A DNA stretch of 64,000 nucleotides from Mortierella sp. BCC40632 (taxonomy: Eukaryota; Mortierellomycota; Mortierellomycetes; Mortierellales; Mortierellaceae). A program made the position numbers and the translations under genes. Numbering within the stretch: position 1 is the first letter of the stretch; each line of letters starts with the position of its first letter. This document shows positions 1 through 64,000 of this stretch, in pieces. Where the stretch lies: NCBI GenBank assembly GCA_011634665.1, contig WAEK01000010.1, positions 361,001 through 425,000 of the forward strand, in the 5' to 3' direction. The notes beneath the pieces are model-generated. The model was not told where the DNA came from. It saw only the letters and a list, made by a program, of their open reading frames with translations, and searched no databases.

Positions 1-169
1 CGGGGAAGAGAGGTATTTATCCCTTGAGAGTTGTGTGGAAATGGTGATCGTGGCACGGATCCCTTTTGTCTCACAAACTTCAATTCCACACTGGCCACCG
101 CTATTGTCTATTTTTTTTTTTTTTTTTTTATTGCTTGCAATGTCCCATTGTTACGGATTGTCCCGTGCA

Positions 170-428
170 TGGTCAGGCTTGTGATGTGATTGAGCTTACC
201 TCGAGGGAACACCTCGATATGGAATAATAAAGCATCGAAAGGGTCATAATAGGGAAGGAGGAGTCGGTGAGAAAAAGACATGCCTGGCCACTTGGCCCAG
301 GGTATTTTATTCTGCTTCCTGAGAGACAGGAAGCTAACTCTAATGTAAGTAAAAACTGTGAGGCGCACGTGCCTCGGGCACTGCTCCTCTAGTGTAGGCT
401 GCTCGCCATAGATCCCAAGACGAACACT
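170..428. repeat. Dispersed repeat, copy 1
   Basis: The segment around 195-422 matches 63480-63725 in the same orientation. The shared core runs from the sequence GTGAGAAAAAGACATGCC through a GCGCACGTGC palindrome to GATCCCAA, with scattered substitutions and a few small indels. Both copies are preceded by a CTTACC (a donor site on the minus strand). The repeat may be part of a mobile element or a recurrent exon. Confidence 0.75.
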
Positions 429-589
429 AGGCAAAAATACTCCAAAGAGACGCGAGAACCAGCATGCTCTTTGACACAAGCTAGCTTCTTCCCTCTGAAT
501 TCCGTTTCTGATTCCATCGCTTTTCCATGTCTTCCTGCGTTCAGAAATACACAAAGACTCACGTCTGTAGCGAAATTCATTGCTCTTAC

Positions 590-871
590 CTAGGTAGAAC
601 CGGGGTACTTCGATAAAGTCCGCTTGGATGCTTTCCGTTAGGTCTTTAAGATCCAATGAGGATGTACCTGCTGGGAGTCCCGAGAGCCTGTATGCGTGCT
701 TGATATTCCAGCTGGCTAGTTCGCCTCCGATTTTTCCAATCCGGATCAGATCTCTTTCAACGGCGACATACTGGGCGTTGCTTTCCTTGATCTTTTCCAT
801 TGACTTAGGGTCTTCGGAAACAATCACTGCCTTCATTTTCCTCCCGTTGGTCACTGCCACGACTTTGTACT
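590..871 (-). CDS. Exon-like fragment of an unrecognised, possibly RRM-like ORF
   Basis: About 94 codons stay open between a good acceptor (…AATCCAG, just above 871) and a good donor (GTAAG, just below 590). The residues include VVAVTNGRKMKAVIV followed by alternating charged and hydrophobic stretches, which could be an RRM-like alpha/beta fold of the kind found in gag-like or LINE ORF1 proteins. I do not recognise the family. It lies directly downstream of the acidic ORF at 915-1583 on the same strand and may be the next exon of the same gene. Downstream the reading frame runs into the dispersed repeat at 170-428 and a poly(A)-like tract at 111-129, so the locus is probably an old mobile-element gene. 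Confidence 0.35.
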
Positions 872-914
872 CTGGATTAGTCCAAACTTATTAGCGGCCA
901 TTTTGATGTGGCTA

Positions 915-1583
915 TCAGGTGTTGTTGGAGCTATACCATACAGTTCCAGCGTTCTCGTTGTCAATTACTGAGAATACATGGACTCTCTCATCCTCCTCTG
1001 TTTCCGTTTCGTTGGTCTCCATTGCCTCAGTGGTGTCCGACTCTTCTCTGTCGATCGCCTGGATGACTTTTTTGCTTGCTGTCATCGCCAGTAATTTTTC
1101 GGTATCCTCTCTGGCCTCCACATGGATTTCCTCGAGCTCCTTTTTCTTCCTTCCTAGTGTGTCGCCGACCACAGGGATCTTTAGAGCCAACCTTTTCTCT
1201 CCATGAGACTTGATTATGTGCCATCCCTGCTCCACCACATTATCCCCTGTTTCCTCGTCGTTTCCCAATTCGTCAATTTCCATGTTGCCTTCTGCCTTTG
1301 TCGTTGGCGTTTTAGCCTCGAATGAGAATGCATAACCGTGGATTACGTCGTAGTGATCCACAGCGGCAGCCGCATCCCTTTTCTTCTTGTTGTCAGGAGT
1401 GTTTGACGTCGATGCACTAGTTGTTCCTGCTTCCCCGATGGGTTGCTGACTCCCGCTCTGAGCTCTGGCTCCATCTAGTCCTTGCCTCTTTTTTTGTGCT
1501 TTCGGATCATCCGAAAATTCTTCTCCATCAGACCGATGATGGACGAGATTTTTAGTTGTCCCATGATCCTTGCCTTGGGACAT
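915..1583 (-). CDS. Hypothetical acidic/low-complexity protein, 222 residues
   Basis: An ATG-initiated ORF (ATG at 1583-1581) encodes a hydrophilic, mostly disordered protein. It has a Gln/Ser/Thr-rich N-terminal third, a KKKR patch near residue 75, a short ordered-looking central segment (WHIIKSHGEKRLALKIPVVG) and a Glu/Thr-rich C-terminus. No catalytic motif or known domain was recognised. It could be the N-terminal part of a retroelement ORF1-type protein whose next exon lies at 590-871. The junction between the two is not resolved, and the reading frame changes between them. Confidence 0.4.
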   Translation of the reverse strand: MSQGKDHGTTKNLVHHRSDGEEFSDDPKAQKKRQGLDGARAQSGSQQPIGEAGTTSASTSNTPDNKKKRDAAAAVDHYDVIHGYAFSFEAKTPTTKAEGNMEIDELGNDEETGDNVVEQGWHIIKSHGEKRLALKIPVVGDTLGRKKKELEEIHVEAREDTEKLLAMTASKKVIQAIDREESDTTEAMETNETETEEDERVHVFSVIDNENAGTVWYSSNNT

Positions 1584-1941
1584 GTCGCTTTGCGATTGGG
1601 TTTTGGTTGATGTGTGTGGGGGGGGAGGGTAATCTGTGGGGATTGTGAAGTTGGCACCCTGATCGCGGTAGAAGGGACCCTCCCTACACGTTCTCCCTCT
1701 CCTTCTTCGAGGTTGGTTCCAACCTTTGTGGATTGTTCATATCGGAGAATTCTTTGTGACTTCGTCGGTTCAGTACCATTGTGTCTCCTTGGGCAGTTTT
1801 TTTTTTTTTTTTTCTTCTTCTTCTAACTATCCTATCCTTTCAACCACGGCCATGCACCGTCCTCCGAACCAACACTGATTTGACCCAGAAAATTTCTTTT
1901 TCGTGTCTTTACTGCTACCACCACCAGCCCACCACCACCAT

Positions 1942-2004
<63 letters not shown>

Positions 2005-2159
2005 ATTACTATTACCTACACACACTCTCTCTCTCCCCGCTATTTATTATCTCATGGTAAGATGGAGAATAAAGAAAGCATAAAAAATGGCCTCCCAAAG
2101 ACTCTACTTGACACTTCGCTAAATACGCACCATATCCCTTTGCTCTGTAGGCGTCTGTA
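1584..2159. repeat. Intergenic stretch with an (ACT)n microsatellite
   Basis: No gene is seen. The stretch holds a poly(T) tract at 1798-1813 and about 20 uninterrupted ACT/TAC triplets at roughly 1940-2005. These triplets create a spurious poly-tyrosine or poly-threonine reading frame. Confidence 0.8.
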
Positions 2160-5100
2160 ATGAACTATTCCCTTGGAGAGGCTAGCCACGATGCAGGGCT
2201 CTTGCGAGTCTGGAGGAGTTTACTTCAGAAGCACGACCCAGCTCTCACACTCAGGTTGGAGGAAGCCGCAGCCATTGGCCGATGCCATAGAGAGAATCTG
2301 CCACAGACAATGGAGGCTCTTTGTCGACAGGGGATTGTGGTAGACATGACGCCACTTAATGAATCTGTGGTGCCAGTAACGACGGCCATAATACGGATGC
2401 TCTCAGATACGGCTCCTCGACCACCACTATTTACTCTTTTAATCGAGTCCAGCAGAGTTGACATCCCGCCCCACAGTAACCTACATCTCCGTTTGCTATC
2501 TTCGGAACTGCAAATTAATATTTTTATTTTCTCCACCCGGAAGAAGACAAAGGTGTTCAGGAGCGAAGGAGCAACAGTTTCAACCGGCATCCTTCACCAC
2601 GTCGACTCTTACCTTGGGACCAAGCAATATCTGGCACTGAGAATGTCCAGGGACTATTTGGTCCAACAACCTAACCCAAGAGAACCTCCAGCTCCGCCAC
2701 ATAATAACCACTACTCACCAGCGATCTATCGCAGAGGAGCGAGAAAACGCAGTTGTAGTAAAAAGCGGAAAGTGGACGATGTTGCGGATGTTGATATCCA
2801 AGCAGCCTTCAAAAAAGCAAGGTAAAATATCGAAGCATGTGTATCGCTGGTACTTTCTCACCTACGAGACAATGTGTCTAACCTATTCGCTTGATACTGT
2901 TCAGGCATGATTATGTAGCAACGCGCATTAAAGGATGCCTCTTGAAGGGCAAAGACAAAGGGGAAGCCTACCAGTCTCATATTGCAACAAAGTGACTTCC
3001 TCTGAACATCAAGAAATCAGCCTTCGATGTCATAAAGCTCTCTAACGGGGCCGCGAAAGATCTATCTAGAAGTTCATTGGACAAAAAATTGGGGAAGGAC
3101 CGTTCCGTCGACCAATGGAACAGCTACCTCGAAGCAAACTTTCAGCCACTATGGGAGGCAGAAGAAGAGGCCAAGACCAAAAAGTTGTCTAAAGGAAAGG
3201 GTCGTGCCGACTCGAGTAATAGTGGAGGAGGTAGTAGTGGTAGAAGGTGGAGTAGAGACGATGATGATGATGGTGGCGATGACGATGATGGTGGCAGCGA
3301 CGGTGGCAGCGAGGTGGAGGAGGAGACCGGATCCGATCTAAAAGAATATCGGACCTGCACGGCCACACTTCAGCAGATCCTTCGGCCGGATCTCTGTGCA
3401 GAGGACAAGGAGAGGGTCCGGATCCTTATCGAAAAGAGTCAAGAGACAATGACGGTCGTGTGCGAAGAGATATCGGTGTTGGCTAGGAAGGCGGTCCATG
3501 AGGTAATGATGACTCTTTTTTTTTTTCATTCCTATTACTGACGAATGAGTGGCTCCATACATTAGATCGCATCAGGGACCCACTACATCGAGGATGGCAT
3601 CGATCCTTCAGCCAAGATTGATTTTGATATTCGGTCGGTCTTTCCAAGTGGGTTCGAGTTTCGAGACAAGACAGTCCAACCCTTGGTTCCAGTTGGAGCC
3701 ATTCCTGACCTTTTGCCCGAACATCTGGAGGTCAAGAAAAAAAGCGACACGGTGACTCTATTATCGTACCCGTTTCTCAGCTACATCTACTCTCGATTCT
3801 TTGCAGTCCAAGGAGTCAAAGCCGCCACAGAGGCCAAACACCGGGCTTGGAAAAGCGTGGCCATCGGTAAGAATCCCACAAAGAGACTAGCAGTCGATGC
3901 CTTATTGAGCTCAACTGACCTTTTTTTTTTTTTTTTTTTTTTTTTTCGCTAGGCTGACATTTGTTGACCAGTGGAGAGTTCACCTCACAGGTGAGGTTAT
4001 TTCCCATGGTGTCGACAGGGCAGGCTATCCAGTGACATATAAATTTGACGAGGATCGGATACAAAAAGGCAAGACACGACACGCTGACGGTGACATATGG
4101 AGTCATCGACTAGCAGAGAGTGGAATGACCAGCAAAGATGCAGCAGCTTATGCGGAGCGACTCTCGGATGCAAAGAAGGCCAAAGAAAACAAAGTCCAGA
4201 TGATGCGGAAGACAGTACGTGCGTTGGAGGATACAAGGTCGGAAGCAGCCCAAATTGTGAATGAATCAAGGGTGCCTAAAGAGGAGAGAAAGGACCTGCC
4301 AAGAGGGACAGCAGAGTACTTGGCCCTTCGGCAGGCTCGTCAAGAGGTACGAGAGGCAAGAAAAAAGCTAGTGCCACTAGAACAACAATTGGAGGCACTT
4401 CGAAAGGCAACCTATCGATTCAACAAGCTGACGAAGACATCTACAGGTCAAGTGTGTTCGAGTAAGCCAGTCCAGACTGTAGGTACAAGAGCCACATGGG
4501 AGCAACCTGCAGTGACCGAGAGAACGGAGAAACTGGACATATCGGGGCTACTGGTCGAGGAGCATGAAGGGAGAGCTTGTACGGTTGTGATGGGAGGCAC
4601 AGACTATGGGCTGAGGACCATGAGTGAGACCGTTGGGGTCAGCATTGAGCGGATCAGGGCCCACTTCAAGCTCTTTCAGAAATCAATAGCCGACTTTAAC
4701 CCGTTCTCGGTCCTGATGGGTAAGTCTTTTTTTTTCTTTTTCCAAAGTGGGATAGAGTTTTTTCTAATATCCTCTTTTGACACTCTGTAGATGATTCTGA
4801 CACAATCAGCCAAGTACAAGAAGCGATGGCAGAAGAACAGGACGACATGGACACCAGTATGCAGTCGATCCAGCCTGGAGATATTAGCCTGGAGCAGGAA
4901 GGATCCTATGGTGCAGGAGGGGAGCAAATGAATGTCAGTTCCCAAAGCACAGACCCCGACATGGATACGCTGGAAAAGATGAGGCTACCGAAATCTCACA
5001 AGATCACCTCCGCGCGGATCAACGACATTTCATTTTCCAAAAAATTCCAACGGAGCCGAGAAAAAAGATTTAGAGCAGATCGAGCTGCACAAAATGCTTT

Positions 5101-5952
5101 GAGCGAGATATCGAAGGAAGAGAACAGCCTGAAGCGGGCGTTGACAGCAGAAGAGATCGAGAAAGCCCAAAGAGTTCGACGCAAACAGAGAGAGACGCTG
5201 CAGAGATTCTACCAGTCAAAGCGCGCGCTGAAAGAGCGGCATACGCAGGATTTGCGAACGAGGAGAGGGTGGGCGATTCTTGGGTCAGAAGAGCGACGGA
5301 TTGTCAGTCGTCAGGGTAGAGAGGGACCGATTGTGGCGACTGGGCAAGTGTTGCAGGTGGATGGATACTGCAGCGAGTGTCAAAGATACCACCTTCCGCG
5401 AAGCATAGGAGCAGAACCATTTGAGCATGTCGCCGAGTGTCCCAAGAGAAAGGAAGTTGTGCTTCCGATTATGCTAACGGGGACAGCGGGGACATGTGTA
5501 GGGTCTAGGATAGGAGGACATGCACGACGTGGAGGCAACAAGTTGCGAAAGGAGCATGGGCGATACTGCCCCGTGTCGATGACGGACGAGTATCAGACGA
5601 GCTAGACGTGTGTGTATTGCTTTCAACGAATGGAGCTTGCACGGTCGAGGAGGATGGTGAAGGGTGTGACGAAGATGGTGAGGGTTCATGGGGCGGTAGA
5701 GTGTGTTAACTCAGAGTGTCCATCGTTCAAGGTCGGCTACACGATGAAGGGACGAGACCAAAGTGCGGCGATGGCGATAGCGATATCAGGAGCGTCAATT
5801 CTGCTCAACCATAACCCACTCCCACCATTCTCAAGGGCTTCCCAGGACGATGTTTTTTCTGCAATCCAAGAACGCCAGTCAAATACTGGATCGAAACAGC
5901 CTCCAACATCTATGCAGATGCAATGGTGGCCCCCGGCAGAGTCGGGACAATG
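2160..5952 (+). pseudogene. Fanzor/TnpB-like RNA-guided nuclease, copy A (near full length, two in-frame stops)
   Basis: Exons are inferred at 2160-2821, 2905-3502, 3566-3866, about 3955-4719 and 4791-5952. Exon 1 ends with a basic stretch containing KKRKV, a likely nuclear-localisation signal, and exon 2 is Asp/Gly-rich. Exon 4 holds a coiled-coil-like charged region and then a RuvC-I-like motif (GGTDYGLRTMSETV). Exon 5 holds a CSEC pair, the RIGGHARRGG segment, a DEYQTS motif, a CVYC…CVNSEC zinc ribbon and the RuvC-III-like GRDQSAA. This order and these motifs are those of Fanzor and IS607-type TnpB proteins. Two stops interrupt it: TGA at 2993-2995, and TAG at 5603-5605 directly after DEYQTS. 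The exon 3 to exon 4 join does not keep phase with any splice pair I could find, so the gene is probably dead. The family call is firm; the exon model is less so. Confidence 0.8.
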
Positions 5953-6046
5953 GTGAGTACAAAAATCTCTTTTGCATGCATTCTTTTCTTCCTCTTGCTG
6001 CATGATCTAATTTTTTAATTTTTTGTTTGCGATAATATTTGAGTAG

Positions 6047-8010
6047 ACCCTTTGTTGACCGATACACAGTGCGCATTGTTGGAAAGGTCGTAAGGCACAA
6101 CCAGTCTTTTGGAGACCCTGACAATGGCCCCTTACGCCTTGGACATCCTACGGAAAGCCGTTACAATATCCGGAAAAAAGAAAAAAAAAGTCGCCACACG
6201 TCCGGTACCTCTTGGGCAGACGAGTATTCTCAACTTCGCTTGACCAAGGCTCAAGTGGAAAAAAAGGCGACAGATACGGCGGATGCGGTCAAGGAACAAG
6301 AGAAGGTTGTTAGGCCACTTCGAAAGTCGGTTGGCCAACTCCAACAGGCACAGACAATCACCAGCATTCAGGTCAAGAATGGCGCGGACTATGGCAGCCT
6401 AAAGGCGGCTCGAAAAAGACTCCGGATCGAGAGAAAAGAACTACTCCAAAACGAAGAGATACTGCGACAGCTTCGCCAGAGCAGGTTCTTCTGGAACAAG
6501 ATGCTCAAGGCAGCACAGTCTGCCCAAAGTCAACAGCCAAGCAGTCAAAGAGCGCCCGGGACCATTCCGAGCATGACAGTGGCAACTTGGGACCGACCGA
6601 GAGTAGAAGATCATACCTCACTGCTCGACATCCAGGATCTTGTCAACCAATCCAAAGATTCGGACAAAATCATAGTCTTTGGTGGCACAGATTATGGCGT
6701 TCGCACCATGAGCGAGACGGTGGCGCTCACACCAAGAGAGATCATGACCCACACGAACCGTTTCCAGCTGCTTTCTCAAGGTACGAAATACAGTTTTCTG
6801 TCTGGTGGTAAAACCAAGTGAAGACGAGGGACTAACGATGCTTTTCTTCATTCATTCAACCCTTGATAGAGCAAGACGAATCACACAGTAGTATGGAAGA
6901 AAGCAGTTCTGACAGGACATCGAGTAACGAGAGTATGGACGACGTTGATTCAGACAGCGATCGATCAGGAGCCAGCGACAACGAATCGGACGAGTCAATG
7001 GCAAGATCTCGCAGACTGGATGCCGCGGGCCTGAAACTCAAAAAAGCACACAAAATGACGGCGCGCCAAGTCAACGAAGTATCTCACACACGAAAACTGG
7101 CTCGTCTGAGGGAACGGAGGCTCAAACGCGAAGAGAACCAGAATGTCCAAGAGGCACTCGAACAGTTATAAGATCTCAGTGCTTCGTTTGCTGCAGCTCC
7201 AGCCTTAGGTGCCATGGATACAGCACATAAAGCACGCAGTAGTGTGCGTCCGACTCTTCAACAGTTCGAGACCTCGCTGAACAAGATGCACCACACTCAA
7301 AGGCTCCGCACCAACCGCACATGGGCGAAGCTGCGAGCAGCTGAGCGACGATATGTGCAACAGCACGCTCTCGAGTCCTTGCGGCAAGAGCAAGCATCGG
7401 AGCAAGCACCTTCCCATATTTCATTACCAATTGTATCCAACATGGACGGATGGTGCACTCAGTGCCACTGTCACCACATTCCAGGCGACCCCACGTCTTC
7501 TGGCTTTCGACACGTGGAGGACTGTCCAAGGGATCGCCCTGCTGTGCGGCCTGTGCTTCTAATTGGCGAAGTAGGCACAGGGATAGGTAGCAGGATACGG
7601 GGCCATCAGCGTAGGGGAGGTGGCAAAATGAGAGACCAGCACCTTCGATACTGCACTATTGGGATGACGGATGAGTATCGGACGTCCAAGACACGCGTCT
7701 TTTGTTTTAGTCCAGTCCGTCAAGGGCGATATCGTCGAGGTTCCAGGATTGTCACTGCCAATGGAGCAGTCGAGTGTGTCAACGTCGACTGCATATCGTT
7801 CAAGTCCGGGTACTGTCTCAAACCTCGAGACACACATGCGGCAGTGGCGATTGCGATTGCAGGTGCACACCAACTCCTCAGCAACATGCGGGAAAGGCTG
7901 CCTCCTTTCTCTCGTACTATCAACACCAGCTCCTCTGCACTGGATCCATCAAGCTCACAACATCAAAAGTTAATTCCTGCTGAAGCCCCCGGTCGGAAGT
8001 CGGGATTATG
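6047..8010 (+). pseudogene. Fanzor/TnpB-like copy B: tandem duplicate of the RuvC-bearing last two exons
   Basis: Two exons (6047-6780 and 6870-8010) are homologous to exons 4 and 5 of copy A. They carry FVDRY at the start, a RuvC-I-like GGTDYGVRTMSETV, a CTQC pair, RIRGHQRRGG, DEYRTSKT, CVNVDC and a RuvC-III-like PRDTHAA. The three N-terminal exons of copy A are absent. One in-frame TAA (7169-7171) interrupts exon 5, and the first cysteine of the zinc ribbon is arginine (RVFC). The intron joining A to B (5953-6046) and the one after B (8011-8104) resemble each other, which points to duplication of an exon-exon-intron unit. Fanzors are eukaryotic relatives of TnpB that cut DNA guided by an omega RNA encoded near the gene's 3' end. 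No such RNA was located here. Confidence 0.78.
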
Positions 8011-8104
8011 GTAAGAACCCCTCCAGTTTCATGCTTGTCTGGCAAAACACGTGAACAACAAATCCTAACTCTTTAATTTTTTACTTGCATACATAATTGA
8101 GTAG

Positions 8105-8500
8105 AACCATAAATAATTATAAACTGTCTTGTAAAAAAAAAAGGGCGAGTTTTTGTAGTATGATCAGGCTCCCTCTGCTAGTTCCTTAGGTACCGTCGAT
8201 TAGCGATCTGCCCCGAGAATCCCAATTCCTAGTTTGGAGCGCACTCAACTATATTTCTTAGGCTCTAGAAAAGAATGAGTAGCCCTGAAGATATTCCCAA
8301 AAATAAAATCCCTCCCCCCCCCTCGATTTGACTGATTGGGAGTCGCTCTGACCAGACACCTCGGAGCCAACTCTCCTGATAGCTCGCTCCTATGCCCTGT
8401 TTTGTATTACCTACCCGCTTCGTATTTTATCTCTTCTGGGTTGTTGTCCTCTCTTTCCCCTTTTGTTTAGACGGTTTTCCTTCTAAAAAAGGAGACGGAA
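8105..8500. other. Intergenic, no gene seen
   Basis: This follows the intron-like sequence after Fanzor copy B. A few bases after the GAGTAG acceptor resemble the start of another duplicated exon, but the similarity fades at once. Short A and C runs occur (8130-8142, 8314-8321). Nothing else is recognisable. Confidence 0.5.
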
Positions 8501-9270
8501 GGTCAGAAATTGAAAACCTGCCTCTCATCGCAGTGCACATCCATTCAGTGGTCCTGTAAAGCATTAGGAGGACTTTTGTCGCCAACCACAAGCTACTTCC
8601 GGAACAACCCTCGAGAGATGGCATAGCGAATGGTCTCCTCTGGCTCACAGTCAACAGCCTCAAGATACGTGCACACACAGCACTCCAACAAGCCAACCTC
8701 AAGGACAGCAAACAGCAAGCAACGAATCCAAACGCAGTAGCAGCTCCAGATGCCAATTATAAGCGAATGCACAAGACCTGGAATCACCCTCTGTATATTG
8801 TGGTGTCCAAGGAGGAGGAGACATTTGGTTGGATGTGGCTCACCCCTAGCTACAGTCCCTTTTTAGACGTGCCAGAGGGGGTACACTCCTCCAGCTTCGC
8901 GCGCAAGACCGAAGCCGCCTGACTTCAGGCGTACCAACGTTGCTGACGTTGACTTTCTTGATTGGGAGCCGCTCTCGCAGCTCCTAGGCCCTTCGAACCC
9001 TTTGCTTTAGTCTGTAGATCCTGCCTTTGACTTGCCCCCTCTGCGGGTGCTCTTTGTACCCTGGTCTTTTTCCTTTTCTCTGCACTTGTATTTTTAGTAG
9101 CTATATCGTTTCTGGGTCTCCCTCCACCTTTTCCTTCTTCTCTCTATTCCTTTGTTTTAGGGTAGTGTAGTTTTTGAGAACTAGTTGGCCTCGTCCGCAG
9201 ATCGTGGGACGAGTGGGCGCCGACGAATAAAACCCCTAACGGGGCCTGTAAAAATAAAATAAAATAAAGA
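8500..9270 (+). mobile_element. 5'-truncated non-LTR retroelement (LINE-A), 3' end
   Basis: From about 8505 onward this matches the minus-strand copy at 16278-17660, read in the opposite direction. It covers the last part of the ORF (ending in a stop near 8920), the 3' untranslated region and the end GGGGCCTGTAAAAATAAAATAAAA. Conserved translated pieces include ALQQANLKDSKQQATNPN and WNHPLYIVVSKEEE. Abrupt 5' loss with a 3' A-rich tail is the usual signature of target-primed reverse transcription. It is non-functional. Confidence 0.8.
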
Positions 9271-9306
9271 GACGACGGCCATGTCATTTACAGAGTATGG
9301 AAAGAC

Positions 9307-9358
9307 ATGCGTCGACGAATGGACCCCTAACGGGACCATTAAAAAAAAAAAAAAAAAA
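9307..9358 (+). mobile_element. Micro-copy of the LINE-A 3' tail
   Basis: About 35 bases (GTCGACGAATGGACCCCTAA and on) repeat the terminal sequence of LINE-A found at 9218-9250 and 16292-16325, followed by a run of 18 A. It is an extremely short 5'-truncated insertion about 40 bases downstream of the longer copy. Confidence 0.6.
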
Positions 9359-9398
9359 TTATTCATTGTTCAATATGCAATTCAGCCAGCTTTCAAAC

Positions 9399-9452
9399 AA
9401 CGTGGTATTGTATGCAGTGCCTCGTTGCTACGATCTCTATAGATTTGTTCAA
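9399..9452 (+). pseudogene. Possible short fragment of the LSU rRNA 3' end
   Basis: GGTATTGTATGCAGT, then GTTGCTACGATCT, then ATAGATTTGTTC follow the order of the last part of fungal 28S rRNA. They match the longer fragment at 13171-13242 with internal deletions. It directly follows the LINE-A micro-tail. It is short and diverged, so the call is tentative. Confidence 0.35.
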
Positions 9453-9492
9453 AAGATTATCATTTTTTTTAAGAATTAGCGGTAGTTGCATT

Positions 9493-9498
9493 TTTATT
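9493..9498 (-). promoter_or_regulatory. Poly(A) signal of the small peptide gene
   Basis: AATAAA on the minus strand lies about 130 bases downstream of the stop codon of the six-cysteine peptide gene. This supports a real transcript. Confidence 0.5.
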
Positions 9499-9625
9499 GA
9501 ACGAGAACAAAACTACTTGTAGGTGGTTGGGAGCAAGGTGCAACAACATCCATGTTTCTCAGATCTTGAACAAAGAGCGGAATGAAAGTATCCACCAAAT
9601 CCGATCCGACAGGACAGGGAGAATG

Positions 9626-9769
9626 CTAGCATTTTGGGCAGCCGTAGCAAATGTGGTAGCGTTTGCAATTCACGCCCCAACAAGGGGAGCAGTTGTCGGC
9701 ATAGATGGGTGCGACCAATGCGAGTGTGATCAAAACGAAAATTGCAAGCTGAAAAGTAAGTGCCTTCAT
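9626..9769 (-). CDS. Small secreted six-cysteine peptide, 47 residues
   Basis: ATG at 9769-9767 and stop TAG at 9628-9626 give 47 residues. Residues 1-24 are a textbook signal peptide: MK, then a hydrophobic core (LAIFVLITLALVAP), then a small-residue cleavage site YA. The remaining 23 residues hold six cysteines spaced C-x2-C-x4-C-x5-C-x2-C-x2-C, which could form three disulfides in a very compact fold. The upstream minus-strand leader is CA-rich and an AATAAA lies downstream. I do not recognise a family. It could be an antimicrobial, signalling or effector-like peptide, but function cannot be told from sequence. The longer overlapping frames lack these hallmarks. Confidence 0.65.
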   Translation of the reverse strand: MKALTFQLAIFVLITLALVAPIYADNCSPCWGVNCKRYHICYGCPKC

Positions 9770-9937
9770 AGTTGAGCTGTTGAATCAAAGGAAGGATGAG
9801 ATGTTTGTGAGTGTGATGTTTTCGTTAGGTGAGAGGTGGTTGAGTATGGGCCATGGGACAGATTCCTTAGAGCTATCGTCTTTTATCCTATTTCATGCTC
9901 ATTCTTTCGCGTGACGACCAAAAGAAGAAACCAAGGG

Positions 9938-9997
9938 GACAACAGCAACGGACAACAGCAACGGACAACAGCAACGGACAACACCAATGGATAACAC
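9938..9997. repeat. 13-bp minisatellite, left block
   Basis: GGACAACAGCAAC is repeated about four and a half times and runs directly into the TA at the left end of the mariner element. A related 13-bp repeat resumes on the other side (12433-12530). Confidence 0.85.
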
Positions 9998-9999
9998 TA

Positions 10000-12430
10000 G
10001 AGTCCTGGCCAGAAATTTTCAGCACATATAATTTTTAGAATAGCTGTGACTCAATTAAATTTAGAAATAATCACAGTCACAGGTTGCATTTGAAGGATGT
10101 GACCAGACTAAGATGGCCTCATCTCAATGCGCTCTGAAATGATCTCGAAAAACGATGCTGATTATCCTCTCGAGGTCAATCTGGATACTACTCTCACTCC
10201 ATCTCCAAGGAGTTCACCTGAACGTAGCGATTGCGTTCTAGAATGGTCGCCTCCGAAATCTAAAAAGAAAGGTGCCCGTCTTAAAAGGTCTCCTGTCAAG
10301 TTAAACCTCGGTCCGTCACCCACGCGGCGACCATACACCTATAATGGGTGGTTCCAACTGCCAACATCGAAGGCGGGGTCCGCGTGCCCTCTATCATCGA
10401 CCGCATCGGATGGCTCACCAAGCAAGCGCCAGCATGAGCGAAAGAGTGTACAATGTGAACCGCCACCAAGACTTATTCTCGAGAATACTGCAACTCCTGA
10501 AACAGAAGCAGCTACACCGATCAATAATACGCGTCGACGCCGTCTCATTGTAAGCGAGGATACAGAGGAAGAGCAAGAGCACCATGGCCATCAGGCGGAT
10601 CGATTTTGGAGTGGTGCGCAAGAACCATCCAAGAAACTCTGTCCCGTTACCATCGACAACATAGCTGCTTCCGAGCTTCCACCACTTTCTACACTCAAGC
10701 GTGATAAGAGTGACCTTTCAAAGAATGAGTTCACGGTCCTTGCTCATGTCTTCAGGATGATTCAAGAAGCACCGGCGCCCGTCCTGAATTGGTTCAAGAG
10801 CCTTGGAAAGACTGAGTCTCAGCGATTGTCAAAGTTGTCAGGAACCGGAGAGAACTCGTGCAGAGCCCCCATCCAATTCGCACTGACGGGCACTCAAAAT
10901 TTTGTTGAAAAGAAAAAGCGGGGGAGAAACTTGAAAGCTATGGATGAAGAATACTCTACCAAACTGAAGGACATGGTCATGAAATCCAACAGTCTTGGTC
11001 AGCCGAACTCTTCCAACCGCATTGCGAATAGCTTAAAATAGATTGGGATTAACAGGTCACGAAGATCTATCACTCGGGACCTCCACAAGCTAGGGTTCTA
11101 CTGGGGGAAGGGTGTCAGACGCCATCTCTACCATGACGCGCCACAAAATGTTGCATATCGAATGGAGTATCTGAAGCGTCGCTTTGAGAACCTCGTCCAA
11201 AAAGATGGAAAGTGGAGACCAGTAGTGCCGGAAGTATTCTTAGATGAATCGTATTGCCACCTAGACCATACGACAGCAAGCAGGTGGGTAACTCCGGGCA
11301 TGGCGGTGTCTGAAGCAGGAAAGCAGCCAATATTGGTTATTTTCGCGGCATTCGTGGTTTATTTCGATCAGGACAAGCAAGAAGTCATCGGGAGATTTGT
11401 AAAAGATAGTGTACATATCTGGCCAGCTCTTGGTAAAGCGCACCTCCAGAAAGCAAACGGAAGGCGGACTGGTGCAGACGCCCAACTTTGGCACGATGTG
11501 CCTTCCGAGATTAGAGAGGCAGGGATCATTGCTACAGATCATGACTACCATGGTAATTTCAACGCCGAACTTTTCGATAAACTCTTCCAACGGCTATGCA
11601 ACAACCTCACCGAAATGGGACTTGGTCCTTGTAACATCCATCTTGATGGCGCGTCATACCACTTCCACAAGATGAACAAGAAACCGACATCTAGCTGTAA
11701 GAAAGAAGACATCCTGAAGTGGATTAATGACCAAGGGCATGAAATCCCCCCTGGCACAGAAGGGAGAGATGCGACCAAGACCCAGCTGCTGGAGTACCTG
11801 AAAACGCTCCCAGATACATCCCAGTTCACCATTCATAATATTGCAAGAGATAACGGAGGACATCGTATTTTGAAGACTCCTCCATATCACTGTGAACTTC
11901 AGCCAATCGAGAAAATATGGGCCGTCGTCAAGAATATCGTTGCTTCAAGAACAGCAGGACGTATGGCTTCTGTTGACCTCAAGAGAATGCTAATGGGAAT
12001 TTTTTTTGGCATCCCTAGCAGGATATTCATATCTGTTTGGGAGAAGTGTATTAAAACTGCCCTGGATTACACCACCACGACTGCCCAGTCGGCACCGATA
12101 ATTACTCATAATGAGGCTACGACGATGGCTGAAACTGCAGAGACCCATGCCATCTCATCTGAGTACTGGGCAGAGATTCTCAGAGAGGTGGAGTCGTATG
12201 ATACCCAGCTCCAAATCACTATTGACTCGTTAGAAATGAGTTATGACTTTGATGAGTTATTTGAGTAGGTCGGATCAGGGAATAGAGCTCCTTGTTAGTG
12301 CACAACTTTTCTAGCAATAAAAGAGTGTTTCCAGCCCCTCTCTCCCTCCGATGCATGAAAAGGCTCAGATTTTCTTTTGAGTCACCTCTACTCTAAAATT
12401 ATATGTGCTGAAAATTTCTGGCCAGGACTC
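10000..12430 (+). mobile_element. Complete Tc1/mariner-type DNA transposon
   Basis: The terminal inverted repeats are identical over 36 bp (10000-10035 and 12395-12430; outer bases GAGTCCTGGCCAG) and flanked on both sides by TA (9998-9999 and 12431-12432), the expected target duplication of this superfamily. The single transposase frame inside has one nonsense codon. The near-perfect ends suggest fairly recent insertion, or an element still mobilised in trans. Confidence 0.92.
10127..12268 (+). pseudogene. Tc1/mariner (IS630 superfamily) transposase with one in-frame TAG
   Basis: One frame runs 713 codons, broken only by TAG at 11039-11041. Residues 1 to about 300 form a long Ser/Pro-rich, basic region unusual for small Tc1 transposases. 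The stop falls within the helix-turn-helix-like DNA-binding part (SNRIANSLK, then SRRSITRDLHKLGF). The catalytic DDE domain follows: first Asp in VFLDESYCHLDH, second Asp in NIHLDGASYHF and the Glu in LQPIEKIWAVVK. The C-terminal tail is acidic. Cut-and-paste transposition at TA sites is the known role of the family. With the stop read as termination, the remaining catalytic half would lack the DNA-binding region. Confidence 0.88.
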
Positions 12431-12432
12431 TA

Positions 12433-12530
12433 ATGGACAATATCAAGGGGAGCTATCAAGGGACGCCATCTAGGGACACCATCAAGGGACACCATCAAGG
12501 GACACCATCAAGGGACACCATCTAGGGGTC
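12433..12530. repeat. 13-bp minisatellite, right block
   Basis: The unit ACACCATCAAGGG is repeated about six times with small variants. It is close to the left block (9938-9997), so the mariner element appears to have landed inside one minisatellite. Confidence 0.85.
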
Positions 12531-12664
12531 CTGGAAAATGGCCGAGGGGGGTTGAAAAAAGATCAAGGGATGCTAAAAAAGGTAAGGGATGCAAAGGGGT
12601 TGACATTATCCCGTGATCGCAGACATCAGTTGCGATTCTAGTCTGAAACGCAACGCTAATAGGA

Positions 12665-12713
12665 GGAGCGACAACTGGCTTGTGGCAGCCAAGCGTTCAT
12701 AGCGACGTTGCTA

Positions 12714-12745
<32 letters not shown>

Positions 12746-13243
12746 ACTGAAGCAGAATTCAGTAAGCGTTGGATTGTTCACCCACAAATAGGGAACGTGA
12801 GTTGGGTTTAGACCGTCGTGAGACAGGTTAGCTTTACCCTACTGATGAAGTGTTGTTGCAATAGTAATTGAAGTTAGTACGAGAGGAACACTTCATTCGG
12901 ATAATTGGTATTTGGGTCTGCCTGAACAAGCAATGGCCCGAAGCTATCATCCGTTGGATTATGGCTGAACACCTCTAAGTCAGAATCCGTGCTAGAACGC
13001 GACGATTACCGCCTTTTCCGATATCTACTTGAATACGAATAGGTCTTCGGGTCCTGAGTCATACTACGTGGGGAGGTCTTGCAGTGCGGAAAGGCGCTGT
13101 GAGGCACCTGCTAATGTTAATTTCAAATATTGGAAGAGATAAATCCATTGCAGACGACTTTAATTGAACAGGGTATTGTAAGCAGTCGAGTAGCCTTGTT
13201 GCTACGAGCTGCTGAGATTAAGCCCATTGTTCTACAGATTTTT
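12665..13243 (+). pseudogene. LSU (28S) rRNA 3' fragment
   Basis: Long stretches match the conserved 3' quarter of fungal 28S rRNA: ACTGGCTTGTGGCAG, GTTCATAGCGACGTTGCT, GATGTCGGCTCTTCC, GGGTTTAGACCGTCGTGAGA, the intact sarcin-ricin loop AGTACGAGAGGAAC, TGGCTGAACACCTCTAAG, and the very end GCTGAGATTAAGCCC…TTCTACAGATT. Several normally invariant positions are changed (ACAACTGG for ATAACTGG, GAGTTGGG for GAGCTGGG), and no 18S, 5.8S or 5' 28S is present. It is therefore a dispersed decayed piece and not an rDNA unit. Its 5' edge is about 230 bases from the mariner element. Confidence 0.88.
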
Positions 13244-13594
13244 ATGTTTCGACATACCATTCTTCTTCTCCTTTTATCCTTTCTGATGATTAGCTTGCTG
13301 CGTGAAGATCAGAGAGAGAGATCATTGTCTTTGTAAAGAAAAAAAAAAGTTGCAGAGTAATGTAGGGAGAAAGGGAGGGGAGTGGAGGAGTGGAGTGGAG
13401 TGGAAGGCATCAGATGGATGAGAGAGGAGGGCACCAGATGTGGAAGAGGGGAAGAGAAGAGGAAGGGGGTAGGAGGCTGCTAACTGGGTAGAGCTGGGTA
13501 GCTGGGTAGCTGGGTAGTTGTGCGTCAAGTAGGAAAACCCCATCATCAATCTTCTTTTTTTTTTTTTTTTTTTTTTTTTTTGAATAGGGATCAA

Positions 13595-13625
<31 letters not shown>

Positions 13626-13696
13626 TTGCTTTTGCATGACTAACTCACAACCTTGGTTCTTTCTTCTTTGTCCACACTACTCTTGGCGATCCAGTC
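13244..13696. other. Intergenic/leader region of the MIR gene
   Basis: No gene is seen. The stretch holds GGA/GTGGA-rich imperfect repeats (13370-13530), a 24-base poly(T) (13556-13580) and CT then CA dinucleotide runs just upstream of the MIR start. Such pyrimidine-rich leaders recur before genes in this window. Confidence 0.6.
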
Positions 13697-14101
13697 ATGG
13701 CACAGGACGGTCACACTTGCAATCGAGGAGAACCTGTCCCCTGTGGGGCCACTATCCGACTGAAGCATGTCAACACAAAGAAGTATCTCCACTCTCACCA
13801 TCACAACTCGCCCATGCCAGGTGGTCTCGAGGTCTCTGCCTATGAAGGTTCCGATGATGGTGACAACTGGATCCTTGAATGTGTCAACAAGAGTGACAAG
13901 TTTTGGATGCGTGAATCCGAGTTCGGGTTGAAGCATGGCAACACAGAGAGATATCTCAGTACGTCGAGTCGATTTGTTTTTGGAAACCCGATCCCAGGAC
14001 AACAGGAGGTCGCTGCCCATGCTTTAAACAACTATGGAGAACAATCTTGGAGTGCTCAGGAGGGCGTCTACTTTGCAGAAGAGGTGAAGCAAGAGCTTTG
14101 A
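13697..14101 (+). CDS. MIR-domain protein, SDF2-like, 134 residues
   Basis: The ORF holds MIR-type repeats: a Gly-…-IRLKH-x-NTKKYLHSH segment near residue 20, a second repeat GLKHGNTERYLST near residue 80, and the terminal W-S-A-Q-E-G-V-Y-F, as in stromal cell-derived factor 2 proteins and the MIR part of protein O-mannosyltransferases. These beta-trefoil domains bind glycans or ER client proteins. At 134 residues it is shorter than SDF2 (about 200), and I see no signal peptide. The in-frame sequence upstream of this ATG meets a stop at 13637. A cytosolic form or a missed upstream exon is possible. The single exon is intact. Confidence 0.8.
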   Translation: MAQDGHTCNRGEPVPCGATIRLKHVNTKKYLHSHHHNSPMPGGLEVSAYEGSDDGDNWILECVNKSDKFWMRESEFGLKHGNTERYLSTSSRFVFGNPIPGQQEVAAHALNNYGEQSWSAQEGVYFAEEVKQEL

Positions 14102-14397
14102 AGACAAAGGGGAAGGACACAGTGATAGTGAAAGAGAATAGTTGATATTTAATAGAGATGGACAATATCCTCAGGCACTCTTGTTTTTTTTTCTTTTTTT
14201 TTTCCTCTTTTCATTGCTGTCGAAGCAAGACTCTTGGAGTCAGAAATCAGAGACCCATCCCCGTGCGCGGAGCAAATACATCCGTTTGTGTTTTATTTTA
14301 GGCAAACTGATTATCGAAACGCACCTCAATGTCTGCTGGATTAGGCGTTGCTAGTTCCTATCGACTTTTCTCCCTCTCTCTCTGCCTTCTTTTGTTT
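14102..14397. other. Convergent 3' intergenic region
   Basis: No gene is seen. T-rich tracts at 14183-14210 lie between the 3' ends of the MIR gene (plus) and the oxidoreductase gene (minus). Confidence 0.5.
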
Positions 14398-15750
14398 TTA
14401 TGCAATCTTGATAATAATCTTGCCCTTAGCTCTCAGTGACTGACTTTTGTCAAAGGCCTTCAGGACCGAAGGCAACGAAAAGTCGTAGACCGAATCAATG
14501 ACAGGGTCAACCTGTGCATCCTGATCCAACACCTTGACTATCTTGGCCAGTGATTCTCCATTCGGAGCAGCCATAAAGAGATGGTATCCTGGTCCAAAGG
14601 TCAATAATGAAAATACTTTTTTGCTTGCAATCACTGCGTAGATGTAGAGAAGATACAGTAAGGAGGATGCGATCCTGCCGTCGGCTGCGATTCGGACAAG
14701 GTTTCCGGAACGTTTCATTATCGTCCCGTTGTGTGCCCAGATCTAAAGGGGGGTTTTTTTTATTTAAAAATAATAATAATAATAACGACATTGCGTTAGA
14801 GGAAGCGAAGCCAAAAAGTAGAAAGAAAAAAGAAAGAAAGAAAGGAAAGGGCTGTAGCCAAAAGTCTTACCTCGGCTGCGGACTCATCGCCGACCGTGTC
14901 TAGGACAATGTCGAAATCCCTGTTTTTGTAGACATCGGTCACTTTGGTGGTCTTGTAGTCTACCACTTCATCTGCACCTAGGTCCTTGACCAACTGAACA
15001 TTGGCCGTTGAACAGACTCCGACCACAAAGGCGCCCATGGCCTTGGCAAGCTGGACAGCCACCGTGCCTAAAGGAGATGAAGGAGGAGGGGAAGAGAATA
15101 GAGTAAGTAGCCAATTCGGAGGAGGTTTTGTTTTTGTTTGTTTGTTTTTTTTTCCCATGGCAAAAAAAAAAAAAAAAAAAAGGAAGTGGAGGAGGAGGGA
15201 GAAACTGCTTTTTGTTTTTCTTACCTGTTCCACCACTGGCTCCCATGATAAGCACCTTATCACCTTTCTTGATACCACCCTTCACCACTAAAGCCTCCCA
15301 GATGGTGGTAGCCACCAAAGGCCAAGCAGCAGCCTGTTCAAAACTCCAACGTTCAGGTTTCTTGATCAAAAGACTCTCATCCACAAGCACATATTCTTGC
15401 AGGGCACCTGTATTTCGGAACGACAAATACGCCATGACCTCGTCTCCCAAATGAAGGATACCTCTTGTGGAGGATTGGCCTACTTTGGGGCCAATAGCGA
15501 CGATGGAGCCAGCGACATCGAGACAAGGAACATTGACCTTGGGCACGAGCAAACGTACGACACCTCCTTGCATCAATTTCCAGTCAGCGGGATTGAGGGC
15601 TGCGGCATGGACTTTGACTAGGACATTGGACCCAGTCACCTCGGGCAAGGGAAGGGAGTCATTGAAGGTGAGGATCTCTTGAGGACTTCCCGGGGCCGTA
15701 TACTGGATGGCCTTGTAGGTCTTGGGCAGATTGTTTGCGAACGTGGCCAT
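14398..15750 (-). CDS. Quinone-oxidoreductase-like medium-chain reductase (zinc-free MDR)
   Basis: Three exons keep frame: 15750-15225, 15067-14871 and 14742-14398, giving about 355 residues. The N-terminal GroES-like half (PGSPQEILTF, LNPADWKLMQG, CLDVAGSIVAIG) is followed by the Rossmann half, with the nucleotide-binding motif MGASGGTG split by intron 1 and then VAVQLAKAMGAFVVGV. The cysteine ligands of the structural zinc are absent, as in quinone reductases and RTN4IP1-like enzymes. It probably reduces quinones or enones with NADPH. Exon 3 has a slightly unusual hydrophobic stretch (SLLYLLYIYAVIASKK) after the Rossmann fold. The gene looks intact, and introns are GT-AG. Confidence 0.88.
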
Positions 15751-16277
15751 TATCTTTTAATTTCAAGGGTATTAAATAAAAAAAAGGGGGGGGGGAGGTG
15801 GTGGAAGGTGGGAGGGAAAGAGGAGTGGAGAGTATTATATCCTTTCTTTGGTGGGAAATGGGTCTGTGCCAAGTTGTTGATCGATTGGGTGTAAAAATAA
15901 GGTGTGAAAGTATAGGGGCAGGGTTGAGTAGAGTGAGAGAGAGAAAGAGAAAGAGGAAAGAGTGTTTAGTGATGATACCAAAGAGGGGCGCCCTTTTTAT
16001 CCTCTTTTGAGATTTCGATCGGGATGGGCAAAAAGGACCTGCTAGGCCTCGTTTACCCTTTCCTGCGATCTCTCAATCTTGGAAACAGGTTTCGAAACCT
16101 GCCTTTCCGTCCTTCCTTCCTTTCCTACAAGAGTTAAAAAAGAAAGAAAGAAAGAAATGGAAAAAAAAAAAAAAATTGTGCGTTACGTTTCGTTGCGTGT
16201 ACTGCCTCTCCTGAACGTTCCGATCGACTCGGTTCGCACCCAATCGCTAATTTGTCTATCACGACGGTCTTCAAAAC
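15751..16277. other. Upstream region of the MDR gene
   Basis: No gene is seen. The stretch holds G-rich and GA-rich runs (15782-15800, 15935-15960), an AGAA repeat (16140-16160) and poly(A) (16160-16175). Confidence 0.5.
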
Positions 16278-17660
16278 TTTTTTTTTTTTTTTACAGGCCC
16301 CGTCAGGGGTTTTATTCGTCGGCGCGCACTCATACCACGGTCTGCGGACGTGGCCAGCTAGTTCACAAAAACTACACTATCCTACAACAGAAGAGTAGAG
16401 AGAAGAAGGAAAAGGTGGAGGGTGACCCAGAAACGATATAGCTACTAAAAATACAAATGCAGAGAAAGGGAAAAAGACCAGGTACAAAGAGCACTCGCAG
16501 AGGGGCAAGTCAAAAGGCAGGATCTACAACTAGGGCAAAGGGTCCGGGGGGTCCAGGAGCTGCGAGAGCGGCTCCCAATCAAATAGGTCTACGTCAGCGA
16601 CGTTTGCTCGCTTGATGTCAGGTGGCTTCGGTCTTGCGCGCGAAACTGGAGGAGTGTATTCCCCTGGCATGTCTAAAAAGGGACCATAGCCAGGGGTGAG
16701 CCACATCCAACCAAATATCTCCTCCTCCTTGGACACCACAATATACGGAGGGTGATTCCAAGTCTTGTGCATTCGCTTATAATTGGCATCTGAAGTTGCT
16801 GCTGGGTTTGGGTTCGTTGCTTGCTGTTTGCTGTCCTTGAGGTTGGCTTGTTGGAGTGCTGTGTGTGCACGGAGCTTGAGGCTGTTGGCGGTGAGCCAGA
16901 GGAGGTCGTCCGCTGTGCCTTCTCTCGGGGGTTGTCCCGGGAGTAGCTTGTGGATGGCAACAAAAGTCCTCCAAATGCTGTACAGGACCAACAAGTGGAT
17001 GTGTACTGCGATAGGGGCAGGTTCTCAATTTCTGGCCATCCCAGCATGCAGTTGTCAGGCAGACTGCTGACGACCATGCCAGGGACGATGGTGGTGATCC
17101 AGGAGCGGGCAGCCTTCCAGAGGGCCCAGACTGCTCCACAGTTGGCGAAGGCATGTCGAAGGTCCTCCATGTGAGGCTCCTGATCTGGGTAGTCAATGAG
17201 GCAGCGCTTGTACTTGCCATTGACGTCTTCCTTCCACTTGGCTCTGGCCCTGTCGGTGGTGATTGCATGGTGAGCGAGATTGAAAAGAAAAGACCTCTCT
17301 TTTGGTGTCCTGAGGGGGTGGTGTGTGCGCCTGAAAACCGTGTCCCACCACTTGTCAGGATAGGGTTCGTTGTTTTGTGTAGGAGACTTGAGCCGCAGCC
17401 TACCATAGACTGGGGCGTCTGGGTCTTTGCCTTGGTCGAAATTTTCCTGGCGAGTGTTCTGCTTTCTGCTCTCCAGGTATTGACGGGCAGCGCGGACTGA
17501 AAACCCTTCAATGTCGACCTCTCCTGCGAAGACGGTCTCCCCTCTAACGTCGGGGTCTGTGTTGGGGTGGGGGTGGAGTCTGGCGAAGGCCTACATCGCG
17601 TCTGGAACCACTGTGAGGCGGTAGTGGTCTTCAAACTCTTTTGGTTGACGGTCAAAATGG
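16278..17660 (-). mobile_element. LINE-A, 5'-truncated copy with zinc-binding C-terminal region
   Basis: Read on the minus strand it encodes the post-RT region of a non-LTR retroelement: RAARQYLESR, RTPKERSFLFNLAHHAI and then HAFANCGAVWALWKAARSWI. The last is the reverse-transcriptase zinc-binding type of motif seen in plant and fungal LINEs. The rest of the ORF lies in another frame (frameshift near 17000), ending near 16530. The 3' end GGGGCCTGTAAAAAAA (16278-16300) equals that of the plus-strand copy at 9250. It lacks the RT core and is dead. Confidence 0.82.
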
Positions 17661-17908
17661 AAGAGAGAACAGCCGATATTTGTCATTTTTAATCCTTGGT
17701 CAGTCTCACCCTCTAACCCGCTTTCCTCCATGCAATGACCATGCTCTCATTTATAAAAAAAAAAAAAAAAACCCCTCCATTCCACTTGCATATAAATCAT
17801 CGGCCTCATTGAGCCAAAAAACTACAATTTTATATCAAATACTCCACCCCCAGCTCAAAGCCACGCTTCTCATTTGCTTCGATCAGCACGATGGACGACA
17901 GATCGCCC

Positions 17909-19383
17909 TTTTTTTTTGTTAACAAGGACCCCATGTGGGCATGCAGAGCTTATGGTATACCAGGGCGGCCGGAGCCGCCCTGTTGTCACTTGGACCTTAA
18001 ACGAGAATGAATCTCGCAAATGGATACTACAGAAACTAGTCTACAGTGTCCATATACTCTTCGGCATCATTCACATCGCATGAATGGGTCGAGTATTGTC
18101 CGCCCACCCCCTACGTGGCCTGTTGCGCTCATTCGTCGTCTTTTAGCCGGCGTCCATTGTCAACACTTTTTTTCCAGCTTCCTAGCCGCTCCATCACATT
18201 CAGCTTAGTCTTTCCCTGCACATACTTCAGAACTGTTTCATCCGCCTCTCTGTACGCCTCTCTGAGATCGGGCTTCGGCCGCTGTGGACTGTTCAAGTCT
18301 GAGAAATCACCGTGGCTAGGTTGGTGTCTCCCATCACCATTGCGTCTCCCGGCGCGTTTGCTCACCGCAGTGATTCCCTTCGTCTTTTCCCAGTCCACTG
18401 TGGCTGTACACCTCTGTCCCCAGATCTGCGTGCGTCCAAATTCCTCAATGGCTTCGAAAAATCGAGTCGCCATATCCTTCGCTATCGGTCTTGTCGTCCT
18501 GTGCATTCTCTTCCAGCTTGTTATCATCACTTCAGGTACCATTCCCTGATACGCCTCCATGATTGTGTGTTGCGGCTCTGCATTCCTCCTGTGCCTCGAT
18601 CTCTGTTCAAACTCCCTGGGTCTGATCTCTTCAACTCCTTCAAAGATCCCCTCCAAGGAGTCCCAAAGATCCCCTTCACTCTTCTCCGTGAACGTTGGTT
18701 TTTTCCTCTTGGGTGAACCACCGTTCCTCCTAGCGTCCCTCGCTTCCTCCAACCACACCTTGCACTCTCTCTTCCACTTCCTCTTTCCACTCTCCTTCAC
18801 GGCCTTCACCGCCTCTCGCCACCCGTCCTCCTGCTCCTCCTTTGTGGCCCTGCATTCCCAGTAGTGTTCTTCATGAGTTCGAAATCTTGGACGCTGATTG
18901 GCTGAAACTCTAAATCTAGCCAATCAGCGTTCAAGATTTCCAACTCACGAAGAACACTAATTCCCAGATGTGCTCCATCGTCTCGGTTTCCTCCTCGCAG
19001 ACCCTGCACGTGTCGGTATCATACAGGTCTGGGTGTTGCTTCTTCATCTCGCTCAGTGTCGGTTTTTTTTTTTTTTTTTTTTATAACAATCTGTTAGTCT
19101 CGCTCAGTGTCGGAAGCATCCCGTGCATCTTCTTCAACCTGTGCGATCGCCTCTGGCAGTCTCCTTCACTCGTGTAGAAACTCCTCGGTGCGTTCCTCTC
19201 GTGAATGATCTCCAGTGTCGCGCTCCACTCGATTGCTTTCCAATCGGAGATGTATCGCCTCGTCCTGTTCTGTCTGACCCAGTGCTGGTGGGCCCTCGCT
19301 GCCGACTGTAGCTTCAAGACTTGTCGAACATCATCCTCCACTGCGTGATCCATGAAACTAGCCCTGCACCCATATCCAGCCCC
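17909..19383 (-). mobile_element. LINE-B copy 2, 5'-truncated (RNase H-type non-LTR element)
   Basis: It encodes the tail of the same element as copy 1, about 65-70% alike by eye: LKLQSAARAHQHW, CRVCEEETETMEH, MEAYQGMVPE and QIWGQRC. The 3' untranslated region ends in CCTTGTTAACAAAAAAAAA (poly(A) at 17917-17909). The 5' edge at about 19381 abuts the poly(A) of copy 1. A 98-bp MITE (18862-18959) and an 18-base poly(T) interruption (19064-19082) break the frame. Confidence 0.85.
18862..18959. mobile_element. 98-bp hAT-like MITE with 8-bp target duplication
   Basis: It is a near-perfect palindrome with arms of about 42 bases starting TAGTGTTCTTC and a 14-base loop. It is flanked by exact 8-bp direct repeats ATTCCCAG (18854-18861 and 18960-18967). 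LINE-B copy 1 has uninterrupted sequence at the same place (near 20352), which serves as an empty site. An 8-bp duplication with TAGTG-type ends fits non-autonomous hAT elements. Confidence 0.85.
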
Positions 19384-22300
19384 CTTTTTTTTTTTTTTTT
19401 TTTTTTTGTTAACGAGGGCCCCACGTGGGCATGCAGAGTTTATGGAATACCGGGGCTACTGCCCCGTTGTCACTTGGGCCATAGCAGGATCTAGCCCTGC
19501 AAATAAACACTAAATAGTTCTACCTAATATCCAGATACTCTGTTCGCCATCACCCACGTCGCATGAGTGGTCGTAATGCCAGCTCCCTACGCGGCCTGTT
19601 GCGCTCATTCGTCGTCGTCGTCTTTTAGCCCTCTTGGTCCATCGCTAACATTTTTTTTTCCAACTCCCCAGCCGCTCCATCACCTCCAGCTTCCTTTTCC
19701 AAGGTAGTACTCATGCACAGTACGGTCTGCTTCATCGTATGCCTCCTTGAGGTTCGGCTTCTGCCTCAGCGGATTGTTCAAGTCGGAGAAATCTCCACAG
19801 CTACCTTGGTGTCCGTCAGCACCGTTGCGTCTCCCAGCGCGTTTGCTCACTGCAGAGATTCCTATCGACTTTTCCCAATTCACTGTGGTGTCACACCGTT
19901 GGCCCCAGATCTGCTTTCTACCATACTCCTCAATGTTCTCAATAAACCGGCTGGCCATATACTTTGCCGTAGTCCCTGTCGTCCTGTGCATTATCTTCCA
20001 TCTTAGCACCAACTCTTTTGGTACTAAGCCTTGGTATGCTTCCATGATGGTGTGCATCGGTTGGTCGTCTTCCTCCTCGTTGTCCCTCTCCTCGTATTCC
20101 CTTGGCCGGATATTTGCCACACCTTGAAAAACATCCTCCAGCGAGTCCCACAACTCCTCATCCTGTCTTTCTGTGAACCTCGGCTCCTTCTGCCTGAACT
20201 TCTTCTTTTCCTGCTGAGCCTTCTCCTTTCTTTCTTTCCTTCCACTCTCCTTTTTCTCCTTCAGCCACTGTCTACGTCCACTGTCCTTCACTCTCGACAC
20301 CATCTCCTTCCATCCTTCTTCCTGCGTCTGCCTCGTTGCTCTACATCTCCCACGTGCTCCATCGTTTCCGGTTCCTCCTCGCAGACTCTGCACGTATCCT
20401 CCTCATATAGGTCTGGGTGGCGCTTCTTCATCTCGGTTAGAGTCGGCAGCATCCCATGCAGTTTCTTTACCCTGTGCGCTCTCTTCTTACAGTCGCTTTC
20501 GCTGGTAAAAAATCCCCTTGGCGGGTTCCTGCTGTGGATAATGTCTAGAGTTGGACTCCATTCAATGGCTTTCCAGTTCCTGATGTACCTCTTGGTCCTG
20601 TTCTGTCTAAGCCAGTGTTGGTGTATCCTCGCCGCCGACTGAAGTTTGAGCAGCTGTCGCACGTCATCCTCTAGCGGATCTCCTAGGAATGTTGCTCTAC
20701 AGCCGTACTCTTCCTGCATTCTGTCGGGCAGTTTCCACTCTTGTCTTTCTCCCCTATGCGCCCTGTTCGCTAACCGGTCCGCCGCCTCATTGCCACCCAC
20801 ACCCGAGTGACCTCTGACCCATTCAACTGTAACCCGTTCTCCCTGATTACAGTATGCCCTGTGCACCTGCGTCCACCACTCCCGCATACGTGGCTCTCTG
20901 CTTGATCCTGCGAGTAGCATCCACGCGGCCCTTTACTAGCTTTTTGAAAGCCTTTGACAACAGCCGTGTTGTCCAAGCGGACTATTGTCTCCCTTCTCCC
21001 GTGGGCTGCATAGGATTGCTGCGAGGAGCCCGATCAGCTCTGCCTTCGTCGACGACGCGTATCCACTTGTTGATCCTGAGATAATAGAATCGCAGCCATG
21101 CCCTCGCTCTGCCACCACTCCGAAAGTCATCTTTACACTGTCTTTGCCCATGTCTTTCATTGATCCATCAGAAAACAATACAATGGTGTCCTCGTCCTTC
21201 AGTTGTTCTCTCCACCGTTTGACTTCCTCGATCGTTAGTCTGTTCAACTGCACTCCTTCAAAGACTCCCTGTGGCTGTACCTCTGTAACTGCTTCTCGGA
21301 GTGGTATTGCTTCCCTCGCCATGGCTATTTCGGCTTCCCTCCTGACGGCGTTCCTTCTGTCTGTGTTGTCGATGTTCACCAGGTGTGTCAGCCTATTCAG
21401 CCATGGTCTCCTTCTTCTCCTTGCGGACTCCTTGGCGTACCTTGTTCGGAGCGTTCTTCGCAGTCTTATCCGACTTCGGTACTCGTGCCTTCTCCGCCTT
21501 ACAATTCGTCTTCTTTCTTTTTTCCTTTTTTCCTTCTCTTTTTCTCTTTCTTTTTTCCTTTTTTTCTTCTCTTTTTCTCTTTCTTTTTTTCTTTTTTCCT
21601 CTTCTTTTTCTCTCTGCTTTTCCCACTCTTTCTCAAGTGATTTTTCCAGCACTTCGAACTCATATTCCAGGTCTTCGCGCACAATCCACTTGTTCCCCCC
21701 TCTTCCGACCATTCTCTGTCTAACCCATGTGTCTTTCCTCGTTTTCCTTTGGGCGTATGTCTCTTGCATCCTCTTTGTGTCTGCCCTGTTCTGCATCGAG
21801 AACACTCTTCTCACTACCACTTCTTCTCTTTCTCTTTCCTCGTTTTCATTCTCGCTTTCTTCTTCACTCTCACTCTCTTCTTCACTCTCACTCACTTCTT
21901 CACTCTCACTCTCTTCTTCACTCTCTTCCTCTTCCTCAGTTGTGTATGAAGCCTCTGTCTCAATTGCTTCCAGACGCTCCTCTACTCTATTCTGCTGCTT
22001 TTCTGTCCACCTCCTTAACACCTCTCTCTCGGCTTCCTGTCCACACATCTGCTTCTGGATATTCTGGTACCATTTAGGCGGGAGAATCTTACTGTCGTTG
22101 AAGCGTCTCCGGAACTCACTCCAAGCGATCAGGTTTGTTTTCTCCTGGTCCATGATCTGCTCAGCGAAGAGTACTCCCCTTTTCCCTAGTTGGACTTTCA
22201 TCTCTTCATCTAGTCCACCCCCCATCCATTCTTGGATGCTTACTGCTCCGTTACTGAGTCCAAGGTCGGGTCCAAGGTCCACTGCTAAGGTCATTCCTCT

Positions 22301-22585
22301 ATCTGCAAGGATCTGACACACTCCACTAGTGATACTGTGTCTCTGGAGCTCCACAATGTCTGGCACCAGGGTAGGTACTGACGGCAACCTCTGTGCTTTC
22401 TGCAACGCGAACAGTCGTGCACGGGCTGTTATTCCAACCAGTCCATTGTCTCCGAGTCGTAGCCATAGGCTTGTTATTTGTTCCTCAGCCTGGACGTCCT
22501 CGAGCCTCCTGATTGCCCCCAATCTTGTGTGGTGAACAATACTGTTGGGTGTCGTTTTAGCGAGCATGCTTGCACCCATATCCAT
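19384..22585 (-). mobile_element. LINE-B copy 1: RNase H-bearing non-LTR retroelement, 5'-truncated
   Basis: The first frame (22585 to 20936) encodes the region after the reverse transcriptase: an acidic Glu/Ser repeat block, a Lys/Arg/Glu coiled stretch and then an RNase H domain starting IVLFSDGS with the Glu in STKAEL. Two frameshifts separate the rest: LDNTAVVKG, then GHSGVGGNEAADRLANRA, completing the D-E-D-D set. A Cys-rich knuckle follows (CRVCEEEPETMEH). A second ORF-like tail (20393-19680) follows in a shifted frame. The element ends in GGCCCTCGTTAAC plus a 24-base poly(A) (19407-19384). The reverse transcriptase core is missing, so it is dead on arrival and frameshifted. Confidence 0.87.
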
Positions 22586-23300
22586 TTTTTTTTTTTTTTC
22601 ACTATGACACCACAATATTGGGGTCTATGATTTATTACAAATGGGTTGCTCTTGAGAGTTAGGATTTTCCTATTTGTCCCGGAAATCTACGGTGGTTGTG
22701 TGTTGATATATTCTCGCGTGCCCTTGCTGTAGGCCTTCCTTGGTCGTCCTTGGTCTTGCTTCGGCGGGCGCATCCTGTGTGGCCTCCCAGTGTACATTTG
22801 ACTCAGTCTCTTAAAGTCTCGATCCGACATATTTCTTGACTTCCCCATCTCGTGTTTCGTCTGCGGCCCTCAAGTAGTTCATTTTCAAAGTATGGTTGCT
22901 GTTCTTTCAGCAACCCACTTGCAAACCATAGGCTTGGAGACAGCGGCACCACCAAACTGTTTGCATGATTAGGTCGCTGTGCCTATTCCCTACATAGCCA
23001 TGTGAGGCCAATTTTTTTCGCCGAAGCCAGGGAGCCTATCTCCTGTGTGATACTTTCAATTCCTAAGATTTACCATTTCCCACTTGCACTTCTAGGACCG
23101 TCCTAGTCATGCTCCGGGGTTGGGGAGTGCTTTGTAAGGGGGACTGGAAGAGCTGGAGAGGACAGCTCTTGGGACCTGGTGCTACACCTGCCACCAGGGT
23201 AGATGCGGAGATTAAATCTTAGCCTTGGCCCCGAGCACAAGTAGAAAAAAAACTTAGAAATTTTTCCGTATCACTTTTCCATGGCTCCCAAAATTAATTG
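22586..23300 (-). mobile_element. Candidate tRNA-headed retroposon or retrocopy ending in AATAAA and poly(A)
   Basis: On the minus strand this ends with AATAAA (22636-22631) and then a 15-base poly(A) (22600-22586) that directly precedes LINE-B copy 1. A 52-codon ORF starting MGKSRNMSDRDFKRLSQ lies near 22860-22700. The 5' side is close to a tRNA-like sequence with a perfect B box. The whole may be a long SINE or a retroposed transcript; only the 3' tail is well supported. Confidence 0.4.
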
Positions 23301-23316
23301 CGTCCAATTAATTCTG

Positions 23317-23395
23317 TTCACCTCTACCGGGACTCGAACCCGGGCCCCGAGGAAGCGGGGCGGGAAGCTTTACCAACTAAGGAAGGCTCACCCGC
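23317..23395 (-). pseudogene. tRNA-like sequence with intact B box
   Basis: On the minus strand the D-arm-like TTAGTTGGTAAAGC and a perfect T-arm CCGGGTTCGAGTCCCGG (B box GGTTCGAGTCC) are present with tRNA spacing. The acceptor strands do not pair and the anticodon arm is ambiguous. It is either a tRNA pseudogene or the head of a tRNA-derived retroposon. Confidence 0.45.
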
Positions 23396-23513
23396 CTTCC
23401 AGCCCCCCCCCAAAAAAAAAGGGAGTGTCCAGAAACCCCTAACCCTTCCTTCTGATCTGGAAAGGGAAAAAAAACAGGGGTCGAGGAGCGGGAGCCGTTA
23501 CCCGTAGCTCACG

Positions 23514-23587
23514 GCTTCCGTGGTGTAGTTGGTTATCACATGTCTCTCACTAAGACAAGGTCCCAGGTTCGAACCCTGGCGCAAGCA
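23514..23587 (+). tRNA. tRNA-Val (CAC)
   Basis: A cloverleaf of 74 nt can be folded by hand. The acceptor GCTTCCG pairs with CGCAAGC (one C-C mismatch). The D arm is GTG…GTTGGTTATCAC. The anticodon stem TGTCT/AGACA is perfect around the loop CTCACTA (anticodon CAC). The T arm is a perfect CCAGG-TTCGAAC-CCTGG. The A and B boxes match the consensus, and there is no intron. The acceptor mismatch leaves a small chance that it is a pseudogene. Confidence 0.8.
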
Positions 23588-23949
23588 CTTTTTGCTTATT
23601 CCTACCTTTCCCCCTCCCCCGGTGGGATAGTGGCGGGTTCCGTATAGCTCCAGGATGAGAGATCCCCCCTCGTTTACGGTTCAGGAACGATTACAGAAAG
23701 TGGTTTCCTTTTTGAGGCGACAATTTTTTCTAGATCAAGCATCACGTGTCGGCTCTTTACACAGGAGAAAAAAAAATGGGCAAGAAATGGATGCGTATTT
23801 GATTAAGAAAAGACAATGCACTAGTAGTAGACTCTTTTTTACAATAAAAACAAAACAAAATAAAATAAGAATAAAGACCAGCTTCTGGAAGTGAGAAAGA
23901 GAAAAAGATGGGTTGCTACAACTGAACAGAGGAGACTCTTTTTTTTTTT
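23588..23949. other. Intergenic, no gene seen
   Basis: T runs after the tRNA (about 23588-23593) could act as a Pol III terminator. A-rich stretches (23820-23880) lie downstream of the Kre9-like gene, which ends at 23950. Confidence 0.4.
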
Positions 23950-25749
23950 TTAGAGAGCACCACGATCAACCCAAAAGCTCTTGGAGAAACCCGTATATCG
24001 CACAATATCGCCCTTCTTGAACACATCCAATTCAATCCTTGCCCTCAAGTGGATTCGTTTCGTGGGATCCATACTCATCATCACTTGTGTAGGGTGCAAA
24101 TAAATGAATTGAACACCACTAGGCAGTCCACTCGCCACAACATCATAGCGTTTTGCCGAGACTTCATCCTCCACATAGACACTCACAGTACCCGTCAGTC
24201 CTTGAGCTGATTCGGGAAATTCCCAGCCAAACACATAAGGAGCCCCAACCATGAGGCGTACCTTGGCTTCGACCCAATGTGTCACCCGGATGAGACCTCC
24301 GTCATGCACAGTAATAGGAGGTTGATAGCCTGGATCGTCGATATGCTCTGCCCAAATCTTGGTATCTTCGTCGTTCTGGAAATGGTCAGGGTCAATGACA
24401 TGACCGGCTTCGTTATGGCCATGATGATGATCATCGTCACCATCGTGCATGTCCTGTTCCTTGTCCTGTTTGTCGGCTTCGATGGCATCCTGATGCTCAT
24501 GTTCATGTTCGGGGTCCTGCTCATGTTGATGTTCATGTTCATGTTCAGAGTCTTGCTCGTGTCCATGTTCAGGGTCTTGCTCATGTTCAGGCTCAGGGTC
24601 TTGCTCAGGCTCGTGCTCGTTGCCATCCCATTCGTTGTCTTCCTCATCCTGGTCCTCAGATTCATCGTTTTCACCCTTCTCTGGAGTATCACCCTTCTCT
24701 CCTTGATCCCCCTGAGCGCCCTCTTCGTCTCGATCCTCTTGAGTATCATCTTCGTCTTGATCTTCCTGAGTACCTTCCTCGTCTTGATCCTCCTGAGTAT
24801 CCTCTTTGTCTTCACCGGTTGTCTCTGGAGTAGGGTCTTCAACTGGCATATGGGTCATGGATGGATCCTTCTTTGTCAAATCATTTTCCAGAGGATTACT
24901 GGGGGTCATGGCCGGCATGGGTCGGATACCAAGAGCAATCTCCAGCTCATTGATAGTAGGTGGCTTCCGTTTGTCTTTTTCGAAATTCCGCTTAATGATG
25001 ACGGGAAAGACACTTCGTCTGGCCAGGATTTTGTTCGTTCGGGCGTCATACGCAGTGACGACCAGTCGGGCCCGTGCCTGGATAACTGGGTCGGGGATCG
25101 AAGTCGTTGGCACAATGTCTCCGATCTCAAGTTCATGCCCACTAAAATAGGCCGGGTCCTCATCCTCTTCGGTAATGACTTGGCCATCCCCTTCCTGTTC
25201 CAGCGCCAGTTGGTCCCTGGTAAACACATCATAGGGGACGGAATAATCGATGTAGCGTTCAATTATATCTACATACCGTCTAAAGGGGCGACGGTCCACA
25301 ATCAGAGCCTCGGGGTTGGTCACTGGATCTTCAGGAATCAATGTCAGGTCAATTGTCGCGCCATCGGACATATCAATGTCGAGCCAGTTGATAGAGATCA
25401 GGTCCCCTGAAACCCACTCAGTGTTGGGCTCGGGGTTGAGGATATCAAACTTTTTAGGTCCCAGGTTGGAGACGCCGCTGGTTGGCTCCTGGTGTGGCTT
25501 GAACGCGGGGGTCTCTGGCTTGTCTTTGTTTTCTACTAGGGTAGGTTCGTCAGGGTACGCACGACGAGAGAGTGCCCCACGTTCAGGGGAGATGATCTGA
25601 AGACGCTGATTTGTAGAGTCAAGGTCAAGACGTTGGTGGACAGGAAAGGAGCTGGTCAAAGTGACTAAAGTCAATGCAATCGCTAGAGCAATGAACGTGA
25701 CTCTGGGCTTGGAATACCCCCAGGTTGTGGTTGTTGACGGGGTCGACAT
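23950..25749 (-). CDS. Secreted Kre9/Knh1-like wall protein with acidic and His-rich repeats
   Basis: The chosen ATG at 25749 places a hydrophobic signal segment (VTFIALAIALTLVTL) 17 residues in; an ATG 25 codons upstream would bury it. About 599 residues. Residues near 90-250 begin FDILNPEPNTEWVSGDLISINW, the pattern of the Kre9/Knh1-like Ig-type module found in fungal wall and GPI-linked proteins, and a C-terminal segment (HWVEAKVRLMVGAPYVFGW and on) looks like a second such module. Between them lie tandem repeats of the type TQEDQDEEG, then EHEHEQDPE, then HDGDDDHHHGH, which are highly acidic and histidine-rich and possibly metal-binding. No GPI tail is evident. It is a single intact exon with a long pyrimidine/purine-simple upstream region. 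Confidence 0.7.
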   Translation of the reverse strand: MSTPSTTTTWGYSKPRVTFIALAIALTLVTLTSSFPVHQRLDLDSTNQRLQIISPERGALSRRAYPDEPTLVENKDKPETPAFKPHQEPTSGVSNLGPKKFDILNPEPNTEWVSGDLISINWLDIDMSDGATIDLTLIPEDPVTNPEALIVDRRPFRRYVDIIERYIDYSVPYDVFTRDQLALEQEGDGQVITEEDEDPAYFSGHELEIGDIVPTTSIPDPVIQARARLVVTAYDARTNKILARRSVFPVIIKRNFEKDKRKPPTINELEIALGIRPMPAMTPSNPLENDLTKKDPSMTHMPVEDPTPETTGEDKEDTQEDQDEEGTQEDQDEDDTQEDRDEEGAQGDQGEKGDTPEKGENDESEDQDEEDNEWDGNEHEPEQDPEPEHEQDPEHGHEQDSEHEHEHQHEQDPEHEHEHQDAIEADKQDKEQDMHDGDDDHHHGHNEAGHVIDPDHFQNDEDTKIWAEHIDDPGYQPPITVHDGGLIRVTHWVEAKVRLMVGAPYVFGWEFPESAQGLTGTVSVYVEDEVSAKRYDVVASGLPSGVQFIYLHPTQVMMSMDPTKRIHLRARIELDVFKKGDIVRYTGFSKSFWVDRGAL

Positions 25750-25977
25750 TCTTATGATTAAGGTCTTTTCTTTAGATATTTGTCTAGTATGCTGAAGTGT
25801 TGGAGAGTGGGGTATCTTGTCCAATCAATGGTTCGTGTAGGAGAGAGAAGGGGTCGTGAGTCTAGTAGGGTTTGTAGGTGTGTGTGTGTGTGTGTGTGTG
25901 TGTGGTCGTCAAGACTTCAGCAAGGAAGTGGATCGGGAAGAGTGTTAACGGTTCTCCAAGGTTTCGTGAAGGGGAGT

Positions 25978-26019
<42 letters not shown>

Positions 26020-27427
26020 GGGGGAAGGGGGTTGATGAAAGGGAGGCGAGAGTTAAAGATGAATGGCGAGGATTACGGAGCTCATTCGATCAATGAAAGA
26101 GAGATGAAGAGAGAGGAGAAAAGATGGTGGATGAATAGTGTCGGGAGAATAAGGATGAAGGAAGGGAAATGGAGAGACAGATGAGAGATGGAAGAAAAAG
26201 TGCAAAAAGAAGGAAAAATGGAACCGATGGGATGCCAAAAGACACCTCGACCGTTTTCTCCGCTGCTCTCTCTTTCTCTCTGTCTCTTTCCCTTGGCCTT
26301 CATTCAAGCAAAATCACAAAAATAAACCTGGCCTATTTGGGCTCTCAGGGACGAAAATGCAATGAGCAAGCAGTGACTGGCAGCAGAGCACCCTGTCACA
26401 CCCTAGAAGGACCCTCTGTTATCGACGAGTGTACGCCTGGTTGTACGTAGTAAAGGCCAAAAGAGCCCCCCTTTGGCTGTTGGTTTCTCTCCATGTCAAG
26501 AGAAAGCGACGGACAATCTGGCGCTATGGGCCTATTCTAGGCTTACAAGATATCTTGAGTCTGTGGCACCTTTCTCTTTCTCTCCTGACTATCTTCCTAA
26601 AATCCCTAGTGGAGATGTAAACTTGGATTACTTATCCTGAATGGTGCTGCAGCTTTGAGGCATAGCCATCCGACCTAGATCCATAGAGAACCCAAAGCAT
26701 GTTTCTACAACCCGATCAACATCGCAAGAGTCATAATTAAGAGCTGCATTGGGGGGGTTTATTTTCTTTTTATATGATAGGTGCTGCGAGGGGAATTAGC
26801 AGGACGGAGAAATTTCTCATGCACTTGTTTGTTGTTTGCTTTTGTTCAAAGACGGCGCAACTCTGGCGCAACTCCCAGAACCTGACAGGGATGCATTGCA
26901 GTGTGGCACAATTAAAATCGAATCACTGTCTCCTCCCCCTTACCCATTCCCCCAAACTCAATTCCACACAGGTCGCAGAATGCAGAGCAGGCAATTTGTT
27001 TTTGGGAAGGAGCACTAAGAAATCAATGAGTCTAATAGAAAGAGAAGCGTTTTAAAAACGAGTAGCATGTCTTGATGCAACGAGTATTCTGTCAGCAAAT
27101 CTGTGCCCTGTATTCCCCGATCAATCCAGAAGTGTCTGTTTGTCCTACCCATTCCTAGCATTGCGGAGAAAAGGGGAAAAAAAGGGAAAAAGAAACTATC
27201 GACCTCAATCCCTAGGAACTGTCCATACTATGCTCCCGCATTGATCAAGACCCTCCCAGTGCGTGATTTGACCCATTTTGCAGTTTAGTCGAGGGTCTTC
27301 TAATATCCTCCCTGCTCTATTGTTACATTAGATACGAAAATGAGCGGCCAACTTTGAGCGGTCATCCTAGTTCCCTGCATAGGCATCGTGGTTGGAACTC
27401 CTTATTGATCTAGTAAGACTAGCAGCT
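25750..27427. other. Long intergenic region with simple repeats
   Basis: No gene is supported. It contains (GT)n at 25878-25903, (GA)n at 25980-26013, purine-rich blocks to 26200 and a CT run near 26265-26290. Short frames in 26774-27060 lack domain or splice support. Confidence 0.6.
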
Positions 27428-27954
27428 TTAACCCGTGGTCCCACGGGTGTCCTCATCGCATCCGGTTGGTGAAACCTTGGGTGTTGAGAACTTAGTTGTC
27501 CCAGTTTGTAGACTGGTGTTCATATGAATAAATCGACGGCTAAATGGATCCATTGTATGCCGATCTGGGGAAAGCGGTAGTGAGGCTCCAGCGAGTGGAA
27601 TGCACATGGCCGCATTTTGGTCATGACCTTTGGTTGTGTTGTGCAACTTGTACGATTCACATGCTTGGTTGGTGCATTCAACTGCTCCGTTGACTTTGAT
27701 CATCTTGACCTTGCCTTTCACGATCCTCCTTGAGCGCACCAACTGCACCTCCTTGAAGTAAAAAGGGCGCGTTTGGGAACTGCGATATTCATCCTGATCT
27801 CCCACTACTCCATATCGCATATGTAAATCCCGTATTTTTTTGCCGCCTCGTCGAGAGTGACCCTTGATGCGGCTGCCAACGCCCGTGCCTGCATTGCCAT
27901 ACAGAAAAATTAGAATGGGCTGGCTGTCCTTTCCCTGTGCAATTAGCGACGTGA
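27428..27954 (-). pseudogene. Fanzor/TnpB-like copy D: C-terminal fragment
   Basis: In one frame it covers PILIFLYGNAGTGVGSRIKG, HSRRGG, DEYRSSQT, the zinc-ribbon region and the RuvC-III-like segment. The first two zinc-ribbon cysteines are lost (RPFYF), and the conserved RD before NAA is GHD. It starts abruptly where copy C ends, so C and D are joined head to tail without the N-terminal exons of D. It cannot encode an active nuclease. Confidence 0.72.
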
Positions 27955-28725
27955 CTAGTCTAGTCTGCCCTGAGTATCACAGGGAGCCTCCATTGCATCT
28001 CTAGCAGATGTTGGAGGCGTGGAATGTTGAGTTTTCTCCTGTGAAAATGAACAGGTATGCTTGGTGGGACGCACAGTCCTGACAAATGGCTCTAACGTTC
28101 TCCGCTCTGCCGAGAGTAGATTCGACCCTCCTGCTATCGCAACACAAACAGCCGCGTTCACATCCCGGGACTTGATCGTATGTTCTCGTTGGACTGACCC
28201 GCACTAGCTTTTGGTACACTCCATTGCTCCATGCACCTGAACCATCTTCTCCTTGCCATCAATAATACGACGTGACCGTGCCTTCCTCAGTTGTCTAAAG
28301 CACTCTGCGCACGTCTGGCTCGTCCTGAACTCGTCTGTAAGTCCAACCACTCCACACCGCATATGCTGCTCTCCCATCTTTCCTCCTCCCCGCCTAGCAT
28401 GTTCTCCAATCCGGTTTCCTACTCCTGTCCCTCCCGACCCAACCAGCATCACTGAAATGAGTGATGGAACATTCCTTCGACACTGAGCTGGATGTTGATA
28501 GCTACCCCAGGTACGCGCTATGTGGTGCCATTGGCAACTATCGCACCATCCATACAACGAGACACCTCTAGAACAATAAAAGACGAAGAGCCAGTAAAAA
28601 AAAAAAAAAAAAACTATTTTGTTCTGTTCAGCTGCACCTGTTGGACTCTCTGATTTAAACATCTCCGATGTGTGATTCTTGACATACTTCCATTCTGCTT
28701 CCGCCAACTTCCCTCACGCGCTTTT
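27955..28725 (-). pseudogene. Fanzor/TnpB-like copy C: C-terminal exon with one TAG
   Basis: It is homologous to exon 5 of copies A and B: GWCDSCQWHH, VGSGGTGVGNRIGEHARRGG, LTDEFRTSQTC, AECF…ECTK and SRDVNAA. A single in-frame TAG (28206-28204) falls inside the second zinc-ribbon cysteine pair. An interrupting T-rich stretch (28598-28615) may be an intron or an insertion. The zinc ribbon and the RuvC-III-like residues are otherwise the best preserved of the four copies. The RuvC-I part was not found. Confidence 0.78.
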
Positions 28726-28960
28726 TGACATGAATCAGCGCGGAATACTTTTTTTTTCTTCAGGTATCAGGGGGTCGATGTCTGCAGTGCACGGTCTTCA
28801 ATTGACATAGTCATGAACTGATAGAGAAAGAGAATGAGAAAAAGACTTTTTGAACAAACATTCCTCGGGTTAAGGCTGCACGATACGCGGTAGCTCTATT
28901 CTGCATAGCTGTGGCACGTAGGACTAAGAGCTTGTATTCAAACTCCACTTCCAACCAAAC

Positions 28961-28992
<32 letters not shown>

Positions 28993-29253
28993 CAAATCCT
29001 ACTTTTTCGAATCTTATTTTTATCAAACTATCCCTTTTTTTTTGTCTGTCCTGCTAGAGTGGATGCTAGAGTGGATGAATAAGTGAATAAGTGTATTGAT
29101 CTGGATGAGTGTGTAAAGAATGAGGCAGAGTTCTTTTCTCTTTCTTATCTCTCATTGCTGGTTGTTGAGCCACTCTTTCTAGCACACTGCACATGGCATC
29201 ATTTCGTTTTTCATTGGGTCAAGTGGTTATCTTGAGAAAATGAAACATTGAAT

Positions 29254-29401
29254 AATCGTCTTCCTCAGGTTTACGCTTTTCGATTCGCTCCCGTTTGCGA
29301 TCTCGACTGTTTGGGTGTTATTTCGTATGTGTGTAACGCTACAGGGAGAGCGAAAAAACGAAAGCGATAAACTGTCGCTTTCAACCCTGAGGAAGACGAT
29401 T
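29254..29401. repeat. 148-bp inverted-repeat element
   Basis: The outer arms AATCGTCTTCCTCAGG (29254-29269) and their exact complement (29386-29401) are followed inward by a weaker second inverted match. An inner AAAGCGA…TCGCTTT hairpin lies at about 29361-29381. It may be a MITE or a structured RNA element. No clear target duplication was seen. Confidence 0.55.
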
Positions 29402-29432
29402 GCTTCATCAGGGCCACGACAGCCTCGATTTG

Positions 29433-29906
29433 TTAGTTACGGTGGGAGGGGATAAGAAGAAAGACTGCAGCCAAGATGGCTAAATGGAAGGGGCGTCCCC
29501 GCGTCTTAACAGAGGCCTTTGAAAGGCTGTATTTCACTACCATGAGCAGATGCTTTTGCTGGATCTCCTCGCGGTCTGTGCATTGACCATCGGTGTGTCT
29601 TTTTTCCCACTCAGTCTTGAACCTTGATCTCTGGTTGATCAGATGCTGGATAACTGCTTGTCGCTTGCCATTGTTGCCACAGTGGCAATTGCAATTTACC
29701 ATGAGCCGGTCTTGGTCTCCTACTCTGCACCACACTAATGCGTTTGCAAATGCTTTTATCATCTGTTCTCTCGTTTGAGAATCGTTGATGTCGATGTCAC
29801 AAAAGATTTCATTTCCTTCCTTAAGGATGACGACGGTCCATGAATGAAAAAAAAAATACATTTGAATAGATGGATCGGACTCATTCTCCGAGGAGCGTCG
29901 GCCCAT
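29433..29906 (-). CDS. Hypothetical ORF within the decayed Fanzor C locus
   Basis: An open frame of 157 codons contains GNEIFCDIDINDSQTREQMIKAFANALVW and a Cys/His cluster CNCHCGNN. I do not recognise it. It lies on the same strand between the first and last exons of Fanzor copy C, where exons 2-4 should be, but shows no likeness to those exons of copy A. It may be a captured fragment of another element. Confidence 0.25.
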   Translation of the reverse strand: MGRRSSENESDPSIQMYFFFHSWTVVILKEGNEIFCDIDINDSQTREQMIKAFANALVWCRVGDQDRLMVNCNCHCGNNGKRQAVIQHLINQRSRFKTEWEKRHTDGQCTDREEIQQKHLLMVVKYSLSKASVKTRGRPFHLAILAAVFLLIPSHRN

Positions 29907-30104
29907 TCATCTCAAGGAGGACGGAGGGTCGATTAAGAAGGAGAATCTTAATGGGATTTCCTTCTTTGAGCATCGATACACTTTTAGGCTGATTCAGGCT
30001 ACGTGCGTAATTAATAGACATAAAGTCCAGACTGCAAGTTCAATAACAAACGATGATTGATTTGGCACAACCTTTTTGCTACTTCAAAGGGCTGGTATTC
30101 TTAC

Positions 30105-30572
30105 CATGGCTTTTTGAAGGCCTTTTTTAATTCACCGTCATCCAGGTCATCCCCTTTTCTCTTGGTGGACCGGACAGCCTGTCTTTTCGAAGATCGAAAG
30201 ACTGCTCGACTGGTTGTGCCAGTGAAGGATATGGATGAACGTTGACGAGGAAGATGCAAGACTGGTCTCTGTAGTCTCCACAACTAGGCCTCTGTCGCGC
30301 AGGCCTTTGGAGTCCAAGCGAGTGAACACACGCCACTCTTGATGATAATTTCCGTTGTCCACTGTCGGCTGGATCGAGGCCCCTGTGATGTTGTTGACGC
30401 TCAAGAAGCCAATCTTGAGATGTGTTCTCGACAGGGATAGCTTAATAGGACAAGGCCATGATGGCGAATGGTTAAAGAACAGAGAGCAGAGTTTAGGTGT
30501 TCGACACTCTTTTAAAAATGCTGATGCTCTTAAGCTTTGATCTGATTTATCTAAGAACTGTGATTTCTGCAA
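30105..30572 (-). pseudogene. Fanzor copy C: exon 1-like remnant
   Basis: The 3' end of this segment encodes KRQAVRSTKRKGDDLDDGE then KKAFKKPW. It resembles the end of exon 1 of copy A (KKRKVDDVADVDIQAAFKKAR) and stops at a GTAAG donor in the same phase. A frame change near 30250 separates it from the upstream open frame. Similarity outside the basic tail is weak. Confidence 0.45.
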
Positions 30573-31461
30573 GGCGGGAATTTTCGAACCCCAGTTTGGA
30601 GTCGCTTATTATGTAAGACACATTAGCGAGGCCTCCCTCCAGGGAAATATTCGATCTTGCAAAAAGAATCTAAAGAGGCCTGTCTCCTGTGGACTGGTCG
30701 TTAGACACAGAGTACTGTAGTCTCATTCCTGCACTATCAACCCAGCACCCTTATATTGAGATATGAGGAACTGTCGTCTGATATCCAGAAGATGTGATTG
30801 TCTGAGCTTCGTTTAATGATTAGAAGGGAAAGCAAGGGATGCTCAGGATTTAGGCGTATATTCTAGGAGACTTGCGCCTAGTGGTGTAACCCAACTAAGG
30901 CGACTATACACTATGCTTCTCAACCTTTCATCCTTCACAACGAGTGTTGTTTCCGAAGGTATGGTACATGTTGTAGCCCACCCTAGGATGGCGATTCCGT
31001 ACTCCCTTTAATCCAGTAGTTTCATCTTTGGAAACCAATAATCCCACTAGCTGGGTTGCCGCCCTTTTGGGTGCACTCCATTGTCTACGCCTTACCCTTG
31101 ACGGGAAGGTTCTTTGCATTGATCTCCATCCTCCCGCCTACAAACCACGCTGTTGATCCCTGCACATATTGGCAACAGGGCGGGCCCACTCAGGGAAAAG
31201 GGACTAGAACAAAGAGGAGGAAGAGAAAAAGAAGTAGGGAAGGTGGGGGTTTGAAGAAAGGGGCAGAGCTCGGTGTACGAAGGAGAAAGGTCTAAGAGAT
31301 TTTACTAGAAAGAGAAAGAGAAAAGAAAGAGAAAGAGAAAGAGGAAAGAGGAAAAAAAAAAAAAAAAAAAAGGAGCACGATTGCTATAGAAACAGGGGAT
31401 GGACCCCCTTCCACTGATGGCATCCCGCTTGGCATTTGGGCCTTACCGCTCCTTTTCTTCT

Positions 31462-31529
<68 letters not shown>

Positions 31530-31919
31530 AATTATATCAACTCCTTGCACCCTCCTTCTTCGAAAGCTTTGGCGTCATCTTAGCTGCTTTGACCTAAAGG
31601 GAAGAGTGGACGTGTTTTCCTCTCACCCCTTTTGCTGACCCTTTCCATTTTCTACAGCGGCGAAAAAAAAAAAAAATAGTCCCCCAAATCTCCCCAGACA
31701 TCTCTCTCTCTCATTTCTCTTTCTCTTTTCTCTTTCTCTTTTCTCTTTCTCTTTTCTCTTTCTCTTTTCTCTTTCTCTTTTCTCTTTCTCTTTTCCTTTC
31801 TTCTGACGTTCGTCACCTCGGCTCATTCTGCACTTTTTACTCTCGTTCCAAATTTCCCTGTGTGTCCTCTTTGAAACTCTCAGTTTACTCTCTTCAAGGT
31901 CTTGGGCCTTGTATGCGAC
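30573..31919. other. Upstream region of the giant gene, with pyrimidine repeats
   Basis: No gene is seen. Notable are a poly(A) tract (31351-31371), (CT)n at 31471-31523 and a CTTTTCTCTTT-type repeat at about 31715-31797, just before the start codon at 31920. This is a likely leader/promoter region. Confidence 0.6.
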
Positions 31920-34900
31920 ATGAAGCTAGGCAAAGGGGCTACCGGGCTCAATAGCCGCTCAGCCATCCGCTTGATCTGTGTCGCGTCACTGGTTCTCTCT
32001 GGACTAGTGTCGCATGCCAGTCTCGCTGCGGCAAATGACAACAACGATGCAGTTGCTGCCTCCAACATCAACGAATCTCCTCCCGTTCATGATCTCCACA
32101 TGAAGCAGCAGCATCATCATCATCATCACAATGCTCTTAGATCCGAGGAAAGCTCTCCTAAGGAACAGAGTGCAAGCACTGGCCACAAGCCAAAGAAACA
32201 TGGTAAAGCTCAGAAGAAGGGTCATCGCCATCATCATATCAAGAAGCTCTACCAAGTCCGTTCTCAATGGAAAAAGCCAGATGCAAAGTCTGGGAGAGGC
32301 CACACTAAGGAGAAGTGTGCTAACAGGGGCAAGGACAAAGGGAGTCCTGTCACTGGTAAAGTGACGCGAAAAGAGCAGCCAAGATCTAGACTTTTTCTTC
32401 CTTTACTTCTACGCTTTCCTCACCAAACATGTGTCTACACTCGATCTCGATATTAGCCTCCTTTGGAATCTTGGTTTGCGATAACAGGACTATCAGCGCT
32501 GTCTACTGTCCTACAGGCACCAAGCCTCGTCCTGGTGCCCAACTGAAGGAATTCCTCGACCAAGCGCTCGGCCAGGAGCCGTCTAACGAGCTCGATCAGA
32601 ACCATATCAGGTTCCACACCAAGGGACACAAGGGTAAAGGCGCTCGTGGTCGACATTGGCACCGAGGAAAGAAAGGCCGCAAGCACTCCGGTGGAAAGCA
32701 CCATCGCAAGCATCACTCGAAATGCCGTGACAAGAATGATAAAAAGTGCCGTCAAGCTCATCGCCGCAAACATGGTCATCATCGAAACAAGAAAGGGGAA
32801 CGTCGTGTGGCCTATCTGGACATTATTCCAATGGATCCACCTTGTCCAGTGCCCATCAAGGAAGACATTGCCCGAGCCATTAAACAGTTAACTGCGCGCG
32901 ATCTGGAGTTGCTCAAGCCCTTCATCAACTTGAACACTTACTCCGAGATGCTTGCCACAGATATAACCTCGGACACCTTGTCTGCTCAAAATAACAAGGG
33001 TGACTGCAAGGGTGTCTGGGACGACAAATGTACGTCCGTTGGCGTCTTTTGTGGAATCGATATCTTTGGTTGCAACACCATTGACGATGGACTTTACAAG
33101 TGTGACTCGATCGGTGGAGATCCCAAGTTGCTAGAACTCTGTCCTCTTGGTGGATGTGTCTCTAGAGTGGATACTAATGAAGCATCGAGCTGTAGACAAA
33201 GCGAGTGCGAGTGTTCTGAAACTGGCTCCGTAAGTTCAAATGTCCCCCCTCTTCTCTCTCTCTCTCCTTTGAACCTTTGACTGTCTAGGGTTTAGGTCTA
33301 AAAAAGAAGTTAATGTCGAGTTTCCCTCCTTTTTCGAACTGCCATTTTTAGGTTTGCGGTTCCAGTTTCCCTCCAAGCTGCAGACTCGACCCCGATACTC
33401 TCTATCACTGCAAGGCCTCCAACACAACTCCCGTTGCTGTTCAGAAATGTCAAGGACAATGTCCCAAGGGTGCGACTGAATGTGAACAAGTTATACCTCC
33501 GGAGTGTGAGTGTAAAGCCATTGGAACGGTACGTCAACGTAGTTTGTTCGGTCGCGATGTCCTATCTCTTTCTTTCTTTTTCTGTCTTTCTTTCTAAAGT
33601 AGCTGGATTTGTGCATTTTTTTTTTTTTTTACATGAACTATCTAGATCTGTGGTTCTACTTTCCCCGACCATTGTGGATACGAGCCAAACAGCCTGTATG
33701 CATGCAAGGCCGAGGGTGATGCACCAATCATCATTGAAAAGTGCAAGTCCAACGTTTGTCGTCCTGGTCTTCCGAGCTGTAGTATTGTTGAGTGTGAATG
33801 CGCAAAAACCGGAAAGGTAAGTATTTTTTTTTTTTTATATTAAAAAAAAAAAAAAGGACCACGCCCAGTTGAGTATCTCACTTTTTTATATTATTATTTT
33901 TTTAACCATGTCATTTTCTTTTTTTCTTTTTTTCTTCTTTTTGTTTGTTTGTTTTGTTTACCCAAAAGACCTGTGGTTCCAATTTCCCAAAAGATTGCGG
34001 ACTCGAGGATAATTGGCTTTACGATTGCACTCAGCGTATGCTTCCTGTTCCCTTGTACGAATGCAAGAGCAAGTCTTGTCCAAAGGGCTCTCATGAGTGC
34101 GCTATTGACCCTTGCGCTTGCAATTCGACCGGCCAGGTAAAAAAAAAAAAAAAAAAAAAGGATCTTTGGTGTCTTTACTGGTTGATCAAGGTTTAAAGGA
34201 CTGTAATCTGATCCATCATCATTATCTATTTTTTTTTCTTGTTTCTAGATCTGCGGATCGACTTTCCCTGCGAGCTGTGGACTCAAGAAGGATTGGCTGT
34301 ATGAATGTGTGGCTGAAAACCGCCCGACGCCTTTGTTCGAATGCAAGAGTAAATCCTGCATGGCTGGAGCTACCAAATGTGACGAGGACCCTTGTGCTTG
34401 TAAATCAACTGGAGAGGTATGTCTTCAAACACCGCGTAATTCCTGAAAAATCGCCTACACGATAAAGCAACTCGAGACTGATTCCTAGCTATCTTATAGA
34501 TTTGTGGTTCAACATTCCCAGCCAGCTGTGGGCTTAAGAAGGACTGGCTCTATAAGTGTGTGGCGAACGAGCATCCTACTCCCCTCAACGAATGCAGGAG
34601 CAAGTCCTGTCCATCGGGCGCCAACAAGTGTGACGAAGATCCATGCGTTTGCAAATCGACCGAACAAATCTGTGGTTCAACCTTCCCCGATAGTTGTGGA
34701 CTCAAGAAGGATTGGTTGTACACCTGTGTGGCCAACAGCGGTCCTACTGAACTGAAGGAGTGTACAAGTAAGTCTTGCCCATCTGGATCCAATAAGTGTA
34801 CCGAAGACCCTTGCGCCTGCAAAGCGACCGGACATGTAAGTATTTTTTAAGCTCTTTCTAGCACCCCTAGTCCACCATCTGGCGAGTATTTCCTTTTTTG

Positions 34901-36618
34901 AATTTTGTTCGTCTAATAGTTTTTTCGTTACTCGGTGAATTACTTTTAGATCTGTGGTTCCACTTTCCCAGATGGCTGCATGCTCAAGGAGGACTGGCTC
35001 TACGAATGCGAGGCTGAGAAACGTCCAAAGCCCCTGATTGAATGCTCAAGCAAGTCCTGCACTGCCGGGAACTCTCAATGTGATGAAGACCCTTGTCTTT
35101 GCAAGAAGGACCAGCTCAAGGTAAAAAAAAAAAAAAAAAAAAAAAGAATTACTTGTCAAGTTATGTTTGTGTTCGTGTATCTCCCCCTCCCTCTCTAAAC
35201 AATCTTTTGGTGTGTGTTGTAGATTTGCGGTTCTACTTTCCCAAGCCGGTGCGGATTGTCCAACAGCTCGCTTTATCTCTGCTCATCCGAGGGCTCCAAG
35301 CCAGCGTTGGTCAAAGAGTGTCCCTCTGGTGTTTGCCTTGCTGGAAAGGATAAATGTGAACCTGGTCCATGTGATTGCACAAAGACTGGAAAGGCAAGCT
35401 TACCGAACAAGACTCTTGTGCATGTCATGCCTCTCTGCCTCCCTCCTCCCCCTTCCCCTTTTTTAACCAAGACTCTTACATCCTCTCCCTCTGGTTTTTT
35501 TTTATCGTGTAGCTCTGTGGTTCAAGTTTCCCTGAGAGCTGTGGACTCGATCCAGGCTCGCTCTATGAGTGCAAAAACGTCGAGTCTCCTCCTGTTTTTG
35601 ACAATAATTGTACTTCCAGAATCTGCCCCAAGGACGCCTCCGAGTGCACAATCGACGAGTGTTCATGCAAGGCTGCTGGCGATGTAAGCCCATTTTTTTT
35701 CCAAGGAAATGAAAGAGGCCGGGGGAAGAGCGTGAAGTGTTCGGTGGTAATTATGATTGTTTTATTTTCTCTAATCTGTCCTTTTTCTTCCTCTCTCACC
35801 TAGATTTGTGGATCTGACTTCCCAGCTAGTTGTGGATATGACCCAGATACACTATATAGATGTAATGAGGCTGGTTATAAGCCTATTGTTGTCCTGAAAT
35901 GTCGCGCGGGCTGCACAAAGGGAACAAACAAGTGTGCGATTGATAGGTGCTTATGCAAATCTATTGGAAAGGTAAGGCTACTCTCTGGTCATTTCGTGGG
36001 GAGTATTTTTCATCAATATCTAGACACAAGGTATGATGTTCTAAATGATAAGTTATTTTCGTTCTGCATGACTAGATCTGTGGTTCGACCTTCCCTGAAG
36101 ATTGCAACCTCAAAAACAACGCGCTTTACGACTGCCTCACGGATAATGGATCGCCTGTCGTCCAAGAAGAGTGTGGTAAAAAGACATGTCCTAGTGGTGG
36201 TTCTGAGTGTGTGATCCCACCTTGCACATGCAAGGAATCCGGAACAACGGTACGTTCTCCATTGGATCCTTTTTGCTTTGTATGTCTCACCAAGTTAGCC
36301 ATTTCTCATTAACTCATATATAACATCTAATGGGGGGTTTTTTTTTAATCTAGATCTGTGGATCGAGCTTCGATAGTTCTTGCGGACTTGAAAACGGAAC
36401 ACTCTACACTTGTATCGATATCGGAGACCCACCTCGCGTGAACCGCAGGTGTTCATCTGGGGAGTGTCGACCAAACGAAAAGAACTGTGTCCCGGGACCT
36501 TGCGAGTGTACTTCTGTTGGAAGGGTAAAGTCAAAAAGATTTCTTTGTCGGTGATTAGGGCTGCGTCTTATCTCTAGTACGGAAAGGCCGCTTTCTTAGC
36601 TAATGATTTCATGTGTCG

Positions 36619-36650
<32 letters not shown>

Positions 36651-39600
36651 CTTTCTGCAATTAGATCTGCGGTTCTACATTCCCTGCAGAGTGCAAATTG
36701 AATCCTAATGCTCTCTATGAATGTGTCTCGATCAGTGGATTGCCAAAGCTTTATGAGAACTGTAAATCAGGAAAATGCACCTCAGGAAACCGCGTTTGCG
36801 ACGAAGACCATTGTGCTTGCAAGACCAATGGCACTGTAAGTGAATCTCGAGAGGTTTCGACCATTTTTTCTTCATCTTTCTATTGTTTCCATGTGGGCAA
36901 TTTTCGTACATGGATTGCTAAGGTTGCTAACGTTCTAATTTTTTTTTGTTGTTGTTGAAATAATAGATTTGCGGTGCTTCCTTCCCAGTTCATTGCCATC
37001 TCGAACCAAATGCAGTGTACAGATGTGGCGGAACAGGATCTGATCCTCAGCATCTGAAAGACTGTATGCCATACGTGTGCAAGAGCGGTGATTCAGACTG
37101 CTCACCCGACACATCCTGTATCTGCAATTTCAATGGCAAGGTAATTGAGCATAAAGAGAGGACAGGATTTCCTTCATTCTTATTTTGAGATATTCTGGTC
37201 AACTCTGGAAGAGTAGATCATCTTGAGCAGAGATATTGTCTTATTCATTTGATTTTTCTTGGCGCGTCTTCTAGGTCTGTGGAGTGGACTATCCATCCGA
37301 ATGCGGTCTCCAAAGCGACTCTTTGTATGAGTGTATCTTGGGCCAAAAGCCTGAAAAGATCGCCAAATGTATCCCAGGAACTTGCCTGGCAAGAACCGGA
37401 AGATGTGACCAAATCGACAACGATTGTCTCTGCAAGAAAGCGGGACAAGTAAGTGTTTTCCTTTCTTCTTCAGTCTCTCGGGTATTTTCGTAAAGTGATA
37501 TCGAAAGGCCATGGATCTAGGTCAGCTAATGAATGCTCCCCTACTCTCCTTCATTCCTTCAAATAGACCTGTGGATCCAATTTCCCCCGCAAGTGCAAGT
37601 ACTTGAAGGAGGCTACTTACTCTTGCCCAGGGGTTGAGGAATTTCCAAAACTTATTGCCTACTGTCCTTCTGGTTCCTGCCCCGTTAACTCTGACGAATG
37701 TGCCCCAATTGACAAGTGCGATTGTGACACGACAGGAAAGGTAATTTTTTATTTTCATTCTTTTTGCCGCTCACTCCAAGTTGCTACCGCCTTTACTTAC
37801 TAAATGGACCTAAATTGTGATATCGTCTATCAAAAAAAGATTTGCGGATCAACCTTTGACAGCACTTGTCGTTTTATCAGCGAGGCTCTTTATGAGTGCA
37901 AGGTTGTCGGAGATCCACCTGAAATCATTGAGACTTGCGAATCCAAGAAGTGTACGAGTGGTGCATCAGAGTGTGGTGAGATTGACCCATGCGCATGTCA
38001 TATCACTGGCCAAGTAAGTGTTCTAGATTTCAGATGTAGAGGAGACCAATCCGAGTATCTATTTCATCACACACCTTCCTTTTCCATCCTCACTAATCGA
38101 TTTCCTCCTTCTGCAGATCTGCGGCTCTACGTTTGATCCAAGCTGTGGACACAACCCAGATACACTATACTATTGTCGAGATGAAGGCGATGCACCTTCC
38201 TCTATCAGAGACTGTGGTCGTAATAGGTGCCCCAATAATTCAACTGCCTGTCTGCCAGACCCTTGCCTGTGCACCGTATCCGGTCAGGTAAGTTTGTGAT
38301 GTGTCTACAATAGTGTAATGAATACAAGGAAATTACGAGAGGGCATCAAACAAACCCAAGCTCTCTTTTGTCTACAAATGACACCCGTAGATTTGTGGCT
38401 CGTCGTTCCCCACAGAGTGTAGATTTGAGCGCAACTCTATCTACTTCTGCAAGGGACCTGGCAGCAAGCCAGATTTTATCGCAAACTGTGAGTCTAAAGA
38501 CTGTCCAGTAAACGCAACCCAATGTACTCCTTTGCCCGACAAGTGTGTTTGCGATAAGGCTCAACAGGTATGTTTGCAGAGTGAAAGTTTTACCTAAGAC
38601 CAAGGAAGAAATGGATCTCTGAGGAGTAGAACATTAATTCGCTATACTATGATTTTCATCTTTTTTTCATCCTTGATTTATAGATTTGTGGATCCACATT
38701 TGACCAGTCCTGCAACCTGGATCCGAACTCGCTTTACTACTGCGGTGGAAAGGGCGAAAAGCCCAAGCCCGTCCAAGAATGTATTTTTGGCACCTGCCCT
38801 TCCGGTACTAGCAATTGTGTGCGCGACCCATGTCTTTGCACTGGAAGCGGGCTCGTAAGTGAAAATTCCTCATCTAAATACTCCCTCTGAAGAAAAAGAG
38901 AATGTGCTGTTGAAGTGAAACTAGCGCTAAATTCTCTACCCTATGTCCTATCCCATATTAGCCATGTGGAAGCGAGTTCCCAGCCGAGTGTAATCTGGAT
39001 CCAGATACCAGGTACAACTGTGCGGCAGATGGCAGTAAGCCAGATCCAGTCAAGAAGTATCCTCCTGGACAATGTCCCGACCAAAAGGATCCGTGCCTGT
39101 GCCAAATCAACGGCACTTTGTGTGGCTCTACGTTGATCAAGGCGAATTGCTCCACTTCTGAAACAGATTCGAATGCGATCTACAAGTGCGAGGATAAAGA
39201 GTTCCCTGTGCTTGACACAGCATGTCCTGATACGGCTATGTGTCAAGAAGACTCTTCTGGAGCCAGTTGTAAGGAGGATCCTTGCAGATGTACTGAAAAC
39301 ACGCGAGTAAGTACGAGTCTTAATAAGGATCTCCAAAAAAGGGATAGGCTACAATGCATAGTGCGACTGAACCCTGATATTAATGTAATCGTTTCTATTT
39401 TTTTTAGACATGCGGTAGTAGCGTGGACGAGAGCTGTGGTCTTGACAGAGGCAGTACCTATATCTGTAATCAAGGCAATTACGAACTTGATGCTAATTGT
39501 ACCGAAGGTTGTAATGAAAGAACTGGAAACTGCTTTACTCCATGCGAATGCAAAGGCAGCGGAAAGGTCTGCGGATCAAGGTTCCCAGATTGTGGACTGG

Positions 39601-39976
39601 ATACTAGAATCCTCTATGACTGTGCAACGGGCGGTCAGCCAGTCCAAGCTGAAGACTGTAAACCCGGTACCTGTGAAGACAACACCGCAGTGAGAAGCCA
39701 GCCCATCTTTGCAACTAAATATGATGACAAATGTTCACCAAACCCCTGTCTATGCGGTGCTGAAGATGGCCTGGTCTGTTCGTCCAAGTTCCCTGAGGAA
39801 TGCGGTTTTACAAGTGAATCGGTCTACTCATGCAAAAGAAGTGGAGTCCAGCCAGAACGCGTTCGAGATTGTAACCCAACGGTGTGCGAGGTTGTCGATG
39901 GAGCGGCGCAGTGTCGAAGAGATCCTTGTGCCTGCAACACCACTGGATCGGTAACTCTTTTCATTTATTTATTTAT

Positions 39977-40007
<31 letters not shown>

Positions 40008-43000
40008 AACGGCCAGGATACTAACAACTATCTTCCTTCTTGTTCTCAACTATGAATGATGAATAGTTCTGTGGATCGGAGTTCCCAGCCGACTGTCGGC
40101 TCCCAGGCAACACGGTTTATTCATGCACAGAGGTGGATGCCCGCCCAGTTATTGCCACTACATGCGATCCTCAGAAATGTATTCCTAACAACGGAGCGGC
40201 CTCCTGTTCACTTGATCCTTGTGTCTGCCAGAGTGACAACACGACGGTATGCATAAAAATGGAAGAAGGGGGGGATCATCCTGATTTGAAAGTTTTCTGA
40301 TATCGGCTTTTCAAAGGACCAGTGCGCCATCACTAATCAGTCATCATTCATTTTATAACTTTATTATAGCTTTGCTCAAATGAATTCCCAAGGAGCTGCA
40401 GGTTGACCGTAGATAGCGTGTACTCTTGTTCAAGAAGAGGAGACCCGCCAGTACTTGTTCAAGATTGTGCTCCTGAGAAATGCTCCAAGACGGCTAACGG
40501 AGCCAGATGTAACAAGAACCCATGCCTTTGCAGCGAAGCAAGAGACAAAGTAAGTCAAAGGAATTTAATATGAGACTCGTCTTTATCGTAGGGCAAAGTG
40601 GAAGGCCATGCTAAAATACGAACGCAAATTTGATGTGATATACTTATAGGTTTGTGGAACGGAATTCCCTGAACGATGCGGATATGGCAACGCGACGATT
40701 TACAAGTGCTCCGGAAACAATGTCCTACCAGAAGCAATTGAGCAATGTCCAGAGACACTTCATTGCGCCTACGAGAATGGCGGCGTAACGTGCCATAACG
40801 ATTTGTGCCATTGCCGTGCTGAAGATCTTGGTGTCAAAGTAAGGGATACCAAAAAAATGACTGACTATGATTTCTCAACAGCTGCTCTAGTGCTTACTGA
40901 ATCTATACTTGATATCCTGTTAGGCATGTGGATCTGACCTCTATGCAGCATGCGCGTACGACAATGAGACTATCCACACCTGCGAGCAGGTGGGCGATGA
41001 GTGGGCGATAATCCAAGATTGTCTGCCAGGAAGATGTGTAACCCTAACCCCTGCAGAACCAATGTGTGCCTTTGAGCAATGCATCTGCAAACCTGAGGAC
41101 AATGGCAAACAGGTAGCTATTTTTTTTTAGCGTTGAAGAGTGGATGACCTGGCTGAAGTCACTCTCTTGCAGTCTTGCAGTGGCGACCATTCGTGGTTAA
41201 TTTATTCACATACGTTTACTTTGACGATAGTTCTGCGACACCAACTTCCCGCAAGAGTGTGGTCTCGAAAAGAACACCATCTACACATGTAACCAAGATA
41301 CAGAAGTTCCAATCAAGGTCGAAGCATGTGATCCTCATCAATGTGTCCGAAACAGCGTTAACGGAACAGCTATTTGTGAAAAGAACCCCTGTCTTTGCGA
41401 TGGAGATTACACCGTAAGACACTTTCTAAAATGGCTTGCTTCTGGGAACTTTATCCCTTCAGAGGGATGGGAAGCAATGCGGGTCACTAATCCGTCTCCT
41501 ACTCCTCACCTTCCCACTAACTATAGGCCTGTGGAGCTACCTGGCCAGCGAATTGCAGATACGAGGGTAACTCAATCTACAAATGTAGTGGAAAGGATAC
41601 CCGACCAACCCTTCAATCAGATTGCAAGCCTGATGTCTGTGTTATGGACCCGAACCAAGGCGCTGTCTGTCGATTGTTGCCATGCAAGTGTGCTAGCGAG
41701 GATCCTGATGTAAGTCCATGGCAAATCAATATTGACAATATTTGTTGTACTTTTATTGAAGAGAAAAAAAAATATCTTGCTAACATTCCACTGAACGTTG
41801 AAAATTCAAAATCTGGCGGAGAATAGCTTTGCGGCAAGCAGTTCCCTGCTGAGTGTGGGCTGAAACCAGAGGCGATCTACAGCTGCTCTGGACGTGGCGC
41901 TGATCCAGTGCTAGTGCAAGAATGTGACAAGGAGTGCTACCATGAATTCTCTGATCACACTTCCCGATGTATCGCTGGTCCTTGCGACTGCCCACCGGTT
42001 ACTGAGCCTACTGATGTAATTACAGCCATTCCTTTCAAGAAAATTGACTGGGAGAGAAAAAAACCCTCTTGTAGGGATCCATTCGGCTAATCTCTCTCTC
42101 TCCTTTCTAATTCATGGCTCTTAACAATAGTTCTGCGGCGCCAACTTCTTTGGATGTGGCTTGAGGCCCAATAAGCTGTTCACTTGTACCGAGACAGGAA
42201 AACCACCTTTCTTGAAGGAAGACTGCGAGGGAGAAGGAAAGGCTTGTGCCGTTCTTGGAAACTTGACCGGTATTTGCGTCCCACTCAACTGCGAGTGCCA
42301 ATCTGGAAAAGACTTTGTAAGTGAGATGGATGGTCTCTTCTCGTTATTAATTCTTGGATTACTACTGTACGAAATCATGCTAAATAACGGCTCGACCCCT
42401 CTGATGACTAGATGTGCGGTATTGAATTCCCTCTTCCACACTGTGATGTCGAGTTGAACAGTTTGTATTCTTGCGAGGACCCCAAGAACCCAGTGATTGT
42501 TGAGCGCTGCATTGGAGAATGTGATCCATTCCAGGCCACCTCGTTCTGTAAGAAAGATCCATGCTGGTGCAAAGCCAACAGAACTGAGGTATGAAAAAAA
42601 TACTCTTGTCTTTATTTGAAAATTGAGATTTGTTCTGGACAGAAAAAAGATTAATAGGGAAGGCTAATCATTTGGATCGATCCGTTATTTTCCTAATGGT
42701 GATTTAGATGTGTGGTTCGGAATTCGATGTGGATTGCACGAAATACGATGCCAACTCTCTCTATGACTGTTCGAATGCTACCAACCCTGTTCTCAAGCAA
42801 GATTGTGATCCTGGTTTCTGCAAGATTAATCCATCGGCTCATTGCTTTATCGTTGACTGCTCCTGCAAGGAGGACATGAATAAGGTAAAAAGAAAAAAAA
42901 AATCTTCGAGTTTTGAAGCATGACTGTTGGAGCATTTGATAAGAGGCAGATTTTCTCAACATTCTCTCTATTTTCTCCCTTCCTAGATTTGTGGTAACAA

Positions 43001-44501
43001 ATTCCCAAGTGAGTGTAACCTTGGATCACGCTCAGTATACGATTGTTCGGGTGGTAAAGAGAATCCTGTGTTGGTGGAGGATTGTGCCCCGGAAGAATGT
43101 ATCATGCAAAATGACGTCGGTCAATGTAAAATCAACGAGTGTCTTTGCAAGGAGGGCGTCAAGACGGCAAGTTCGCGAAGTCCTATATCCAACATTGTTA
43201 TTGTTTTTTTATACATTACCAGATGGGTGATTGTTTATTAATTTTAAGTTCTTTTGATTGTTGCTGAAACAGGCCTGTGGATCTAGTTTCCCAGAAAGCT
43301 GCGGTTACCCAAGAGACTCAAAGGCTATTTTCAGCTGTGACGGTGTTGGACAGAGACCAGTTCTTGTTACCAACTGTACTACGGAGTGCGAGTTTACTAG
43401 TGATGGTCAAGCAAGATGCAAACCTGACCCATGTCTCTGTGGCAAGGAATTCGCCGGAAAGAGGGTTTGCGCCAAACAGTTCCCTGAAGAATGTCCACTC
43501 ACCACGGATAAGCTTTACTACTGTGACAAGGAGACCGATCGACCAGTCGTGGCTGAAGATTGTCCTCTTCCGTCCACATGTGAGATCGACCTCGGCACTG
43601 GCTCCTGTGTGGCCCCGTTCGACCCGTGCAAGTGCCCAGCTGACAAGGTCACGATTTGTGGCTCTCAGTTCCCAGAGGACTGCGCGCACGATAAGGAGAC
43701 TGTCTTCAACTGTGAGGGAAGAGAGAAACAAGACCCAGTCCCAGTGGCTTCCTGCGCACCACGAAAATGCATTCCTGAGAATTCTACTGCCTACTGTGAA
43801 CCTGATCCATGCCTTTGCAAGACTAACAACACAGTTGTACGTTGGACGAAAAAGCTCCTGGATTTGATTCCTAAAAAAAAAAAATGGAACGAGAGTTGAC
43901 TCATCATATTGCTTCTGTTTCTATCTCTTTATGATAATAGTTCTGTGGATCGTCCTATGTTAAGAATTGTGGCCTTGATCAAGACACTCTTTATATTTGC
44001 AGAAATCCAGGAGTTCTGCCTGAGCTCATTGCTAAATGTGACGCAAATGGATGTGACTCGACCACTAGTTCCTGCAGACCTGACCCTTGTGGATGCCCCA
44101 GAGTCGCCCAGGCAAGTCAATTTTTTTGTCATGATTCAGCAGTACCTTCTTCCTTGACTGAGAGGAAGAAGGACAGACAGAAAGAGAGTGAGAGCGAGAG
44201 GGTCGATTCTAATAGTCTCTCTTATTGTTGTGATAACCTACCAATAGCTCTGTGGATTGGACCTCGATCCTACATGCGGATATGATACTTCAACACTCTA
44301 TGAGTGTCCAAAGGTCGGCGAGAAGCCTACCAGCTCGATCAAGTGTGAATACGGCTGTGTCAAGGGATCTGACAAGTGTACCGAGCCCCCACCCGATCCT
44401 TGCGAGTGCAAGAAGGCCGGACTGGTAAAGAATCATGTTATTTGTGACAGACTGAATAGAATGGTTGGTCCGTAATCTTTGTCCTCTGGCTAATCGATGT
44501 T

Positions 44502-44537
<36 letters not shown>

Positions 44538-46416
44538 CCAACAACAACAGATTTGTGGATCCGCTTTCGACATAGATTGTGATTATAACCCTGACACTTT
44601 GTTCGAATGCTCAGACAAAGGAGCGAAGCCTGTTAAAAAGGAGAAATGCATTTCAGGAGGGTGTGTCTCTGGAACGACATCTTGTGTACCAGATCCTTGC
44701 AAGTGTGGTAATGCTCTATTGGTAAGTGACTTTGGACCTCTTTTGTGATTTCTCGTAGATGTGAAAGAAGAAGAAACGATTCATGAACAATTCCTGATGC
44801 ACTACTATTCCTACTACCTTTTTAATTAGACCTGTGGATCCGATTATCTGGACTCGTGTGGATTCTCCAAGGACAAGATCTACTCTTGCACAGGCAAGGG
44901 CGCTATTCCTAGGCCAGCCCAGGACTGCTTGCCAGGCTATTGTGAGAACGTGGATGGAAAGGCTGTTTGTAAACCAAACTGCAATTGTATCGACAATAAG
45001 GACACTGTATGTTCACAGAATGCTAAGCCTGCTTGTTCAAAGACGAATGGATTGGACGATCATTCGTAAATTAATTCTAACGGTTATGCTCTACTTTTTT
45101 TCCCCCCTTCTGTCCTGGGTACCAACAACAGTGCGGTATTGATTTTGACCCAGGATGTGGCCTTAATAACGATACCCTCTACAGATGCTCTGCTGTCAGA
45201 GCAGTGCCTAAACCTAGGGAAAAGTGTAAAGAAGGCGCCTGCAAAACTGGAACGCACGAATGCTATGTGGACCCTTGCGAGTGCAAGAGTGTTGGAGATC
45301 TCTGTGGTAAAGACATTTGTACGACTCTTCCAGCTGACACAGTCTATGCATGCTTGAGCGTCGGGGGCAAACCCCAGGTCAGACAGAATTGCCCCAAGGG
45401 TAAATGTAATGGTGGTAAATGCGAACCAGTGGAGTGCCTTTGTACCGATGATGGACCCTTCTGCGGAAAAGAGTTGCCATGCCCAGGACTCGATCCAGCG
45501 GGATACTACGCGTGCACAAAGGGCTATAAACCATACGTCATTGGCAAATGTACTGATGATAAACCAGCCAGGGGAGATTGTCTCTGCAACGATGGCAATT
45601 CAGTAAGTAGATTTAACATTGTAGACAGTTTTGCTAAGACTCCCTCAACCCCAACCCTACTCTTTACTGACAGATTTCTTTTGCTCTTTGATATAGATGT
45701 GCTCTACGTACTTCCCTGCAGAATGTGGATATAATCGAGATCAGGTCATGGGTTGTCCCAATGGCCAGGGTACCAAGCCAGTTACTCTTCATCAATGCGG
45801 TGTTGGAAAATGCTTGAGTTCTATCAAATGCGACCTTGACTGCAAGTGTAAAAACAGTAACAATGTAAGTTCACTCGCTCGACAGAGATTGGACGTGTTA
45901 CGCCTTGATTCCCTATCTCTTTCCTTCTCTTTTTACTGATATATATGGTGGAATCTACTATAATTCCTAGGCGTGTGGCAAGCAATTCGATCCTTCATGT
46001 GGATACGATCCAGGAACACTTTACTCTTGCTCTGGTGCGGGAGCTACACCCAAATTTTCTAAATCGTGTGGAAGGGGCGATCTTTGCGCGACACCTAATT
46101 TCGTCGGTCAGTGTATCAAGGAGTGTGTCTGTCCTAACGTTGATAATGTAAGCTCCGCTTTTTCTTTTCCTTTATCCCTTCCTCTCCCCCTCTCCCCTCT
46201 CTCTTCTTTGTTTCTCGCTTTTAAATACTAATGTTTCTTTCTTGACTCTCTCTCCAGACATGTGGTGCATGGTTTGCGTCTAGCTGTGGACTTGACCAGT
46301 CGGCCATATATCGATGCGACTATACCGGAGCCAGTCCTGTTTTAACAAGCAGATGCTCTATTCCTTGCGGTGTCCGGAATGGTCCCGACAGGTGTGGAAG
46401 TGAGGTTCCGAAGTAA
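31920..46416 (+). CDS. Giant secreted cysteine-rich modular protein, 43 exons, about 3238 residues
   Basis: The ATG at 31920 opens a signal peptide (core IRLICVASLVLSGLVSHASLA). Exon 1 (31920-32355) and exon 2 (32517-33229) add a His-, Lys- and Arg-rich N-terminal region, a helical segment and one divergent module. Exons 3-43 (33352 to 46416) all have lengths divisible by three and phase-0 borders. Most encode exactly one module of 55-63 residues with eight cysteines: CGSTFP, then CGL four to five residues on, LYxC, a PxxxxxC turn, two more cysteines, then DPCxC, ending TGK/Q at the exon edge. Exons 7 and 22 hold two modules and exons 23, 35 and 40 three, about 50 in all. Introns are short. 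I do not recognise the family. The arrangement suggests a rod-like extracellular or wall protein, and chitin- or glycan-binding is only a guess. Confidence 0.85.
33969..35120 (+). repeat. Block of the most similar modules (exons 5-8)
   Basis: Exons 5 (33969-34136), 6 (34249-34416), 7 (34500-34835, two modules) and 8 (34950-35120) share the variant GLKKDWLY…CxSKSC…KCDEDPC far more closely than other modules do. This fits recent local duplication, including one intron loss in exon 7. Confidence 0.75.
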
Positions 46417-47675
46417 TACCGATATCCTTCATATCGTTTAGTATTGGTAATACTAAAGCAAGACATAGTCGATTCAATGATGGAGATTGATGAAAGGATG
46501 TTTGACAGCTGAGATGGACGAAAAGTCGAGTCCGACAGCATGCTTAGTGGATGGAAGCAAAGATCTATTTGATTAAATATGAATAAATATGTAAATGAAT
46601 AACAAGTGAAAAAAAAGGGTACGCTCTTCCTCCTTTCTGGACGGTGCCAGAAATTAGTATGAGAGGTCGAGATAATCAAAATCGAGGTCTCAAAGTCTTG
46701 CTTCAAGTGCACACATTACTTACTGATATGGTACAGGACACTTACTAAAACTCGACTGTTTCGTCCCCGGAGAACGGGTGTCAAGTCGATCCATAAAGAA
46801 AAAGAAAAGAAACGGCGGAAGAAATGTGGAGTGGATGGAGAAGAGAGGCGATTGTCACTATTTTAATTAAAATGATCGGTCATCTACGACTAACAAAGGC
46901 GAGAGAGAGAGGGAGAAAGAGAGAGAGAGTCTTATGTTTGCAATCTATAGCCTGCATCCCTTTCATATTCTTCCCTCTCCTCTCTTCTCCAAAAGGTCTT
47001 CTGTCCATGAATGTTAGTTTTCGAATGGAAGAAATGACACAGTAGAGGATCACTAGTCCTATGGCAGACAAAGTCTTTGGGTTCTTGAAAGAGAAGAGAG
47101 ATCAGAAATAGCGGCAGTAGTTCCTTGAGTGATATTGAGAAGCTTAAGTTACCCTGAATGACCTTCCTCCCCCCCCCTCCTCTCCTAATCGGTCGTGGTG
47201 GGATTCCTAAAGACAAAAGAGTGTGTAATAGATAAATCTACTTAAGTCTGAACTAGAGATAGACTAGCAAGACTTTCTTGCACGATTTCCAGAAACTATT
47301 AAGCGGATCATATCGAAAGGATAGGAGAGAGAGAGAGAGAGAAAGAGAGAGGAGAAAAAAAAGGGGGTAGGAGAGAAGGTGGGGTTGACCATCTACTCTA
47401 CATACTCCACTCTGCCTATGTCACTTCCTCCTTCCTCCCCTTCCCTCTCATCTCCCCCATTTTGTGGCGATGGACTTGTAGTCAAAATCATTCCAGAGTC
47501 AACGATGGGCGAGATTGGAATCCTATGCTGGTAGAAGAGCAAGCCATTGTCGCTTCGCTTAATTCTTCTGTCCTTTTTTCATTTCTCATGGACTGAATTT
47601 TTTTTTCTCGGTCTTTTCTCCTCTTTTTCTCTTTCGTCTCGCAATCCACATTCGTGTAATACAACCCAAATATTT

Positions 47676-47711
<36 letters not shown>

Positions 47712-47741
47712 ACAAACTTATCCGAGTTATCCAAGTCGATC
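46417..47741. other. Intergenic, no gene seen
   Basis: It holds GA-rich runs (46900-46930, 47325-47352), a poly(C) (47167-47176) and a (CT)n (47681-47709) immediately upstream of the next start codon. Confidence 0.55.
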
Positions 47742-48048
47742 ATGCTCCCAGCCCGCGCTAGTCTTTTCTTGGTCCTTGCGGCCCTTACGACGACTGTTCT
47801 TGCTCAAGCAGAAGAGGGTGTGGAGAAACGGGCATCCATGGCAGAAAGCCCAAAGATTCCAGGTGAGGTCTCTCTCTCTCTCTCTCTTTCTCTTTGACAA
47901 TGATGGCGAAGCAAAAAACAACAAACACAAACGAAAAAAAAAAAAAAAAAAAAAAAAAGGGCGACGACAACAATGGCAAAGTAAAATAAAATGGAAGCAG
48001 GAACCTGTGATGAAATCGATCTAAACCGAGAAACTCTTTTCTTTCATT

Positions 48049-48091
<43 letters not shown>

Positions 48092-48282
48092 ACCTCCAAC
48101 AACTAAAAGTAAAAGAAATTATCAAGTCATTGCAAGACTGTAACGGGGTTTGCGAGACTCAGAGCAGTCTATGCGAGTTTATGCTTTCTGATAAATTATT
48201 TCATGAACATATGGAGCCGAGCAATTGCGAAAGGATCATCAACCGCTGTAACGAGGTTTGTCGTAGCACATTCTCGGCCTAG
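47742..48282 (+). CDS. Small secreted cysteine protein with Kex2-type site, 97 residues
   Basis: There are two exons, 47742-47862 and 48110-48282, with frame kept across a 247-base intron full of CT and A runs. Residues 1-21 are a signal peptide (LFLVLAALTTTVLAQ). A VEKR dibasic site near residue 30 suggests Kex2 processing. The C-terminal domain of about 50 residues has six cysteines in a mirror arrangement: C-x3-C-x6-C, a long gap, then C-x6-C-x3-C, typical of two helices held together by disulfides (alpha-hairpinin-like). No family is assigned. It lies just downstream of the giant cysteine-rich gene on the same strand. Confidence 0.68.
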
Positions 48283-48560
48283 AAGCCAACTAGAGACGAG
48301 GCGGAGGACGACGAAGGAAAGGAAGGAAGAAAAAAAGAAAAGTCTTTTTTTAGTGGCTCCAAAGGACTCTATCGACCCCCATCCATCAATAAAGGACGGG
48401 AACAGATCCGATTTCACTTTCTTTCATTTATTGCAAGGAGGTATGACAGAAAAAAGGAAACAACAACAACAACAACAGCAACAAACAACTAAAGAGCTGG
48501 GTAAGATGGATAGTGGTAGTGGGTGGTAGTGGCAATGAGAGCGTGTATTCGCTGGTCTGA

Positions 48561-48600
<40 letters not shown>

Positions 48601-48915
48601 ATTTTTGGAGAAAAAGGAGGGAAAGAGGCTTGTCTATCAAGGTGAGGAGGAGAGTGAAAAAAAAAAAAAAAAAAAGAAGAGTCTCACTACTGAGATGCTG
48701 GGGAGGAGGAGGAGGAGGAGGAGGAGGAGGTGAAGGGGATTTTTTGCTCCTACCTCACCGAGGCTGGAGTATGTATGTTGGTGGTGTTTACTGAGAGGCA
48801 TGGTCCAATGGTGAGAGGGGGTAAAGAAGAAGAAGAGGGGAAAAGGGGGGTGGAGAAGAAGGAGAGAAGTTTCCCCTCTCCCTCCCCCCATCACAATTCC
48901 AAAAGAACCTTTTAT
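48283..48915. other. Convergent 3' region, no gene seen
   Basis: It contains (CAA)n (48461-48485), a 36-base poly(T) (48563-48599), a poly(A) (48657-48675) and a GGA repeat (48700-48728) between two convergent genes. Confidence 0.55.
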
Positions 48916-50341
48916 CTAGTACCACCAGAATCGCCAGTAGATCACCAGCAAAAAGACAAAGCCAACAATAATTGGAGGTCCATATTTGCGGTACATGGCC
49001 TGCAAGTTGACATCTCTAGCCGTTTTGCGGTACATGGCACTATCTCGCAACAGTTGATCCGATTTGCCCTGAAGGTTGTCTAGCGATTCACCTCGATACA
49101 ACAGATCTTCCATGTTCTTAGTCATGATCTTGGTGACGTCCTGAAGATCCTCATGCAGCTTTGTGAGGTTGGATTGAGTTCGGGTATCTTGATAAAGCCT
49201 TTTAGTCTTTTGCATGAACGTTTCTATTCAGAGGAGATAAAGATAAAAAAAAAAAAAGACCATTTGGGAGGAGGTGAGGAGGAAAGGTGTGTGAGTATGT
49301 GAGCCTTTGTGAGATGAAAGTGGATCCTTTGAGAGGCGAATGTTCGATCGTTTGTCACTTTACCAAACTTGACAAAGGCATAGGGTCGGAGACCGGGGCG
49401 GTCGAGTTCGTTGCCGTAGCTTAGGAAGAACTCTTTGGCGAGATCATCGAGGTATGTGAAGGCGAGCTTGCGAGGATAGTTGTGCTCGCATATGCACAGG
49501 TATGCGACGCCATGGTCAATGATGTAGCTAAAAGAGCATGAAGAGAAGAGCGGGACGGATCCAAATATATGAGTGGTCAGTGCCCTGCTTCAACTCGATG
49601 GGTAGATGACTGTCTTTCTCTTTTTGGAGCGTGATAGAGTGGGTGACGAGGGTGTGTGTGTTGTGTATGCACAAGATCGACACGTCGCCTGAATGATTCC
49701 CACTGTGCTGGCCTATCATATCCTGCCGCGAGGCGAGTGAGCGGGAGAGTAGAGAAAGAGAGAGAGAGAGAGAGACACAGAGCAGCTGGGAGGAGGGAGG
49801 CGGAAAAAAAAAAAAAAAAAAACCTACTGAAAAACATAACTTCCAGACTCGATCGAGCAGCGTCTCTCCGAGTTCATGGTGAGTTTCCGGAAGATGAGCT
49901 TTGCTTGCGACTTGTACTCCTTGAGCTCCATCTCGACCTAGTAAAGCAAAGTGGGGGAAAGAGTGGGTCGTGTCATTCACATGAGCTGCCTTGGGAGACC
50001 TTCCCTTCCTCTCTCCCTCTCTCTCTCTGTGTGACTACCAAATCCCCCCAAAAGAGACTCGAGCCAAGAAAGAGGTCCCCCCTACCTGTTCGTCGTCCAT
50101 GGACGCGGCCAAAGGCAGTGCTAATCATCCCAATGCAAAGAGGGGTCGATGACATAAAGTGAGCAAAAGAGCATAGGATTAGAAGAAAAGTAGGGGACAT
50201 GGACATTTTCGACATTGAGCCGACTGCTGATCCTCTGCTTTTGGCATTGCAAAGAAAGTGAGAGTGAGAGCGAAGGACAGATGATGAGGTGATGCGGTCG
50301 TTACCGTCAGAGACGCGTGCAATCATTGTTGTCTTGACCAT
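48916..50341 (-). CDS. SEC22: SEC22, R-SNARE of ER-Golgi transport
   Basis: Five exons keep frame: 50341-50305, 50120-50086, 49937-49828, 49527-49364 and 49223-48916, giving 217 residues, the usual length for Sec22. It starts with TMIARVSDG and LPLAASMDDEQ. A longin domain follows (QAKLIFRKL, YIIDHGVAYLCICE, YPRKLAFTYLDDL, RPYAFVKF). The SNARE helix contains the zero-layer arginine (LLYRGESLDNL), and a C-terminal membrane anchor (IIVGFVFLLVIYW) ends the protein. It mediates fusion of ER- and Golgi-derived vesicles. It looks intact, and all introns have GT-AG ends. The last exon also contains an ATG, but it is not the start. Confidence 0.93.
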
Positions 50342-51420
50342 CTTTTTATTGCTGTTGTTATTGTTGTTTCCGCCTAATGTCCTGTTCCTAGTAGTTGTCC
50401 TGGCAGTATATAGTCGAGATGGTGTCCAAAAAAAGCCAAATCTCGGTTGAACGATGGAATGAGAAATAACTGATGGAATGATGGAGACAAGGCCAACCTT
50501 AAGTCCTAGGAAGGTTTCCAAGCGATGGATGGGGTGGCTTGTCAGGCATTCCTACTTCTAAGCGCTCTGCCAGGAGACAAGAGAAAGAAGCGAGAGCAAC
50601 TGAATGTGTGAATGTGAGTAGGAAGGGTGGCATTGCTCTTTGGAAGCCATGTAGACTACTAAAAGTGTCTATAGAGCCACAAGTCCCTTGGGCTCTCGAG
50701 ATACGAGCTCTTTTCGGCTCTCTTCGCTAACACTGTGTCAGAACTTCTGGAGAAAAAAAGATAATCCGTCAACCTATTTCAAGCGGAACATGCACAAACG
50801 CATAGTTGGTGTCAAGGGTTCACTCAACGAAGAAGATTGGACGATGTCTGTTTTTCTTATCTCTTGTTTTCTGATTTTCTGCTTCCCTCTCTCTCTCTCT
50901 CCCTCTCTTGGACTTTCGGGCACCTTCCTTCTGGTCGACGCTTTAGAAATGAACTCCCTTTGGTTCTTTTTTGGCACAGGGTCTAGGGGAGTCTGTCCAG
51001 CTCTCTTTCACTCTGTCTTCCGTGTGGACAGACGGTTGATCACCTTCTTGTCTCGCGACCAGTAGAGTCCAGTGTTGAGTCGAGTCGAGTCGAGAATCCA
51101 AAGAACGCATATGAATGCCGAGTGCCCGTGTCTGTGTGTGTCCAGGTGCTTGAGTTACCAGACAGAAAGCGAAACACACGCCTGAGACAAAACCAGTCTG
51201 CGGTTCATGCCATTTCGGCGGACTGCCTCCAAAAAGGGCCTCGGTTCTTTTTTATTTCTCTCTTTCACACCCTTTCACTTTTTCTTTCCTTCACATCCTT
51301 TGCTCTCACTCTACCCCATCTCCACTCTCCACTCTTCTCTAACAATTACTCCTACGCACCCTTTGTTACTATCATACACCCTTACCTGACCGCAAGAGCT
51401 TGCTCTCTCTCATAATAACC
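50342..51420. other. Divergent intergenic region
   Basis: No gene is seen. It holds (AAT/AAC) repeats near 50345-50370, a CT run (50890-50908) and a TC-rich leader (51245-51400) before the next ATG. Confidence 0.5.
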
Positions 51421-51855
51421 ATGGCTGACGAAAAACTCGCTTACGAAAACATCTCCCAGGCAATCCACCAGGCGCACTCAAGACAACCTATCTCAGCCAC
51501 TGACACCTCTCACCTGGCTACTACTCCTATCGGCGCTGCCACAAGCACGAACACCAGCTCGGCTACCAGCTCTACTGGTTATTCACAGGATACTATCCAG
51601 CCCGTGCCAACGACGGCCCCACAGGGTTCTTCTACCGAGAGCTCGACCACACATGCCAAGAAAACCGGTACCCGGTCGACCTTTTGCCCCAATAGTCTCC
51701 AAAAGACGAAGCTGACCGAAGCAGACTACGAGGACCCTGAAAAGGATCGGCCGCAGCCCACAGGATGGCTCGCCAAACTCGGATTCCGGCAATGTGCAAA
51801 CTATGGCGATCGACTTGAAAAGGAAGGCGACCCACAGAATCAAACATACTACTGA
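51421..51855 (+). CDS. Hypothetical Ser/Thr-rich protein, 144 residues
   Basis: The ATG follows a long pyrimidine-rich leader. The N-terminal 75 residues are low-complexity Ser/Thr/Ala. The C-terminal 60 (TFCPNSLQKTKLTEADYED, then GWLAKLGFRQCANYGDRLEK) look more ordered and have two cysteines. There is no signal peptide or membrane segment. I do not recognise it. Start context and leader resemble the other genes here, so I think it is real. Confidence 0.55.
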   Translation: MADEKLAYENISQAIHQAHSRQPISATDTSHLATTPIGAATSTNTSSATSSTGYSQDTIQPVPTTAPQGSSTESSTTHAKKTGTRSTFCPNSLQKTKLTEADYEDPEKDRPQPTGWLAKLGFRQCANYGDRLEKEGDPQNQTYY

Positions 51856-52966
51856 GCAATCGGATAGTTGCAAGTATCGTCAAAGATCCCAGATGGAAGA
51901 GGAGAGGCAATGCCAGTCCTCCGATTTTTTTTTTCTTTCTTTCTTTCTCTCTCCCCTTTCAGGCATACAGCCCAAGAGAGAATAGCCAGTAAACCAGTTG
52001 GGCTTAAAGAGAAGCGAGAGCCTCTCTTTCTCTTTTCAGTCCAGTCCTCTCCCGCACCAATGAAGAATGATAATAAAAAAAAAAAAACAACCGAAAAAAC
52101 ATATTCAAAGGGGTCCTTGGTTTGTCCGATTCTGCAAACCGAGTTTAGTTTCGCCTTTACATTCAACCGAAAATCCGGAAGGGAAAAAAGAGTATGTCAC
52201 TGAGCATGAATTCAAAGGTACATCATTGAGCCGCCCAGAAGAAAGGTCCCTTGACGAGAGCATTGGGATGTTGTCATGGTGTCTCTGGACGACTATCGGA
52301 AATTTGCAACGAGGTCTAGGGTCACGGGGCAAGAGAGATATCAAGAGATCAAGAAAGAGAGACAAAAAGAGTGTGTGAGTGAGAGAGAGACGCGTCGGAT
52401 GCTTCTGACGACGCGTACGTGAATGGTGCCATGACAGAAGCGAGACACCAGAGGATCGCAATGCCTTTGTGTTTTTCTTCGTGCCCGCGTTGTTGCAGCG
52501 GACCTTTTGCTTTCCGTTGGTCAGAAGCATGGGGAAGTGGACGGGTAGGAATGCTGCAGGTCGGTGCGCGAGGAACGGAACAGATAGGCAAGTGGATATC
52601 TTACTCATCGTTTGCATCTGCTCCAGCGCTAGTGTGGCGGAGGCAGCTGGGCGAAAGAGAGAAGAACCATCTTGTCCTATGCAAATGCAAAGAAGTCGCG
52701 CCAGTGTCTGTTCCCTCTTCTCTCTCTCTCTCTCTATTGCTCTCCCTCTCCTGCACCACCCCCAAAAAAACCTTGTGGACAGACCTTTGACTCCTCGATT
52801 CATCGGGCCGTTGTTCATCATTGATTCGTTTCTTCTTTTTTCTCCTCTCTTTTAGCCTCTCCTCTCTTCCTCTCTTTTCTCTCCCTTCTTGTCTTTTCTC
52901 TGTCACTCCCTTCCTCTTCTTCTCTGTTCACCTGTCACTGCTCTGCTCTTTGATCCAACAAGTATC
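51856..52966. other. Intergenic/leader, no gene seen
   Basis: T- and CT-rich stretches (51925-51955, 52720-52745, 52840-52930) lead up to the carrier gene. Long frames on either strand here lack domains and are judged spurious. Confidence 0.5.
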
Positions 52967-53764
52967 ATGGACACGGACGACGCACAACGTCACCAATTGG
53001 TCAAGTCGGCATTTCATGCGCTGGACCATAACAAGGACGGGGCCATCAATGCCAGGGATCTGCTCCTCGTCTACGCGGACACATTCCCATCTCCAGAGCC
53101 AGGACACACCGTGCTGGACGAGGTAATCCAGCATACCTACGCGCAGGCCCATGGACCCTCACGCGATCAGCATGCCCGGTCCATCGTTTGCACTTCTCGA
53201 GACCAATGCTGAAGTTCCTCTCATCCCGGCAGCAACTCGTTTTCATTCGATATTACTCAGCAAAGCGTCGTCAGCACTGCAGAGATATTTTTCTTTCTTT
53301 TTTTTTTTTCTTTTTTTTTTTTTTTCCTGGCACTTGCTATCGTCAGAAAGTTGTTCGACAGGATGCGAGAGCGAGTGAGCGAGAGGGAGTGTGAGAGAGT
53401 GTAAAAGACAGAGATAGAGAGACTCTTCTGGAAAGACGACATTTTTTTTTTCTTCTTCTGCCGACGCCTGTGGTTTTCTCAGGTCATACCCAACAAGCTT
53501 GACATGGATCCATGGTTTTCGTTCCTGTGAACCTTGCGTCTTTCTTTCTTTCTTTTTTTCTTTTTCCGCCCAGTCCAGTCCAGTCCCAGCACCTTGGCTA
53601 TGCTGGTCCCTGCACATTCCTTTCCTTTTCGTCGTATTCTGTCGATCCTAACCTCCAGAGGAACCTTTCCCCGCCCCTTCGACTTTTTCTTTCTATTTTT
53701 TTCTTTCTCTTTCTTTTTCTTGCGTCGCTCTATTTTACTTCCCTCTTTCCCTACGCTACCTCTC

Positions 53765-53805
<41 letters not shown>

Positions 53806-56447
53806 TCCCCTTCTCCCTCTTCCTCCCGATCCGATAGGCAACAGCCAATGCTCTGATCTCGATCGCCTCGAGTTACTCCAACGATGGTCAGGACTCGCCT
53901 TCGATCTCTTTCCGGGACTTTCAACAATTTCTAAAGATCCATCGGATAGAAGTCATTCCCACAGATGAGAAATGGACTCAGGAAAGTCTGGAAGCGCTTC
54001 TTAAAGATTTGACCCAGGTCAAGGCCAGGATCTCGGATACTCTTCATCAGGAAGAAGCAGCGCGTGCAGCGCCAGGTACACTTTTTTTTTTTTTTTTTCT
54101 CCTCTCTTTCTCCCCTTCCCCTCACTTTTTTTTTCTTTGCTCCCATGGATGGACTAAGCCGATGATGTTGTTTGGTGCACATGTATGCAATGCAATTGAT
54201 CATTGTATCGCCCTGTGCGCTCCCTCCTCTTGGGCCTCTTCGCATTATTGCATCTGTCTCTCACAGCATCTGCACCCTTGAATGACGTCCAGGGAGAGCA
54301 AGAGAGCAGAGGCAAGAGAAGCATGGAAAAAAGAGAAAAATAAGAAGGAAGGAAGGAAGGAAGGAAAGAGATGGGGTTGTAGCAAATAGACTCGCCACCA
54401 ATCAAAAGATCAAGGTCGCTTGTGGAATACGCCATACATTCTCATTTGTGTCAGTCGGCTTAACTAACAAAATGAATCATCCGTTCCTTTTTCTTGTCGA
54501 CTGGTGTTGGTTGGGTGATGATGCTGATGCTGATGATGAAAAGCCGCCCCAGTAGCAGTAGAGATGAAGACTTCACCAACAGAGGCAGAGTCCAGATCGG
54601 TTCTTTCGAAAATCAAGCGCATCATGACCAGTGATACAATTAAACATCTGGTAGCTGGAGGAGTTGCCGGAGCTGTCAGTCGTACTATTGTCAGTCCATT
54701 GGAGCGCATGAAGATTCTTTTTCAGGCAAGTGCTGTTATCCCCTTCTCCCTCCCTTCTCAGAGTTGGAGGCAGGGAGGCTCTTCCGCTCAGACACATGAT
54801 TCCAACCCGACTTCCCCTATCCTTTTTTTTTTTTTTTTCTAAAAAAAAAAGGCCCCCCTTCGAGTGAACCTAAAGCAGCATCCTACGCATATGAATTTAT
54901 AGCTTCCCTAACACTCGACTTTTTATTCGGGTCAATGTTTTTTCTTTTTTTCTTTTTTCTTTTTCAAATAGGTTCAAGGCCCAGAACCAGCCAACTACCA
55001 GGGCGTTATTCCCACGCTTCGAAAGATGTGGGCTGAAGAAGGAGTTGTAGGATTTATGCGTGGAAACGGTACCAATGTTATCCGGATTGTGCCTTATAGT
55101 GCTGTACAATTCGCCAGTTACGAACAGTTCAAGAAGGTAGAAAACAACTCCTCCCCCCCCCCCTTCTCCTCTCTCTCTCTCTTTTCTCTCTCTTTCTCGT
55201 TCTCACTTTCTCTCTTTACGAAAGAGAGCCGTAACACGCTTAACTCTAAGAAGAGATAGAGAGGAAAAAGAGAGGCAGAGGAAATCTTTAGGATCCAAGG
55301 TTCGTACTTTGATCTAACTACTATGTCTGCTTGTTTATTTGTCTATTTGTTTGTTTGTTTAAATCGCTAGTTGTTGATGGAGCCAGGGAAGCACGATCTG
55401 GACACACCAAGACGACTGACTGCAGGAGCAATGGCAGGATTAACATCGGTTGCATTCACGTATCCACTGGACATTGTGCGTACACGTCTTTCGATCCAAT
55501 CGGCTCAGATGGCCAATAATAAGAAAGCATTAGCAGAGCTTCCTGGTATCTGGAAGACGATGGTTACCATTTATTCAAAGGAAGGAGGCATTGTTGGTCT
55601 CTATCGTGGTCTTGGACCAACACTTACTGTAAGAAAGAGGGGTCAAGCTCTTTTTATTTTTTATTTTTTTTATTTTTGTGGCAATGCTCCCTTCCTCCCC
55701 TCCTATGCCCCACGTTCTTCTGGATATAAGATGGCTCTAGATGTAGAAGCCTTTCCAAGGAAGAAAAGAAAAGCTTGTCTATCATCAAACTACTCTAATG
55801 CGTCAACTATTTTTTTTCAACATTGAATATATTAGGGTGTAGCACCCTACGTAGCGCTCAATTTCCAAGCATACGAGGTTCTACGCGCCTACTTGACGCC
55901 ACCTGGTGAGACATCACCCTCTGTAGGCATGAAGTTGCTAGGCGGTGCGATTGCTGGAAGCTTTGCCCAGACGGTGACCTACCCATTAGATGTACTCCGT
56001 CGACGCATGCAGGTCACGCAGATGGACTCTGTTTCTTACAAGTATAGTTCTACATGGGATGGAGGTAAGTCTAAAAAAGAAATAGAAAAAGAATGGGCCA
56101 TTGTACGATATAGGAGTTCTAGTTTGTTTGTTTGTTATTTTGACTAGCGTGTTTTTTTATGGATTACTCTTTACTAGTCAAGAAAATTATTAAGCAAGAA
56201 GGAGTTCGAGGCCTATACAAAGGGATGGTACCCAACTATCTGAAAGGTAAAAAAAAAAAAAAAAAAAAAACGTGAAGTGCCAAAGGGCTTGGATCCTTGT
56301 TGTTGAATAGAGTCTTTTTCCCCTCTCTTAACACTTTTCTTTTTTTGAATCTCGACTGTAGTGGCACCTGCAATTTCAATATCTTTTGTAGTTTATGAGC
56401 AGTGCAAGCAGGTACTTATTGGCAAGAAGACAACAGCAGGAATGTAG
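52967..56447 (+). CDS. EF-hand mitochondrial solute carrier, 460 residues
   Basis: Eight exons keep frame: 52967-53122, 53838-54075, 54544-54725, 54972-55136, 55371-55628, 55836-56064, 56178-56246 and 56362-56447. Exons 1-2 encode a calcium-binding N-terminus with a clear EF loop ([14 protein letters not shown]) and a weaker second one ([14 protein letters not shown]). Exons 3-8 encode a complete carrier with three signature repeats: [16 protein letters not shown] and YPLDVLRRR. The layout is that of SCaMC/SAL1 ATP-Mg/Pi carriers, but the wording of the carrier half ([25 protein letters not shown]) reminds me of the yeast Ypr011c group, which carries adenylylsulfate. The substrate is therefore uncertain. 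Intron 3 has a GC donor. It looks intact. Confidence 0.88.
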
Positions 56448-56737
56448 AGTACAAAAAGAAAAAAGAAGAAGAAAAAAAAAAGTCTCCCACCAATTGTGAA
56501 TGATATCAGTTTTTTTCTATGACTGACAGAGGAAGTAAAATTGGCGGCGACGGTAGCCCCTCCCTCTCTCCTCTCATGTGATGTCACGGGCACGTGATCT
56601 GAGGAGGAGAGAGATCGGGAATGTTTATCACTTTCAACGGATGTGTTCCCTGTCCGGAATCTCTGCTTCGATCCCCTCCCCTTCTGCATCGCCCCATACC
56701 CTCTCCCCTCTCTAGCCTCATCAGGATCACATTCATC
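56448..56737. other. Intergenic/leader region
   Basis: An A-rich tract (56450-56480) follows the carrier stop, and a pyrimidine-rich leader (56660-56720) precedes the ATP synthase g start. No gene is seen. Confidence 0.45.
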
Positions 56738-56899
56738 ATGAACAACGCCAACAAGATCCTCTCTGGTGCCACTGCCACCCTCGCCAAGTTGTCCAGTAGG
56801 TGTCCTGCCTCTGTTTGTCTTTTTATTTTCTCTATTTATTTTATTGTTTGGATTGTCCAATCTCGCGCAGATCTCTATTTATGATCCAAGAGAAAGTCG

Positions 56900-56936
<37 letters not shown>

Positions 56937-57753
56937 AAGAAAGAGAGAGAGAGGGGGAGAGCAAGAGCGAGAGAAGAGATGAAAGAAGACTCGATTAGGC
57001 AGGACTGTCTACGAAGGATCAAAGGAACAGTCGACTGGCTCTTTTCCTCTTTTTTTTAAAAAAAAATGATCGCGATGCCAACCAACACTTGGACCCGGGA
57101 TTAAACGATGCTTCACTCAGGAACAAAAGTGGAATAGTTCATCCGTCCACCGGAAGATGGCGGGCTGGGGAAATTAGAAGGGTAGCAGTGAGATGAGAGT
57201 ACTCTTGTCTCCTCATCAAGTGATGATGATGATGAGAGTAGAGAAAAAGAAATCGGAGACGACCGGATTCCATGGACACGATCAGTGTCGGAGGGAAGGG
57301 GGTCAATCAGTCTACTTGGTCGCACGAGCCATTCTTTTCTTTTTTTTTTTTTTTTTTCCTTTCTTTCTTTCTTGCTCTCTCCCTTTTGCTCTTACTGACC
57401 CTATATCGTTCTACTTTTCCCTTTCTTTGTATCGTCTTTTACTCTCTCCTCTAGGCCCCATTGTCTACAACGCCAAGGTTGCAGGCCAGATTGCCAAGCA
57501 GGTCTACATTCGTGAGGGTATGGCTCCTCCCAGCGGTGCCCAGATTGAGGCCGCCAAGGAGTCGACCTTGAAGTTCCTCAAGTCGGCCCGTTCCGCCAAC
57601 ACATGGAAGAACATTTCCAAGGAGCAGTATCTTGGTGCTGGATTGGTCGCTGCTGAGGCCTATGCCTTTTTCTTGGTTGGAGAGATCATTGGACGCAGGA
57701 ACATTGTTGGTTATGATGTGAAGTCTGCCGATAGCCACGACGCTCACCACTAA
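56738..57753 (+). CDS. ATP20: ATP synthase subunit g, mitochondrial
   Basis: Two exons (56738-56795 and 57455-57753) keep frame and give 118 residues. Exon 2 shows the family signature: IVYNAKVAGQIAKQVYIREG, PPSGAQIEAA, TWKNISKEQYLGAGLVAAEAYAFFLVGEIIGRR, with a single membrane helix containing a glycine motif. Subunit g sits in the membrane part of F1Fo-ATP synthase and helps dimerise it at cristae ridges. The 659-base intron contains poly(A) and GA runs and is long for this window. Confidence 0.92.
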
Positions 57754-58797
57754 AGAAAAGAAAAAAAGTTCTGGAAAAAAAAAAAAATAACACGCACACA
57801 CCAAATACGCACAAATGAAAAAGAAACCAGAGTTTTTTTTTGAACCAAACCAAACCAAACCAAACCAAACCAAATGAAAAAGAAAATATGAAATGAATGA
57901 AAGCAGGAGGATCAAAGCAAAAAAAGAGCAACCTTTCTCCTCTTCCTTCCCCATTCACAAGAATGCTGACGCGTGAATACGCTCACAAAGACTGAACCAG
58001 ATGAAGACTTTATGATGCCAACCAGAACACTTTTTACTCTTCTCTGGCGTTAACGGAACTGGAAGGAGAGGAAGAAAGGAAAAGGAAAAGGAGAGAGAGA
58101 GAGAGAGAGAGAGAAAGGGAAAAAAAGACGCGTCTCGCAGCATTGGCAGATGAAAAAAGACGTGTCAGTCTCAAGGAAAAGAGAAGAGTAAGATAGAATA
58201 GCCAACAATACTTTCTCTTTTCTTTCTTTCTTTTTTTCTTTCTGTGATTGGTTTTGGGGAGTGCGACTTGCCATTTGTGGATCGAGGACTCCGAGGACGC
58301 TTTCTCTCACTTTCCCACTCCTGCAGATGGGGTCATTTCTCACTTGGACGACACTAGGGGAACATTTCAGAAGGCAAAAGAGATGTCTTGGTGATTTCTA
58401 TCCAGTATGAAGCTTGAGCATTCAGACAGACTCTCTGTTGTTCGTTGTTTCTTTGGGTTTCGCGTGAAATGTCTTATGTTTGCGACAATGGTACATGTGT
58501 ATTTATTTATTTTTAAAAAAAAAAAAAAAAAAGCACGCGTAGACTGGGGAGAGAGAGGGTGATTGATTTTGCATAAGGGTAGAGGGGCTATCCTTTTGGC
58601 AAGGGAGGCAATGAAAAAAAAAAAAAAAAAAAAAGCCGTGAGAGATCCTATAGACAAGATCCGATCGAATCTTCATGCTCTTGGGGGAAAATTTTGCCAA
58701 AATTGTTGTCACCTATGTTGATCACCACCTGCTGAACACCACTTGTGTCCTTTGGATGATCTGAAGGTGCCAGAAGCTTATCACTCCACTTGGTGGG
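57754..58797. other. Convergent 3' region, no gene seen
   Basis: It contains an AACCA repeat (57843-57875), GA and CTTT runs (58095-58115, 58215-58240) and poly(A) tracts (58514-58531, 58615-58633). Nothing coding is supported. Confidence 0.5.
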
Positions 58798-61060
58798 TTA
58801 TGCAACAATCATGCTGACGTAGACATTGTCAGGGCAGAACTTGTGGAAAGACTTCACATGCGCCTCAAGTTTGGGAGCCGAGACTGTGCTGAGTGCCTCA
58901 TTCCAGTCCTTCTCTGAAAAGTTGGACGACCCTTGATGCAGCTTCATCTGCACAAAAACAGGTACTAACCGAGCACCATCGATCCGAATAAAGAAAACCA
59001 AATCCGGTCCCGACGGCTTGGACTTGGGGAAGAAAAATGGGGCGACAGGCATGCTGTTGCGAGTTGACTGATGGTTAACATGAGCGTCCATGAAATCTTC
59101 CATTGATATCGTCGCGTGGGTTGTGCCTTGCTCGAGTCCAGGCTCCCTCCACCCAACAATCTCCACCTTGCCGACAAGAGCTGGACACATGTCAATAATG
59201 GGGGGTTCGTGTGGCCAGTCCGATAGAGGTTGTTGGTTGAATGCCTCACTAAAAACATTCATCATGAACCTTTCAAACACACATCCCTGATCAGAGGCCG
59301 TTGCTCTCACCATCCGTTTCCGTACCTCCTTCTTGAAGTAGGGATCTGTGGCCATGAAATAGCTCTCTACAGCCTTGGAAACGAAAGGCTCGTCCAAAAC
59401 AGTCGTAGCCTTACCCGAGATGATTTTAATCCGGCTAAAAGCATGTTCCACCAACTGTGGATCTACTTCCTTGAGGACAAGGTCGTGACTCCCAAACATG
59501 CAACGCTGGTACATAAGGAGGCCAAGCATGTTATCGATAGAGTCCACGAGCTGATCCTTGAATTTGTTGTGTTTGTCGTGGAGGCGAGATATCTCGTAGC
59601 ACAAATTACCTTTGATGTGTCGATTTGCCCAAGATACTAGCCTATCCTCAGCATCTCCGATGGCCTTCTTCCATGTGCCAGGGTTATTGTATTCAATAAT
59701 CCTCTCTATAGTTAGAAAGACATTAAGGTCGCAGGTGTTGAGTATACTGGACATGAGATCATCTTTGCTCCCTCCAATCATGCTAGTATCAATTTAACAT
59801 ACCAATTGCTGCTATAGCCGGACGGTAGTGACCCGCAAACTTTTCGTACAGCATGTCGACTGCCTCCTGTGGAAGTTGCTCGTCCAGAGCCAGCTTGGAC
59901 TGGTCGTCTTCTAGACACATCTGCACCCGAGAAATGTAGGCCGTGATTGAATCTCTTCCAGACCAGCCGGGAAACTCTAGATATTCAAAAGGAGTGGAGC
60001 TATCCTTTAGACCAGAACCAGAGCTCTGGATCCAGAAGACCGTGTTGATGCTAAGCCCTGTGCCACACGTTACCTGAGTGAGCTCATGTTGACCTATATC
60101 TCGGAACGCATGGAGGATAGGCGAGAGTAATGGTCGAGCAGGGCTCACAAAGTCTGATTCTGACCTGAAGGAGTTGTTGAAACTGTCGCCCAGGATCTGT
60201 GCCTCATCGTTGATGACTAAAAGTCCGATGCCATCTTTGATCGTTGGAAGGCATCCACGATCGATAAGACGTCCTTTGACACTCCTGTAAACGTTGCGGA
60301 TCAAAAGTGAAAGAGAGACTAAGCTATGATGCTGAAGCTCAAGGAGTTTGTGGAAGAGGGCGTTGAAAATGTCGTTAAACAAAACATGGGGGCACACCTG
60401 TAGGAGAGCCCAGCGAGCACTGGTAAATGTCTTGCTACAGCCGGGGACACTCAGGCAGTACTTTGAAGACAAGAAGCCGAGAGAGGAACAGCAAGAATGT
60501 GATCTTTCGTGCAAAGTAGTTGTTTGCATCGAGGTCCATAGGGGTGTATGATGCCTGGAGATCCTTTTCCTTCACGCGATCACGGATAAATCCATAAAGT
60601 CTCGCCATATCTGAAGAGCCCCAGTCATCATCAGCAGCATTAAAGTAGAATCCCCAGTGCTGAGAGAGAAGCTCAATCACAGCGCGGGTCTTGCCACAGC
60701 CTATGTCAGTACAAACGAAGATGATTGTCGGTAATAATATGTATCCAAGATAGTGACTATTATCCACAAGCTGTGAGTTGTTGAAGCCAACTTACCAGAG
60801 ACGCCAAATACGGGAATATTGTATCGATTGCCCTCTTTAACGAGTTCAAGGATGGATCCGGCTGCAAGATTCCTTTGACATCGTGTCGGGTATAGTCGGG
60901 TCAGGGAGATCCATGAAGAGTAGACTTGGTCGAGTCTCTGGTGGTTTTCCGAGTCCACGACGCCATGCTCTTGGCAAACCACGAATAATGGATCCTGTTG
61001 TAGTAGGTAACGCTCCATCACCTCTCACAAACGCATCCAGAAACTTGGCAATGCCTGATC
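58798..61060 (-). pseudogene. Crinkler (CRN)-type P-loop NTPase fused to a REase-fold nuclease, broken
   Basis: Read on the minus strand the pieces come in the order of Crinkler-type proteins. First is the segment just before the NTPase (61060-60870). Then comes a Walker A motif split by an intron (60782-60699) and a Walker B of the hhhhDE type (about 60215-60195). A helical region follows. Last is a C-terminal PD-(D/E)xK-like nuclease domain (58798-59300) with an Asp in PDLVFF and a Q-x-K in VQMKL. Frame changes near 60874 and 60440 and an unresolved junction at about 59785-59810 break the reading. No N-terminal LxLFLAK-type header was found upstream, only poly(A) tracts. In oomycetes and chytrids such proteins include host-directed cytotoxic effectors; in saprotrophic fungi their role is unclear. 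Most likely a pseudogene. Confidence 0.72.
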
Positions 61061-61156
61061 CTGGCAAAAAAAAAAAACTTGTCCGTGATTGTTTTGGTGT
61101 CCGTATGGAGATCACCTTATGTGAGAGGAAAGAGTGTGTATGTTAGAACCACCAAG

Positions 61157-61192
<36 letters not shown>

Positions 61193-61393
61193 GGACAAGA
61201 GAACACATGCGAGGTCATACCAGACAACGGCGAACTGGGACGAGAGGTACCCGAGTGGTATCCAGGAAGTGGAGTCAATTAGCGAGAAGGCGCTGGGGCA
61301 TGGACTATGAGGATAATGGAGAGAACATAGCGTTAGAGAGCAGAAAAAGCTTGTACCAGCGGAGATTAATCAACAGACGGGTGTGCAATCGCG

Positions 61394-61424
<31 letters not shown>

Positions 61425-61460
61425 AGACTCGGCTCAGCGGTATGCACGGCCGGTTATCTC
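61061..61460. repeat. Poly(A)-rich spacer
   Basis: Two long A runs (61156-61188 and 61395-61421) bracket about 200 bases with no gene seen, between the Crinkler remnant and the Harbinger element. The A runs may be tails of lost retroposed insertions. Confidence 0.45.
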
Positions 61461-61525
61461 AATGCTTCCCAATGCCAAGAACATCTTCTCGATTCGAACA
61501 TCTCGAAACAGTATCCATCCTGATC

Positions 61526-62717
61526 ATGGCGACTGTCACTCTTGCCATGCTGCACATGCGATGCAGTCGAGACCCGTATCCCATTTACGCACTAGCAGTC
61601 GAAATGACCCAGCTGTAAAAGGACATCCTCCAGACTCGCTATCTGGAGCATCGTGTCCGTATCCCTGTCTCGACGGACTGGAGGCTTCGGGTGCTCGAAG
61701 AATACAGGGATCAGGAATTCCTCGTTTACATAAAGATGACAAAAATCACAATCCAACACACTGGTAGATCTTATCAAGGACCACCCGGTTTTCGCCCGAA
61801 GGGGAACAAACCTCAAGCGCCTGTGCGTGACCAGCTAAAGACATGCATGTATCGCCTTGGTGCCAAGGCAGAGTCTCTTGATCGTACAGCGGCCGCGATG
61901 GGTATTTCCAAAGGGTCGGCAAAGAATTATTTCTGGCGATGTATCGAGGCTATCTGCTCACTTTCCCCAAGATTCATACAATGGCCAGACACCAGTAGAC
62001 GGCGATTGATCAAGGCGTGGAACGTGGAAAGATATGGTCTTCCACAAGCTATTGGTGCCATTGATGGGACTCACTTTCCCTACGACAAAGCCCCGAATCT
62101 CGAACCCGACGTATGGAATACATACAAGTGTCGTTACGCTGTGGGTGCCACTGCTGTCTGCGATCACGAAAAACTCTCTACATTTTTGATGCAGGGGTTT
62201 GTTGGTTCGATGCACGACTCTCGAGCATTCAAATGGACACCCCTGTATTGGAGAAGCAATATTTTTTTTAATGGGGACGAGTACTTATTGGCCGACAATG
62301 GCTACGGGCTACTCCCCAATAACTATCACGCCATTCAGAGACAAGCAACGGAATACGGACAAACGTAGGATCTTCAACAAACGACATAAATCTGCTCGTA
62401 GCATAATCGAGAATGCCTTTGGAATGCTTAAAAGCAAGTTTCGGTCTCTTGATTGTATGGCTGTGGATGTTGGGAAGGAGACAGATAGAAAGAACGTGAA
62501 TAGTTGGATCTTAGCATGTGCCACCCTCCATAATTTTCTCCTGATGCATCCGGGCGACACCCTGGAGGAGCTACCAAAGAGCAAGTTCAATCGGTCCTAT
62601 TCACGACGAGTGCTTGTAGAACCTCCTATGATCCATGATGAAAACGGCGATAGACGCGACGGCGATGCAAAGCGCGAAAAACTTGTGCGATATGTAGCGA
62701 GGTTCAAGCCATACTAG
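61526..62717 (+). pseudogene. PIF/Harbinger-type DDE transposase with a TAA and a frameshift
   Basis: From ATG 61526 the frame holds an N-terminal helical and HTH-like region (SLDRTAAAMGISKGSAKNYF). The DDE_Tnp_4 nuclease core follows: first Asp in IGAIDGTHFP, second in YLLADNGYGL, and, after a frame change near 62330-62345, the Glu in SIIENAFGMLKSKF. One TAA (61616-61618) precedes the core. HARBI1-like nucleases usually need a partner Myb-like protein, and a candidate lies convergently at 62757-63460. Terminal repeats were not identified. Confidence 0.82.
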
Positions 62718-62756
62718 GGCGAGATTCTCTTGAGAAGGTCGCACTCAGCCTTCATT

Positions 62757-63460
62757 TCAAAAATACTTCTCCATGAAATGTTCAACCTTCTCCTCGAGCT
62801 TGACATTCCTCTCCTCCAGCCAAGCGTTCCTCTCCTCCAATCTGCTGCTGACTTCTCGGATATTGCGGAGAGCTACATTCATAACATCCAATGCTTGTCT
62901 GTCGGTTTGCTGTCCAACATCTCCTGATTTGAACATATTCAGAGCATCTGTCAAGGTAGTCATGACGGTGTCGATTTTCTTGTGGGTATCTGAATTCGCA
63001 GACCCTCATGGTAGGAGAGCTCATCGCGATGCTAACATCTGCGTCTTCTTCGTCGGTCACGACAATTGGGATCTCAGCGCTGTCTATCTCATCGTCAGGT
63101 CCTTCTCGCATGTACAAAGCAAAGTGTTAGTTTCTGACTAGCAGTGCCTCTAGATTGCACACGATAGGAGGTGGGTTTACCTTCAACATCGTTGACGGCT
63201 GTCCCAAGAGAACTAGCATTCCAAGAATTCGGGGATTGGCTCCCTACACTTTTTCCTACAACTCTCCACAGGTCCTCATAGAATGGGCATATTTTCTCGG
63301 CCTGCTCCCTTACGGTCAAGTTGTCTATTGTACCGGACCCAGTCGTCGAGACAGCTTGATGAGCCTCCCGTACCTTTTTTTTAATGTAGTCGATTGCCCT
63401 CCTAGCCGTTTTGCTATCGTACGCGTTCTTGTTCGAAACGCCTGTCTCTCCCCGAACAAA
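62757..63460 (-). CDS. Harbinger partner-like protein (Myb/trihelix-like with coiled coil)
   Basis: Minus-strand frames encode KTARRAIDYIKKKVREAHQ and QAEKICPFYEDLWRVVG, in the style of Myb/SANT-like DNA-binding partners of Harbinger transposases (about 63450-63190). An acidic linker follows (about 63115-63000), then a C-terminal coiled coil with repeats of LEERNxxLEERN (about 62850-62770). Pieces lie in different frames, plausibly joined by short introns (donor near 63182, GTAAACC). The exact model is not resolved. Its convergent position with the transposase matches two-gene PIF/Harbinger elements. Confidence 0.5.
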
Positions 63461-63727
63461 CGCTGTGTGATATAATTGAACTTACCCTAAAAGGACGCCT
63501 CGACATGGATAGACATAGTGACAATAGAGGGGTCAGCAAAGGGAAGAATAAGAATCGGTGAGAAAAAGACATGCCTGGCCACTTGGCCCAGGGACGTTGG
63601 GTTTTTTTATTCATGCCTCCTGAGAGACAGGAAGCTAACTCTAATGTAAGTACTGTGAGGCGCACGTGCCTCAGGCACTGCTCCTCTAGCGTAGGCTGCT
63701 CGCCATAGATCCCAAGGCGAACACGCT
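63460..63727. repeat. Dispersed repeat, copy 2
   Basis: It is the same-orientation match to 170-428, with the GTGAGAAAAAGACATGCC start of the core at 63557, the GCGCACGTGC palindrome and the terminal GATCCCAA conserved. Small differences include a T-run insertion near 63602. Confidence 0.75.
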
Positions 63728-64000
63728 GCAGCCTCATTGTACACAGCATCAATTCCACCACAGAGTTTTGCGAGAGAGGCGCAAGATGTTCGAGCAAAAT
63801 TGTCTTCTGTTGTCATCCATGTTACAAGGGCGCGGGTTGTGGGCTATTTCCAGACTCCTGAAAGACCTTTTGGCTCGACAGAAGCAGACATACTCCGTGA
63901 TAATGGAGAGGATTCGAAATTTCGATCCATGGGGGCTTTTAGATGATTAGCCGAGGATGGTACCCCCGCCAGCAAGACTGGAAGAGGAGTCAGCACTTTT
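63728..64000. other. Window end, weak open frame only
   Basis: A plus-strand frame (about 63737-63946) is open for 69 codons but shows no recognised domain and could run beyond neighbouring splice sites. It is left unassigned. Confidence 0.3.

Follow-up and report, generated by a model that had tools for sequence, protein, structure and literature searches.

The question raised by this locus is whether a long run of cysteine modules in a Mortierella genome represents a single gene and, if so, what kind of protein it encodes and how its exon-by-exon array has been kept. The DNA originates from Mortierella sp. BCC40632 (assembly GCA_011634665.1, contig WAEK01000010.1, positions 361,001-425,000, forward), and the coordinates below refer to this 64,000-nt stretch, hereafter the window, in which all features of the gene lie on the + strand. 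A splice model was constructed by dynamic programming from the ATG at 31920 to the TAA at 46416, with the N-terminal exons and four other borders corrected by hand. The predicted gene (31920..46416) had 43 exons and 50 modules in an open frame of 3258 residues. An earlier sequence-only reading had arrived at the same number of exons and at about 50 modules, while its length of 3238 residues had to be revised, with exon 2 starting at 32457 instead of 32517; this start was chosen because the added stretch is common to the homolog P0013 and resembles a paralog motif.

All 41 exons from exon 3 onward had lengths divisible by three in the splice model, and 41 of the 42 introns (i.e., all 41 after intron 1) were in phase 0, as had been reported. 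These 41 introns all coincided with module borders, lying 5 (27 cases), 6 (11 cases), or 8 residues (3 cases) downstream of a CxC; among them, no mismatch between exon and module borders, which the sequence-only reading had named as evidence against itself, was seen. The rule of one module per exon held for the 41 of 49 borders that carry an intron but not for the other 8, and consequently exons 7 (34500..34835; modules 6 and 7), 22 (38962..39306; modules 22 and 23), 23 (39408..39950; modules 24, 25, and 26), 35 (43273..43836; modules 38, 39, and 40), and 40 (45132..45602; modules 45, 46, and 47) hold two or three modules. The splice sites look normal. Donors were GT in 39 introns and GC in the three that follow positions 35393 (exon 9; 35394..35512, GCAAGC), 43166 (exon 34; 43167..43272, GCAAGT), and 44111 (exon 36; 44112..44247, GCAAGT), and the acceptors were TAG, CAG, and AAG in 35, 5, and 2 introns, respectively. 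A CTRAY branch-like motif was present in 19 of the 42 introns, compared with 6.7 expected from shuffles, and none of the 10 introns with a length divisible by three allowed read-through.

The array (33047..46416) comprised 50 cysteine modules of 48-69 residues, with 394 cysteines and a computed net charge of about -109. The uniformity previously ascribed to the modules was confirmed in part: eight cysteines were counted in 47 of the 50, but three had six, including module 22 (without C4 and C6) and module 47 (without C5 and C6), and the DPCxC ending was found in 20 but not in the other 30, the shorter CxC being common to 49. The last module, encoded by exon 43 of the splice model (46258..46416, with the TAA at 46414-46416), has no closing CxC, an ending common to homologs such as P0013 and P0014. 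Ahead of the array, exon 1 (31920..32355) encodes a His/Lys-rich stretch after a signal-peptide-like start (MKLGKGATGLNSRSAIRLICVASLVLSGLVSHASLAAA), which was assigned by eye and resembles that of homolog P0017. Exon 2 (32457..33229), placed by alignment with P0013, contains a ILVCDNRTISAVYC motif, a His/Lys/Arg-rich stretch, a YLDIIPMDPPC motif, and module 1 from position 33047; similar motifs also occur in paralogs B, C, and D. The basic N-terminal stretch of 210 residues had 29 His, 34 Lys, and 18 Arg (net +35 without His). By its start the protein is secreted-looking, and the signal peptide and basic, His-rich N-terminus noted earlier were both found again.

Regarding relatives, 9 of 12 and 53 of 53 matches carried names, and the named homologs all came from genera of Mortierellaceae, the only group in which the family has been seen so far by sequence. 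The named proteins were all designated ‘hypothetical’, ‘unnamed’, or ‘uncharacterized’. A protein search with a two-module profile retrieved one unnamed protein of 201 residues and no other small relatives at that sensitivity, and no description of the family was found in open-licence papers, by title or abstract start, among the matches listed. A precomputed Pfam accession, PF27397.1, which is not included in our local Pfam copy, is attached to homologs P0024, P0038, and P0040 and may cover the module. Scans with this copy gave nothing for two modules or for the first 1238 residues at E values up to 10, and nothing up to 0.1 for three multi-module exons of the window gene. With no Pfam match in the scanned parts and no assigned function among the named homologs, the family could not be named, in line with the earlier statement.

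Two homologs were aligned with the predicted protein. P0013 (BGZ76_006471, Entomortierella beljakovae) aligned over 2566 residues at 45% identity, and P0014 (BGX31_006705, Mortierella sp. GBA43) aligned over 2403 residues at 52% identity, which means that the reading frame is not due to chance. Both have the same C-terminal end as the window gene, P0013 also having the N-terminal motifs, and collinear reciprocal matches were obtained for 33 of 36 (P0014) and 22 of 37 (P0013) modules. These proteins belong to the same family and are probably orthologs of the window gene, as judged from the proteins of their gene models. The number of modules differed among A-type homologs (9 to 36 counted), which weighs against our favoured reading, although many of the underlying gene models are partial or odd.

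The sequence comparisons indicate that the array of the window gene is old, because 30 of the 32 modules from 19 to 50 had reciprocal best, collinear matches to P0014 modules, and because fourfold sites agreed no better than those of unrelated codons. Among modules 4-8, which are the most alike, seven pairs agreed at 33 of 105 such sites, equal to the 0.30 expected for unrelated codons of the gene. None of the 1225 module pairs exceeded 80% identity, and no exact repeat in the coding sequence was longer than 21 bases. A length-variable array, as predicted earlier from recombination, was therefore rejected on collinearity, pair identity, repeat length, and fourfold sites, whereas growth by exon duplication would have to be an old event. 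As a point against, single modules of another species outscored the best module in the same gene in part of the cases only. Recent duplication of exon plus intron, or introner-like introns, was likewise rejected, with some reserve: among 861 pairs of the 42 introns, the best local scores mostly reflected poly-T or poly-A runs, although introns 3 and 34, which have in common a short stretch other than such a run, scored 23 against a best shuffle of 18.5 (shuffles preserved base composition only).

The same genome contains arrays of another build. Paralog B (C6:1.32 Mb) has a 7212-base exon with 40 modules and paralog C (C6:0.98 Mb) a 3780-base exon with 21 modules, each beside four-module exons. 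Like the window gene, they have a signal-like start, a His/Lys-rich stretch, the same module, and YIxMDxPC-like and LCVAxGxFCG motifs, and the array introns of their predicted models are likewise in phase 0 on module borders. Their longest exact repeats were 98 and 401 bases, respectively, against the 21 bases of the window gene. Old introns would keep repeats from recombining, and we read this as the reason why each module may retain its own identity and place. The comparison of sister genes suggests an association between this split structure and unusual stability of the array. Among proteins with at least 12 modules, a pair of at least 80% identity was present in 1 of the 15 A-type proteins and in 8 of the 24 BC-type ones (Fisher p = 0.12), a result that we counted against a role of introns as insulators; the medians of the best module pair were 0.47 and 0.71, respectively (p = 0.004, without kinship correction). 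The composite proposal, in which introns are recombination insulators, modules are position-specific and conserved between genera, intron-free sister arrays are still duplicating, and the units form a two-exon, bubble-protein-like polymer, is possible but doubtful when all its parts are taken together. One genome offers a natural comparison of the same repeat with and without border introns, making array stabilisation by introns testable in other Mortierellaceae.

The folding unit is probably offset from the module and consists of one module's CxC and the six cysteines of the next. This is concluded from the terminal cysteine layout (module 50 has no CxC, whereas the N-terminus contributes two cysteines ahead of module 1), from the CxC preceding CG in 5 of 5 single-module loci, and from an AlphaFold model of one shifted unit alone, made up of the module 6 CxC and C1-C6 from module 7 (34635..34811; pLDDT 88, pTM 0.68), in which a strand (residues 10-13) crosses the module border. 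By sequence and AlphaFold, the shift relative to the exon-bounded module would be approximately 8 residues, and most folding units would thus be built from two exons, 41 of the 49 module borders being exon borders. An AlphaFold model of modules 6 and 7 was moderately sure of their relative orientation (pTM 0.66), and for this reason we only infer that the chain is a rod. The border between these modules, which lies inside both models since exon 7 was their source, belongs to the eight that lack an intron. Metazoan repeat genes of the fibrillin or LDL receptor type also have one cysteine-rich repeat per symmetric exon, usually in phase 1; the gene described here differs in being fungal, in its phase 0, and in the apparent shift of the exon against the folding unit.

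What the unit resembles was assessed against several known domains. The best Foldseek match of either model was no better than E 2.8, and a PDB sequence search with module profiles gave chance-level hits only (complement receptor pieces, E 1.1 and 2.3; zinc finger, E 0.36). A carbohydrate-binding array, whose CBM14/peritrophin-like modules would attach to chitin, chitosan, or some other glycan of the wall, is quite unlikely: PF01607 had 0 genome matches at E values up to 10, with a control matching in 2, and was not among the Pfam matches of gene pieces, units, two-module pieces, or longer exons, five CBM14 pieces taken from PDB chains scored 0.3% in hhalign, and rmsd values were high. In a VIA comparison of the single unit, CBM14 rows were not seen, which excludes nothing. 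CBM18/hevein (PF00187) had two genome matches, both below the cut-off and on other contigs; the likeness to chitin-binding domains for which the sequence-only reading had asked a comparison was thus not borne out by sequence for CBM14 or CBM18. The EB module (PF01683) has an alike cysteine-rich pattern and, at E values up to 1, matched 10 of the 83 two-module pieces. The best of these, from paralog B, reached 25.2 bits (cut-off 24.3) and the next among those listed 21.7 bits, whereas the scanned pieces and longer exons of the window gene had no match and other pieces were weak. None of 10 longer exons (three from the window gene) matched at E values up to 0.1, and a genome search found two other places, both below the cut-off. 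We took the single marginal match in paralog B as a common cysteine pattern. The modelled fold weakly resembles the Penicillium bubble protein and PAFC (PF09227; 1uoy, 6trm): both have eight cysteines, a sheet of three strands, a like spacing among the last four cysteines, and compatible cysteine clusters. In a test for four disulfides in abcabdcd order, six-cysteine units showed co-loss within C1, C4, C5, and C6 in 29 of 33 distinct units (by vote; the extraction hides CxC loss). The proposal of a giant polymer built from such antifungal-type domains, for defence against other soil microbes, is unlikely, however, as the pairings in the lost set vary (4+6, 5+6, 1+6, 1+4, 1+5, and 4+5), 8 of 20 single losses in seven-cysteine units fall outside this set, the CxC precedes the first two cysteines instead of following them, the first four cysteines are in another order, and the low Z might reflect merely a common arrangement. 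Neither protein was in the Foldseek list up to E 10, hhalign gave a probability of 6.7%, and no significant sequence match was found; PF09227 had 0 matches in the own genome at E values up to 10, where a positive control was equally silent, and 1 among 86 units (E 0.11, below the 23-bit cut-off). Bubble protein and PAFC are also small, stand-alone secreted proteins of 64 residues, in contrast to a chain of 3258, and the acidic array differs from PAFC, for which PMC7865535 gives a low positive net charge.

Units of ~58 residues with eight cysteines also resemble small secreted proteins, and the chain might be a polyprotein whose linkers are cleaved to release about 50 cysteine-rich peptides. 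This was rejected as very improbable, since KR or RR occurred in only 1 of 49 linkers and any dibasic pair in 4, the folding unit appears to span the linker, and single modules occur within stalk-and-head proteins. Equally improbable is an artefact of gene calling, or several separate genes joined in one model. Although 43 exons is an unusual number for a fungal gene, the phase-0 introns all lie on module borders, homologs align over at least 2400 residues and share the C-terminal end, and modules 5 and 6, 79% identical in protein, agree at only 2 of 19 fourfold sites.

We therefore consider it somewhat probable that the gene encodes a very long secreted rod of disulfide-stapled modules in the wall or matrix, with a cationic foot and an acidic array. 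The signal peptide would send the protein out, the positive His/Lys/Arg-rich foot would anchor the protein in a polyanionic layer of wall or capsule or on the acidic arrays of its neighbours, and the 50 acidic units could serve, in the wall or in the extracellular matrix, as a mesh or as a stiff spacer. The wall or extracellular fibre suggested earlier is plausible, and the charge layout could equally serve metal or polyphosphate binding. To our knowledge, little is known of the surface proteins of this fungal group, to which the locus adds a giant, secreted-looking, cysteine-rich family with several architectures and without assigned function in the sources searched. The unit would serve structure and display, not catalysis, because related proteins carry it in arrays or beside threonine-rich stalks with a separate C-terminal head. 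Single modules in stalk-and-head proteins, and gene D, are present in the same genome, and among the related proteins the heads are helical, propeller-like, or ricin-B lectin; in paralog C, open frames of a helical region follow the array.

The splice model computed from the start to the stop of the sequence-only reading (31920..46416, plus strand; the window is G000:C10:361001-425000) contained 44 exons and was then manually corrected in its N-terminal exons and at four other borders, namely three GC-AG introns and one AAG acceptor, all penalised by the splice score. The start of exon 2 was placed upstream, at 32457, because the stretch gained, ILVCDNRTISAVYC, aligns with the homolog P0013 (BGZ76_006471, Entomortierella beljakovae) and is similar to a motif, LxCDxxxIDxIxC, found in paralogs B, C, and D of the same genome. 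The final model had 43 exons and encoded 3258 residues, with 50 modules and 403 cysteines in all. Intron 1 apart, the 41 introns were all in phase 0 and at module borders, and 8 of the 49 module borders were intronless, with exact joins. Long purine- or pyrimidine-rich tracts (GA, CT, and TTTCTC repeats) were present immediately upstream of the gene start (31300-31800).

As judged by sequence comparison, the array of the window gene is old. Fifteen homologs were compared with it by reciprocal best modules, and the clearest pattern was observed in P0014 (BGX31_006705, Mortierella sp. GBA43; 33 of its 36 modules had partners, all 33 collinear), P0013 (23 of 37, 22 collinear), P0015 (23 of 34, 22 collinear), P0020 (24 of 27, 22 collinear), and P0035 (17 of 17, 14 collinear). 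The remaining ten were shorter or weaker in pairing, with collinear pairs just 12 of 17 in P0018 and 4 of 9 in P0021, which is closest to B and C (BC-type). The differences lay chiefly in modules 2 to 18. The partner module in the other species beat the best same-gene paralog in 23/33 (P0014), 14/23 (P0013), 13/23 (P0015), 16/24 (P0020), 13/17 (P0035), and 3/17 (P0018) cases; this partial win rate and the shortness of single modules weigh against an old array. In seven pairs among the most alike modules (4-8), 33 of 105 fourfold sites agreed (0.30 expected for unrelated codons of the gene). The corresponding figure for 34 module pairs above 80% in paralog C was 873 of 979 (0.36 expected), and three modules there had identical DNA. 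The longest exact repeat was 21 bases in the coding sequence of the window gene and 30 in its genomic stretch, versus 98 and 401 bases in the giant exons of B and C, respectively.

Near-identical modules were absent from the intron-split window array and present in the intron-free arrays of B and C. Among public proteins, the median best module pair was 0.47 in those closest to the window gene (A-type) and 0.71 in BC-type, and 1 of 3727 and 37 of 5994 module pairs, respectively, reached at least 80%, a contrast read from protein sequences, in which exon structures are not visible. The A-type exception was P0019, with one module pair at 90%. Intron-like inserts were observed at module borders in the A-type gene models P0020, P0022, and P0029, and less clearly in P0013; that of P0020 starts V-R-V, the expected reading of GTACGT. 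These inserts hint that the A-type homologs may be intron-split too. Introns may block recombination between repeats, or arrays that do not recombine may retain their introns; the causal direction may be either.

The genome search (49.9 Mb, 62 contigs) with two modules gave 123 matches, most of them in the window gene and the two paralogs on contig C6. As modelled, B has a 7212-base exon with 40 modules flanked by four-module exons, and C a 3780-base exon with 21 modules and four-module exons too; both models are unreliable at the first exons and at the 3' ends, which were called too early. One seven-cysteine module in B (L024:3707-4081, minus strand) has serine in place of C1, the first of six numbered cysteines (CKCPSDGDTSGEAF). 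The large open frame of C runs on past its modelled 3' end into a helical, cysteine-poor C-terminal region (L025:1416-3092, minus strand). Gene D, on C7, joins the N-terminal domain to a threonine-rich stretch and a similar region (L031:3151-5226, plus strand) within one open frame; neither helical region had a Pfam match above cut-off. The ends of P0021, P0038, P0040, and P0058 are similar in style.

A gene run on C6 (G000:C6:2081497-2136297; loci L027-L030 and L044-L052) combines a single cysteine module, a threonine-rich stalk, and a C-terminal domain called propeller-like by appearance alone. Five single-module genes lie at 2.08-2.14 Mb, with threonine-rich stretches, and in some genes His/Lys-rich ones, ahead of the module and the domain behind it. 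Inside this domain, the three frames of L028, L029, and L030 had no Pfam match at E up to 1. Searching the genome with the domain gave nine matches, which all lie on C6 and include a further copy at C6:1945195. Repeats of about 30 residues, of type ITDTVDGQTYTRTVTNGQQTSYPC, precede the stalk in L028:1-1695 and L029:617-3643, and in L028 the Pfam entry FIT1_2 was matched weakly, below its threshold.

Three successive searches of public proteins gave 12 (9 named, 3 unnamed), 53 (all named), and 1 (unnamed) matches, and every genus among the named homologs belongs to Mortierellaceae; by these homologs, the genome itself falls within or close to that family. At least six modules could be counted in 57 of the 65 proteins P0001-P0065, with the best match to the window gene in 16 and to B and C in 41; two old subfamilies, A-type and BC-type, therefore exist as far as module similarity indicates. 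P0052 (M. alpina) carries a C-terminal ricin-type lectin domain (residues 940-1064; PF00652, E 1.8e-12), and P0024, P0038, and P0040 have the precomputed Pfam accession PF27397.1, absent from the Pfam library used here.

The folding unit seems to be offset relative to the module, based on the terminal cysteines, the single-module loci, and an AlphaFold model. The last module of the window gene lacks the closing CxC, the N-terminus provides two cysteines ahead of module 1, and CxC precedes CG in all five single-module loci. The shifted unit alone was modelled confidently (pLDDT 88, pTM 0.68), and its first strand crosses the module border; the border used (modules 6/7) is intronless, and 41 of the 49 equivalent borders carry an intron.

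Co-loss of cysteines was examined in 1134 CxC-to-CxC stretches, each 42 to 75 residues long, from the window gene, B, C, and public proteins. Six cysteines were found in 34, of which 33 were distinct. Leaving out two broken models (P0037 at 1021, P0053 at 1398), the 31 pairs assigned by eye were C4+C6 (12), C5+C6 (11, of which ten are a single orthologous module), C1+C6 (4), C1+C4 (2), and C1+C5 (2). When complete units served as the reference in an automatic vote, 29 of 33 pairs fell inside C1, C4, C5, and C6 (11, 8, 4, 2, and 2, plus two C4+C5), the exceptions being the two broken models and split votes at P0013 2420 and P0055 910. By the same vote, 20 distinct seven-cysteine stretches had lost C6 or C1 in 12 cases and a CxC cysteine, C2, or C3 in 8; the rule is therefore valid for pair losses, not single ones. 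Two out-of-set pair losses (C3+C5 and b+C5) appeared when 983 distinct full units were aligned by HMM; both come from P0004, where the total cysteine number indicates single losses. According to PMC7865535, the bonds of the Penicillium antifungal miniprotein PAFC are 3-30 and 18-38 versus 28-54 and 49-64, with which the set C1/C4/C5/C6 would be compatible if the last four cysteines correspond.

A two-module AlphaFold model (pLDDT 91.6, pTM 0.66) had the chitin-binding family CBM14 (PF01607) as its weak structural neighbour, and the single unit had bubble protein/PAFC (PF09227); both are below the match level trusted in the tool's notes. Bubble protein/PAFC had the lower rmsd, the higher identity, and a weak concordant Pfam entry, and 1 of 200 shuffles reached its profile score with either kind of shuffling, whereas sequence tests of the module family for CBM14 were negative. 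A bubble-like fold is, on these models, about as probable as not as a description of the shape; common descent or antifungal function is much less probable.

Mucoromycota walls contain chitosan, polyglucuronate, and polyphosphate; published work exists on chitosan and polyphosphate in this group. The computed traits of the window protein are a signal-like start, a cationic His/Lys/Arg-rich foot, an acidic cysteine array, and a conserved end, and the same cysteine unit is used with several heads. The foot might bind wall polyanions or adjacent acidic arrays, and the array could form a long protease-resistant spacer or mesh.

Elsewhere in the window, we observed a DDE_3 transposase-like open frame at 11042-12268 (plus strand; PF13358, 31.7 bits, cut-off 28.6) and an open frame at 20936-22624 (minus strand) whose match to ZIP zinc transporters stays below threshold (PF02535, 27.5 bits, cut-off 35.1).
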